A stretch of 64,000 bases of DNA. Source: Tetrapyrgos nigripes (Eukaryota; Basidiomycota; Agaricomycetes; Agaricales; Campanellaceae). How positions within the stretch are numbered: the stretch's first letter is position 1; every line of letters starts with the position of its first letter. The stretch is from assembly GCA_013368315.1 (NCBI GenBank), contig JAACJM010000149.1:1-64000 (forward strand), read 5' to 3'. This document shows positions 1 to 64,000 of the stretch, in pieces. Below the pieces are notes generated by a model. That model had not been told where the DNA came from. It searched no databases and worked only from the letters and a program-made list of their open reading frames with translations. The position numbers and the translations under genes are program-made.

Positions 1-21
1 CTCGTCCTAAAGAGGGGGTAA

Positions 22-538
22 TGTCATGAATCGTCTCCCGCCTATTCATTTCCTTTCTATTCTTTCCCTTTTACTACCTATTTCCCACTTTAACCCCATA
101 AATACTAACCATTTCTCATCATCGTCTATAGTTACCATCTCCATAGATCTATGACTCACACTCTTATCTCCTCCGATTCCTATCTCCATGGACATTCTCA
201 CTGTCAATCATCCGTTATGATCTAGTACCTTCATCTATCCATATCTAGCTCATTACTCTCTCGCCCTAGACATTTCCACATGAGATCGCCTATTATTACC
301 TACTCTTTCCCATCTGTTCATATTTTACTTATATACCTGTGATCCTTGTAACCTATTCCTTAGTTCGTTCACTTCGTCTCCGCTCCGTACTCTTACTACG
401 CAGTGTAGAGCCTAGTCAGCTTACTTTCTTTTCATCTCTCTAACTCTCTATCTCTCTTGATCAATCTATCATCTTGCTAACCGGCTTTCTCGTATTGTGT
501 GACTTGGGTGGTTATCGAGTGTACCGACAACCTTGACA
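22..538 (+). mobile_element. Probable LTR (3' or solo) of a Ty3/gypsy-type element
   Basis: A purine tract (AGAGGGGGTA) just upstream looks like a polypurine tract and is followed by TGTCATGA. The segment ends with CTTGACA, so the termini form a short TGTCA/TGACA inverted repeat as in LTRs. No internal domain lies inside the window, because the element would extend left of base 1. The 3' boundary is inferred only from the terminal pair; no target duplication can be checked. It could also be a solo LTR. Confidence 0.45.
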
Positions 539-1320
539 TGAAGGATAGTAAAGTCCAAGTGTACTTTGACCAGCATGTCACCAACTGTGTTTATGGTAAA
601 ACTCTTGAGATTAAACTAAAGGGTACCCATTTGTGAGTCATTCTAGTGGACGAGCTAGATGATTCATAGGTTCAATTGCATATATAGTGAGGTTGCCCTA
701 CTTTGATTAGAAGTGTGCAAAATGATGGGGTGCATGGCCAGGTGTTTACCTGCTGTATCAACAGTCATCAGGGTTTTGTACCTGCGATGGCCCCTGTGTA
801 CTCGAGATCCTCAAATTATAGCCACATCTAAATGCCTGATTATAATCAGGTGGCAGCATCTCACTTCCATCATATTCTGACTCATCCTCCATTATGTGCC
901 CTGCATCAACTTCCCTCCTGGGAGACCTGCCATGCTTAAGAGATCCTGACGCAGAAGACCTGCCAGAGTGGCGCACATTGCTGAGCCTGGTTTAATGATA
1001 TTGTAGACGCAGAAATGTCACTTGGTGAGGTGAGGTGAGGCCAGTACCAGTGACGACATGTGTAGAATCAGATTGTGTCAGCTGAGAGCTGCCAATAGTG
1101 AGGCTGTAAGGTGAAAACAGCATTGCAGTAGTGTTTGGAGGGAATACAGAGGCTTTGAAATCTCCATCAGGAAAAGCCCTATTTGTGAATTTATCCTGGT
1201 TTTGCTAGATTTCCGTTGATTTCCCAGAATAAGACAGGATTACAAGGTATTGGGACTGAACACTTTATAATAGGTATCAGAAGGTTTCAAGTTAGTCAGT
1301 AGTGGTAGGTATAGTTATGG
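539..1320. other. Intergenic stretch without recognisable gene
   Basis: Both strands contain only short open frames with no recognisable domain or convincing splice-joined exon chain. A short direct repeat (GGTGAGGTGAGG) is present near 1,025. I see nothing else. Confidence 0.5.
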
Positions 1321-1770
1321 CAGTAATAGAGAGGTTGAGCACAGCCATGAGAAGCCATATATGGCTGTTTTGTCATGTGCACCTGGTTGGCTGCCATGAG
1401 TTGCAATTTGGTTTCTTCATCACATCTACAGTACACACCTCAGTATATTAGGTTCATGCGAATGAAATAGACTGCTAGACTGCTTACACCAAGTTAGAAC
1501 ACTTGGAAGCAAGCCATCCCTCTAATTCCGAGCAATGGCGGCATGTCATTGTTGGCCACTCAGCTGAAAATGGGTGTTTAAGGACCCGGTGGCACTCTAC
1601 TTGCAGAATGGCTTCAGTAAGAGTCTGAAAGGTTGATATGATGATTTATGAGCTCTTCTTTCTCAGTAGATATGCAACCTTAGTACAATTTTCATGGCAG
1701 CCAACCAGGTGCACATGATAAAACAGCCATATATGGCTTCTCGTGGCTGTGGTCAACCTCTCTAATACTG
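1321..1770. mobile_element. Foldback MITE with ~79-bp terminal inverted repeats
   Basis: The left arm (1321-1399) begins CAGTAATAGAGAGGTTGA. The right arm (1692-1770) is its reverse complement with only a few mismatches, and includes the shared core AGCCATATATGGCTGTTTT. The interior of about 290 bp has no coding potential, so this is a short non-autonomous DNA element. A target-site duplication is not obvious, so the superfamily is undetermined. Confidence 0.8.
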
Positions 1771-1784
1771 TGCAACAAATCCAA

Positions 1785-2310
1785 ATTGGCTTTTTTTTTT
1801 TACAGGTTGACCCATTTTCAGCCATTTTTGCTGAGTTTCTTGCAGGTTGGACTGATTTCTCATGTTTCTGTCACAAGAAATGTGACAGAGTCACCAAAAT
1901 AGTGACCAGTGCCTTACCTCACACTATGGACACAAGTGTGAGCAAGTACACAATTGGTATATATAGCCAGAGCTATCATTGCTGGCCTTTTGGCAAAGTG
2001 GTTTACAAGTCTGTATGGGATCAACTTGTTACAGTTTCTGTCTTTTTTTTCCACAGGTTCTCCCTTGGAATCAGTGATGGGCTTTTTTTACACAGGCCCT
2101 GTACACTTGCTTGAAATTTCACAGGTCTGTCCATTATGATAGCTTTTTTTTTTTTTTTTGCAGTTGATTTCCTTTGGAGTGAATTTTTTTTGCAAGTTGT
2201 TCTACAACAATGATGGCGCATAAATATTTACAGGTTCAGAAGATAGACAGAATTTTCACAGGTTCTATCCAAGGTCAATATTTGGTGGCTTTTTTCATGC
2301 AGGTGGCACT
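1785..2310 (+). repeat. Degenerate array of T-tract plus (A)CAGGTT motifs
   Basis: About ten copies of a motif of the form C-T(6-17)-N(0-5)-CAG(G)TT occur at irregular 25-150 bp spacing. Clear ones lie near 1790, 1835, 2040, 2083, 2108, 2143, 2183, 2225, 2253 and 2289. Each resembles a fungal 3' splice site. ORFs crossing the region are low-complexity and unrecognised. It may be the subterminal repeat zone of a DNA transposon that starts next to the MITE. Confidence 0.5.
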
Positions 2311-2437
2311 GAATTCGGGCAGCTGTCACAGACCATTCTGTTGGCTCGATCAGAAGAACAACCAAATAGCCAAGCCAATACGCTTATACGTGATATCCCT
2401 ACCATTTTTCTTCCAACTCTATCCCGCAACTTCCTGC

Positions 2438-3745
2438 ACCCATAATACCATCATATATACATGCTTATCAATTGCCACATATGCTCCATGTCCCCATAAT
2501 CACCCGCCTTCACGTACACTACTCACCCTCTCAACCTTACTACTCTGGTTGAATAAATTTATTCATCCTCGCATTAATTGCGGTGTCCGAGGTCTCATTG
2601 ACTATAAAAGGACTTATCACCACGGTAAGGACTATCCAAGCTATCCGACTGATCCGGAGTGAGCGAGGCCTTCCGGCTTTCCATATATGATAGCAAAGAT
2701 ACGAAGTTTAGATGAGGGAAGCGCATTTTACCATGCCAGTAACAGCCTATAGCGGATCAGGCGCTAGCTCCGAGTATACCTCTTTCAGTAATCCCGCAAT
2801 CATGATTCTGCGGAGCTAGAACCATGTTTGCCCTGACCTACATGCTGACACAGAGGGAATTGTTTTAGAAATCAGGGGGAGTGGTCTGCGGTCAGGCCCG
2901 CAATCATGATTCTGCTGAGCTACAACATGCTGACACAAAGGGAATTGTTTTAGAAATCAGGGGGAGTGGTCTGCGGTCAGGAGAACCTCTATATACATGC
3001 TTATCAATTGTCACATATGCTCCATGTCTCCATGATCATCTGCCTTCATGTACACCACTCACCCTCTTGACCTTACGTCAGGAAACTGTCCAAAGAGGTT
3101 GTGCGCGGTTGTCGGCGGTTGTACAACCAAATACAACCCCGAAACTTCACAACCGTACAACATTCCCACAACCTAATATTTCGAGCAACATTACAAAAGC
3201 CCCTTCGTCAAAATTTCATATGTATTCGTTCTAGTTCAACAATATCTTTGGATTTCACTATCCTAATGTACAAATCTACTCTACAGGTGCGAGAGAACGA
3301 GACATACAGAGGTGCTAAAATTCGAGAAGTTCTGTCGGCAACCAAAAACCCCCCGGTAACCCGGCAGTCAAATTGGGCCATTTCCTGATGTATTATAACT
3401 CTGGTTGAATAAATTTATTCATCCTTGCATCAATTGCGAGGTCTCTTTGACTATAAAAGGACTTATCATCACGGTAAGGACTATCCGAGCTGATCCGGAG
3501 TGAGCAAGGCCTTCCATACACGATAGCAAAGATACAAAGTTTAGATAAGGGAAGCACATTGTACCATGCCAGTAACAACCTATAGCAGCTGACATGGATC
3601 AGGCACTAGCTCCGAGTATACCTCTTTCAGTAATCCCGCAATCATGATTCTGCTGAGCTAGAATCACGTTCGCCCTGACCTACATGCTGACGCAGAGCTA
3701 ATCGTTTTTAGAAATCAGGGGGAGTGGTCTGCAGTCAGGAGAACT
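2438..3745 (+). repeat. Two head-to-tail copies of an LTR-like unit
   Basis: A unit running from ATATACATGCTTATCAATTG through the TATA-box-like ACTATAAAAGGAC to a purine-rich CAGGGGGAGTGGTCTGC end occurs twice (about 2438-2986 and 2987-3745). The first copy carries an internal ~95-bp duplication at its 3' end. The second copy carries a 314-bp insertion (3077-3390). The TATA box and purine-rich terminus suggest LTR ancestry, but no coding domain or TG/CA termini could be fixed. Confidence 0.55.
3077..3390. mobile_element. Small TIR insertion nested in the second LTR-like unit
   Basis: This segment is absent from the first copy of the unit, which reads straight through from CCTTAC to ACTCTGGTTGAA at 2537-2552. 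It begins GTCAGGAAACTG and ends CCATTTCCTGATG, a short imperfect inverted repeat. No protein is recognisable. The exact boundaries are uncertain by a few bases because the flanks have diverged. Confidence 0.55.
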
Positions 3746-3943
3746 TGATCATCTCTCCATTGCATAGCTCATTGGAAAGGTTAAAAGGCGCCGAGTCCTT
3801 CATCGAGTCTTTAAGGTCGTACGTGAGTGCCCCACCTCCCTCCCAGTGGTCCAGACAAACTCTGATTCACTTACTGCTCGCCGTGAGTCCAATGTATGGA
3901 ATCTACTCAATCTTTTTACTCAAATATTTCCTGGGTACAGACC

Positions 3944-4156
3944 ATGAGAATCACTGGAATTTCTGTTCCCTCTGTCGCAGCCATCACTTTCATTACTATG
4001 ATGCTGATGCTCACCACCGACGTGAATGCTGCTGTGGCTCAGGTTGATCCTAGCGATGCCGCGTGCACTTTGGAGATTTGCGTCGGTTCACCAGCTGTTG
4101 CCACTCAGGCTCCAGCAGAAGGAGACACTGTAGATTGGTTTCCCCAAGGCTGGTAG
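3944..4156 (+). CDS. Possible small secreted protein (70 aa)
   Basis: The frame starting at the ATG at 3944 encodes 70 residues. It has a basic N-terminus (MRITG), a hydrophobic stretch (residues about 7-24) and a plausible signal-peptidase site after DVNA near residue 29. A short mature peptide with two cysteines follows, ending DWFPQGW. The layout resembles a small secreted fungal protein, but I do not recognise a family, and it lies directly downstream of the LTR-like repeat. An upstream in-frame ATG at 3896 would bury the signal sequence, so I prefer 3944. It could be a chance frame. Confidence 0.25.
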   Translation: MRITGISVPSVAAITFITMMLMLTTDVNAAVAQVDPSDAACTLEICVGSPAVATQAPAEGDTVDWFPQGW

Positions 4157-5273
4157 TAGCTTCTAGGTGAGCTTGGTATATTTCTCTTCGTACCGATGAA
4201 CTTTTCCTATACGGCGCTCACACTCGTCCACGAAGTGAACTTTCATTCCACTGCCGTTCTCCAGGGGTATACGAAGGCATGGTTGCCAAGTCAAGAAATT
4301 TCGAAGATAATCTAAATTGTGGGAAGGAATTATCACGACTATTTTTCTGTTCTGGGCCCTATGAGGCTGCTGTAGCATTATTGTACCTTTATGACTCTCT
4401 TTGCGAAATGGAAATGGTAGTCAGTAAATTTTTGGTTCAGTTCGTTGGAATTTTGGTCGCAAATCGGTTTACATTACGAGGCCCTTTTAATAACAAAGAG
4501 GTATTCGACGTCGAAGTTGGCAGCTGTTGTAGCTTGTCGTGGCCGAGAAATCGCAGTAGGGGAACAACTAACTTGAGACGCGTTTCGGGTAAATCCAATA
4601 AGCCTTCAGGCTGGGATTTAGGTTGTTGCACCTGTGATAAGGTAATAAAGAGAAAGGACCAATAAAGTGAACAAGATTGCTGATAGTAGCATATTAGCCT
4701 GCCAGTACAATGTGGGTGTCAAACTTCTTCGTAACAATGGCTTAATTCCACTTCATGTCTCGGCCTGGGGCAAAAAAATCCCTAATGATACAAGGGAGAG
4801 TGACGTGCCGTTGCGTTTAGTAATCAATACGAACTTGAAAAGGACGACTTAGGATGACTTGAGACGAGATAACTCTTCCAGGCTCTCAAATCATGAAGAA
4901 GTGTGGACCAATGCTTGCGTAGCAACGAGGCCCAAAAAGGAATGGGATATTGGCTTTGCTGATGACGCCAGTTGCCAGTCAATCAGAAGGTGGAACAATT
5001 ATGATAACATGAAGGGAATGTGGGCAACCGCTTGTGTGTGGCGACTAAGAGGCCCGGCATTTCTCGACACAATGTGATTGATGGTGGGACTTCCATAAAA
5101 TGGCCTCATAACATAAATTGCCTTTGAATCATTTGATGATCACAGCTTGCAATTCATGATGTGCTGTTGGATGTAACAGCAGTCTGAGATAAGCAGAATT
5201 CAGGCTAAAAATGCACAGCCATCTATCAGCACTATGATCTCCTTGTACATGGCATTCAATAGTGCTGTAACTG
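4157..5273. repeat. Fragments of the TTACGAGGCC hairpin-ended repeat family
   Basis: Heads of the form TGTGG(G)CCA...GTGTGGCAA...GAGGCC occur at about 4904-4935 and 5019-5052. A tail in reverse orientation (ATTACGAGGCCCTTTTAA) is at 4474-4491, and a decayed tail (AAAATGGCCTCATAACAT) at about 5097-5114. These match better-preserved members at 13.9, 25.4, 28.5 and 60.3 kb. Short open frames across the region have no recognisable domains. Confidence 0.5.
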
Positions 5274-7293
5274 CACCACAAAAATTGACAGAGCAAGATA
5301 TTGAAAACGGACCAATATACGTCGAAATATTGGCCGCTTTTAAAACAGGGCAATATCCTGTCAAAGTATCGTCAAAGGATTGGTAATATCTTGGCCCAGA
5401 TTGCAACGGTTTGCGAAGCGGGGTAATATTTTGCAATATTTTGGGTCATTCTGTGAAGTATTGCAGGCGGGGTTAAATTTTGGAGGGGTATTAGAGGGGT
5501 ATTGGGATGACTTTGGGAAAGTTTTGAGTCGTTTTTCAAGGTACTGAAAAAGGGTTGGTGTATTGCTGAAGTTTCGTTGATACATTCTCAATAGTATGAC
5601 CTGACTATATCTCTACTGGAAAAGGGCAACGTGCAGTTGAGCCTAGAAGTGAGAACCGTCAATGTGAATGATACATAATTACATTCAGTAATATTCATAA
5701 ATCACATTGCGTTGACACCCGGAGGCTGGCGCTGAGTCTTGAGAGCAAATCTGACTTACTACCACCGGCTCTTGGCAGACTTGGGTAGGACAAGTTCCTT
5801 CGAGGCCGGTGGTGAGTGGTCATAGCCTTGACTCTCAGATTACTTACTTTTTCGCCTGTACAAGCGAGCAGAGTGCAAGTTTTAAATTTTCAGGCTGTAT
5901 GCACTTGGTTTTCGCGACTTAGTTGCACTTTGTTTGGCATCAGCGTCTCCCTTCACCGTTTCAAACTCCGCTAAACCGCTCAAAACTGGGGCGACGCGTC
6001 AACGCGTCAACTTCTTTCTTCATCTTCATCTTCACCACTACCATCCCGCAAGTCCTCGCTCCCCTCCTTCTCCTGACCTGTCTCTCCAGTCTCTCCTCTC
6101 CTCGCCCACTCAATGGCGTGCGCCTATCTTCAGTCCGAACACGTAGTAGGCTTATGATGAGATTTCTGGCTCATCTTTATTGCCTTCATAGTCACCCTCC
6201 TCTCTGGATTCACCGCCTGCTATGGCAGAGGTCGCATAAGAGGGCCTGCCATCGATCTTGGGTCGATTTGAGGGATTCAGGGAAGCCGTCGTCGAGTTGG
6301 ACCGAGAGGACTGGCAGATCGCGTTGGTGAGTTTGCGTTCTTCATCCGCTACTTTCCCTTCGTTTTCAGCTCTCCGTCATCGCCTTTGGCGATGATCCTC
6401 CTCTGTCGTCTTCGTGTCGTTCCTGCTTTTTTTCACTTACGGGTCCTACAGCAACGAGCCACGGCGATCCTAGCTTCCTGCTTACGTGTGCTCGGTATGT
6501 CCTCCATTGCTCATCCAAAGCTCAGTCTACTCATTATTCCTGCCCTCTTCGTTGACAGTGTTGCCACTTCTTTTCAGCCCTATGCATTTTCTGACCGGAC
6601 CGTCAATGCCCAACGACTGGAATATCCCTCCTGAACATGCATATATGCGCAAAACACTGCTTTTTCAGTTGGTGGTGAGCCATTCTTTTGCTTCGCTCAG
6701 CGTCTCTTAATCTTGCAAGTTCCTCCTGTCATACCGACTGGTTTTCTGCTCTCCATCATGATTTCATGAGTGTTCCCTTTGATTCTTGTACAGTCAATCT
6801 GTCACACCCAAAACTATTACAGAGCATCACTCCTGTGAGTCATAATCTTATACAACGGTTTGTTTACTGTGGTCTGTGGTAGAGTTGGTAACTGTCGCTG
6901 TTCTCGGTAGCTACTGTACTGTATCTTAGTAACTGAATATATTTTGGTCATTTGGTCGTTTGGTATCTCTCTGGTTTATGAATAGTATTGATGAACTGCT
7001 TGGTATTTCATTCAATACTTCGCTCGTCTCACAAGATTTTGCTCACTTTGGACAACTTTGCTCGTCTCGCATTACTTTGCTCACTTTGTAATACTTCATC
7101 CATTTTGGAATGTTTCACTCACTTTGCAATACTTTTTCCGCTCGCGATATATTGCAAAGCGGCCTCGGTATATTCCTGATATACGCTCAAATATTGTCCG
7201 TCTCCCTATTATATTGTGGCGTTTTTCGGACAGACAAAATACTGAAAATCAGACGAGATCTCAGCGTATATTGCGCCGTCAATTTTTGTGGTG
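5274..7293. mobile_element. Two-kilobase TIR element with AATATTG-rich subterminal regions
   Basis: The left end CACCACAAAAATTGAC and right end GTCAATTTTTGTGGTG are perfect 16-bp inverted repeats. The adjacent ~300 bp on each side are inverted-related and rich in CAATATT/AATATTG and in CGCTTCG/CGAAGCG motifs, as seen in subterminal repeats of DNA transposons. The interior (about 5,900-6,900) contains short open frames, one with a proline/serine-rich N-terminus at 5934-6146 and a fragment ending before a GTGAGT donor near 6327. Neither gives a recognisable transposase. It is probably non-autonomous. Confidence 0.6.
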
Positions 7294-9290
7294 TGCCAGA
7301 TAGATAAGAAACTGACAAGACCATTGACAACTACTTGTTTGCAGCCTTCTATCTCTTCCACCAAGGTTCAGGAAATGTCGAGAATGCAATCCTCCTCCTT
7401 CCTTACAACTTCTGATATCTCTGTCATTCAAAATTTGATACGGGAGACAGAAGTTGAGGGGATATTCTTTGGTAAGTTCCCTCCCAAGTCCAAAACTCAA
7501 CTTTGAATTGTCACTATCCTTATCATTGTAACCTTGATGCGTAGGTATAGAGCTCTTGCTTACACTTCCACCATCTTGCTGCTATGCTGAGTCTGACCTT
7601 GAACAATAATCAAGTCAGTAAGAGATTCGACCAGCAACGATGCGAGCCTTTCTGGTGGCTGCATGTTCAATAATTCTTATATGCTCAGCTTTAGATGTGA
7701 AGTCATGATTAGGACGGAGATATTGAGGGTTCCAACAGCAAGGGTTAGCTTGAGTTGTCTTCCCTTTATTTCATCCTTCAGTCGAGCACCATTGTTCACA
7801 CAAATAGTATTTTTGGGAGATGTAATTGTGGTTTGGAGGGCATGAATCATTTTCCAAAGGGAGAATGTTCCTAGAGGAATTCTTTTCCGCATTGCTCAAT
7901 CTTTAGGTGGGGAGTCACTTTTCATAAATGAATTCTGTTGAGCTGATTTTTCTGAATTTAGGTTGCAGATATATATAACACATTTGCTGCAATCCGAGCT
8001 TTGCTTGGTGCAGACTTTGTATGTATCTTGGTTTACATGCTCCAAGAAATCTCAAGCAGTATCATGTATAGGAGAACAATGACTGTACCCAAGTGGTTCT
8101 TCTAGCATCATATCTACTCTTCTATTCATGTACAAACTTTGTTAGGTAGAAAACCTTCTACTAGTTATGTGGTTTCAGACCTTAGCCAGATTTTTCAACA
8201 GGTGCTACAGAAGATCCATTAGAGCTCACCTTGGGAATTTAAATAGAAGAAGCTAAGTGGCAAAGATATTGATCCTTCTGATTGAAACTTGTGTAATATA
8301 CTGCATTCTCTGGGTGGGTCATTATTTTTGCAATCTCAAATACATTCACAGCAAATTTAAACTCAGATTTTGAATGTACCAAGTATACTCGACCAAGAGT
8401 ATTTGAACTCTGTGAGAGAGTACCTGGGCTTATTGCTATCCCACTGCAATCATCCTCATTTCCCACCTCTACAAGTGTCAGAACCAAGCCGAAGATGTTT
8501 AGGCGAGGTGACAATGACACTAAAGAATTGAGTAGAATAAGGCACAGTCCATATGATAAGACCAGACTAGAGTAGAGATACAGGATGAGTATCCTACTCT
8601 ATATATACTACTTTACGAATAACATCCGTGTTCCTAGAGGAATTAATCGAGAAGATAAATGAAGGTCTTATGACGATGCGCTCACAATCTAAGGGGATCT
8701 GCAGACAACTATGGAGCAATAAATGACCCAGCTCGGAAGAAGTCGATCTCGCTAGGGGGAAGTGGGTAGCAGCAATTGGAGGTATAAAGAAGGATCAAGA
8801 ATCCTTCTAAGGGTTTTTGGAATGAGGAATGAGAGGTTCATGACAACAAGACAGGTCAAGACTCTATTCTGGAGAGTCTTTTGGAGTTAGCAGCTCCTGC
8901 TCCCTCAACCCATTCTAATCCATCAGCATCCTCATCAGCCCAGGGACATGACACCCAACATGAAGAGTTTGGAATCTGCAGAGTTTGATTACAAGTCACC
9001 ATTAGAGGCAAGTTCACTTACAATGATGTACCTAAATTTTCCATGGCAATATCTTCATCTGAGATAATGTCCCATAGCGAGGCTGTGCAGTAGCTGAAAC
9101 AGATCGGAATACCAAGGCCCTTGCTGAAAGTTCTGATATTGGTTACACTTGGGGGAAAGAGGCCGGCTATGCTGGCAAGACTGATTACCATCCTTTATAA
9201 CTTACACTTACTTTCAGTTGTACTCTCTGAATACTGTATAAAGGTCTGTAACACATAATTGGGCCCACAAACATCTAATTTTTGGGTGCT
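7294..9290. other. No recognisable gene
   Basis: Open frames here are below 100 codons, lack recognisable domains and do not assemble into an exon chain that I can support. The sequence is moderately AT-rich, with no clear repeat apart from its flanks. Confidence 0.5.
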
Positions 9291-10065
9291 GAATGAGCCC
9301 ACAACAAAAATACATTCATAGTAAACTCCCCTGCACTCACATACTTCTTTCTCCACCAAACTTGTATCTTCACATCCAGAGTACCTATCATTGCAAGGCT
9401 TCTCTCCCTATCATTCTGGCACTAAATGAGGCCAGAATGAGCCCACAACAAAAATACATCTGTCAGAAACCCCCTACACTCACATACCCTCCCCCTCACC
9501 CCCCCACAAACTCATATCTTCACATCCAGACCACCTATCATTGTGGGGTTTCTCTCCCTATTATTCTACAGTGAAATGAGGCCAGTATGAGCCCACAAAA
9601 AATATATCTGTTACAAACTCCCCTGCACTCACATACCTCCCCCTCACCCCCCCCCACAAACTCACATCTTCACATCCAGAGCACCTATCATTGTGGGGTT
9701 TCTCTCCCTATTATTCTGGAGTTAAATGAGGCCAGAATGAGCCCACAACAAAAATACACTCACATACCCTCCCCCTCACCCCTCTTAAATTCATATCTCC
9801 ACATCTAGAGTACACATCATTGTGGGGCTTCTCTCCGTGCTATTCTGGGGTTAAATGAGGCCAGAATGAGCCCACAACAAAAATATATCTGTTGTAAATT
9901 CTCCTACACTCACATACCCTCCCCCTCACCCCTCATAAATTCATATCTCCACATCCAGAGCACCTATCATTGTGGGGTTTCTCCCTCCTATTCTGGAGTT
10001 AAATGAGGCCAGGATGGGCCCAGAATAAAAATACATCCACAGTAAACTTCCTTGCACTCACACCA
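9291..10065 (+). repeat. Tandem repeat of ~147-bp unit, about five copies
   Basis: The unit carries GAGCCCACAACAAAAATACA, then CTCACATACC with C-rich runs, then CATATCTTCACATCCAGA, CTATCATTGTGG and AAATGAGGCCAGAATGAG. Copies start near 9295, 9440, 9590, 9740, 9868 and 10015 (the last partial). Spacing varies from about 130 to 150 bp because of indels in the C-rich block. The small frames running through it are repeat translations and not genes. Confidence 0.85.
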
Positions 10066-10289
10066 GAATTCCATGGAAAACCCAACTACATCCAACATCT
10101 CCTCCTCATCTCTACAGGCTATAAAACCTCCACAACAAGGCAGCCTATTATCTCAACCAAAATTAGAAGACTCTTGCAATAAGGATACATGTCTGAATCT
10201 TTCAAAGTAGTTTGGCATGAAATAACCACTCGTATAAATGGTAATGGTATTTTAAAATGTAAGGTATGGGGAACTAACCTTGCAAATGA

Positions 10290-10356
10290 CCTTGTGACGA
10301 AGTGGTTTACCGTGTGTGTGTTTTTTGATAATGAGAGGTCAAGAGTTCAATCCTGT
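10290..10356 (+). repeat. tRNA-like SINE core (pol III A and B boxes)
   Basis: TGACGAAGTGGTTTACC at about 10295 fits a tRNA A box, and GAGTTCAATCC at 10343-10353 fits a B box, with tRNA-like spacing. No full cloverleaf with a paired acceptor stem can be drawn. I read this as the promoter of a tRNA-derived SINE rather than a working tRNA gene. Confidence 0.45.
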
Positions 10357-10391
10357 TGTAAAGCATATTCTAGTGGAAGGTCACATGAATT

Positions 10392-10936
10392 CCCGCTACC
10401 ATATAGGTAGTGGGTTTTCCCAAATGCGGTCGATTTCACGCCAATGCTGCATGCATCACGTGCTGCTTTCCCTTTTTGCCGTGCATTGTCCCATGCTGAA
10501 CACCCAGCACTGCGGGCAGTGATGGGTATTTGCAACCCATTTTTGAGCAGGCTTAAATCTCAAGTTGTTCGCACAGTTTGTTCCCAGATAAAATTTGGCT
10601 TACTTGTTGTTGAAATGACAAAACTTGTAACATAAGTATTTTCTAGATTATGTTACGATCAAACATTATAATTGATTTGTGGGATAAAAACCTCCCAAAT
10701 AGGATGAGATTTGTGTGGCTTTGTAAAAATGTGTTCAAACAAGTGAAGTATCTGTGCCTGATTTGATGTGAAAATACTTGGAATTTTCTGATGCAGATTT
10801 GGCTCACATGCCCGCAAAGTATTCACCACGCTTTTTGCACTGTGACAGAAAGTTACATAAACAGTTTCTCTCACAAGATTAAGTTTCCTTACACTGTGGC
10901 TAATGAGGATTCACCAGCACTGATGGTAGCGGGCTT
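10392..10936. mobile_element. Repeat with CCCGCTACC hairpin end
   Basis: ATTCCCGCTACC followed by GGTAGTGGGT forms a hairpin at 10388-10414, and a GGTAGCGGG copy in the opposite sense occurs at about 10925. The first ~30 bp and the following CpG-richer segment resemble the sequence directly after the P450 gene at 50,577, so these are two members of one family. The ~540-bp span is my estimate from the two inverted CCCGCTACC motifs. Confidence 0.4.
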
Positions 10937-13877
10937 TGCCGCCCCGGCCTTGCGCCGGTTATTTTAATACAAGTAAAGTATAGTTAATGATTCGCACGGC
11001 TCAAGGATGCGCGTTAGGTTAGGATTGGAATGGCAGATTCGTTGCAATAAAAAACCGATTACTATAAATAGTAATCGGAACTGGCATTCGCAACAAAGAA
11101 GTCATTGAAGCCACAATAGCCTGCAGATCAAGAAAAAACATACAATGAACTATAGACCTATGCAAGTATATATATGTACACCCTTACCAAAAGTAAGTTC
11201 CAAGGAAAAAGAAAAAGGTAATAAGTAAATTGATGGATGGAAAAGCAGAGCAGGGAGCTTCGTATATGATGTAAGTGAGAAAGAGAGAAGATGGAGTCAC
11301 GGATAGAGCACGAAGCAAGAAGCATGTAGCGTATAAACCTAGAGGCTCGGTTGGACTGTGGGCCGTATTGATGGTAAAGAGACAGAAGTGGGGAGGTGGA
11401 ATGATTTCGGAGAAGATAGGGAGAGAGTTGGAAATTAGATAAGACGAGGCAGTGAGAGAAGACTTGGGTATGCTCTCCCAACAGTGGCGGGGAAACAGTA
11501 ATAGCCTATTGTCTCTTGTTGGGAGTGTCCTACATGGTACATATCGACATCGCAGACGTGGTATGGATGGTACAGCGAGAGGAGAGAGAAGCACGAGGTT
11601 TTGATCTCAGTAGTGTCAGGACTTTGAATTGTAGACCCTAGACTGTAACACGAAGCACATAGGTTTTGGATTGTATGTGTATGTAACCCGTGAGTCGCCT
11701 TGACCACCTGTAACCCGTAGGCCTATACCTTCCTCAATACCCACCCACTCTGAGTACTCCCATGTACAACCATACCATACAATCCCATCAACGGAGGCCA
11801 AATGCCAACGACCCCCAGGTCCAGGAAACCTATAACTGCCCCGCTTCTGTTCTCACTCCTCCCCAGTCCTCGCTTTCCACTCTTCACCCCCTCCTCATGC
11901 CAGTACTGATGCCCGTCCCAACGCCAATGTCAACCCCCACGAGACAAAATTCCAAATCACAAACCCCAAACCCCAAATCCCAAATCCAAACCGCACATCC
12001 AGTACCAAATCGAAATCCCAAATCCCGGACGCAGTCCACGTCCACATCCACAGAACCCCAGACTCCCCACCGTCTTCCGGTCTTCATTCCTGCTTCTACT
12101 CCTACTCCTCGCTTGTATTATGCCATTCCTACGCCCATTCCCAATCCTACGCCTTATTATGGGACGAAACACCCCCTTCTCTACTCATCGTCGGATTACT
12201 TATGAAAATGGCTCCACATGCATCCTTAACTCCGTTGACCGCATCCACGTACGTCTTTTTAAGACATATAGAGGGGTTGAGTGTTGGGTCGGTGGTGGTG
12301 TCGGTGTCGGTGGTTGTATTTTCTGAAGAGGAAAGGGAACTGAGTGATGAGGTGGTGGAGAAGGAGGTGGAATCTGAGGAAGAAAGCATCAGCGCAACGA
12401 AACAAAAAAGACCAACCCAAACCCAAACACATAGAACGTACCGAACCAACCCCTCAAAACTCCCCGACAAATCTCTCACACACGATCCACAGCTCGGTTT
12501 TGCACTATTTGAGGAATGGGGCGCCTAAGAGACTGAGGTAACGAATATAGGTATCTGTCGAATGTGACGGAAGCCCTAACAGTACGTGTTTATGCTGGAG
12601 GGGGGAAGGCAGGATGTGGAGAGGAGGGTGTATGTGAGGAGAGCTGCATGCATAAAAAAAGGTCAGCGACATAGAGAGATATAAATACATAAAAAAGACA
12701 CTCACCAACCCTGGTCTACCCAATCTCTCAAATTACTCGTACAATCACTCTGTAGACCTTCACCACCTTGGCCTGAGGGACCAGGAGGGTTACACGTCTC
12801 CCACAAGACCCGATTTAGTAGGGTAAGGCTGCTCTGGATGTGAACGAAAGAGTCGGAAAAGGACGAAAGCATCCTGCCGCATGAGTAACGGCTGATCATA
12901 TTTAAGAAGTTGTAACTAACCTGGACGGAGAAGTTTAGTGGAAAGGAGGATTGGTCCTAGGGTTGGGGAACGGGGTGGGTAGTGCGGTTGAGGAAGAAGT
13001 AGGGAAGGATGTAGATATGTTATCGGGACTCGGATGCCTCTGACATAACCTCGTCAACGTCCGCGCCTCGCCTCTCGAGATTTATCCATCGAACCCCTCA
13101 CCCACGTCGTCCTCGCTGCTACGAGGATGAGTATAAGCGGCATGAGTAAAGACAGCCATAGAGCATCTCAGTGTAGGCGGAGCTAGTATGAGAGGGAACG
13201 AATATCCATCCTCCGGTCAAAAGGCTTTTGAGGCAAAGACGACGCATGAAACGGAGAAGAGGATAAGGTTGGTGTTGGTGGAGTAGCGTCGTCCATTTGG
13301 GGAGTGAAAAAGAAGAGTCTTAGGCGTCTTTGTCTTCGTTGTCTTTGCTGGGTTTGGGTTTGAGGAAGACGAAGACGAAGACGAAGAGACTACAGGCAGG
13401 GAAGGAGAAGGAGACCAGGCCCACCATTCCCAACGCCCATTCATTCCGCACTCGTTCTTCGTAAAGTCGATCCCCTATAGCTAATTTTTCATCCCAATAG
13501 CCCTGCGCGATGCCTCCATAGTCCCAAACACCCTCCTTCTCATCCCCACCGCAGCATATACGTCATTTTGCGTATACTGAAATCCATTCCACGCTCAACA
13601 GGTCGATGACCATTCTCAACAGATACGACACCTCACCACCAACCGTTCCACAGCCCTCGTGCTCCCCGCAACTTCTTCATACGAAGGCTCTTGTTGATAT
13701 CGGCTGATTTATGAGGACGAGGTGGGGGTACAAGCTCGCTCTCCCAATGGTTGTCGTGAGATAGAGATGGAGAGGGGAAAACAGTCGGTCAAAGCCTATT
13801 GCCTACCGCCTATTCTGGTTATCATGATGCTGGTGGTCAGTTGAAGAAAACCGGCCCTCAAGTTGACGTCATAGTCA
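10937..13877. other. Gene-poor stretch with unrecognised ORFs
   Basis: The longest frames are 11762-12205 (+, 147 codons, Pro/Thr/Ser-rich low complexity) and 12202-12528 (+, 108 codons, with an acidic Glu-rich middle). They overlap by a few bases and neither shows a known domain. They could be exons of a lineage-specific gene, but I see no reliable start, splice chain or family. Minus-strand frames here look like mirror shadows of the same skewed composition. Confidence 0.4.
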
Positions 13878-14256
13878 CTGGGGAAAGGTGCCACTGCTTC
13901 GCATGGCAAATTACGAGGCCCATTGTATAAGTAAGTAATACTGTAAAATTGACTAAAAAAATTAGATAGACTCGGAGCTTAATATCTTCTGTAATGACAC
14001 CTTGAACGTTGGGTGGAGGAGCCCATAGTGGTTCAGAGAGCGGCAGTTGGACCTGCGACGGCTGCTGAAGGAAGGTAAATACGCCTGAAGCTCATCATGG
14101 TTGGTGGGCGGCAAGGCAGAAATGAGCTATGACGTATCGAGCGTCAGTTCGGGTACTTCGGAGCGCTGTGGTGGCGTGTAAAGGTTAGAACCCGTGAGAA
14201 CCTTTGCTACTCAATTGAGGGGTCGACATAAGTTAACTCGGCCTAAAGGGCCTCGT
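13878..14256 (+). mobile_element. Hairpin-ended non-autonomous element (379 bp)
   Basis: It starts CTGGGGAAAG, followed by a small hairpin (GCCACTGCTTCGCATGGC) and ATTACGAGGCC. It ends GACATAAGTTAACT...TAAAGGGCCTCGT. Both ends match the 265-bp insertion in the gypsy reverse transcriptase at 28.5 kb, where the boundaries are fixed by the interrupted gene. The interior is unrelated in length and sequence, with no coding capacity. Asymmetric ends with a terminal hairpin and little or no target duplication recall Helitron/Helentron-type elements; the class is inferred. Confidence 0.65.
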
Positions 14257-15031
14257 AATGTGTTGTGCAGCTGTCTTCTTCAGAACAGTGTTCAGAACAG
14301 TACATGGAGATAAGGAATCGCAGATAGTTCGAACGGTGGAGACACTGGGCTACATGCTACAGGCCTTGTCTGCGTCTACGGGGACAACATAGGTCTATCG
14401 CTCATTTCTTGTTTTTTTCTTGGTCCTGAGCTTTAGAATGTATATACTGACCGGTTCTTTGCTTTTCCACGTCGTTTCGTTTGAGCTGTGCGTCTTGCGC
14501 ATGTAAATGAACCCGTTTACCTTGCCTTATCACTCGTTTCTTCTTGGCATCCTTATTATGTTGGAACACATTTGAATTACTTCTTGTTCTTTCTCTTCTC
14601 TCATTGGGAGTCGTCTGGCTACTTTTGTTTTTTCTTTTGGTCTGGCTTTTTTTTCTTTTGAGCTTCTCTTGGCATAGTCTTTATTGTTGTTTTTCCTTTC
14701 TCTGGTAGCCTCGTCTTCTTACTTTGCACTTAGCATCATCGTCTTTACTCATTTGAGTCCGTTACATGATCGAAAGCTCTTCCTCCGAGTCTCCTCGTGG
14801 TATGGTACTAGTACAGGCCTTGACTCTCAGAATCTCAAATTTCCAAGTATATTTATTGTTATTGTTCATGAGGAGTACAGGAGAATTGAGATTCTCGTAT
14901 AAATACAAACAGACTCGAATCAAACTAAAAAATTGCAAAAACCAGATGAGAACGAGCTTGCCAGGACCCAAACCGGAAAAGTGTACTGTGAACCGTATTA
15001 TTTATGTTTTCCGGTATCAGGGATACTGCCT
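14257..15031. other. Intergenic, T-rich
   Basis: This stretch follows the repeat element and lies beyond the 3' end of the minus-strand membrane-protein gene. It is T-rich on the plus strand around 14,400-14,760. Frames reading through are unrecognised or are antisense shadows of the last exon of that gene. Confidence 0.5.
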
Positions 15032-16471
15032 TTACACGGACGCTCCCGTACTGGCATTTTCTTCAAAGACCATCATCAGGGTCCGAGTCTGCTGTCCGCC
15101 GTTACCCTCCTTGTCCCTAGCCACAGTATCCTGAACATTTTCGATACTAATCCCGAGGGCGACTCGAACGAGGATGAAGGTCGGGGCAATACCCTACACA
15201 AGCCAGTTTCAGATGGATAATTAGACCGGTAAAATAAACGTACAACAACTTGAGTGAGCATCGGAATCAGATCACCCTCGAAATAGAAAGAAGCGGTGCC
15301 AGTGAGAATAGATAGATAGATTGCCAGGGTAGGTATCAGGACCATGGGGTACATCATTCCGGACTCGAGGCTAGAATAATTCAAAAAGTCAGTGTTATCA
15401 TCCGATAATATACGAGTTGTAAGTACCATATCGCAATAGTTTGTCTAGTAAGGGAGTTCTTTCGTCCTCCGATGAACTTGGAGACCTGGCGTCCGATCCA
15501 CCAGATTCTTCCCGCTTGGAACATCAGCATATCAACACTAAAAACACGATTGAAATTATGAAACACGTACCAATCATAAATGAGATCAGTAAATTTGTGA
15601 ACAAGTTCACAGCTAAGAATGATACAAGAACGTCTTGTCCAAGTATGTCCATGCGAACCATGGTGTCGTTGGACACATCATGCATGGCCTCTATAGCCAG
15701 ACTCATTGTTCTGAATAATGCAAGACCTTGATAAGGATAGTCAGCACTAGTTGAAGATGAAATGAATCGTTTACTTGCCATTGTTTACCACAGAAATGAA
15801 TACCGGAAATACAATGACCTGCTTCTTGAATCCCCATATTTTATAGCATCTGTGGATCTAGTGGATAATGCAAGTGAGCTGGTAAGTCAGAACAAGTGTT
15901 GAATAACCTACCAAAATAAAATCTGCTATAGCGCTATGGTGCTGGACCAGCGATGAACTACAAGAATAAGCAGGACGGTTCTACTTTGCCAGGGTATAGA
16001 TTCCAAAACACAACAGCGCTGCAAATAGTTTTTAGGTCAAGGTGGTGTACATAGCTGAGTACTTACTTTGATGTCAGATACATGCTATGCAAGTCAAAGT
16101 AGACCTCGACTTCACTTGGCCAGACTTCCAAAGCACTCCAGGACCTGACCCTCATATTCTCCTCTATACTATCGAAAATGAAGCCCACTGTTGCTAGAAC
16201 AAACAAAGACATAATAGCAACTTGATGCGTTCTTTGGATAGTCCCACTTTTACAATGCATGATATACATGCAGATTGCGAACAGAACTATAGAACCACCT
16301 GTAAGATATCTGAGTGACAGCAGGTGGAAACTCTTGAGAAGTGCCTACCGTACAGGACATGGGTCAACTATTCAGGAAAGTCAGTAATGCATGTACAAGC
16401 ACAGGGAATAGAGCATGATGTACCAATGATGGGACAGAGATACTGGCATAAAGAGGCGCCAGTTCAGACAT
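15032..16471 (-). CDS. Seven-helix orphan membrane protein of Agaricomycetes, 9 exons
   Basis: Joined exons (minus strand) are 16471-16424, 16367-16349, 16298-16067, 15957-15912, 15857-15775, 15746-15571, 15514-15427, 15370-15244 and 15193-15032. They total 981 nt and encode 326 aa with every splice phase consistent. Hydrophobic segments appear early (GSIVLFAICMYIMH, VAIMSLFVLATVGFIFD), mid (KKQVIVFPVFISVVN, VSFLAVNLFTNLLISFMIG) and late (ESGMMYPMVLIPTLAIYLS, GIAPTFILVRVALG). Landmarks IADFIL, IHRCYKIWGFKKQVIVFP, AGRIWW and LESGMMYP are, to my knowledge, typical of a large family of basidiomycete putative membrane proteins of unknown function. The start ATG gives MSELAPLYASISVPSL before intron 1, whose branch site (ACTGAC) and TAG acceptor fit. 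No stop or frameshift is seen, so it appears intact. The function is unknown and the receptor role sometimes assumed is not demonstrable here. Confidence 0.8.
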
Positions 16472-16599
16472 TGGAACTTTCCAGGGTGGGAGACTTTGCA
16501 GGACGTTTTGAGCAGATGGTACCCAGCAGCCTTTTATCAAGAACCCCAAGTCACCAAGAGCAAAGATCTTGTTGATCAGTAGATGAAACAAGAACAACT

Positions 16600-17157
16600 G
16601 ATGATGGTCGTGCGGAACCAGGCAACCTTTTATTAAGAACTACAAGTCACCGGGACTCGACAGCGGAATAATCAAGCTCAAGCGCTCAAGAACGGCAAAA
16701 ACTGTAAGAAGAGGTTACTACGAACCAGATGATCATACGGCACTGCATATTAAACTCTATATGGCAGATAGGCTAGTTCAAGTGGAGTACAAAGGTCGCA
16801 GGGACGGGCTCATATCAGTCTGCCCTCTCCGCAAGATGAACCCTGGCTTTGTTCCAACGGACGACAAAACTATACGATTACCAAACTTGACACGTAGGAG
16901 AAGAGCATTGTAGTCCGAGGTGCCCAAAACAGACAGACCGTGGAGATGCATAAGAAGAGGAGGTCGGCACCGCCTGACCATAAAGGTTGTCGAACTGCTC
17001 CTGGAACTCATGCGTCCAATACGCCTTCCCCACAAAAGCACAATACGTGGCGGCTGCAGGGAGAGGGACAGAGAGTGAAGGTGTAGAGTGTGTAGAAGGG
17101 GTCGGTATGGACTATGGAAAAGCACGGATATGCGGGTTTTCGGCGGGTTAGGTAGGC
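16600..17157 (-). other. Possible exon fragment of an unrecognised gene
   Basis: On the minus strand around 17060-16900 one frame reads AATYCAFVGKAYWTHEFQ and continues EQFDNLYGQAVPTS. It looks more protein-like than its surroundings. No start, stop or partner exon could be placed, and no family is recognised. A longer minus-strand frame (17173-16778) overlaps it in another phase and is rich in Ser/Arg/Leu. I treat both as unresolved. Confidence 0.2.
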
Positions 17158-19640
17158 TGTTCAATCTGCACAAAAAATACTTGACCCGTTGATGTTACAT
17201 GTAGCCGACCCGTCAAAGATAGATTCTCGACCCATCATAGATTATGTGTTCATATCCGCCAACTAGGTATGTGCACCTGTGAAAGAGATATACATTCAAG
17301 GTACACCAGGAGTCCGAGTTCAGCATAACTTCCTCAAGTACACCCATTCAAGAGCCTCACAAATTACACTACGAGTCCAAAGTAGGGCACAAATCACAGC
17401 CTGTTTCAACTAAGGCTATATACTACATTGGAAAGGACGAATAAACTAGGTCTGTGAGAGCTTGAGAGTCCGGCCAATTGGATTAAACGAGGATATTGGT
17501 ATGGAAGTTGTATTACTGAGCCAACAGCGCAGCACGGAAACCAAGAAATAAGAAGACTTCATTGGCGATTCGCTGTTGGAGTCATGAGTAAAAATGATCC
17601 ACGATAATGATTTAAAGTTTCAAACTTACAACCTTATCGACTGTGTAAACTTGCAAGGACGGTCGCTCATGTCGAGACCCTACATGTCAATACGAACCTG
17701 CAACCATCCTCCATTCGCACCCACACTACGATCACTGCCTGGAACGGAAAGAAAACCATCAAATAAGAAAGAAACGATACGTTCATACGTACCTCCAATG
17801 AGCATAATATTATTTGCCTCAGCAAAAGCATAGGGCAAAAGCATAGGCGTCAAACCACGGAACACCGGCCTGCTCAGGAAAAGGGAAAACAATAAGTCCG
17901 AGTCTAGAGTTGAATGGAGATACATGAAGACACGCCACAGCATAAGAATGATAGGATGTATCAGGACTCTTTGGGAGGGCGTTCAATTAATAAGGCGATG
18001 ACTTACCCAGAGAGCTAATGAGTTAGGAGCACTGCTACACCCTACGTAGTCGTGCTGCCGTGCTGTCGGAGATTGCGAGTTGATATTTGTCTCAACAGCG
18101 TAGAATGACGGACACTATGCTGTTCAATCTGCACAAAAAATACACCCGTCAAAGATATATGTGCGAACCGTCAAAGATATCTAACTGACCCGTTAAAGAT
18201 ATATACCCCAACCCGTTAAAGATATATGCCCAGACCCGTCAAAGATATACCTCGACCCGACCCGTCAAAGATATACCCTGACCCGTCGAAGATATCCCAA
18301 CCCGTTGATCATGAAGATTATTCCAGACCCGTCAGAGTCCACTGACAGTTCAAAGTAGCGCAAAAATGATATCTTGGACCCGCCATATCTACTAAGTCTA
18401 TATACTACATTGCCTAAGGGATTGTACGATGCGAAACCTTGAACTCAGCTACAAAAAAGGATCTGGATGAGTGAGTGTAGGGGTATCAGTAACGAAGCCA
18501 GTCCGTGATATTAAGAAAGCGGTAGAGTAATCCAGAGCTGATAATTATGCCGTTCAATCTGCACAAAAAATAGTACCCGTCGAAGATATACACCCCACCC
18601 GCCAAAGATATATACCCGACCCGTCGAAGATATACCCACCCACCCGTCAAAGATATATACCCCACCCGTCAAAGATATACCCCCACCCGTCGAAGTTATA
18701 CCTTTTATCAGGAAAATGGTAATAAAAAAAGTGTTTCTTAAAGCTTTTCCTACAATGTCATGCCTCAAAATCCACCATTTGAGCTTTCTGGAGCTCTAGA
18801 AAATCGAGAATTTCCTGTTGGTCTGCCGACAGAGGCCGGAAATGCCGAGATGGCAGGCAATTTTGCGTGAGAATGCCGAATGCCGTACTGCCAGCTCAGC
18901 ACGTCCCTTTCCTCCTTACCACCATCCTCAACCCCACGTCGCGTCCTCGAACGCAACGAAGAGCCCGGAGTTCACCGTATATTTTCTTCACAATCCGCTA
19001 CACGCATCTACAGTATCTGGTCCTGAATCTATCCCCTACTCGTTGGATCAACTTTGGACTCCAGCTCCACGAACGCTGGTGCTGCCCTTTGGTATGGTCA
19101 TCTCATCAATTCTGCTGAGTATTTTGCTTCATTTCACTGTTTTCTGCCTCTGTTTAATGGATTCTGGCCTCCGTGAAGAACTTGATGCAAGCAGGGAGGG
19201 AGAGGCATTTGGACGTGGATAAGGAGCATTGCCAGAGCCAGGACCAGCAGAAGGGTAAATGACGTCTAACCCACTCTTTCTTTCTTATCACGTTCTACAT
19301 GTGGTAGAGTTACACTCATGCTTTTGATCCTTAACTCCGCCTACAGTTGCTTCCTCTCCTCATCAGATTCTTCATAATGCATTATCTATGCCGTTCAATG
19401 TGCACAAAAATCAAGACCCCATCAATATATATGTGGTACCCGTCGATGCTATATACGTGACCCGTTGACGTTATACCCGCCCGTCAAAGTTACTTATATG
19501 TTCCAGTCAGCCGCTCAACTTTCCTTGGTTTTCTATGTTTATTGCGTACAGCCCACCCACCTCAACCCTTCTTATTGCCTTTTTCTATGCTGTTCAATCT
19601 GCACAAAAAATTAATCCCCGTTACGAGGCCGAATAAAATG
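17158..19640 (+). repeat. Five same-orientation copies of a TTCAATCTGCACAAAAAAT module
   Basis: The module heads lie at about 17158, 18121, 18552, 19392 and 19591. The first four are followed by variable tandem units of ~18-22 bp with consensus GACCCGTCAAAGATATAT: about 3, 8, 6 and 4 units. The fifth runs instead into CCCCGTTACGAGGCC, the terminal motif of another repeat family. On the minus strand the module reads as GTATAT-containing units with CTTTGAC, then TTTTTTGTGCAG, that is, intron-like signals. Between copies there is no recognised gene. Confidence 0.7.
17690..17905 (-). other. Possible two-exon fragment of a membrane protein
   Basis: On the minus strand an acceptor (GAGCAG) precedes a frame reading PVFRGLTPMLLPYAFAEANN and continuing IMLIG. 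This ends at a GTACGT donor and can be spliced to a downstream segment reading VIVVWVRMEDGCR. The hydrophobicity is compatible with a membrane protein, but no start or remaining exons were found. It may be a relic lying between repeat modules. Confidence 0.2.
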
Positions 19641-19777
19641 AGGCTGAGTTTATTACACTCTATTTCTCCTTGTTAATTCTGCATACTTTTCCATGTGATT
19701 TTTGTTGTCTGCTGTCAATGACTTCAACACACAATTTACTCCTGTGAACGTAACGGTACTCGTATATCGGTATAGGT

Positions 19778-20872
19778 AAATCTGCGGGGACCCCTTGCGG
19801 GGCTGCGGGGACCTGGCTTGGATTTGCGGGTACCATCCTAACTTATCATATAGGTCATTCTGTACTGTATAAACTATGTATATTAACTCAGAAATGTCTT
19901 CAAGCTACTGTATCTGATGCAAGGAAAGTGTAAACATCTTCAAAAAAGAGGGATAAACACAGCCACAATTTCGATTTTCTTTTTGTTTGTTTGGAATATT
20001 CTTACAGATTTTCTCTCCAAAAAGGATATCAAATCTCAATAGGACACTTCTCCACCCTCACGAACATAGCTCGGTGTGGAAATGTTAAGTGAAGATGACA
20101 ACAGCTGGCTTCGGGAATTTCCGGGATGTTTCTTACGCATCTCAAGTGCGTCGAGAGGCTGTTAAAGTGAATTATCTTGTATATACATGTTAAGACATGA
20201 GTGCTGACCTTTAATTGTTCAATAACAGGAAATGCATTTTGTAGAGGTCCCCGCATGTGGCTGTACACTTGCGGGGACCCTTCAAATGTTTTTTTTTTAC
20301 AAACTTCAATTGACCAGCCAAAGGTTTCTTATACCCTATAGTAGAAATAATACCCAGTTAAGGGTAATCTGGATAGGGTTAATAGCATGAGATTTTGACT
20401 TAAGCAACAATGACTGAAGTGAGAGGACACACAAAGTAAGTGTGAACTGGATTAATTGTGTACTGAGAACTATATATGGGTAAATAAGTAGATATTACAA
20501 GTATCTAGGGGTAAAACATCATGTATCTGTAAGAATAAAACTAGAGAAATCATGAGAATCATAGTAACTGAAGAAGAGATTAAGATATGAATTCAGAGTT
20601 ATTCAAGCCAGATAGGGACTTGAAGAGGATTTCCAAGAAGGGATTGATGAGGGACCTAACAAGATAGAAATTTGGGAAGGAGGGTCATTGTAACTGAGAC
20701 TGGTTGGGGTGAATTATTCTAATGTTAAATTACAGTTGGGAACTGAGTAGATATTCACAGGTACTAGGTTAGGATGTGTTTATTATACAAAGAACTGATT
20801 AGAACAGTGAATTCTGAAAAGATCTAGCTAGTAGATATAAGTATCAGGGTATCTGCAGGTCCCCGCAGATTT
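19778..20872. mobile_element. TIR element with GGGGACC ends (~1.1 kb)
   Basis: AAATCTGCGGGGACC at 19778-19792 is exactly inverted at 20858-20872. Additional GCGGGGACC/GGTCCCCGC motifs lie at 19800-19815 and at 20245-20280, in both orientations. The interior is AT-rich with no recognisable coding sequence. It is probably a non-autonomous DNA transposon with internal copies of its terminal motif. No convincing target duplication was found. Confidence 0.6.
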
Positions 20873-21009
20873 CTGATACTCGCTTGTATATCTGAGGCCA
20901 TGGGTCATCAATACAGTGTCAACATCAAGAGTTCAGAGCATAATTTTGGATGAGAGGGTTGGTCATTCATCCTGTCGGTGAGTTTTTCTTTCTTTGTTCT
21001 TCATTGCTG

Positions 21010-21515
21010 TACTATTGTAGTAGTTACTGTCTCTTCGTTTTCCATTTTTCTCTTGCTTATCGTTCTCATCTTCAGTCAGTCTGTTGTTCCTGTCTTAGCC
21101 TTTTTTGCTTATGCTGACCTCACATCCTATGGCACTTTTTGCTTTTCCTCTATCTTTCATCTCTCCTCCCACATCTCGGTCACCCTGGTATCCTCTCTAG
21201 CACCATCAGATCCAACAGTATCACTTTCTTCCATAGCCTCACTGTCAGACCCAACACTATTGCTTGTCACCTTTTCAATGATATTCTTGTCTCTTTTCTC
21301 CATGTCTATGCCCCTGTCCTGCTACTCAAGGTCCTCAATGTCTCAGGCCAGCATCACGTCTATGGCTCTGTCTGGCTCCTCAAGGTCATCAATGATAGAA
21401 TCTGCTGAAATGCGGTTGTGAACATAGGGTAAAAGGAATTGGCCTCTGTTGAAAATGCACTCAATGTTGGTGGAGGTAGTTAGAGTAACAACATTGAGAC
21501 AACATACGTGGATCA
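21010..21515 (-). pseudogene. hAT-type transposase C-terminal relic
   Basis: On the minus strand, the frame entering at about 21507 reads TSTNIECIFNRGQFLLPYV then HNRISADSI. This matches the C-terminal dimerisation region of Ac/hAT transposases, which characteristically has a T-S-x-x-V/I-E-x-x-F-S-R-G core. An acidic tail follows (DDLEEPDRAIDVML and a stretch rich in Asp, Glu and Lys), interrupted by stops. The upstream catalytic part is not recognisable, so this is a fragment. The opposite-strand frame at 20978-21421 is its hydrophobic shadow. Confidence 0.5.
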
Positions 21516-21519
21516 GGAC

Positions 21520-22090
21520 ACATTTTTCCTTCAGTGTTGAAAGAACTGATCATGAAGGATTTTTTTGTGCATACCTATCATTTCTCCAGTAATGTCTTGT
21601 TTATATATTTATCTACTTTTGAGCCTGGAATAACCATACAGTTTAGGCTACTCCAAAGTTGTGTTGGCAGCAGGTCAATTTACCTGTCTGGCAGGTCATG
21701 GGTTTGGAGCGGGTTGAGAGAAGCCAACCTGTCCCCGTCCCCATCCCCACCATACCCCATCCCTGTGACCTACCACTTACCCACCAACCTGTGCTATTCT
21801 CTATTGGCTGGTCTGACTCCTGAGTCTGACAGGTTTTCTCTGCCAGAAGAATTCAGTTAGGTACAGGTATGTGGGTTATCAGTTTATTGCAGTCTATGGT
21901 CTCTAACATCGTCTTTTCTAGTCTGTAGGGACTTTCCCCACAAGTCTCCTTCCATCCTTTCCAGCTCTTCCACCACCTACCTCTCTGTAAGAAGAATGTT
22001 TAGGTGGAGCTGAGCAGGGACATGGGAGGACTTGGTGTTTTTTTCTACTCGGTATAGAGTAGTACATTGGTACCTATGTAGTAATACAAC
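21520..22090. other. No recognisable gene
   Basis: A frame at 21534-21860 is of mixed composition without a domain. GGTCAATTTACCTGTCTGGCAGG direct/inverted patches near 21,670 and 21,700 look like repeat debris (only the core motif CAGGTCA is repeated). Nothing else is supported. Confidence 0.4.
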
Positions 22091-22094
22091 GTTA

Positions 22095-22395
22095 TTTCAT
22101 CTGAATCAGACAGATTTTCACAGATGGAAGCCAAAATTGAGCAACCATTGGTAGAATGGTAGCTTGCTTAGAATCTGTCAGATTCAATCTGACATATCTC
22201 TGCAGATTTTGACCAATTTTTACATATGATTTGGAGAGCTATGGAATTGTGCTGCAGATTTTCAGATTTTTGCATATGAGGGAAAATTTTCTGACAAAAT
22301 CTGCAAAAAAGGAAAGGGAAAAAGTCTGAAACAGATTTCTGCAGAATCTGTCAGATATTTGACAGATATTAGCAGGTTTTTGCAGAGTCAGTTTT
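22095..22395. repeat. Cluster of CAGATTTT / AATCTGTCAGA motifs
   Basis: Within 300 bp the motif (T)GCAGATTTT and the related AGATTTTC, AATCTGTCAGA and AAAATCTGC recur about a dozen times in both orientations. This looks like a subterminal repeat array of a DNA transposon. No matching terminal inverted repeat was located with certainty. Confidence 0.5.
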
Positions 22396-22435
22396 CACTG
22401 GGCCTGTGGCCTCATACTTGCCACGTGCAGTGTTG

Positions 22436-25164
22436 GCCCACATCCCTTTCATCTCTGTGCCTCCTGCAAAATCCAGAGCAAAGAATTTGTGCTAATAGGT
22501 GTCTTTTGCGTAAGTGTAGAACAAACACAAACTTAGAAGACTTTTATACAAATATTATACAAATAGTAAAGTGCAAGTGTTCTGAGTAGTCAGAATACTC
22601 AACAGTTCACTTGTACTACAAGGACTTTTTGGGGGTTTTGGTAGGGGTTTTGCACGAATGCACACAAGTTAAACACACACACAGACTATAACAAGTCCAC
22701 AAAGATATAACCAACAGTTTCAATTCACAATTTGTAGGCCCAAATGCCTTATAACCAGTTTCACAAGTCTGAGGACACACACAAAAAGGTAACACAAAAA
22801 CCAACAAATTTGATTCAACACTATTGATCCACACACTATGTTTATACTCAATGTGAGTGAGGTAAATTTGGTAGAAGCATAGTCTGTGTTTCACAGTCTC
22901 TACAGCTAGTGCTAGTGAGATGACTGATACTCTACAGTACGTGGCTTGAGTAACTACAAGAAATACCTAGTCCTTTTATACTACTCACAGCTACTACTAT
23001 ACAGTTCTACATTTCTTTTTAATGTCCGCTAAAAGGTACCTAAGAAAAACAGAAATATTAGTCTAATTCCCAGTCCATGCTTGTCTGTACTACTAGATTA
23101 ACTAGGTACTTTCTAATTAGGGTATCTAGGAAATGTAGAATATTATCTAAAACTAATAGGGCTTTCTATGTTCCCTTCGTTTCATCCTCTTGACTAAGAG
23201 TACCTTTCTGGAACTGGCAGCTGTAGTCATTCTGACCATGCTGGGCTCCACTCATATGACTCACATTCCTTTACTGCCAATCAGTTGTTATAGGTTTGCG
23301 TAGTCCTTGCTTATTCTCCCTCTTATGTTTTTCTGGCGAAACTATAGACTTGGTGTTTATAGACTTTGTTTCTAGTATACTGCCAGTTAGTTCTTATAGA
23401 TGAGTCCTGCTCTCTATAAGGTCCTACATGTCTTTTGTAGTCACATTTTTACCAATGAGAATGCCTCAGTCATCAGGTACACATCTTGCTGATCTTACTG
23501 CTGCATTCGGAAATACCTTTACCCTTTTTGGGGTTTTCTCATTATGACTCATTCCTTAGATCACATACTGGTGGTAATGAACTATGGGCTTTATTCCTTC
23601 ACTGCTAGTCCATCCCTTTAGTACCATATGAAAGCTGAGCTTTCTAGGAACTCATACATATATACTTTGTCCTACTTTTCTATCCTTACTGCCTTTCAAA
23701 AGACTATTCCTTCTGTCTTGCTTACAAGCAAGGTATTGCTTGTTATACCGCTAGTTCAGACATAGTCGGTTACTAGGGCTATCCTTGCCATTTCTAAACC
23801 AGTGATCATTTAGCGCTAGAGTCTGGGTCATATAGCCTACGTGTTCCTTGCCCGTGAATAGGGGCTTCACTTTCCCTTGAATCGCACTGGCAATACTAAG
23901 CATGTTATAGTAGGAATGGTTACAAAGTCTTTATAGAACTTTGTATAGTATATGGGGTGGATCTGCTACTATAACTGAAGCACTGTACACATCAACCATA
24001 GTACTTAGAATAAGCATATCCTATTCATAAGTACCTAGTTTTATTGTACTGGCACATACACTTAGTCCACTAGCACTTTAACTACCAGTTTGGGACTCAC
24101 TCTAGTCCTTCATATACCAATTGAAGTGGTGAATCAGCTTTCTAACTGCCAATTAACGTTTCTATATGCAAATTTCGTATGGTGTATCAGCACACCACAA
24201 GCCAGAAACCTCTCAAGCCAGGGAAGTCAGGCTCAGCAAGGCAAGTAACAACTTTTTCCACCTGTTTACTTACCACTCATTCATCTATGTAGGAATCTAT
24301 GTGCAATACAATACAAGAAGGACCATCTAAAGGCTACAACTGGTGAATTCAGCAAGTACTGGGACAGTATTGAAGGTACATCTACTGCTGAGGTGACATG
24401 TTCTTGTTTTTCAGTCTATCTATTACATGCTCATTTCTGTACAGGAGTGGGAAGTGGCCTCTTCAGCTGCAAAGGCCAGAAAGAAGGGTGGCAGGTAATT
24501 GAGGGGGGATGGAGGGGGTAGTATGCAAGAATAGATATGGTTACATCATACATGTATTTGTATATTTATTGAAATATATACCTTCCATGTATAGTAATTA
24601 TGATTCTATATGGAGTTATTATGAAACTTCTACATAGCTATAAGTATGGCTAGTCCTTCAGGACATTCTCCAGACATTACTCTTATCTCTTAGTATATAG
24701 TGATATCTCTCTAGATGGCAATATGGCCAATGGCAGTATTCCTTTAGTCTCTAGGTATGTCCATGGACGATGTAGATATTAGTAATTACATACTCTTTAT
24801 CTAGTATAAAAGCTCTTTGTAAAATTGTATTTACTACAGAACAATATCTAGTTCTATCTGCTCTCCAAGCAATTTGTATCTCCTCAACATTCTATTTGGT
24901 GAGCTCCATGGACTGGTCACCCTACACTGATTAGTTGCTGCTTCATTAATATTTTCATTTCAATTAGAGATACAAAAAATACATGTATTCCTATCCATTC
25001 ACATATGTTCTTGATGAGATCTATGACAGAATCATGGATGTCTAGCTAAATAGATACAGTAGGATATGAAATTATGGCATCAATTTATTCTCATTTTCGG
25101 CAATTCTGGTATAATCACTTACACTTTCATGATTTCATATGATTTGATTCGTCACAGATATATA
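22436..25164. repeat. AT-rich repeat debris without genes
   Basis: The segment opens with a minus-oriented head of the TTACGAGGCC family (GGCCTCATACTTGCC...TTGGCCCACA at about 22436-22472). The remaining ~2.6 kb is AT-rich, with short imperfect repeats (TACTGCCAGTTAGTTCTTATAG-like units, quoted only as CCAGTTAGTTC) and no frame above 100 codons with a recognisable product. It could be the body of an old non-coding retroelement. Confidence 0.4.
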
Positions 25165-25604
25165 GAGGCCTTGTACTTGCCACACATTAGTGTTGGCCCA
25201 CAACCACTTCATTTAAATCCTTGCCCCAACGACCATGGGCATGAGCTAACAACCCCTTGCTGTCTGGTAATAAGGCTACTCAATTGCTCCTCCTCCAAAA
25301 AAAAAAGACAAGGAACTGTCGATGTAGCAGATGAGTACCACTCAGTGCAAGGAAATGTGGGCCATCACTGATGTGTGGCATGGATACGAGGCCTTTTGAA
25401 GCAACGACTGTCAACTGCAATGCCGCTGAGCTCTGAGTTTGAATTCTGGCCAAACAGCAAAAGTACTGTGACAGTACAATATGGGAATTGCTGAAAAGTG
25501 GATTGGAGTGAAAAAGATAACTGAACTGATGGACCATTTTAGCATAGCCACACAGCAAATGGCCAGTTTGTAAGAAAGAGTCCCTTAAAAGGGCCTTGTA
25601 ACCA
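25165..25604 (+). mobile_element. Hairpin-ended family members, head-to-head pair
   Basis: A minus-oriented head (AGAGGCCTTGTACTTGCC ending TTGGCCCACA) lies at 25165-25204. A plus-oriented head (TGTGGGCCATCACTGATG, GTGTGGCA, TACGAGGCC) lies at 25358-25400. The plus copy continues to a tail GTCCCTTAAAAGGGCC ending at about 25604. Its interior contains GAGTTTGAATTCTGG, resembling a pol III B box, and CTGTCAACTG shared with the copy at 60.3 kb. No coding capacity is present. Confidence 0.55.
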
Positions 25605-26095
25605 ACTGAGTACCATCAGACTCAGGTTTATCAATTTAAGTTCCCGGTACCAAGCAATTGACTTGGAAAGAACTCAGAATTGGTGTTTCTTCTAGGGACA
25701 GGGGAAATGTACCTGAACCACCAGCTTGAAGTGGCAAGTGCCATGACATCAGCATCAATATCATGCTCGAGATGGCTGGACATACTTTCTCAGTAGCTGC
25801 AGGTACCTTTCAATTGAGTATTATATTAGTACATCCAATGAGACTAGTGCTTTTGTAAAGTAATGATTGGATGGCTGGCCACTTCCATGATCATGGTAGA
25901 GCTATAAGTGCCTATCCTTGGCTTACAGCCACTGGCACTCTGTAAAGCTGTGAGTTCCACATTAGCCAGTTTGCTCACCCATGACCATGTGCAAAATCTG
26001 TGTGCACATTTCAACCACAATCAAAATCTGCATTGCGTTGACATCAGTGACCTGCCTTATTTGGAGCTGCATGTCATTTTCTGTGCATTTTCCCA

Positions 26096-27340
26096 TCAGC
26101 AAAATGGTTCATCCAGCTTAGATGTGCTTTGGTTTAAATCCAGTCACTTTGGCTTAAATCCAGTTGCTTTAGCTTAGAAAAATTTCCGTTAGCTTAGAGC
26201 TTGCTTAGAGAAATCCTCTATCTTGACAGAACTACAGATACTGCTTAGCACAATCAAGTTATGTTGATGAGTCAAGACATGATAACATAGCCAAAAGAGG
26301 TTACTAGTTGGGTATTCTTTAATGAAGGCAACACTATTTGACTCTGCCAAAAGACCTGTGTGCCATGTATGAGAGGGCAGTAGTAATACTAGTATCTGGT
26401 GAGTGTATGTGTCTCGTGACGCGCATTTCCAAAATTCTTAAGTTTCATTCAAACTCCACTACTATACAGTACCAAGCCACAGCTCACATAAGCCTTGTTG
26501 ATTTTGCTGTGTCCTTTGTCATCATTGTTTGGCCTTTGGCGATGTCTGGTCTCAACATTCTTGACTGCTCAAGTTGTCTTCAAGTACCAGAGATAAACAC
26601 TCAGAAGAATTCAAGTACCCTCAACCCTTGGCCCTTCAAGTCCCTTGGATCACTGCAACACTTCAAGCACACAACATCTTGTATAACCTCTCCATATGTA
26701 CTGGGAAAAAATGGACGAGGGAGATAGTGACTGTAGAAAAATATCTCAAGTGGTGTGTCTCTTTTACTGGTTTTTCATCCTCATCATTGATTTTATTTGC
26801 TTGCACTCATACTATTAGGTCACAAACACCTTACTTCCTGTCTTTCTCCTGTCCAGTTGCACTTGTACCTGTGGTAATGATTCCCAGCTATACCTTTATC
26901 ATCACTATTTCTGACCATTCTTTTCAGTTCTCAACCTGCGAAACTTTTACCAATGATGTTTCTGGTTCAACCAGTTTGTCCACCTTTGTGCACTGGGTAT
27001 TCTGAATCCAGGTGGTGTGGGCCACAGAACGACTGCCATAGGGGCAAGGCAATTATATGTAGGAGTGGGCAGGATGATAATAGGATACTGTTCTTGAATG
27101 TACTATAGAATGACATGTACATATGTAAAACGTGCATGAATAGAATTTTTTTTTACTTTTATTTCACCATTTGATTCCATGCTAAGCTACCATCTAAGCC
27201 AAAGCTACAGTGTCTAAGCAGTATCTAAGCAAATTGAGAAGTCCTAGAAAGCAACACACACTTTCTAAGGAAAAACTGGCTTATTGGGCTTTCTAAGCAA
27301 AATTTTCCTTAGATAGTGCTCTAAGTTAAATGTCCAGTGT
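26096..27340. mobile_element. CACTA-like element with GCTTAGA subterminal repeats
   Basis: GCTTAG(A) occurs repeatedly on the plus strand at about 26115-26260 and as the inverse TCTAAGC at about 27180-27330, ending near CCAGTG. Such mirrored subterminal motifs plus a CAGTG-type terminus are typical of CACTA/EnSpm relatives. The left terminus is not certain; CATCAGCAAAATG at 26096 also begins the 33-kb element. Frames at 26338-26727 and 26574-27005 lie inside and have no recognisable domain. Confidence 0.45.
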
Positions 27341-28507
27341 AGGTGGTCAAAAAGTTGGTATCCAAGTCTGTTATGTCTAATAACTCATATGTGTACTGAG
27401 GGCTGGCAGAAAATGGTGGAGTTTTTGCTTTAGGTGCCATGTTCCTGCACAATACAAATTTTGAGCATGGTCGAAATGCGCATGCAGATTTCGCATGTGG
27501 TCGTAGATGTGAAAACAGGCTATTAGTACCAAAATTGTACAACAATGATATCAATGTGAAGTGGTAGATGCCTGTCACCACCTTAGAACTTGGAAGTGCC
27601 TGGTGACAATTACAGAAGCTGGATAGGGATATAAGTCTCTGGAACTGATGTCCATGCAGGATTATTCCTCCCCCCTTCCAGCAATTTTTCCTGATGTCAT
27701 CCACCATACCTCAAGGACAACAACAGTCTCTTCCTCTTGCCAGCTCTGATATTGAGGTTCTCAGAATAGGGTTGCTACAAACAGCTGTCACATGGCTGCT
27801 TTGTGGTTTTAATGTCACATTTATGGTTACAATTTTCTATGCCATTTTGTAAGTTTTCATAAACTCCTATCTGTATTGTGGTTCACCAATAATGAATGTA
27901 TAATGTATTGATAGATCACAACAAAAGCACCATTCAAAACCACAACTCATCCTTTTGGTGCTTGTTGCCTTGATGTCCATTCTCACAATTGGATCTGCTG
28001 TTACAATTTCTCACCCCTATTCTATAGGACTCTTTATACAAAGAAGTCTTTGAAAAGAAAGCTTCTGAACGATTTCCAGAATCCCAACCATATGATCATG
28101 CCATAGATCTGAAACCTGACTTCATCCCCAAAGACTGCGAAGTCTATCCTTTATCCCCTGCAGAACAGAAACTTCAAGACAAGTTTATTGATGAAAATCT
28201 ACGAAAAGGATACATCTGACCTTCAAAATCCCCTATGGCTTCCCCCTTTTTCTTTGTGGCCAAGAAGGAAAAAGGAGCATTGAGGCCATGTCAAAATTAT
28301 TGAAGGTTGAATGAAGGAACAATCAAGAATAGTTATCCTTTACTGTTGATTCCTGAACTAATCAAAGAGGCAAAGATATTCACAAAAATGGATCAATGTT
28401 GGGGGTACAACAATATTCAGATAAAGGATGGAGATCAATGGAAAGCAACATTCAAAATGAATAAAGGGCTGTTCAAACCAACAGTCATGTTCTTTGGAAT
28501 GAGTAAT

Positions 28508-28772
28508 TACGAGGCCTTTAGCCAAGTTAACTTATGTCGTCTTTGCAACTTTTCCACGCCTGCAATTTCTATTGGCCAGTCTCTATGATGCCGACAACTG
28601 AACGAGGATGCCGTTGGCTTTTTGATCCGACCCAAGCTGTCATCAACCATGAACAAACAATGACATAGCCCAAGTCACATCGGATTTTCATAAGTCCTTT
28701 CACCTTCACCCTACGATGTGCTACTACAGGCCTCGTAAATTGCCATGCGAAGCAGTGGCATCTTTCCCCAGT
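28508..28772 (-). mobile_element. 265-bp hairpin-ended insertion inside gypsy RT
   Basis: Removing 265 bp joins AGTAAT to TCTCCAGCTACATTC and restores the expected reading of the conserved RT core around SPATF, so the boundaries are known to within the TT overlap. On the minus strand the element runs CTGGGGAAAG, hairpin (GCCACTGCTTCGCATGGC), TTTACGAGGCC ... CATAAGTTAACTTGGC, TAAAGGCCTCGT. Both ends match the 379-bp copy at 13,878. There is no coding capacity. Target duplication is at most TT. Confidence 0.8.
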
Positions 28773-29562
28773 TCTCCAGCTACATTCCTCTTTCAAGATA
28801 TGATTGATGAAGGATGGATTGTCATCTATATGGATGATATCCTAATCTTCTCAAAGGACTTCAAAGAGCACCAAATCCAAACTCTACAAGTTCTAGAATG
28901 ACTCCAAAAGAACAACTTGTTCCTGAAGCCAGAGAAATGCGAATTTGGCAAAGAACAAGTAGGATTTTTGGGACTCATCATCAGGATCCTACAAAACTAG
29001 CAGGGATTTGAGACTGGAAAGCCCCAACATCAGTTAAAGGAGTACAGTCCTTCTTAGGATTCAGAAACTTTTATAGGAAATTTATTGGAAGATATGCAGA
29101 TATTGTGAAACCACTTCACAGACTCACAAAAAAGGACAAGAAATTTGAATGAACTCCAGAATGCCAAAAGGCATTCAATGAATTGAACCAGTTTTGCAGA
29201 TGTCAGACACAGAAAAACCATTCATCATTGAATGTGACGCTTTGAAATGGGCAACAGGAGCAGTACTCAAACAACAAGGCATGAATGAGGATTGGCATCC
29301 TTGTGGATATATTTCTCATGCTTTTACTGAGATCTATGACAGAGAACTCTTGGCTATTCAAAGCTCTCAAAGCATGGAGACATTATCTACAAGGATCTAA
29401 TCACATAACCACTATCTTGTCAGACCACAAAAATCTCAGAAGCTAAACCAACAACAAGCCAGATGGAGCCTTTTCCTCTCTGAGTTTGATCTTAAACTCA
29501 TTCATACTCTGGGAATAAAGATGATACAATCTGATGCCTTGTCCAGATGAGAAGACATGATT

Positions 29563-30026
29563 CCAGAAGAAGACACCAATAATGAAAATGTCACCATGCT
29601 CTCTGACAAACTCTTTGTTAGGGTAATAGATACAGAACTTCACTCCCTTATCACAGAAAGAACTATGAAGGATGACCTTGTATCAAAAGCAGTGGATGCT
29701 TTGAAGACAAAAGGAATACCACTGATAAAATCTGCATTATCAGATTGGAAAATCAAAGGGAACATCTTATTCTTCATGAATAGATGTTATGTATCCAGAA
29801 GAAGACACCAATAATGAAAATGTCCCCATGCTCTCTGACAAACTCTTTGTTAGGGTAATAGATACAGAACTTCACTCCCTTATCACAGAAAGAACTATGA
29901 AGGATGACCTTGTATCAAAAGCAGTGGATGCTTTGAAGACAAAAGGAATACCACTGATAAAATCTGCATTATCGGATTGGAAAATCAAAGGGAACATCTT
30001 ATTCTTCATGAATAGATGTTATGTAC
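29563..30026 (+). repeat. Near-identical 232-bp tandem duplication in pol
   Basis: Bases 29563-29794 are repeated at 29795-30026 with only a few differences (for example ACC/CCC in the ...NENV(T/P)MLSD stretch). The unit covers the RNase H-integrase linker, from PEEDTNNEN to the FFMNRCYV segment. Only the second copy runs into the integrase zinc region. The high identity shows it arose after much of the element's decay. Confidence 0.9.
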
Positions 30027-31315
30027 CAGATGATGAAGAATTGCGAAGGAACATCATGAAACAATATCACAAAGGGATATCAACAGGACATCCTGGACAG
30101 TATGCCACACTGGAATTGATTCAAAGAGAATATTAGTGGCCAGGAATATATTCTTTCATCAAACAATACATAAAAGGATGTGTCATTTGTCAACAAATGA
30201 AGATTAACACACATCCTACAACCCCACCTTTACATCCCATCCCAGGATCAAAAAATGCCTTACCTTTCAATCATCTTACTATGGATTTAATCACAGACCT
30301 ACCAGAGATAGACAGAGAGAATTCTATCTTGGTTGTGGTAGACCACATGGCTACAAAGGGGGCAATTTTTATCTCTTGCCACAAAGCAATCGATGCAACT
30401 GGAATAGCCATTCTTTTGTTAGACAATGTCTACAGAAGGTTCAGATTACCAGAGGAACTCATATTCGATCAAGACCCTAGATTTGCAGCAGATGTATTCC
30501 AGGAACTAGGACGACTTCTTGGAATCAAACTCTCCATGAGTACGGCATATCACCCACAAACCAATGGAGAAACTGAATGGGTCAACCAAGAGTTGGAAAC
30601 CTATCCTCAATTGTTCTGTGCAAGGAACCAGGAGAAGTGGAAGAAATCTTTACCTATGGCAGAATTCACTCACAACAACCAAATTTACACTGCAAGGAAT
30701 CATTCCCCCTTCTACCTCATGATAGGATACAATTCTAGACCCTTGCTGACAGCCTTCAGAGAAACCAACATACCAAGTGTAGCAGACTGATTGGCTAGAT
30801 TACAGAAAACCCGAGAAGAAATGTTTGCCCTACACGAGTTAGCCAGACAGACTGATCCAACAAAAAATTCACACCATTCAAACAAGGACAGAAGGTATGG
30901 CTAGAAGCCAAGAACATTCGACTCATTTATCTATTGAGAAAACTAGCACCATGAAGAGGGGGTCCATTCACTATCAATAAAGTCTTAGGACCTTTGACAT
31001 ACAAACTGGACTTACCACCACAGTGGAAGATCCATCCTGTGTTTCACACCTTGCTCCTAACCCCCTTCCATGAGAATGAAGCACATGGAAGAAATTTCCT
31101 AGAACCACTCCCAGATGTGATTGATGGACAAGAAGAGTATGAAGTGGAGGCAATCCTTTTACATAAACCAAAAAACAAGCCTTGCTACTACCTTGTGTCT
31201 TGGAAAGGATACCCTTCTGCCTCAAACTTATGGGAACCTGAAGGAAACCTGGAAAATGCCAAAGAAGAACTTGAAGCTTATAAACCAGAACTCAATCTTC
31301 AACATCTCTTTAAAC

Positions 31316-31960
31316 ATGTCTTCCAGCAACAACACTGTTCACATCCCCATTCCTCTTCCAGAGAAACCCACCGATGACCAGTTTGCCATTACAAAAAAGA
31401 TCTTGACCAACAACATGAATGATGAAGAAGTATGATGTGCTCTAAAAAATTTGATTCATATCAAACCATTGGTCAAAACCATCTTCATGATGCAAGGATG
31501 TAGACATCTACTTCAACAGACAATCAAGGAAGTAGACGAAGAGTTGGACAAATATACAAGGGAAATAGCAGACAAAGGATTTGTGGCAAGATGGGACAAG
31601 CAGTTGGAGAAAAGAGAAAGGCTTCACACAGGTAGTGTGGCTAAATCCAGAGGATTTTCCAAAAGACCAACTCTTAATAGCCCTGCCAGTAGCCAAGGTG
31701 GATCTGCATTTGGGACCAGGAACAACCTATCATCATTGATTGAAGTTCTTCACCCACAAGCTCCAACACCGTTTGCTGCTACTGGTGCCACAAGGATGGA
31801 CATTTCACTAGTTCCTGCAAATGCTTCAATTGCTACATATGTGGGGAATACCAACCAGGTCACTACCCTTCTCGATGCCCTCATAGAAGCACAGTTGGCA
31901 GAACTCAACACAACTATAGGCCAGATTCACCAGACCTTGACCCAGAAGGAGGATTAGATG
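31316..31960 (+). pseudogene. Third ORF downstream of chromodomain with two CCHC zinc knuckles
   Basis: A frame starting MSSSNNTVHIPIPLPEK at 31316 has one TGA stop at about 31433 and continues in a Lys/Glu-rich helical region (IKEVDEELDKYTREIADKG) and a Ser-rich linker. In another frame, at 31777-31818, lies CYWCHKDGHFTSSC, a perfect C-x2-C-x4-H-x4-C knuckle. It is followed at 31831-31878 by CYICGEYQPGHYPSRC, a slightly longer variant. A frameshift around 31,700 separates the two parts. Zinc knuckles normally belong to Gag, at the 5' side of pol; here they sit between the chromodomain and the LTR. I infer either an accessory ORF or a displaced gag-like gene. Confidence 0.6.
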
Positions 31961-32039
31961 ATGTAACATGGGTGAACATTACTGGAGAGCCAATGGCAGA
32001 TTATTGAAGTTGGAAACTTCAATGTTGAAAGGGGGGTAA

Positions 32040-32528
32040 CATTACAATTTCTCACCCCTATTCTATAGGACTCTTTGACTCATCCTTTCATCTCTCTTAT
32101 CAAACACATGTTTCCCATCCATTCGTCATGCTTTATCCTTGCTTTCTCTTCCACATGCACAATACACATGTCTACTATTATTTACACATTGATTACATGC
32201 ATTGTATGCATGTTTCCTTTGCTCTTATCCTATACACGCATTGTATGCATGTCTCTTATTACTTACATGCTGTTTGACATAGCTACTACAGACAATTTAC
32301 ATGCTTAGTACACATTATACTCTGACTCGTAGTTACAAGACATTCTTGTGTATAGGTAGAGGATCCTTCAAGCTAGATTCCCCAGCTCAACCTTATACAT
32401 CTTTCTACAAGTCTTACTTTGAGTAATACTCATCTTCTGAAGTCTTGCTCAAACCTTTCTTCAATAGAAGGGCTCAAAGAACAAACAAACAAAAAGCGAA
32501 ACCTTGAAGTACAACTTCCATCGTAACA
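32040..32528 (+). mobile_element. 3' LTR of the gypsy element
   Basis: It follows the polypurine tract TTGAAAGGGGGGTA and shares its first ~37 bp with the 5' LTR remnant at 27999. It ends CCATCGTAACA, complementary to the TGTTA start of the 5' copy, and abuts the TCTGC target duplication. The 5'-terminal TG is CA in this copy. Internal direct repeats of CACGCATTGTATGCATGT-like sequence are present. Confidence 0.85.
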
Positions 32529-32533
32529 TCTGC

Positions 32534-32979
32534 AGTTATAAATACACAATTTATGTGGTCCAGTATGTCATAGGAGATGGAATTGTAGTTTAGAGAGTGT
32601 GGATCCTATTTCCTGGTCATTAACCTGTCAAGGGTATTAGGTACAGTCAAAGTGTGGAATAAAATATTCCACTGATCCTTTGTTGTTTTTATTCAGAGCA
32701 AAGCTCAGCGAGGTTGTCCTTTGACCGACTGACTTATTTTACACTTTATTATATACATATCTATCAGTTTAAAATTTGTACAGTGATTGATGAGGACCTT
32801 GCACAGCTGCTCCAGACTACTCATGCTTTGCAACTACCACAATGCTCTTGGATTTGGTGATAGCAGCTTGATCTGTAGGCTTGGGTTTGTCCTTAAATCT
32901 ACAAGGACTTCCTGGATGATGCTTTTGACTGTCTTGTGTGTCTTCAGACTGGGGCATGGCCATGGCATACTCTTTGCCC
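32534..32979. other. Flank of the gypsy insertion, no gene
   Basis: Only a short unrecognised frame at 32787-33071 runs into the next repeat element. Nothing else is supported. Confidence 0.4.
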
Positions 32980-34453
32980 ATCAGCAAAATGTACATCTGG
33001 CTTTTAGCAACTTTTCCACAAGTTTTTCCAGATCCGGCTCAACTTTTGCAAGCTATGTCCCCTTTATTTGAAAAGTTCCCAGAGACTTTTCAAACCTCAT
33101 TAAAAGTATCTAAAAAAGTATGCCTGAAAGTACTCAAAATACTACTGCTATGCACCCTTCAAACAGAGAAGCAAGAAATATATTCATATAGTAATGAACT
33201 GCAAGAATGCTAATAGTACATACTACATACCACCTTGTTACCACTCACCTACTTGTAATGCATACTTTACAAGCCCTATATCCCATATGATAACAATATA
33301 TGAGCTTCAAGCAAGGCTAGAAGGAAATATGTCAGAAGGAAAGTAAAACAGAAAGATTTGTGAATGCACGCACATCAAGGCCATCCTCTTATATCATCCT
33401 GCTAGCCACTCAAAGGTGATAACATCCTCCCAGATCTGAAACTAGGAAATATGTCAGTGAATATAAGATGGGAAGAGGAAGCCACAAGCACAACTTACTG
33501 GCAGCAAATTCCCTATTAGGTCTCAGTACCTACTTGGCAGTGGCTGTCAGACCAGAGAAGATGGTGATGTTAGGCAAAACGTGCTGGTCATTGGCAGTAG
33601 AGACAGTCAGTTTGACTGATGAAAAATGCGGTACAAAAGGTGAGTATTATATCATCAAGCTGCTGACAGTGTATAGTCTCACCAAGATAGAAAACCCCCA
33701 GTGGGACACTACAGCATGAAGGCATTAGGATCTGGGTTGGAGGAAGAAGACAGAGAAAATGCTGAGAAACACATCTGCTGTCTTGTGTTGATCAACAAAA
33801 AAGTTTTTCAAGCTCTGACAGCCCATGATCGTGTCATCATCATAGTATCATCCCAGATGCAACTGACACAATGGCTTGTTTTGTTGAAGTCCATTGACTC
33901 AGACTTGCATCAAGTTCCCTTTCCTTCTCACTAATATGTCCAGCCTGAGCCTTGAGCCTTAGGCTGTGTTGCATCTGCAAATATCTGCTTTCTCAACCTC
34001 ATAAAATAACATTTCCTGCCTCTGAGTCTGTGCTCCCTATACATACATATGGGCATTCCATGTGCTGTTTAAAATCCCCTGGAATGAGTGCATTCATTGA
34101 CAGAATAGTACTACACTTGGAAGGAGCACAGATGCAGATTCTCATTGGCCTGGTAGGAGGAAGGAGGGGGAGGAAGGAGTTGTGCAATATACATACTGTA
34201 GCAATTTAACTAGCAATCAGCTGTACAGTGTACTTATATTCACCATACATATGAATGACTTCAAAGCGGATAAAAACCTCAAAAAAGTCGAGGTACTGGT
34301 CTAAAAAGGCCTCAGCAAAGTTCCTGGGCAGCGGAAAAAAAGTCAAACCTTGCTAAAAGCTCCCAGAAAAAAGGACAGGAAAAGCTTGGGGCAGAAAAAG
34401 GATCAAAAAGTGGATCAAAAGTCCAGAAAGCTGGATGTACATTTTACTGATGC
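32980..34453. mobile_element. Inverted-repeat element with CATCAGCAAAATGTACAT ends
   Basis: CATCAGCAAAATGTACATC at 32980, continuing TGGCTTTTAGCAAC, is inverted at 34425-34453 (AGCTGGATGTACATTTTACT, then GATG) with a few mismatches. The next ~150 bp inside each end share AAAAGTT/CTTTTCC-type motifs in mirrored orientation. The interior contains frames at 33468-33719, 33701-33934 and 33952-34209 that might be remnants of a transposase or cargo, but I recognise no domain. Confidence 0.55.
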
Positions 34454-34748
34454 CTCTGAATTTGTCTAGAGAACTCATGTCAAGCCCTAGAGTAAGGTTG
34501 GATAGAGTGAATAATCAACGGTATATATTTTATGGTTTCAGCAATGCGCATTAGCGGCTAAAACGCTGCGGATGCAGATATTCAAAATACTATTTTCCAT
34601 TTTTTTTAAAAAAAAATAAGCAGGCACTTCAGCACCCAAATAAGCGCACTTTTACCATACCTATTCTGTCCATGACTATCATTGCATCATTTTGTGAGCT
34701 AAAAGCTTATTTTCCAAGATTCTGTCTGCCATCTCACTTTGACCAAAT

Positions 34749-35182
34749 ATGTTAGTTGGAGCAGGTTTAGATGTAATTCTGCAAGAATCTGGTGATAATC
34801 AAGACCCAAGGAACATACTAATTCTGGCTGTCCTGTTGCTGGTCACAAACATCATTGCTACAAGTCTTAATGGATACAAAGCCGCCATGCCCCAATTAAC
34901 TGTATGTATTCTTAATTCTTGATTCTTCAATCTGTATTTTGGCTGATGTGTTCATCAAATAAATGTCTATATTCTATCTTCATCGTTCTGGCTGTTACTG
35001 CTCAAAAGGCCAATGAAGGGAAGAAATCTGTCAACGAGATGTCTCTTCCCCAATCTATCAGGTTTTTATCAGCCAAATTTAAAGCTGCAGTGTCCCAAGC
35101 GGAGGAGAGTCAGACTGAAAGTCAGATTCAGAAGGCGTTTGGTGAGGAATATATTCAAGAAGTGCGGATTCAGGGGAAGTAA
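34749..35182 (+). CDS. Possible two-exon small membrane protein (108 aa)
   Basis: Exon 1 (34749-34901) begins MLVGAGLDVILQESGDNQ and contains a hydrophobic helix (ILILAVLLLVTNIIATSL). A GTATGT donor follows. Exon 2 (35009-35182) begins after CAAAAG and is charged (SVNEMSLPQSIRFLSAKFK, SQAEESQTESQIQKAFGEEY) with a TAA stop. The phases match (51 + 57 codons). It lies in repeat-rich sequence and no family is recognised, so it may be a chance assembly or a transposon-borne gene. Confidence 0.3.
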
Positions 35183-37370
35183 TCAACCTGTGTTCTGTTC
35201 TTCTTGCCTTCCCTCAATATTTTACTATTTATTGACTTCTGAAGTTGTGTATACCATTCCAGTCTTTTATTTCATTTCTATCACGCACAGCATACGTTTT
35301 CATGCCTGCAACCTCTGCCCTGTGTTCTCACTTGTTGAATTTGTGTATGTGATTCGAGTCTTTCCTTTCTTTTCCGTCACGAATACATGCCTCCACTCCT
35401 TTGCACTTGCATTTTCCTCACAATGGTACTTATACCAAGCCATTCATGGATTGATCAGTAGCAGTGGTACAATAAAATACCGATAACTTCACCAGAATGA
35501 TTACCCTGTATCTTGATTTGATTATGATGTTCTTGGATAGGGGCTTGACGCATCATTTTGATGATAAGACTGCAACCGCGCGCGCAAGCACACCTGAGTA
35601 TATGTACAAGTGGGGAAATGGCAAATGAGGCCAGGCCTCAAGGGCCTGCTTGCTCCGCAACGTAGGTGCGACGTACACTGCACATAGCTTCCTTGATGCC
35701 GATGTCCTTAAAAAATGAAACAGGAGACCAACTGAAGGCATGAGGATCAGAGCTTGAAAAAAAGAAGCTTCAAGACACCATGTATATATATTGTTTCTAA
35801 GGGAGAGAGAATGCATGTATGGAAATGCTGGTCGTTGGGAGATACCCTGAACCTTTAATTAACGATTAGTCGTACGTTCCTTTCATGGTCTTGACATCTT
35901 ACTGATCAAAGACTTCCTAAAGTCAGGCCTATATCTTCTAGCAGACACGTACTTACGTTAATGGCTGCACTGATTCATGTGATCTAACCGTCACAGTGTT
36001 CACCATTTTGATATCTATTTCAGGCCTCTTCGAGTCATGCACGCGCTTTTAGCTTGCCGAATGGTTCTTCATCATTCGTGTTAGTGAGGTAGCAGACCGA
36101 AAGGCGAGAGACATCGTCTTGATCTTGTTCTTGGAAATTGAGGATAATAGAGCTTCAATATGTTCTCAAAATCCTCTCCTCCCTCTCCCTCCTCGTCCTC
36201 ATCCTCGTCCTCATAACAAGGGAATTGGGTACTACCGGCGTTACGTATTGGTTAACATATCTCGATTATCTGTATAATTATCCCTTTATCATTGGGCATG
36301 TGTTAATTGGGTAGCTTTCTTGAGCTTGTTGTCCTCGCCCTTTGAATCATGCTTCGCACTGTCACGAGTCGTCTGCCTAATAAAGGTTGAACGGAGAGGG
36401 ACTAAGACGAAGCCTGAGTCATTATTATTATTATTATTATTATCCATCTGCAGAATCTTCATTTGCTCCTTTCTGTATCTGGTCGGGATCGATAGTCGAC
36501 TGGCCTTCATTAGCTTTACTGTTCGTGGGTTATTGGACTGTAGCTTCCAGAAGTCCCATTATTAGCCAGGGCTCTTGCACACTCGATACATCGATACATC
36601 AATGTTCTCAAATCCCGATACCGTGCACTCTCCTTCCGTCAACCACGGCGCGAGCTCAGTGTAAGTCCCTCGAAGAGACTACTCCGAGTCGAGTATCCCA
36701 CACTCGTCGGAGACGGCCTGTAGTTTCGTTTGATTGCGCGCTATATCTGGCTCTGCCTGAGGCCTCCTTCCTTACCTAGATGGTTGATGGTTGGTCGACT
36801 CTTGCCCCTGTGCCTATAAGTATGCTAAATCACACACCAAAAATGCCATCCTATCCGTCAAGCGGATATAATGGCATTTTCGGCATGTTAGGCAAGTGTA
36901 CTGACTTTGAGATCGTGTCGATCTTCCTCGAACGTTTACCATTTTTACTGATCAATTCACACTCGGAGGTCTGGAGTTTCAAGTTTGAGCTTAAAATAGT
37001 GTTAATCGCATTTCCAGATTCTTCCGAGTCGGACCTATGTTTGTCAGGTAAGCACCCACGGTAGCGGAACGCTGGCGTAGCTTTACTAGTACTTAGCTGA
37101 TGTTCGACGATTTTCGGAAACACAAAAGAAAACCGACCTTGAATTCAAGCTAAGAGTATCATGAACCGGGTCTGGGTGCAGACAGTCGGCAGAAAGTATT
37201 TTGCCATGCTATTGCTTGCAACCGAAAATGGAAAGCCCATCCGCGAGTCGATCGGACATCTTTCATGTTGCCACAATGGCCCGGTGGAGAAGGTTCTCGG
37301 TATGTAAGCCACTCAGTATCAGTACAAGGAATACGTATGTTTTCGACGAGATACTAATACTTACCAATGG
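35183..37370. other. No supported gene; microsatellite and hairpin
   Basis: Frames here (for example 36780-37064 and 35553-35816 minus) lack recognisable domains. An (ATT)7 microsatellite occupies 36421-36442. A 41-nt near-perfect hairpin lies at 36840-36880 and is listed separately. The sequence changes from AT-rich repeats to the more balanced composition of the gene island towards 37 kb. Confidence 0.45.
36840..36880. other. 41-nt composite hairpin
   Basis: AAAATGCCAT pairs with ATGGCATTTT. After a 2x2 internal mismatch, TATCCG pairs with CGGATA around a 5-nt loop (TCAAG). It could be a transposon terminal hairpin or a structured RNA segment. No matching partner was found nearby. Confidence 0.6.
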
Positions 37371-37378
37371 TTCATGGG

Positions 37379-37387
37379 TATAAAAGG
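37379..37387 (+). promoter_or_regulatory. TATA box of the RAFE-like gene
   Basis: TATAAAAGG lies 97 bp upstream of the start codon at 37476, a usual core-promoter distance for a strongly expressed fungal gene. The 5' leader is followed by CTTTCTCTAGAGTC and the AGCAATGG start context. Confidence 0.55.
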
Positions 37388-37475
37388 ACGAGTGATTGGT
37401 CTGCTTTTCTTCACAAAGAATCCCCTCAACTAGATTCTCATCTCAGCTTTCTCTAGAGTCCTCGCAATCGTAGCA

Positions 37476-38130
37476 ATGGCCGCTCGTATCCTCTCCAGCT
37501 CTATGCTTCTTGTGTCTGTCTTGACCGCCCTCGCCCTCGCTGCTCCTGCTCCTGCCAACGAAAATACGACCCTCGAGAAGAGGATTGATCACTTTGGTGA
37601 TGTGAGTCTTCATTATCACGCCGGATGGTACTTACTTGAACTAATTCATTCCTAAATGCTAGGCCACCTGGTTCAACGTTGGCCTCGGAAACTGCGGTGT
37701 AGTCAGTTTCAACAGTGACAAAATCGTTGCTATTCCCAAGGCCCTCTATGATCAAAACAATGGCGGTAACTGCTTCCAGGTATGTTTCATATTTGAACTT
37801 TTGCGTTCATATATCTTGAGTCTTTCGAGTGTCATTCTGAGTTCTGACGTCCATTTCTTCGGTGACATATACATACAGTGGGTCGAGATCACGGACCAGA
37901 GAAACGGAAACGTCCACTATGGACAGACTCTCGATAGTTGCCCATCGTGTAACGACGGTCTCGGTGAGTACTGTATTATTTGGCAACTGAATGTTCAAAT
38001 ACTAACTGATTGCTTGCGATTTTCTCTAGATCTTTCTCCTAGTCTTTTCGAGGAATTTGATTCTTTGGATGTTGGAGAGTTCCCTATCAAGTGGAGCTTT
38101 AAGGCTTTTGGCTTTGTGCCACCTATCTAA
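37476..38130 (+). CDS. Secreted RAFE/barwin-like double-psi beta-barrel protein
   Basis: Four exons, 37476-37601, 37663-37779, 37879-37963 and 38030-38130, encode 142 aa with consistent phases and good splice sites (introns 61, 99 and 66 bp; the last has ACTAACTGA as branch site). Residues 1-22 form a signal peptide ending AAPAPA. LEKR at about 33-36 is a likely Kex2-type processing site. The mature part carries TWFNVGLGNCG, the conserved Asp/Cys-rich HYGQTLDSCPSC and LSPSLFEEF, with four cysteines near 53, 79, 102 and 105. This matches the riboflavin-aldehyde-forming-enzyme/RlpA-like (expansin-barwin fold) family of small secreted basidiomycete proteins. The enzymatic activity implied by that family name is uncertain. 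A TATA box lies 97 bp upstream. Confidence 0.85.
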
Positions 38131-38482
38131 GGGTTTAATTGCAAGTTTGGGTCGCTATAAATGTTCTTAGATATTAGAAGTTTGAATTGGGGATTAGGGA
38201 TTAGGATCTTTCATAGTATACTTTTCTTATCATTGTCTCTTGGAATTTAGAAATTGGGCGAAACTATAACCTCTTGATCGGAAGCATCGTTCTACAATTT
38301 TTCATTGCAGCGGCAGCAAGTGAGGGTGAATGTTAGCGATTTATAGCCAATGCGAACGAAATTCATCAAAGAACTTGAGAGAAGCCAAATATCCGTTCAG
38401 CCCCCGGTAGCCGAAAGCCGTGGCGGGTCGTACACACTAAGCAAACTGTGCAGAAGAAAAAAGTGTACTGTTGTCCATACAT

Positions 38483-38554
38483 TGACCACCGCAGGGGTCG
38501 AACCTGCAATCTCCTGATTCGTAGTCAGACGCGATGCCATTTCGCCAGGCGGCC
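38483..38554 (-). tRNA. tRNA-Arg (ACG)
   Basis: On the minus strand a 72-nt cloverleaf can be drawn. The acceptor stem GGCCGCC pairs with GGTGGTC (two G-U pairs) with discriminator A. The anticodon stem TCTGA/TCAGG encloses the loop CTACGAA with anticodon ACG. The T arm contains GGTTCGACC. There is no intron. It lies between the RAFE-like gene and the peroxiredoxin gene. Confidence 0.9.
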
Positions 38555-38873
38555 ATGTTCGCTCTAGACAGTTTTCCTGTTGATGTGTCGACCGTTAAGG
38601 GATGCGATGATCATCTGATGGCTGTGACGGGTGACAGATCCACATGACCTCATCGGAACTGAATTGAAAGCGCCCTCCTCCGCCTCGAGCTTATTACACA
38701 ACAAATTACATACGACGAAACAGTAAACACAATCTCGGGACAGCCACGAACCAGGAATTCCTTTCCTTCCTTTTTTCCACAACCACCACCCAACTGCCCC
38801 CGACGGTCTCTCTCCTGTCCCTCCAAAACTCGTAAACCCAGGAAATCAACCTTGCTCAAGCTTTTATCATACA

Positions 38874-41497
38874 ATGTCTGACCCTGCTGTTGTCGCCGCC
38901 GTCGAAGCTGCCGCCGCCGCCGTTGATGCCAACGCCGCGGACGCTATAGTCGACACCAACGGAAGTGGAATTACCGAGGCTAATGGTGAATCTGCTGCCG
39001 CAGCGGACGCTACCAATGGTAATGCCAAGGACGGAGCTGCCGCCAAGAAGGGAAGAGGGAAGAAGGACAAAGCTGCAGTCGCTGCTGCAGAGCCCTCCAG
39101 ACGCTCCACGAGGATCTCTACTCAGCCAACTAAACCCAAGGAAGAAGAACCTGCTCCCAGAAAGAGAAGCGCGTCTGGCGCGAAGAAGAACGGCAAGAGA
39201 GGTGCTGATGAGGTGGAGGGTGAAGGCGAGGACGGGTCCAACAAGAAGGTATGTCTCAGTTCGCGTTTCAACGCTCTACAGGCCGAGTGTGTGTATGCGC
39301 GCTTGTTTTTCGTTTTTCTCCCATTCTGGACATAAAACAGCCAGCTAATACAGCCTTTCTCTCTTCCAGGCTAAATCTGAAGAAGACGGGCTCAAAATCG
39401 GCGACTCTTTGCCCTCCGTTTCCCTCAAGAACGAAAAAGGCGAGGATGTCCATGTTGCTACCCTCGCTGCCGAGAAGGGTGTCGTGTTTTTCTTGATACC
39501 CAAGGCTGATACTCGTAAGTCTTCCGTTTGGAGCTACTTTATTCTGCCGTATATGTCCTTCGCCCATCGTAGTCCACTTTCCTAGCCCTTTTAGCTGGAT
39601 AATCCCATTTTAGCCTGCGCTTGCTAACCCTACTGTTCTACGTCCTACAGCCGGCTGCACAACCCAAGCCTGCGGCTACCGCGATATCTACGCCGAATTC
39701 ACTAGTGTCGACTACGACGTCTACTGTGTCTCAGCTGATTCGAGTGAGGCTCAGGCTAAATGGCAGACCAAGGTAGGTTTTCATCCTCGTTTTCTTTTGG
39801 CTGGCTCCCTTCGGTCCCCTCTTCTGCCATCTACGTTCACTTCTCGTGTCCTGTCCTGTCGTTGCCATCCACGTTCCCGTCCCCGTCAATTGGAAGTGTG
39901 GCAGTTTTTAGGTTTTGGGGTTTTTTAGGTTTTGGGGTTCTTTCAACGGTTTTGGGGTCCTTTCTTAAATTGCGTTTGGGTTTGGGGTCCGGGGTGCTTT
40001 TCGACGGATTGGCGTTTTTGGGGTGCTTAAAGTGTATTGGGTGGTTGCGCCATTGTTCCATTTATACGGAAGGTTCTACTAGTTGGATGATGGTTTTACG
40101 TGACCTTGGGGGTGGGTTGATCATGATGGATGTTGATTGTCGATCTAATGTTGGTGGCCGTGGATTTTGGTTTGGATGTTTGGAACGAGCGACTGGGGCT
40201 GGGGGACGATGGCTTGTGCTTGGATGGTTGTGATGGGTCGTGGGTCGCGGGGCCAGGTGATTGGGTGGTTGGTGGTTGGGCAAGTGCTATTTATGATGCA
40301 GGTGGTACCAGTGTACGGCATTCCGTGTGGTGTACGGTGTACAACGCAACGGCAGTTGTGTCCGTCCGTGTCGATCCTGCCGTACCATGCCGTATTATGG
40401 CTTCATGTCTGCCTTGGGGTTTGTTATCGAGGTTTGGTTATGGGTATATGGTATGGTCATGCATATGTCGTTGATGCATAGATAGATGGACATGGCCGTT
40501 GGACGTGGACACTGGACGTAAACCAGGGCAGGTGTCAATGCCATCCAGGGGTATGGTATATGGGACGTTGGGGTATGGGGTTGGTGTCTGGAATGGCAAC
40601 GAGGGAACGCCGAAACACCGAAAAGAACCGAACAACTCCGAGACATTCGTGCTTCCTTCTTCCGTCTGCCGTTCCCATTCGGTGTTTGGTTGATGTCTTC
40701 CTTCTTCGTTACGGTTTCTTCCTCTTCGCTCTGCGATGTGTTCTTTGTTCTTCATTTTCTTCTACCATGTTTCCTCTTTTTCGTTCTTCCTTTCGCCCTC
40801 TTTTCATCTTTCATCTTCTGTTCTCACACTTCCAAATACTAACATATCCTTTTCCTCTCCCAACAGAAAACCCTTCCCTACAGCCTGCTCTCCGACCCCT
40901 CCCGTCAACTCATCGGTGCATTGGGGGCAGCTGACAAGAGCAACAAGACGAAACGAAGCCATTTCGTATTCGAAAAGGGCGGCAAGTTGATTGATAAAAA
41001 GGTGCCTGTGAAGGCGGCGGATAGGTGAGTGAGATTTTTTCCAACTTAATTCTCGATTTATTGGGGTGGTCTTTTTTTTTTTGTCTTTGGAAGCTGGATT
41101 TAGTGCTAATGTGTCTTACTTTTGCGCTTTCCCTCGCCTTAATTGTGGTCGTTGTCATCGTCATCGTCGTTATCGTCCACTTTATCATCATACTCTCCTC
41201 ACCACACACCATACACCACCATCACTACCCATTCTTCCTTTCTTCGTCGTACACCGTCGCACACTCTCACACAAACACACATGCAGCCCCAAAATCGCCC
41301 TCGACTTTATCAAAACCCATACCGGCACCTCTGGCGCAGCTGATGTTGATGTCGTTATGACCGACGCTAATGCTTCCTCTACCTCTGATGCCGACGCCGA
41401 CGCTGCCGTCCCTCCAGAGGTAGCACCCGGTGTACCTCCTGTTGAAGCTGCTGCGCCTTTGGAGAATGCACCTGTTGGTGGGGGTGTTGGTGCGTAA
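38874..41497 (+). CDS. Nuclear thiol peroxidase, PrxQ/BCP type (Dot5-like)
   Basis: Five exons, 38874-39248, 39370-39514, 39651-39772, 40867-41024 and 41287-41497, encode 336 aa with matching phases. Residues about 1-125 are a disordered Ala/Lys-rich tail with basic clusters (KKGRGKKDK, PRKRSASGAKKNGKR) likely to direct nuclear import. The thioredoxin-fold core starts near LKIGDSLPSVSL and carries TPGCTTQACGYRD. The peroxidatic Cys (about 176) and resolving Cys (about 181) are five residues apart, as in bacterioferritin-comigratory/PrxQ enzymes and yeast Dot5. HFVFEKGGKLI and ALDFIKTH continue the fold. A ~55-residue acidic, Ala/Pro-rich tail ends the protein. Expected role: thiol-dependent reduction of hydroperoxides in the nucleus. 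Intron 3 is unusually long (1,094 bp). Confidence 0.85.
39773..40866 (+). other. Unusually long (1,094-bp) intron in the peroxiredoxin gene
   Basis: GTAGGT donor and CCCAACAG acceptor flank 1,094 bp, against 121, 136 and 262 bp for the other introns of this gene. The sequence is strongly G/T-skewed in its first half (runs such as GGTTTTGGGG), while the last ~150 bp is C/T-rich. It contains no recognisable transposon end. Open frames on either strand are composition artefacts. Confidence 0.8.
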
Positions 41498-42790
41498 GGG
41501 TGTGTATGTATGATGTGACCACCCTACCCCTGCCCCCGATGGCCAAATCAAAATACTGAACTCTCAAGGTCCAGGCTGGTTGGAGTCGGTTGGTCGGGGT
41601 AAAAAGAAGACGAAGACAGATGCGAGTCGAATGAAGATGGAAAAAAAAACGGACGAAGAACGAACGAACGAACAAAAAGTCGTTGTGGACGTTTGGAGGA
41701 AGAAAACTCTGTCTCTATCTCTATCTCGGTCTCTATTTCTCTGTGTCTGTCTTTCTTCCTGTCTGTTTGACTGTCTGCCCGGCTGACAGACTGTACCTCT
41801 CTTCCTTATTGCTATTTCATTCCGTCTTATCATCTATACTCCTGTTTATCTATGCTCAACGAACAAACGTTTTGTTTTGTCCATTGTCCGCTCAACAATT
41901 TCTCTTTCCCATACACGCTTCTGCTTCTCCTCATCCTGACATTCATCCCTTTACCAATCATTCAAATTTTACCGTGCACCTCATCCCATCCCATCTCATC
42001 TCGTCTACCCGTTGCCCCTACCCACCCTTGACCCTTGACCCTCCATCCCCCACCCTCCATCATCCATACCTCTGAAAGCCCCGTCTTCTCCTCGTCCATC
42101 TGTCTGTCCATATAACTGTCTTTTTTCTTTTGTTTTTGTTCTTGTTTTTGTTTTTGCTATCTGTCTATTTGTCTATCTAACCGTGTCCGTGTCCGTCAGT
42201 CCCAGTCCAGTCCGTCTACCTACCAACCTGTCTCTGTCTCATCTATTTGTTTGTTTGTTTGTTTGTTTGTCTAAAATGTGTACCATAGCCCAAGTCCTTG
42301 TTTACCGTTTAACGTTTTACTATTTACTGACATTACCAGTGCCAATGTCGTTTGCGTCATTTGTCCTGCCAGAGTCAGAGTGAGACCTGAAGCCTGAGGC
42401 CTGAGTGCTGAGTGGTTTGTTTGTCCGATTCATCTTGTAATATGTATGTACTAGTTACCCGAGCGAGTCGTTGGAGGTCGTTGGTCCCCACCCACCCTGG
42501 CCCAGGGCCATGAAGGTTTTCGAACTCTGCTGTGGGGACGTCTTGGGAGTTGGTACAGGTACAGCAGGTATAGGATACAGACGTATCTATGTTGGCTCAG
42601 TAAGCGAGGGTAAGCGGTACCTGATTCATTACTAAGAAGAGTGTCATTCCTAAGATGGCTTACCAATTTAGGCTTTTCAACGATTGAGCCAGCCTCCGGA
42701 GTATGCTCCCTGAAGATGCTGGTCGAGGAACCGCTGAACAATCTCTTTTTCAATCAGTCAGCCTCTCGGTGGCTAATAAGGTGTGTTCAT
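41498..42790. other. 3' flank and spacer with simple repeats
   Basis: Simple-sequence stretches dominate: TCTC-rich (about 41,700-41,770), (T/G)-rich with GTTTTT units (42,120-42,160) and (TTTG)5-6 at 42,247-42,271. I see no gene. The right part is the promoter side of the old-yellow-enzyme gene. Confidence 0.6.
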
Positions 42791-42800
42791 GAACTGGCAG

Positions 42801-42809
42801 TATATAAGG
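42801..42809 (+). promoter_or_regulatory. TATA box of the old-yellow-enzyme gene
   Basis: TATATAAGG lies 99 bp before the ATG at 42900. The leader in between has no upstream ATG that would compete in frame. Confidence 0.5.
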
Positions 42810-42899
42810 ACCAAAGTTCAAGGGTTGCTCTCTACCAAGCAGATCTTCTATCTCAACACCTAGTATCCTCTCGCTGCAGTCTACACTTCCCACAGAACC

Positions 42900-44230
<1,331 letters not shown>

Positions 44231-44795
44231 TAAGCCTTAGGGCGAGGATCTAGACCGGACAACGTTTATAGAATGTAGACTATACTTGAACTAGACCTTC
44301 CATTTGTATTACACTATGAACCAACGTTAACGACAGTTTTTTTTTTGCATTCTCCATATTCTACTCGTGACAGTCAAGTGTCTGTGTCTGCGCCCGCCGC
44401 CCGAGTCCAAGTACACAAGTACGCTTTGATGGAGAGCTTTCTAGTAAGCATTAAGCTTAAGCATTGGCAAGACATCGTCATCGCCGTCGTCGTCGACTAC
44501 TCAGACTCAAGAGAACCGACCCAAAATGAAACCAGCAGAAAGAATCAGAATCAAGAATTGTATACATAAACACCAACACGAGTATGTAGTACATGGATTG
44601 AGGTTTTCTAGTCTATTATGTATGTATCATACAAGGCAGGGGTCCGTCGTTTTTCTTTTCTTCGCAGTCAGTGAGTGAGTCTAGAGCAAAAGCGGTAACG
44701 GTAACAGTAACAATGAAGCGGACGCGACGCAACCAAGACGCAAGCAACGAACAAGAAAGACCCTTGCTTCCCCACTCTCATTCAAAACGCTTACT
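44231..44795. other. Convergent 3' spacer
   Basis: This 565-bp spacer separates two convergent genes. It has a short T-run and CGTCATCGCCGTCGTCG repeats near 44,480. No gene is supported; the 74-codon frame at 44345-44569 is unrecognised. Confidence 0.6.
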
Positions 44796-46488
44796 CTACT
44801 TCTTCCTCCCATAAATCTTCCCCAAAAAGCTCCTAAACACCTCCCTCCTAACACCCTCCTTCCCATCCCCAGGCTCAATTACCTCCTCTTCAATCATCTT
44901 ATTCAACTTCCCCACAACCCCCTCCTCATACTCCCTATAAATCTCCCTAATCCCCAACTCCTCAAACACCCCTTTAACGCGTTTTTCAGCTTCCCCAAGG
45001 TATCCTTGTTCATTCTGAGGATCTCTACCCTCTCGTTCGGCTTGAGCGCGCATATCTTTGGCTTTTTGAACTTCTTCCGGAGTGGGTTTAACTCCATAGC
45101 TAGCTTCTAATACTTTTCGAAGTTCGGCTCGTCGTTCGGGGGATAAAGCCGACGCAGGTGAAGAAGGGGCGGGTGCAAGATCAGGATTGGAAGAGGTAAG
45201 GTTTAAAGCGGTGTTTACAACCCAACCACATTTGTTGTCTACTATATCTGTCCCCACTTTTCCAATCTCGGAAGGAAGTCCTGAGAAATCTAGAAAGTCG
45301 TCTTGGATTTGGAAATATTCGCCTAGGGGGATGAGGATTCGGAGTGCGGTTATGTAGGGGGGTGATAGTGAGATGTTGGATTGGGATGGAGGGACTGAGG
45401 ATGAAACGAGAGAGAGGGTTGAGTCGATGGATTGGGAGACGCGGGAGTGGGGGTGGGAGATTTGGGGCATCGAAGTGCTGGTGCCGTTTACACCGTTTGT
45501 TGGTTTAGAAGAGGTCGAGGTGGTGGTGTAAGGAATCCCACACATCAACATGGCGAGAGCAACGGGGAGGTAGAATGAGTAAAAGGAGGTTTTGTAGATG
45601 ACGATAAGGGAGTGTCTGGAAAGGTAAAGTTAGTTTTCGGTTTTCTTGTCAACGAAGGAAGGGAAGGTGGCGAAAAGGCAAAGATAAAGGTAAAGTGGAA
45701 GATGGGGAAAGAGAAACATAAACAAAGACGACAGACACAAAAACTCACTTCTCCAATGAAAATTTACTCAAATCTACATGATCCTCTGGTGCTGAGATCA
45801 AATCTATAAGTTGGCCTAGTTCGGTTTGGAAAGTCGTCTCGTGGAAGATTTCGAGGAGGTCGACGTAGTAGGGTTGGCCTGTGCGTTGCGTTGTGTGTTT
45901 GGTTAGATAGGGTGGAGGAAAGAGAGTAGAACGACCCACCCTTAAAATGCTTCTTCAACAAATAATATATCGACGCCTCGAGCATGAACGCGTCGTTTAC
46001 TGCGATGGTTCTGACATGGGGTTGACGGTACCAACAGGGTTGACCGCGACGGGTGATGGAGCCGTCCATGAGGTCATCGGAGACGAGGAAGAAGGCTTGG
46101 AGCTGGACGGTAGAAACGGTCGGTCAGAATAAGATTTGAGATTGTGGTAGACAACAAGTTGGACGCACCAGCTCAACACCCCAGCCCAGAACGGCAGCCT
46201 TGAGATACTCATCATCATCCAACGGACGAGCCTTGATAATCTCTGCAGTATCGATCACGGAGAGTCCGCGGTTGAGTTTTCCGCCTGGGACGTTGTATTC
46301 GAGGGACTGTATTCAAAATAAGCGGGTTATTCAGTTTTTCATTGACTAGAAAGGGGTGGGCGCACGTTATGAAACCACTCAACCGCATCCTTGGGCATAT
46401 TGTTCAGCTTTGCATAGTCGACGAGCTCATCCCGGATGACGATCCAGGCTTTCTCGAATTTGGCGCGTTTGGCTGCTTTGTCGGACAT
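44796..46488 (-). CDS. Farnesyl diphosphate synthase (ERG20-type) with extra loops
   Basis: Five exons on the minus strand, 46488-46366, 46306-46169, 46102-45940, 45878-45749 and 45615-44796, encode 457 aa with all phases matching. The first aspartate motif is [19 protein letters not shown] (DDxxD at about 96-100). The two Phe at -5/-4 are the eukaryotic FPPS product-length signature. The second motif is [13 protein letters not shown] (DDxxD at about 290-294). [25 protein letters not shown] and [10 protein letters not shown] are also typical. The enzyme joins DMAPP/GPP with IPP to give FPP for sterols, prenyl groups and sesquiterpenes. It is about 100 aa longer than usual (~350) because of a Ser/Thr/Pro-rich insert at about 213-271 and a second insert after [10 protein letters not shown] chose the ATG at 46488; an upstream in-frame ATG at 46539 would add 17 hydrophobic residues. 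It is divergent from the P450. Confidence 0.92.
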
Positions 46489-47405
46489 ATTCGCGGGGTT
46501 ATCGATGGGGGTGGTAAAGAAGAAAGACAATAAAGACAAAGAGAAGACGGCCTTTTGACTTTATGAGACGGAGTAAGGTAATCGTTCCGCTTTGACGAGT
46601 AAAAAGGGAGTAAGGTAATCGTCCCACTTTGGTACCGTTGTATTCTTGGCTCCGTTTTTAACCAGGGTTACATCATGTATACAAGTTTCTCCTTCATTTC
46701 CTTTTGTCAATTCCACATTGGTTCTAGTTCTAGCTCTAGTTCTAGCTCTAGTCTCGCTGTAGTCTCTCACATGTGCAGATATGGTTCACGTCCAACTAGA
46801 AAAGTATCTTGACCCTCATCGATGAAAGATCCTCCGACATCATTTGAAATACCCGGTGGCCGAAGTTACTGTACCTCGGTCCATTGTTACTCAATCCTGT
46901 ATGTTCTCATATCCCGTATACCTCATGAATCGATATATCGTTTCCGGCCGCAAAGAACTCCAAAAGCCAGGTGGACATGGACGCAGAACTTGAAGACCCC
47001 GCACACCCTCCACCAAAACTACTTATAGTTGGTTTATAGTACCTCTGGATGCTCTTCGGGATCTTCAGAAGCTCTTCTCCATAATGAAAAACTCCCGCAA
47101 CTCCTACTGCACGCGTCGTGTAGATCTAGCCAACGCGTCTACGCGTGACTCGGCAACTTTGGTCTTGACGTCCATCATTATCAGAAAGCACCAGGGTCCA
47201 GAGAAAGGTCGTATATAATTTAAATACACTCTCAACCGCAACTAACGGTGAACACATGCTTGTATGTAGTTACCAGTGACCGACCGCAGCGGAATGGACT
47301 TGGTGTGAGTACACAGACCGTATACTGTGAGTCGTGACCGTTGTACGTTGAATAGCGTCGTCGTCGCTCTTCTCTTCTTATCCCTCCAAGACCGCGCCGA
47401 TATCC
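46489..47405. promoter_or_regulatory. Divergent promoter region between FPP synthase and P450
   Basis: This 917-bp region separates the two start codons. TATATAAT at about 47,211 is a TATA-like site for the P450 side. A short repeat of TCTAGCTCTAGT/TTCTAGCTCTAG lies near 46,720-46,750, and AAAGGGAGTAAGGTAATCGT/GAGTAAGGTAATCGTTCC forms a direct repeat near 46,568-46,625 close to the FPPS side. No coding sequence is recognised. Confidence 0.5.
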
Positions 47406-50400
47406 ATGGACACCAACCAAGTCGGACTCCTCCTAGTCACCCTCATCCTCGTATTCATCGTCCATAGGATACTTCAGTACAGGAAGCTTCTTAGGTCTTT
47501 CAAGTGCGTGTGTGTTCCTCGTTTTCCGTCCCTTTCAATCATGCGTCTCAACGTCAACTCTCATACGGTCGCACAGCTCCCTCCCAGGCTACCGTACCCT
47601 CCTCCCTCAACATTCCATCTGGGGAGGGCTCTTACCTCCTATAAGAGGCGTGAGCGTGGGGCATTCGCATTTTTATGAGAATAAGTGGAAAGGTGAGTTG
47701 TTACTTTTGAGGACGCGACGTTTGAAGTAGTGACACTGTTTCTGTTTCTGACTCTGACTCTGACTCTGACATTTCCCCTATTCCTCCAAAAGTTTTCGAA
47801 GAAGCAGGATGGGACGCCATCGTCAACATATCCCCCTTCTCTCCCCTTGCCTCCCTCGAACTAGCCGACGCATCAGCTATGAAACAAGTTTTTCAATCGA
47901 GGGCTTTGTACCCAAAGCCTCTTGAGTTACCGGTGTATCAGCAGTTAGGTTAGTACCTTTGGTCAAACTTTGGTTCATCTATCTCCTTTTTTATCAGTAC
48001 TTTGTAACTTCGGTTTTGGTTCATTTATCTCCTGTTTTTTGAACCTTTTGGTTTATCTATTGAATTTGTAGCAAGTTTCGGGAGAAACATCGTGGTTAGT
48101 GAAGGCGAGGAGTGGAAGAGATATCGGAAGATAAGTGGGCCTGCTTTTGGGGAGGTGAGTCCGAGTCTGATTCAAGTTCTGATTTAAATTAGGTGTTACC
48201 ACTTACTGTTTCGTCTTCTCGAATCTCTTTATGATCATGAAACGTCGTTCACCAAACGATACGACCACGATAACAATGCTAACTAAACAACCTTGCCCTT
48301 TCCACAGAGAAACAACCGCCTGGTATTCACCGAGACTGTCAAGATTGTAAATAGCCTCTTTGACGACGTCTGGTCACAAAATAAGAACGGGGGTATGAAT
48401 GGGGGTAGGGTAGTGGTGTTGGAGCATGCACCTGATTTGACGTTGGAGGTAAGTTTATCATTAGCTTTGTTATCCTTATCCTTATCCTTATCCTTCCAAC
48501 GCACGCCGACTTACGACCTTGACCTTAAAACTCGAAGCTCTCCCTCCTAGTAATCGGCTCCGCAGGCTTTGGCCGTCCCATCTCCTGGTCTTCCCAACAT
48601 CAAGAGTTCAAAACGACGTTAAACAGAGTTTCAGAAGGGTTGTTGCTTAAATTGTTTCTTAACAATTTCCAACTACCACGATGGGTATGGGGATGGGTGA
48701 AAGAAGGTGTAGAGGGTGTGGTTGATTGGGTTGTTGATTTGGCGAGAGATGTGGGGGCAGGTGGGGGCGGGGGGACGAACGGGAACGGGAACGGGAAGAC
48801 GCCTGTGCATGTCGCGAGCACAAAACAAGTCCGTCAGGCATTTAAAGATTTTGATTGGTTTATGCGTGAGATGATTGATTCTAGGAGAATCGGAAGCGGG
48901 GCTGCTTATGATGGGGAAGAAGGAATGGGGATGGGGGGAAGGGACGACCTATTTAACCTTTTGCTAGATGCGAACGATGCCTACGATGACGGGGAAGGGG
49001 GTCTGGAGAAAGAGAAAGAGAAAGAGAAGGATGGGGTACAAGGGGGCAAGTTAACAGATGAAGAATTGATAGGAAACGTGTTTATGTTTTTGTTCGCTGG
49101 GCATGAGGTGTGTTTACGTCGACTTATCCTTATCCTTCCTTCGTATCTCAATATCCTGAGTACCTCGATTCCTTTCCCCATTTCCTCCCTTCCTTCCTTC
49201 TTATTCTCAATACTCTAAATCTCTCAATTCCTTTCCTTTCCACCTTTTACTGACGATTTTTCTGATGGTTAACCCCCTACTCTACATACTACGTTTGTCT
49301 CATCAACAGACAACAGCCTACACCCTCTCATTCGTTCTAACCATGTTAGCTTTGTACCCTAAAGAACAAGAAGCGTTATATCACCATATTAAGGAAGTGA
49401 TACCTGATGGAAGGGGTCTTGTGAGTCCTTCAAGTCGTATTTATCTTTCTTACTCTTACTCAGTCTCGCTCGCTTTCTATCTATTTCTTTTCTATTCATG
49501 ATGACATCTACGTATATACAAGACGTACGAAGATATACCTTCGCTGACGCGTGTACTTGCGTGAGTACATACACTGTTCTTCGCATCTCCTCTCTCCTCG
49601 TCTCTCAAACTAACATCTGGTCTGATTTCCACCATTTGAAGCGTCATATACGAAACCCTCCGGATGTTTTCTACTGTAAGTCGCATGCACTTGTTCAAGC
49701 TTTGATACCTATTACTTATTTTGTCGATTCTCGAATGCTCCCTAACTATCTACACGTAACTCCCAGGGTTCCGCCCGTAAAACATGCTCAGAAGACACCA
49801 TCGTCACTGTAGGAAACATCCACGGGCAGACAAGACTCGTTCCGATACCCAAAGGGACAGAGATTGTGATGAATAGTATGGGAGTGCATTATAATCGTAC
49901 GTGGTCTATTTATTTTTTCTCAGTCCAAGTCTACTTCACAGTTCTTTCCTGACTCGCTGACTTGACTTGATTGCTTGATTACTTGCTTATGCTTACTCGC
50001 TGGGGTTTCCCTTCAATTGATATGGAATAATATTATAACACTCGCCCTCGAACCGAACCGACGACACGACAACGACAGCCCGATACTGGCCAAACCCAAA
50101 TACATTCGACCCATCCCGTTTTCTCTCGGGGGATTACCCACGAGACGCATTCATCCCTTTTAGCGCAGGCGCGCGTTCCTGCATCGGTCGAAAATTCAGC
50201 GAGACAGAGTCGGTTGTGTTTGTTGCGATGTTGGTGTTGAGGTATACGGTTGAGATCAAACCCGAGGGGGATGGGGATGAAGACGAAGAGTTGAATAGTA
50301 ACAACAGTAGTAGTAGTAGAGGTGATAAGGGAGTTAGGGATGGGGAGAAGGGTAGGGGAGTTAGATGGGAGGATGAGGAAAAGGAGAAGGAAAGGAAAAG

Positions 50401-50576
50401 GAAGGAGAGGGAAGAAAGGATTTTGAGAGCGTTTCAAGGGATTTCGTTGGTGTGAGTTACTTATCATTTTGAATCGTTCGCGATGAGATTTGGGTTACAA
50501 AGTATGAAGCGCTGATACTGACACCACTTCTAGGCCCTATCGTATGCCACTGGTGTTGAGAAGGAGGGAGGATTAG
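47406..50576 (+). CDS. Cytochrome P450 monooxygenase, 12 exons
   Basis: Exons 47406-47503, 47577-47692, 47793-47948, 48072-48154, 48308-48448, 48538-49107, 49310-49420, 49523-49560, 49642-49675, 49767-49896, 50079-50451 and 50534-50576 encode 630 aa, all in phase. An N-terminal membrane anchor (VGLLLVTLILVFIVHRIL) places it in the ER. The I-helix oxygen motif is AGHETT (about 385-390), ExxR is YETLR (about 442-445), and the haem loop is FSAGARSCIG with ligand Cys about 527. It is a class II, CPR-dependent monooxygenase; the substrate is unknown. Two low-complexity inserts make it longer than usual: Gly/Asn-rich and acidic stretches in exon 6, and a charged ~55-residue insert after the haem region. 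The last codon and stop (GAT TAG) coincide with the end of a Helitron-like insertion. It is divergent from FPP synthase, so a terpenoid role is possible. Confidence 0.9.
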
Positions 50577-50770
50577 AAAATTCCCGCTATCGTTTAGGTA
50601 GTGGGTCTTGGGTGCCAATAAAAAACCGGCTGTTTGCAAGCCGCTGACAAATTCCTGCCGCATTCACGCCGTTCCCTCCTAAAGCCTCGCTGCCTTCTCG
50701 CTATGACGGGTTTTTCCATGGAGGCTGATCGCAGGGTGGCAGTCACAGGACACGCCACTTTCTTTGTTAA
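50573..50770 (-). mobile_element. Helitron-like insertion at the P450 3' end
   Basis: On the minus strand the sequence shows a hairpin (ACTACCTAAACGATAGCGGG), then AATTTT, then CTAA, followed by T from the host side. Hairpin plus CTRR with insertion in an A-T step is the textbook Helitron 3' terminus. A related sequence is at 10,388. The 5' end (TC) was not located, so the inner boundary given is an estimate from similarity to the 10.4-kb copy. Confidence 0.45.
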
Positions 50771-52089
50771 CTGTACACTCCTATGAATAGAGCACATATC
50801 CGGCGTCGGATCTATGTAGACAGTACCGATTTCCTACATACATTTGGTTGTAGCAGAACTCTCCTCATAAGGTTCTGAAGCGTCCGGAGTCTTCGAAATG
50901 AAGATATATTCATCCTGTCACTTTTACTCCTGAGTGCTGCAGTGACACACAGATTTTGACAGTCAGAGACAATACATTTTTTCTGATAGGACAATGATGG
51001 AAAAGTTTACATTGTGATCACCCAGCCATAAATAGGATGTCCTCTGTCAGTGCATATTGTCTTTCTTCCCGCTGTATCAATCAGCACGCTGGTTTTCAGC
51101 TAGGGAACACATGAGGCTAGGTTCAGTCCTCTGCAGTGGGATTTTGAAGAAGGATATTGAAGCCAGGTTCCCGAATTCTGGTTCATGGTGCTGGAATGTC
51201 TGGTGGCTACACTTGGCTTAGGATCAGTAAAACTGGAGGTGGAGGCGAGCACTGATGGTGAAGGATGATAACTGAGGTTGAAATGGCTGAGGGGAGGAAG
51301 GCTATGATAAGCTTCAGAGGAAATTTGGCTTGGTTGTGGTGTTGAACAATAATGCACTACATATTTATCTCTAGATGCTGGTGGAACTGATACGACCGAT
51401 AGTCGTATACCCCTAGAAAATCATGATGATAATAAAACATATTCACTTACTTGAACCTGGTTTGACAGAGTCTATCCGCGTAAGACTCCTCGATCAGTAC
51501 TAGTAAAAGAATGGAGCTGTGGCTCCATACTAGTAAATACTCAATCACGAGTGAATGGCAAAGCAACGCACCTTGATACCCATGCCAGGAGACTCATAAC
51601 CAAGAGATACGAGCAGTGGTAGCATTAAAGAATAAGAAACGAGTCAAGAACAAGCTCAGGGAAGCTCAACGAAGAGAAAAGTAACAAGAGAAGAATAGAA
51701 ATTGATGCACCCGCAGTTCCGAGGCAGAGGCTGCACTTACCAAATTAGAGCACAAGAATTCAAAACTCATTTGAGTCATTCAACGCGTTGGAATGATGGA
51801 AGTTACCTTAGAGATGATGAACTACCTTCCTGTGCCCGCAACTATGTATTCAGTTTTAGACTAAATTATTAGACATGTATATAAAGTACTCACCTGTAGA
51901 TCTGTACCACAGAAACCAACTGCCCCCGTTTGACACTAGAGAACCTCGTCTTCGGGTGGAATTAGAGAATATCATTGTGATTTGATTGTTATTTTGTGTT
52001 TTATCTTGAATAGGGGAATCCCAACCTGCGGACTCACAGTTAGTGTCACTGAGGAATCTCCATTCAAGTGAATTCACCTATTCCAAACC
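50771..52089. other. No recognisable gene
   Basis: Frames are short and unrecognised on both strands. The minus-strand frame 51100-51357 is Ser/Pro-rich low complexity. This stretch separates the gene island from the palindromic element. Confidence 0.45.
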
Positions 52090-52092
52090 TTA

Positions 52093-52510
52093 CACTGGAG
52101 GCAAATCCCTGTAAATCATCTGCCATACAGAGGTATTACAGTGACCTTACAACAAGTCATTCAATAAGTAATCCACCTTGTATTACAGAGGTATTACAGA
52201 GAGAAGAATTTTCCAGATCAATGCTGTAAGACTGCTGTAAGACAAGTTGTATTACAGGGAGATTTCAGAGGCCAAATCCCTGTATATCCAGTGCCCTACA
52301 TAGGGATTACAGCAAACTTACACAAAGCCATTCAACAAGTATTCTGCCTTGGATTACAGAAGTATTACAGAGAGAAGAAATTTTGGGAGCAATGCTGTAA
52401 GACTGCTGTAAGACAAGTTGGATTACAGGGAAATTTCAGAGTGACATGGTGTCACAGTAATACATTAGGTAATACAGCCAAGAAATACAGAAGTATTTCA
52501 GTGTGACAAA
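52093..52510 (+). repeat. Left terminal inverted repeat with ATTACAG subterminal motifs
   Basis: The arm contains many copies of (G)(T/G)ATTACAG, often paired about 11 bp apart (GAGGTATTACAG, GAAGTATTACAG), plus two copies of a longer internal block ending CTGTAAGACTGCTGTAAGAC. These are typical transposase-binding-like subterminal repeats. It is mirrored by 59041-59462 with visible differences such as CCAGTGCC/CCGGTGCC. Confidence 0.85.
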
Positions 52511-55500
52511 AGTGTGCAGGTGGCGTCCAGAGTGCGGGCAGGTTGCGTCCAGGGTGCACGCAGGTTGCGTCCAGAGTGCGCGCAGGTTGCGTCCAGAGTG
52601 CGTGCAGGTTGCGTCCAGAGTGCCCGCAGGTTGCGTCCACAGTGCGCGCAGGTTGCGTCCAGGGTGTGCGCAGGTTGCGCCCAGAGTGCATGCAGGTTGC
52701 GTCCAGAGTGCGCGCAGGTTGCGTCCAGAGTGCACGCAGGTTGCGTCCAGAGTGCGCGCAGGTTGCGCCCAGAGTGTGCGCAGGTTGCGTCCAGGGTGTG
52801 CGCAGGTTGTGTCCAGAGTGCGTCCAGAGTGCGCGCAGGTTGCATCCAGGGTGCGTGCAGGTTGGGTCCAGAGTGCGTGCAGGTTGGGTCCAGAGTGCGC
52901 GCAGGTTGGGTCCAGGGTGTGCGCAGGTTGGGTCCAGGGTGCGCGCAGGTTGGGTCCAGAGTGCGCGCAGGTTGGGTCCAGAGTGCGTGCAGGTTGGGTC
53001 CAGGGTGTGTGCAGGTTGCGCCCAGAGTGCGTGCAGGTTGCGTCCAGAGTGTGCGCAGGTTGCGTCCAGGGTGCGTGCAGGTTGCGCCCAGAGTGCGTGC
53101 AGGTTGGGTCCAGAGTGCGTGCAGGTTGGGTCCAGAGTGCATGCAGGTTGGGTCCAGGGTGTGCGCAGGTTGGGTCCAGAGTGCGCGCAGGTTGGGTCCA
53201 GAGTGCGCGCAGGTTGGGTCCAGGGTGCGCGCAGGTTGCGACCAGAGTGCGCACAGGTTGGGTCCAGAGTGCGCGCAGGTTGGGTCCAGAGTGCGCGCAG
53301 GTTGGGTCCAGGGTGCGCCCAGGTTGCGTCCAGGGTGCACGCAGATTGAGTGCGCGCAGGTTGCGTCCAGGGTGTGCGCAGGTTGCGTCCAGAGTGCGCG
53401 CAGGTTGCATCCAGAGTGCGCGCAGGTTGCGCCCAGAGTGCGCGCAGGTTGTGTCCAGAGTGTGCGCAGGTTGTGTCCAGAGTGCGTACAGGTTGCGTCC
53501 AGAGTGCGTGCAGCTTGCGTCCAGAGTGCGCGCAGGTTGTGTCCAGAGTGCGCGCAGGTTGTGTCCAGAGTGCGCGCAGGTTGCGTCCAGAGTGCGTGCA
53601 GGTTGCGTCCAGAGTGCGTGCAGGTTGCGTCCAGAGTGCACGCAGGTTGCGTCCAGAGTGCGCGCAGGTTGCGTCCAGAGTGCGCGCAGGTTGTGTCCAG
53701 AGTGCGCGCAGGTTGCGTCCAGAGTGCACGCAGGTTGCGTCCAGGGTGCGCGCAGGTTGCGTCCAGAGTGCGCGCAGGTTGCGTCCAGAGTGTACGCAGG
53801 TTGCGCCCAGAGTGCGCGCAGGTTGCATCCAGGGTGCGCGCAGGTTGCGTCCAGGGTGCGTGCAGGTTGCGTCCAGATTGCGTGCAGGTTGCGTCCAGGG
53901 TGCGCTCAGGTTGCGTCCAGAGTGTGCGCAGGTTGCGTCCAGGGTGTGCGCAGGTTGCGTCCAGGGTGCGCGCAGGTTGTGTCCAGAGTGCACGCAGGTT
54001 GCGTCCAGAGTGCGCGCAGGTTGCGTCCAGGGTGCGCGCAGGTTGCGTCCAGAGTGCGCGCAGGTTGCGTCCAGAGTGCGCGCAGGTTGCATCCAGAGTG
54101 CGCGAAGGTTGCGTCCGGAGTGCGCGCAGGTTGCGCCCAGATTGCACACAGGTTGCGTCCAGAGTGCGCGCAGGTTGCGCCCAGAGTGCACGCAGGTTGC
54201 ATCCAGAGTGCGCGCAGGTTGCGTCCAGAGTGCGCGCAGGTTGCGTCCAGAGTGCGTGCAGGTTGCATCCAGAGTGCATGCAGGTTGCGTCCACAGTGCG
54301 CGCAGGTTGCGTCCAGGGTGCGCGCAGGTTGCGTCCAGAGTGCACGCAGGTTGCGCCCAGAGTGCGCGCAGGTTGCATCCAGGGTGCGCGCAGGTTGCGT
54401 CCAGGGTGTGCGCAGGTTGCGTCCAGAGTGCGCGCAGGTTGCATCCAGAGTGTGCACAGGTTGCGTCCAGAGTGTGCGCAGGTTGCGCCCAGAGTGCGCG
54501 CAGGTTGCGTCCAGAGTGCGCGCAGGTTGCGTCCAGGGTGCGTCCAGAGTGCGCGCAGGTTGTGTCCAGAGTGCGCGCAGGTTGCGTCCAGAGTGCGTGC
54601 AGGTTGTGTCCAGAGTGCACGCAGGTTGCGTCCAGAGTGCACGCAGGTTGTGTCCAGGGTGCACGCAGGTTGCGTCCAGGGTGTGCGCAGGTTGCGTCCA
54701 GAGTGCGCGGAGGTTGCGTCCAGAGTGTACGCAGGTTGCGCCCAGAGTGCGTGCAGGTTGCATCCAGGGTGCGCGCAGGTTGCGTCCAGGGTGCGTGCAG
54801 GTTGCGTCCAGATTGCGTGCAGGTTGCGTCCAGGGTGCACTCAGGTTGCGCCCAGAGTGCGCGCAGGTTGCGTCCAGAGTGTGTGCAGGTTGCATCTAGG
54901 GTGCGTGCAGGTTGCGTCCAGGGTGCGCGCAGGTTGTGTCCAGAGTGCGTGCAGGTTGTGTCCAGAGTGCACGCAGGTTGCGTCCAGGGTGCACGCAGGT
55001 TGCGTCCAGAGTGCGCACAGGTTGCGTCCAGAGTGCGCGCAGGTTGCGTCCAGAGTGCGCCCAGGTTGTGTCCAGAGTGCGCGCAGGTTGCGTCCAGAGT
55101 GCGTGCAGGTTGGGTCCAGAGTGCGTGCAGGTTGGGTCCAGAGTGCACGCAGGTTGCGTCCAGGGTGCGCGCAGGTTGCGTCCAGAGTGCGCGCAGGTTG
55201 CGTCCAGAGTGCACGCAGGTTGCGTCCAGAGTGCACGCAGGTTGTGTCCAGAGTGCACGCAGGTTGTGTCCAGGGTGCACGCAGGTTGCGTCCAGAGTGC
55301 ACGCAGGTTGTGTCCAGGGTGCACGCAGGTTGCGTCCAGGGTGTGCGCAGGTTGCGTCCAGAGTGCGCGGAGGTTGCGTCCAGAGTGTACGCAGGTTGCG
55401 CCCAGAGTGCGTGCAGGTTGCATCCAGGGTGCGCGCAGGTTGCGTCCAGGGTGCATGCAGGTTGCGTCCAGATTGCGTGCAGGTTGCGTCCAGGGTGCAC

Positions 55501-57306
55501 TCAGGTTGCGCCCAGAGTGCGCGCAGGTTGCGTCCAGAGTGTGTGCAGGTTGCATCTAGGGTGCGTGCAGGTTGCGTCCAGGGTGCGTGCAGGTTGTGTC
55601 CAGAGTGCGTGCAGGTTGTGTCCAGAGTGCACGCAGGTTGCGTCCAGGGTGCGCGCAGGTTGCGTCCAGAGTGCGCACAGGTTGTGTCCAGAGTGCGCGC
55701 AGGTTGCGTCCAGAGTGCGTGCAGGTTGCGCCCAGATTGCGCGCAGGTTGCGCCCAGATTGCGCGAAGGTTGCGCCCAGATTGCACGCAGGTTGCGTCCA
55801 GAGTGCGCGCAGGTTGCGCCCAGAGTGCACGCAGGTTGCGTCCAGAGTGCACGCAGGTTGCGTCCAGAGTGCACGCAGGTTGCGTCCAGGGTGCACGCAG
55901 GTTGCGTCCAGGGTGCACGCAGGTTGCGTCCAGGGTGCACGCAGGTTGCGTCCAGGGTGCACGCAGGTTGCGTCCAGGGTGCGTGCAGGTTGCATCCAGA
56001 GTGCGTGCAGGTTGCGTCCAGAGTGTACGCAGGTTGCGCCCAGAGTGCGCGCAGGTTGCATCCAGGGTGCGAGCAGGTTGCGTCCAGAGTGTGCACAGGT
56101 TGCGTCCACAGTGCGCGCAGGTTGCGTCCAGAGTGCGTGCAGGTTGCGTCCAGAGTGCGCGCAGGTTGCATCCAGGGTGCGCGCAGGTTGCGTCCAGGGT
56201 GTGTGCAGGTTGTGTCCAGGGTGTGTGCAGGTTGCATCCAGAGTGCGCGCAGGTTGCGTCCAGAGTGCGCGCAGGTTGCATCCAGAGTGCGCTGCGTCCA
56301 GAGTGCACGCAGGTTGCGTCCAGGGTGCACGCAGGTTGCGTCCAGAGTGCGTGCAGGTTGCGTCCAGAGTGTACGCAGGTTGCGCCCAGAGTGCGCGCAG
56401 GTTGCATCCAGGGTGCGAGCAGGTTGCATCCAGAGTGTGCACAGGTTGCGTCCAGAGTGTGCACAGGTTGCGTCCAGAGTGCACGCAGGTTGCGCCCAGA
56501 GTGCGTGCAGGTTGCATCCAGGGTGCGCGCAGGTTGCGTCCAGGGTGTGCGCAGGTTGTGTCCAGGGTGTGTGCAGGTTGCATCCAGACTGCGCGCAGGT
56601 TGCATCCAGAGTGCGCGCAGGTTGCGTCCAGAGTGCGCGCAGGTTGCATCCAGAGTGCGCGCAGGTTGCGCCCAGAGTGCGCGCAGGTTGCGTCCAGAGT
56701 GCGCGCAGGTTGCGTCCAGGGTGCGCGCAGGTTGCGTCCAGGGTGCGCGCAGGTTGCGTCCAGAGTGCGCGCAGGTTGCGTCCAGAGTGCGCGCAGGTTG
56801 GGTCCAGAGTGCGCGCAGGTTGGGTCCAGAGTGCGCGCAGGTTGGGTCCAGAGTGCGTGCAGGTTGCATCCAGAGTGTGTGCAGGTTGCGTCCAGAGTCC
56901 ACGCAGGTTGCGTCCAGGATGCACGCAGGTTGCGTCCAGAGTGCGCGCAGGTTGCGCCCAGAGTGCACGCAGGTTGCATCCAGGGTGCGCGCAGGTTGCG
57001 TCCAGAGTGCGCGCAGGTTGCGCCCAGAGTGCGCGCAGGTTGCATCCAAGGTGTGTGCAGGTTGCGTCCAGGGTGCGTGCAGGTTGCGTCCAGATTGCGT
57101 GCAGGTTGCGTCCAGGGTGCGCTCAGGTTGCGCCCAGAGTGCGCGCAGGTTGCGTCCAGGGTGCGCGCAGGTTGCGTCCAGAGTGCGCGCAGGTTGCGTC
57201 CAGGGTGCGCGCAGGTTGCGTCCAGAGTGCGCGCAGGTTGCGTCCAGGGTGTGTGCAGGTTGCGCCCAGAGTGCGTGCAGGTTGCGTCCAGGGTGCGCCC
57301 AGGTTG
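52511..57306 (+). repeat. 22-bp minisatellite, block 1 (about 218 units)
   Basis: The repeat core is GCAGGTTGCGTCCAG followed by a variable AGTGCGC/GGTGCAC-type heptamer. Period is 22 bp, with occasional half-unit (11-bp) joints, for example near 52,820 and 54,540. Common variants are GCGTCC, GGGTCC, GCGCCC, GCATCC and GTGTCC. No unit contains a stop in any frame on either strand. This explains the overlapping apparent ORFs of up to 1,917 codons with 22-residue repeats such as RVRAGCVQSARRLRPECAQV. A 660-bp (30-unit) block is duplicated within it. Confidence 0.95.
54655..55570 (+). repeat. 660-bp higher-order repeat inside block 1
   Basis: The variant order from about 54655 to 54910 recurs from about 55315 to 55570 with only one or two differences. 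It includes the rare variants GCGCGGAGG, CCAGATTGCG, GTGCACTCAGG and GCATCTAGGG. The displacement is 660 bp = 30 units. A weaker relative with the CCAGATTGCG/GCTCAGG marker pair occurs near 53,875 and near 57,092. The array therefore grew by unequal exchange of blocks of tens of units. Confidence 0.85.
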
Positions 57307-59040
57307 ACCCTGGATGCAACCTGCGCACACTCTGGGCGCAACCTGCGCGCACTCTGGGCGCAATCTGCATGCACTCTGGGCGCAACCTGCGCGCACTCTG
57401 GGCGCAACCTGCGCGCACTCTGGGCGCAACCTGTGCGCACTCTGGGCACAACCTGCGTGCACTCTGGGCGCAACCTGCGCGCACTCTGGGCGCAACCTGC
57501 GCGCACCCTGGACGCAACCTGCGCGCACCCTGGACGCAACCTGCGCGCACTCTGGGCGCAACCTGCACGCACCCTGCGGGCCCTCTCGGCGCAACCTGCG
57601 CGCACTCTGGACGCAACCTGCGCGCACCCTGGACGCAACCTGCGCGCACCCTGGACGCAACCTGCGCACACTCTGGACGCAACCTGCGCACACTCTGGAC
57701 GCAACCTGCACGCACTCTGGGCGCAACCTGCACGCACCCTGGACGCAACCTGCCCACACTCTGGATGCAACGGGGGCGCACCCTGGACGCAACCTGGGCG
57801 CACTCTGGACGCAACCTGGGCGCACTCTGGATGCAACCTGGGCGCACCCTGGACGCAACCTGGGCGCACTCTGGACGCAACGGGGGCGCACCCTGGATGC
57901 AACCTGGGTGCACCCTGGACGCAACCTGCGCGCACTCTGGACGCAACCTGCGCGCACTCTGGACGCAACCTGCACGCACTCTGGGCCCAACCTGCGCGCA
58001 CTCTGGACCCAACCTGCGCGCACTCTGGGCGCAACCTGCGTGCACTCTGGACGCAACCTGCACACACCCTGGACGCAACCTGCGCACACCCTGGACGCAA
58101 CCTGCGTGCACCCTGGACGCAACCTGCGCACACTCTGGGTGCAACCTGCGCGCACTCTGGACGCAACCTGCACACACTCTGGGTGCAACCTGCACGCACC
58201 CTGGACGCCACCTGCGTGCACTCTGCACGCAACCTGCGCGCACTCTGGACACCGCACTCTGGACACCGCACTCTGGGCGCAACCTGCGCGCACCCTGGAC
58301 ACAACCTGCGCGCACTCTGGGCGCAGCCTGCGTGCACTCTGGACGCAACCTGCGCGCACCCTGGACGCAACCTGCGCACACCCTGGACGCAACCTGCGCG
58401 CACCCTGGACGCAACCTGCGCACACTCTGGGCGCAACCTGCGCGCACTCTGGACGCAACCTGCGCGTACTCTGGACGCAACCTGCGCGCACTCTGGACGC
58501 AACCTGTGCGCACTCTGGGTGCAACCTGCGTGCACCCTGGACGCAACCTGTGCGCAATCTGGGCGCAACCTGCACGCACTATGGATGCAACCTGCGCGCA
58601 CTCTGGACGCAACCTGCGTGCACTCTGGACGCAACCTGCGCGCACTCTGGACGCAACCTGCACGCACTCTGGACGCAACCTGCGCGCACTCAACCTGGAC
58701 GCAACCTGGGCGCACCGTGGACATAATGGGGGCGCACCCTGGACGCAACCTGGGCGCACTCTGGGCGCAACCTGGGCGCACCCTGGACGCAACCTGCACG
58801 CAATCTGGACGCAACCTGCACGCACCCTGGACGCAACCTGCACGCACTCTGGGCGCAACCTGCGTGCACTCTGGACGCAACTTGCGCGCACCCTGGACGC
58901 AACCTGCGCGCACCCTGGACGCAACCTGCGTGCACCCTGGACGCAACCTGCGTGCACTCTGGATGCAACCTGCACGCACTCTGGACGCAACCTGCGCGCA
59001 CTCTGGACGCAACCTGCTCGCACTCTGGACGGCCCCTGCG
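57307..59040 (-). repeat. 22-bp minisatellite, block 2, reversed polarity (about 79 units)
   Basis: From 57307 the same unit reads as its reverse complement (core CTGGACGCAACCTGC). The block ends in the same boundary structure as block 1 begins, so the array joins the TIR at equivalent positions on both sides. A variant with ACCTGGGCGCA is clustered at 57,765-57,925 and 58,690-58,790. Open frames here are repeat translations. Confidence 0.95.
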
Positions 59041-59462
59041 CACTTTTGTCACACTGAAATACTTCTGTATTTCTTGGCTGTATTACCTAATGTATTACTG
59101 TGACACCATGTCACTCTGAAATTTCCCTGTAATCCAACTTGTCTTACAGCAGTCTTACAGCATTGCTCCCAAAATTTCTTCTCTCTGTAATACTTCTGTA
59201 ATCCAAGGCAGAATACTTGTTGAATGGCTTGGTGTAAGTTTGCTGTAATCCCTATGTAGGGCACCGGATATACAGGGATTTGGCCTCTGAAATCTCCCTG
59301 TAATACAACTTGTCTTACAGCAGTCTTACAGCATTGATCTGGAAAATTCTTCTCTCTGTAATACCTCTGTAATACAAGGTGGATTACTTATTGAATGACT
59401 TGTTGTAAGGTCACTGTAATACCTCTGTATGGCAGATGATTTACAGGGATTTGCCTCCAGTG
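59041..59462 (-). repeat. Right terminal inverted repeat
   Basis: This is the reverse complement of 52093-52510, beginning directly after the array with CACTTTTGTCACACTG and ending CCTCCAGTG before TTA. The 71-codon frame present in both arms (MPYIGITANLH...) is carried by the repeat itself and has no recognisable function. Confidence 0.85.
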
Positions 59463-59465
59463 TTA

Positions 59466-60300
59466 CTACCTACATAAACCATCATACCTTCTAGAGTGTG
59501 GACCTTTGCTCCCAAGTCCTTATCTCTCCGAGACCCCTTTGAACTTAAGGAGTCTTATTAAGTGTTTTATTGAGAGTTTTAGTAGTTTTCTATTGAAAGC
59601 TACATTTCTACCTACTACACTTACTAGCCCTATCAGAACAGAATGATGTATGGTAATTGCTGGAGTATTGCTACTACTTGTGAAATGGGTCAGGTAAATT
59701 ATCATCCATACATATGCTCTGTTGGCAGGCGGTAAGTATATGCAAAGGGTTGAGGTTGAGGATACTGGCATGTAGTAGTGGGCTCTGCTGCCGTGAAGGG
59801 GCTGGGCCTTCTCTGGTTATTTGCTTAGGGTTGTAGGAAGACATTTGATGTGAGACCAACCCCCAAAAGATATATTGATTCTGTGAAGTTGAAAAAGCAG
59901 CAGCTTTTATTCCGCTTATGAATCACACTCTGACGCAGCTTTGTGGGGCGCGGCAGTGCAAAGGGGTCACTCAACAAACAGACCAACCTATGGTTGGGAC
60001 TGGCCATGAGAGACTAAGAAGTATCAGCAATGCAATGACACCACAATCTGATGAGGTATATCACCAGCCAGCATCTCTATTCCCTGATCATAATCACAAT
60101 TTACCGCACACAGGCTATGTCACAAGGCTAAATCTGAAGTGTAACTACGCACCCAACACCTATAAGTTGAGCTTGTGTTTCGGACTATGGATGGATACTC
60201 TTGTCCTGGCTGGTCCAACTACTTCATGAATGCCATCAACCCTATCCCTTCCTTAACTGCACTCCTTTTGGACCTAGAAACTGTCAAAATATGAAGGAGA
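59466..60300. other. No recognisable gene
   Basis: Short unrecognised frames only (for example 59918-60229). The composition is intermediate. No clear repeats were found. Confidence 0.45.
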
Positions 60301-60503
60301 TGTGGGCCACCACTCCGTGTGGCAATGATGAGGCCCCAAAGGAGTGAGTGTGAGCACTAAGTGAGCACTGTCAACTGTTCGGTACTGGCTTCTAAGATTC
60401 CGGGGCAAAAATTAGTGGAGAAAATCATATATATAAATTGATTAGCCATACGCAGAAGCCTCAGGTTGTAAGAACAAGTCCCTAAAGGGCCTCGTAATGT
60501 TGT
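60301..60503 (+). mobile_element. Hairpin-ended family member (~200 bp)
   Basis: The head TGTGGGCCACCACTCCGTG, TGGCAATGATGAGGCC is at about 60301-60337. The tail AAGTCCCTAAAGGGCCTCG, TAATG ends at about 60502. The interior shares CTGTCAACTG with the 25.4-kb copy. The head forms a hairpin (GCCACCAC / GTGTGGC). Confidence 0.6.
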
Positions 60504-61274
60504 AACCTTCATTGATGATGAGCAAGTGTGAAGGATGATGGGCGTTCAATGGGCATTGCAGACCACACATTTCTGTGGCAACAGCCAGTACACCTATCGA
60601 GCACAGCCACACTCAGGAACATCAGATCTAATTGCTTATGTCTTCGCTCTCCTCCAGTAGAGGGGAAATTGTTTTATGTATAGCCAAATGCAGTGACCCC
60701 AAATGGAGCTGCCCGAGAGAAAAATTGAATTGAATGATGTCGAAGTGTGATGAATACACAGTAACATACTGTACTCTAAGAATGGTCTGGCAGGGAGACA
60801 TTAAAAACCCTTCTAGCATGAAAACCACTTTGGGAAAAATCTGCATAGTAACAGAAAAGTTACCACTGCCAGAAAAAGAATACAAGATGGTATAGATACC
60901 AGAGGGCGGGAATGGGAGGGTAAATGAAGAAAGGCAGAAAGGAGTCCAAGGCTGGGGACCTTGGAACAAGTGAAGGATAGAGAAGATAGGCAAGTATATA
61001 AATAGTAGATGAGAAAAAAGGAGGTAAAGGTGAAGGCTGAATCAGGATGAATAGCAGGAGGATCAAGTTCTCACTGGGATTGCCAGATCATTGAAACATG
61101 ACCAAGGAGACCTGACCTCCCTGATGTAGTCAGATCATAGGTGTACAGGTAAGGCAGGTAGGACTTGAGTTTACGCTCCAGCTAGCCATTAGACTTGTGT
61201 AAATAATAATATCTAAGCACATTATAAGAACAAGTCCCTTAAAAGGGCCTCGTAATTGAGACTTCTCCCACACT
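60504..61274. other. Spacer with an isolated family tail
   Basis: AACAAGTCCCTTAAAAGGGC, CTCGTAATTG at about 61230-61258 is a well-preserved tail of the hairpin-ended family, with CCCTT/AAGGG able to fold. I could not find its head within 800 bp upstream. Minus-strand frames 60628-60993 and 60860-61066 are hydrophobic or proline-rich and unrecognised. Confidence 0.45.
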
Positions 61275-61655
61275 ATGTTGCGTCTTACCACCAAAGCTGC
61301 TTTTCTGTATCCTCAATACAATGCGACTTTATTCCTCATGAACGACTTCAAAACACCTGAAGAACCACCAGCAATCACGAATAATATGCCCCACTGGCTG
61401 GATTCCACAGATGAAGATGCACTCAGACTGGTTGCAAGTCAGTGGATACCTCATGACTACCAAATCTCAGCTCTTCAGCTCATATTGAGCCAGCAGGACC
61501 TTCTTTTCTCCAGTGGTACTGGTTGTGGGAAGGCTGGACTGTTCACTGTTCCACTTGTTGTGCATCAAGAACTTGCTGCTCAACCTGAGCTCTACCCCAC
61601 ATTTCCAGTGAAGAACCCCATAGCACTTGTAGTAACGCTGACAAAGGGTGCATAA
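61275..61655 (+). pseudogene. RecQ/DEAD-like helicase N-terminal fragment
   Basis: A 126-codon frame shows DYQISALQLILSQQDLLFSS followed by GTGCGKAGLFTVPL (a Walker A region with Ala where Thr/Ser is expected after GK) and IALVVTLTKGA resembling helicase motif Ia. This is the usual order (Q motif-like, I, Ia) of superfamily 2 helicases such as RecQ. The frame then stops; no motif II or later domain is recognisable, although another frame continues with ORF-like sequence to about 61,860. The truncation and altered P-loop make it non-functional. It directly follows a repeat tail, so it may be transposon cargo. Confidence 0.5.
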
Positions 61656-64000
61656 CAATTGTCTTTCATACTTCAGTGATTCACAAACTCTCTAGATCTC
61701 AAACTTGAACACTTTGGTATGGGAACCCAGAAGACCTCACTTGCTCTGGAGAGCCTCGCTTACCTTAAGTGGTTCTGCCAGTGGGTTGGCAGCCCTGATA
61801 TGGAAATTGGACCCCTGACACCCTCCCAGGGAATTATGTTACTGTGTACCCTAATAAAATATTGCATCATGTGACTCATCACCCACTCAGAGGATATGTG
61901 CACAAATATGAGGCTATGAGCAAGAGGTTCCTAGAGGTTAGGTTCAAGGGAAACAATTTACTACACTGGGGCTCTGGATGGGAACATCTGGTTACCAGCT
62001 TTGTTTCAGTCAGCCTGAGCCAGTCATTAACACTATAGGTATACATATGAGCTTGTAGGAACTTGAAGTGAGTCTTCATGCAAGAGTCGTGTGGATGCCC
62101 CTATGAGCCTATCCAGCAATAACTGTATTGTTTCTCATATATGGATACCTCACCTCGTACATCATGAAAATTCATACTTATTCTTTGGGATTGTCTGCCA
62201 CAGATTTACAGCTACAAGTGCTTAATGATCTATGGTCTTGATCTGCATCAGTATAAGCTATAGCACATGCTTCTCCTTAGTCCCTATTCATTAGCATAGC
62301 TTTGGCCTAGCCATTTTCAACTCTGTACGTAACTATAGCTTAAAACCAGCTTTCTATGGGTGATATGACCTTCTGCATAGATCCTGGAGGTGTCAGCTGA
62401 TTAATCAACACTGCTATTCATTTTTACCAACCCAACTATTGTGCTTAACCCAGTTATCACTGAACAGATAGATAGATAATACATGGTGTGGTCCTCTACG
62501 AAAATGCCAGGTGTAGATGTTACACAGCCCACTACAGCCTACATCTACTCCAAACACACAACCAGCAGAATCAAGCACACCAGTGTCATGACAGTAGTTC
62601 TATGGCGAGTGATTGGATCAGGATCTTTCAGAGCCATTTCAGGGTTGTCAAATCCTGTTTTGATGATACACATAATATGAGAAACCTTGATACAGATGGA
62701 TAGTTGGATGGAGCAACTTGGATGTTATTAATATTGCAATGGATGCAATAGTGGGGCAATTTTCATAGTGGGTTGGGTCTCTCAGTAGGATATATTGAAG
62801 GTAGTGCAGGTGAGGAATGCTTCGACAATATCAAAGTGGCAGAATTGCAGATTCCATAAACAGGAGCCAGAAATGAGTGCTTATCGACTCCCAATATCTG
62901 ACTTAGGTAGGTCTGTTGAACCTCGCCAAGCTAACTGAATTCAGTTGGTCAAAGGTCCAACATGGCATCACCCATTGATGGAATATGGGTCAACTTGAAG
63001 TCAACTCTGAGTGACATACAGCATCCTAGCAATGTTGGGGGTAGAGAACTTATCCACAGATTTGCTAAGTACTGCAGTTGCATTTTCCAGGGCCTCTGTG
63101 GCAATGTGTGAGTGGAGACAAGTGAAAATTTTATGCTGCATTGAACAGAAAATGATCTCAGCATAGGTGTATGGATCTGTATATGTTTTCATGAGACCTA
63201 TGATCAGAAAAGAGTTCTCATTGACATTGTCATTTCATTAGAACTAGTATAACTAGTATAGAAGTGTCAAGGTTTGTAGATGCATAGTAGCTGTAAGGGC
63301 TCTGTCCAGATATGGTAATGATCGAGTACATATACATCTGGAGGGTATAAGTACCTGCACAGTTGCTAGCACAGTCTTTAGTCTTTTTCCTCTTACCATT
63401 GCTTCACCGCTGCCTGTCTTGGTCTCTACCTCATCTTCTTTGCTATAGAACAGGTTTATTTGGAGATTTGGGCATGAAGCACTAAGAGACAGACTCACCA
63501 TCCCTCACGGCTATATTAGAGCTGTTACACGCAGTTACCCTCCTAAGAATAATCAACACCATAAATATGCACATTGTAGCAGCCTGTAATCCCCACCAGA
63601 GACCACTCATGGTGGGACCGAGGTTGGTGTCATAGTTGTGGTCTGAAGATGGCATGATGGTAGCAAAAGAAAGTAGGAGCTTTGGTCTGGAGTCAAGGTG
63701 CAGTCTGTATGATGGCTTTTGGATTGAATAAAATGCATGGGACTCAGAATTCTTTCATCCAGAGAGCTCATACATCGTTGTAGAAAAAGAGAGAATGAGA
63801 GTGCAAAGGTCTCAAACTTGAAGAGAAGTCCAGCAGTGGTAGTACAATCTCGTATGACCCTACACTCACGTTTACAGTCTGTCTACCCCACATGTCGTTT
63901 CGGGTGTGATGATCTTTCTCCTGAAGATCAGGAGAAAGGTAGGGAAGTTCAGTTGTCAGAGGGGAACTCGAAACATTCCCTTCATTCCCAATTCCAGTTT
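61656..64000. other. No supported gene
   Basis: Frames are short and without recognisable domains on both strands. A continuation of the helicase-like fragment (LEHFGMGTQKTSLALESL) may lie at about 61,700-61,860 in a shifted frame. The remaining sequence shows no clear repeat structure to my eye. Confidence 0.4.

Follow-up and report, generated by a model that had tools for sequence, protein, structure and literature searches.

The window is the whole stretch of Tetrapyrgos nigripes DNA analyzed here, 64,000 nucleotides long (contig JAACJM010000149.1, positions 1 to 64,000). At 52093–59462 it contains an element of 7,370 bp that has CACTGGAG termini, in which a 422-bp terminal inverted repeat (TIR) at each end is followed inward by tandem copies of a 22-bp unit. 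The parts of the element and its target site duplication (TSD) are listed below.

52090–52092, no strand: left TSD copy, TTA, 3 bp
52093–52514, + strand: left TIR, beginning CACTGGAGGC
52098–52441, + strand: 171-bp tandem duplication within the left TIR (TRF, 84% match)
52516–57306, + strand: forward array of the 22-bp unit GCAGGTTGCGTCCAGAGTGCGC, 215 units (bounds from TRF, count from unit matching)
57298–57303, no strand: polarity switch, lying between last forward and first reverse unit (unit matching)
57310–59031, − strand: reverse array of the 22-bp unit GCAGGTTGCGTCCAGAGTGCGC, 77 units (bounds from TRF, count from unit matching)
59041–59462, − strand: right TIR, ending GCCTCCAGTG, 99.5% identical to the left TIR
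59114–59457, − strand: 171-bp tandem duplication within the right TIR (TRF, 85% match)
59463–59465, no strand: right TSD copy, TTA, 3 bp

The array thus holds 292 units with one switch, which unit matching places at 57298–57303 and for which the TRF array bounds are 57306 and 57310. A preliminary description of the locus had given these coordinates, the TTA duplication, CACTGG termini, TIRs of ~420 bp, and a 22-bp unit in two blocks of opposite polarity, and all of these are present, with blocks of 4.79 and 1.72 kb.

In the 98.5-Mb genome, the family terminus has 142+144 = 286 matches, compared with 1+0 for the control, and the 22-bp unit occurs 4885+3509 times at up to 3 mismatches, compared with 0+0 for the reversed pattern, so the repeat is not a product of chance. 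We read 28 complete copies, all of which have the CACTGGAGGC..GCCTCCAGTG termini by which they were selected. An exact 3-bp target duplication flanks 26 of the 28, corresponding to 25 of 26 distinct insertions, and the only copies that lack one, L037 and L038, are duplicates of a single insertion. The length is exactly 3 bp, and none of the 28 copies has a matching duplication of 4–11 bp. The duplicated sequence is TTA in four copies and TAA in one, with ACT, TCA, GCA, TAT, TAG, TGA, TTT, TTG, GAA, ATA, AAT, CGT, CTT, and TGG also found in the family; TTA is not a fixed target of the family. When the flanks of the window element are joined, they match through the junction (query 1–470) at C58, C90, and C388 (91–92%) and at C154 (88%), so that the target site is found elsewhere in insert-free form. 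The window element belongs to a dispersed mobile family in which the termini are constant and the 3-bp target duplications vary in sequence. A multi-copy mobile family had been proposed beforehand, subject to a genome search for the TIR, and the proposal holds: the TIR is far from unique to this locus, target duplications and insert-free sites are found, and array length differs between copies. The further proposal that the element is non-autonomous agrees with the absence of a gene-sized interior from all 28 copies, in none of which does a gap of more than ~400 bp separate the TIRs from the array blocks. The term MITE, which had also been suggested, does not apply. MITEs are short (below ~600 bp) non-coding elements with TIRs, and the 36 listed terminus pairs here span 1531–17259 bp, with a median of 4354.5 bp.

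The complete copies fall into two subtypes, type A with 20 copies (including the window element) and type B with 8. In type A, array polarity is set by the adjoining TIR; 14 of the 20 have a single + to − switch, and the other six are one-armed or nearly so (L017–L020, L048, and L056), with exact TSDs too. In type B, the array begins with the opposite polarity behind ~240–300 bp of extra TIR (the TIR being about 660 bp), except in L044, which has a forward start at one end. A single switch is found in 6 of the 8 type-B copies, and L040 and L044 have three and two switches. Overall, opposed array blocks of several units are present in 22 of the 28 complete copies. The position of the switch differs in nearly every copy, and array lengths vary among copies, with the longest arrays reaching ~9 kb (L021). 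Several switches resemble GTGCGCAC. We considered microhomology at the switches and dropped it because the longest palindrome is at least 8 bp in 10 of 14 switches, near the 73% seen for random joins, and because the 22-bp unit is itself quasi-palindromic; the switches have no microhomology signature.

The preliminary description had called the element a giant palindrome, and this is accurate only in part. The two opposed blocks are there, and the ends are mirror images over 675 bp (96%), but the arms are unequal (4.79 vs 1.72 kb), and beyond 675 bp the best arm-to-arm score is 225, whereas the same arm scored against the arms of other copies gives a median of 210 and a maximum of 312. Past the first 675 bp, a true palindrome is ruled out, since the likeness between the arms is at the cross-copy level. 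A single strand of the element would still fold back on itself, because the 361 bp around the switch are predicted to form a single hairpin at −227 kcal/mol (z −31, DNA parameters).

Copies that share an insertion indicate how the arms change. L010 and L011 have the same TSD and the same flanks (200/200 bp on the left; 1.5 kb on the right with 5 mismatches and 19 gap bases), and yet they are 3516 and 4787 bp long with different switches. In L011, positions 755–1967 mirror 3703–2491 at 99.67%, and this 1.2-kb inverted duplication has a breakpoint at the switch, which is at 2491–2513. The arm-to-arm score of L011 is 1175, compared with a highest cross-copy score of 499, which is with L010. Because L011 alone of the pair holds an inverted duplication that ends at the switch, arms can be remade after insertion. 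The arms of L011 were probably remade by inverted copying between the ends, apparently in the recent past. The pair may reflect retention of a haplotype or a segmental duplication; for a 3-kb stretch of the window, a full second copy is absent from the assembly, which has partial matches only. In L013, the TIRs are identical and the mirror reaches 812 bp inward, into the array, at 98.3%, but the arm-to-arm score of 294 is below the cross-copy maximum of 317 for this copy, so the case for L013 is based on its TIR-anchored register. The remaining 12 two-armed type-A copies have arm-to-arm scores at background. L011 is the one copy in which inverted copying is clear. Conversion from end to end is not continuous, given that the nearest TIR is the end's own mate for only 12 of 56 ends. 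We count L037 and L038 toward slippage, as these duplicates have an identical switch sequence and lengths of 4213 and 3910 bp. When units are aligned by their distance from the TIR, indels put them out of phase after ~5 units, so conservation can be claimed for the first units only.

The termini, the duplication length, and the end motifs suggest membership of the CACTA/EnSpm group. A repeated subterminal motif is a CACTA trait, and the 422-bp left TIR has 13 TTACAG motifs over its two strands, where 300 shuffles give a mean of 0.42 and a maximum of 4 for this motif, which was picked after inspecting the sequence. CACTA TIRs are short, whereas those of the window's family are 422 bp (about 660 bp in type B) and enclose a minisatellite and no gene. 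As described for fungi, CACTA/EnSpm elements resemble the family in their CAC..GTG ends and 3-bp TSD, both of which are criteria for calling fungal EnSpm (PMC12730594) and both of which we find here. Other points of likeness are the repeated end motif and the occurrence of Tnp2-type transposases in the genome that carries the family. In the T. nigripes genome, Transposase_21 (Tnp2, PF02992) has 117 matches at E ≤ 0.001. A search for an autonomous partner with the PF02992 and PF18759 profiles tied no transposase to the family ends. Long terminus pairs, of 11.7–17.3 kb, are located at C37:383130-400388, C170:37643-49318, and C80:135199-149700. Two Tnp2 matches do lie between inward-facing termini, at C34:24887-25273 and C22:405072-405521, but these may be nested insertions, since the C34 span between the two termini, where C34:24400-25800 encodes Tnp2, also contains an end of the sister family described below, and the C22 span also contains another copy, L009. 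Ten open reading frames from L052–L055 include no transposase; their two Pfam matches are Cyclase (above its cut-off) and Glutenin_hmw (below its cut-off).

A related family with 549 termini has a 9-bp repeat that is unrelated to the 22-bp unit, in the same mirror layout, which is found in all 10 scorable pairs. In one of its copies, the mirror covers 2.2 kb at 93.7% and takes in the array. The end motif of this family is TTACAAG, where the window's family has TTACAG, and inside the sister element on C188 no stop-free frame is longer than 114 codons.

We consider it likely that the window element is a non-autonomous foldback-type DNA transposon of a CACTA/EnSpm-like group, and this extends to the whole account that follows, with mobilization in trans and inverted copying. 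A CACTA (Tnp2-like) transposase would move copies in trans by binding their TTACAG-rich ends. A repeat adjoining one TIR would have spread to the other end as the inverted ends copied each other, by inverted gene conversion or by template switching after fold-back, either of which would take the adjoining repeat along, and each arm would then lengthen or shorten through slippage or unequal exchange of the ordinary kind. The array itself most likely neither encodes anything nor serves as a binding site. The simplest model of growth does not predict the opposite polarity at which type B (8 of 28) starts. A broader form of this idea is possible, though we hold it only tentatively: in this CACTA-like clade, the inverted ends could be a palindrome-making machine that has time after time copied whatever short repeat lay beside a TIR to the other end and expanded it into a mirror minisatellite, even from units as unrelated as those of 22 bp and 9 bp, so that the families would disperse evolving giant inverted satellites and each switch would record a post-insertion copying event.

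Alternatively, the minisatellite could be an expanded array of binding sites for transposase or a host factor, as has been argued for the tandem repeats of Galileo. Synapsis would require the two ends in the same orientation, and the inverted layout would be maintained by selection for transposition and not by copying errors. Galileo TIR repeats are reported with secondary transposase sites (PMC3573991, PMC4079207), and polarity is TIR-anchored in type A and in the scored sister-family copies, but we regard this as unlikely: TTACAG (TTACAAG in the sister family) sits in the TIR and is absent from the unit consensus, the 9-bp unit is unrelated, one-armed copies also have exact TSDs, and type-B copies start with the opposite polarity. 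It is rather improbable that the mirror array acts as a hairpin-RNA or heterochromatin trigger, where read-through transcripts would fold into long dsRNA and small RNAs would direct CpG methylation of the family. The predicted fold at the switch (calculated as DNA) would suit such a role, as would the changes at CpG positions of the unit, where C-to-T reaches 0.198 per site and G-to-A 0.159, whereas the remaining C and G positions have 0.013 and 0.019, respectively (3401 units). Any methylated repeat would fit this decay without a hairpin, however, and non-CpG sites vary too, with A-to-G changes at 0.117 per site and unit position 16 varying A/G (1134 of 3447 units).

We think it very improbable that the inverted structure is an assembly artefact, whether a long-read palindrome from a missed adapter or a collapsed repeat. 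Arrays of up to ~9 kb are difficult to assemble, but an artefact should give a near-perfect mirror, and the window arms differ in length and are similar only at background past 675 bp; moreover, opposed blocks recur among most complete copies, and 26 of the 28 have outside flanks that bear TSDs. Least probable of all is a PIF/Harbinger element carrying a satellite. PIF/Harbinger elements have a characteristic terminus and a TTA/TAA target duplication, and the TSD in the window is indeed TTA, but just 5 of the 28 copies have TTA or TAA, another two lack a duplication, and the CACTG termini are CACTA-like.

With the foldback-type CACTA-like reading, this looks like a foldback case in a fungal CACTA-like group, with a terminus count that implies well over a hundred copies. 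Copy pairs at one insertion make the growth of inverted repeats traceable stepwise, and having two sister families whose repeats are unrelated makes the role of the TIR separable from that of the repeat. Such transposons disperse inverted minisatellites of kilobase scale that could act as fragile sites or sources of dsRNA.

The preliminary description suggested that the element belongs to no standard class, and here we differ, as it shares the body plan of foldback elements (Galileo, Tetris, Tm1), which are defined by tandem repeats within long inverted ends. Drosophila FB is a foldback element too. The window's family has long TIRs with tandem repeats of variable copy number, and its arms are mutually inverted, as the single switches in 14/20 type-A and 6/8 type-B copies indicate. 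The foldback design is already known, and its occurrence in a CACTA-like group is unfamiliar; among the matches listed from the open-licence PMC literature (titles and abstract openings), none concerns a fungal CACTA foldback whose arms are minisatellites. Separate transposon lineages are believed to acquire foldback structure independently (PMC4079207). BrickBuilt of Porphyromonas gingivalis, a 23-bp minisatellite in a MITE, is similarly multi-copy and mobile-looking, with a minisatellite body and a similar unit length, but it is bacterial with small inverted ends, and its abstract does not mention mirror-image arrays (PMC4596501). Among the foldback elements as described, Galileo belongs to the P superfamily of Drosophila with a P-type transposase, and copying of one TIR and adjoining sequence onto the other end has been proposed to lengthen its inverted repeat (PMC3573991). 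Tetris of D. virilis has ~220-bp repeats in its TIRs and an 8–10-bp TSD, and Tm1 of Meloidogyne has a ~14-bp motif in its TIRs and a 9-bp TSD; a Mutator-type foldback of this kind does not fit a TSD of exactly 3 bp. As in the window's family, arm length differs between copies of foldback elements and many are non-autonomous. Unlike Tetris, Tm1, and Galileo, the window's family has a 3-bp TSD, CACTG ends, and an interior filled by arrays of up to hundreds of units that meet directly.

The window element runs from 52093 to 59462 (7,370 bp), starts with CACTGGAGGC and ends with GCCTCCAGTG, and has TTA on each side. Its ends match each other over 422 bp in inverse orientation at 99.5% identity, in agreement with the preliminary description, which had given these coordinates, a TTA duplication and near-identical terminal inverted repeats (TIRs) of ~420 bp; both TIRs contain a 171-bp tandem duplication. 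Between them TRF finds two arrays with a period of 22 bp.

52516-57306: 22-bp tandem array
57310-59031: 22-bp tandem array

By unit matching, these comprise 215 units in forward and 77 in reverse orientation, with one switch, the point where the two blocks meet, and this bears out the claim of a 22-bp unit in two blocks of opposite polarity. Elsewhere in the window, two small arrays (18146-18295 and 18575-18701) have a different 22-bp unit (CCGTCAAAGATATATACCC...), by eye unrelated to that of the element. Imperfect tandem repeats of 129-279 bp lie at 9357-10035, and a nearly perfect (98%) 232-bp tandem duplication lies at 29562-30030. The minus-strand ORF at 44796-45551 encodes a polyprenyl synthetase (top match 59% identical; best named matches in Agaricales, e.g., Moniliophthora, 54%, and Lentinula), from which we take the host to be probably an agaric-like mushroom.

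The TIR recurs throughout the 98.46-Mb genome (587 contigs; the window is on contig 146): the terminal 21-mer, with up to three mismatches, gave 142 + 144 matches (reversed control 1 + 0), and an inner TIR 57-mer gave 69 + 63 (control 0 + 0). Among the 100 terminal matches listed, all exact, 72 form 36 inward-facing neighbor pairs spanning 1531-17259 bp (median 4354.5), some of which may be nested or compound, and 28 are without a listed mate. Two pairs, C37:383130-400388 and C170:37643-49318, have long interiors flanked on each side by inner TIR ends, and the C37 pair has 22-bp units near both ends. Our set of fully read copies, each with both ends, numbers 28 (the window element plus 14 plus 13) and leaves out loci with only one end of the element (L021, L022, L025-L027, L051-L055), L028, which overlaps two counted copies, and the neighboring pieces L049 and L050. 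An exact 3-bp target site duplication (TSD), and none longer, flanks 26 of the 28; the two lacking it, L037 and L038, derive from a single insertion, as do L010 and L011. When the window flanks were joined with the element removed, they aligned across the join (query 1-470, gapped) with contigs C58, C90 and C388 at 91-92% and C154 at 88%. These appear to be sites without the insert, visible because the window element sits in repeated host sequence; the joined flanks (51793-52092 + 59466-59765) gave 49 matches at 68-97%, apart from the window itself. Ends are identical between some copies (e.g., the left end of the window element and the right end of L009), which suggests recent movement. From the many terminus matches, the TSDs and the insert-free sites, we conclude that the window element belongs to a real mobile family, as had been proposed, but with duplicated trinucleotides that differ among copies rather than a fixed TTA. 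A 451-bp element without an array (L051:2155-2605) has TIRs ~80% like the window's, and its flanks, GGGTA/TACCC, continue as an inverted repeat, not a direct duplication.

The copies fall into two subtypes. In type A (20 copies, including the window element), the TIR gives way directly to the array at position ~422, and the units have the same polarity when read inward from either end. A single switch is present in 14 of the 20; counting units shows one polarity only in L018 and L056 and a single opposite-polarity unit in each of L019 and L048, and L017 and L020 each have one arm and contain embedded TIR pieces. These pieces are inner TIR fragments within the arrays (L017, 2314-2391; L020, 861-985), and the junction motif AGAGTGCCC[GA]CAGAGTGCCC is common to L017, L019 and L020; these features mark higher-order duplications involving both array and TIR end. 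In type B (8 copies), which has a longer TIR, TIR position ~419 is separated by an additional ~240-300 bp from the array, which opens in reverse polarity except at the left end of L044; six copies have one switch, L040 three and L044 two. The exact string of the type-A TIR-to-array join occurs at 37 of 40 type-A ends and 0 of 16 type-B ends (37/56 overall), with a variant at L019 right and none at L056 right. Since the same join stands at both ends, one end may have been copied onto the other. Among the 14 two-armed type-A copies the switch sequences are, by eye, all different.

How the arms change can be seen in L010 and L011, whose left flanks are identical over 200 bp and whose right flanks, compared over 1.5 kb, show 5 mismatches and 19 gap bases. 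The two copies measure 3516 vs 4787 bp and differ also in arm proportions and switch. In L011, 755-1967 mirrors 3703-2491 at 99.67%, with the polarity flip at 2491-2513, and the arm-to-arm score is 1175; for the 13 other copies that were tested, the range is 37-294. Between copies, scores reach at most 499, and that maximum is L011 vs L010. In addition, the long right arm of L010 aligns inverted to the left arm of L011 (1366-2144 with 2320-1542, 94.9%). In L013, the TIRs are identical and the ends mirrored to 812 bp at 98.3%. These mirrors fit inverted copying between ends, which the authors of a study on the Drosophila foldback element Galileo proposed for TIR extension (PMC3573991). Against a constant process of this kind, 44 of 56 ends are closest to a TIR other than their mate, and arm similarity is at background in 12 of the 14 two-armed copies. 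L037 and L038 share the same switch sequence while differing in length by 303 bp, which fits slippage.

A sister family has the same mirror arrangement around a 9-bp minisatellite unrelated to the 22-bp repeat.

C188:112986-122169 (L049, L022): sister element, adjoining a first-family copy
C188:114237-116308: 9-bp array, GTCTGCCTC
C188:119804-119968: short forward 9-bp stretch before the inverted array
C188:119970-120902: inverted 9-bp array at the other end
L052:6650-9101: second sister copy, partly read, switch near 8260

The C188 element has CACTGGGT ends and TIRs of ~1.25 kb. Mirror symmetry between its ends extends for 2.2 kb (93.7%), and those ends are 68-75% similar, in pieces, to the first-family TIRs. 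A 22-bp array follows 8 bp after the element, whose insertion into a first-family copy is therefore probable. By terminus matches (271 + 278, 549 in all; control 0 + 0), the sister family is the more abundant. We scored polarity on the first 100 exact places listed for a 27-mer of the sister unit, reaching contig C44, with 100 bp of slack allowed at the midpoint (this made a difference for C22) and leaving out unpaired listed places (C5, C29:539845, C30, C42). In all 10 listed terminus pairs holding such places, any forward units lay left of the midpoint and any reverse units right of it; only 2 of the pairs had both polarities. The 27-mer is a simple pattern, and its reversed control is not clean, with 374 + 358 matches against 3435 + 3412 for the 27-mer itself.

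Among 3401 units of the 22-bp arrays, transitions per site at CpG positions were 0.198 (C) and 0.159 (G), compared with 0.013/0.019 at other C/G sites, which suggests, without proving, CpG methylation. Variation is also very high at one non-CpG site, position 16 (A/G; 1134 of 3447 units). The junction strand around the switch is predicted in silico to form one hairpin.

Matches to Transposase_21 (Tnp2) number 117 in the genome at E ≤ 0.001, and those to Plavaka at least 163. A Tnp2 gene lies between the termini at C34:14467 and C34:29856; because a sister-family end lies at C34:16987 in the same span, a nested insertion is possible. A weaker match, at C22:405072, is bracketed by termini at 396692 and 419948, with L009 located in the same interval, and the matches at C270:37943 and C230:23151 are near copies and outside them. 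The TIRs are rich in short motifs chosen after inspection: TTACAG in the first family (13 vs a shuffle mean of 0.42) and TTACAAG in the sister family (14 vs 0.46). The first family resembles fungal EnSpm, for which PMC12730594 gives CAC..GTG ends and a 3-bp TSD, whereas the Plavaka termini listed there, TGT..ACA or CATCA..TGATG, are unlike its ends. By anatomy the first family is CACTA-like, its link to a Tnp2 transposase being putative. The idea that it belongs to no standard class is not upheld: it is a foldback-type variant of CACTA-like elements, and what is surprising is the scale and the visible remaking of its arms rather than the category itself.
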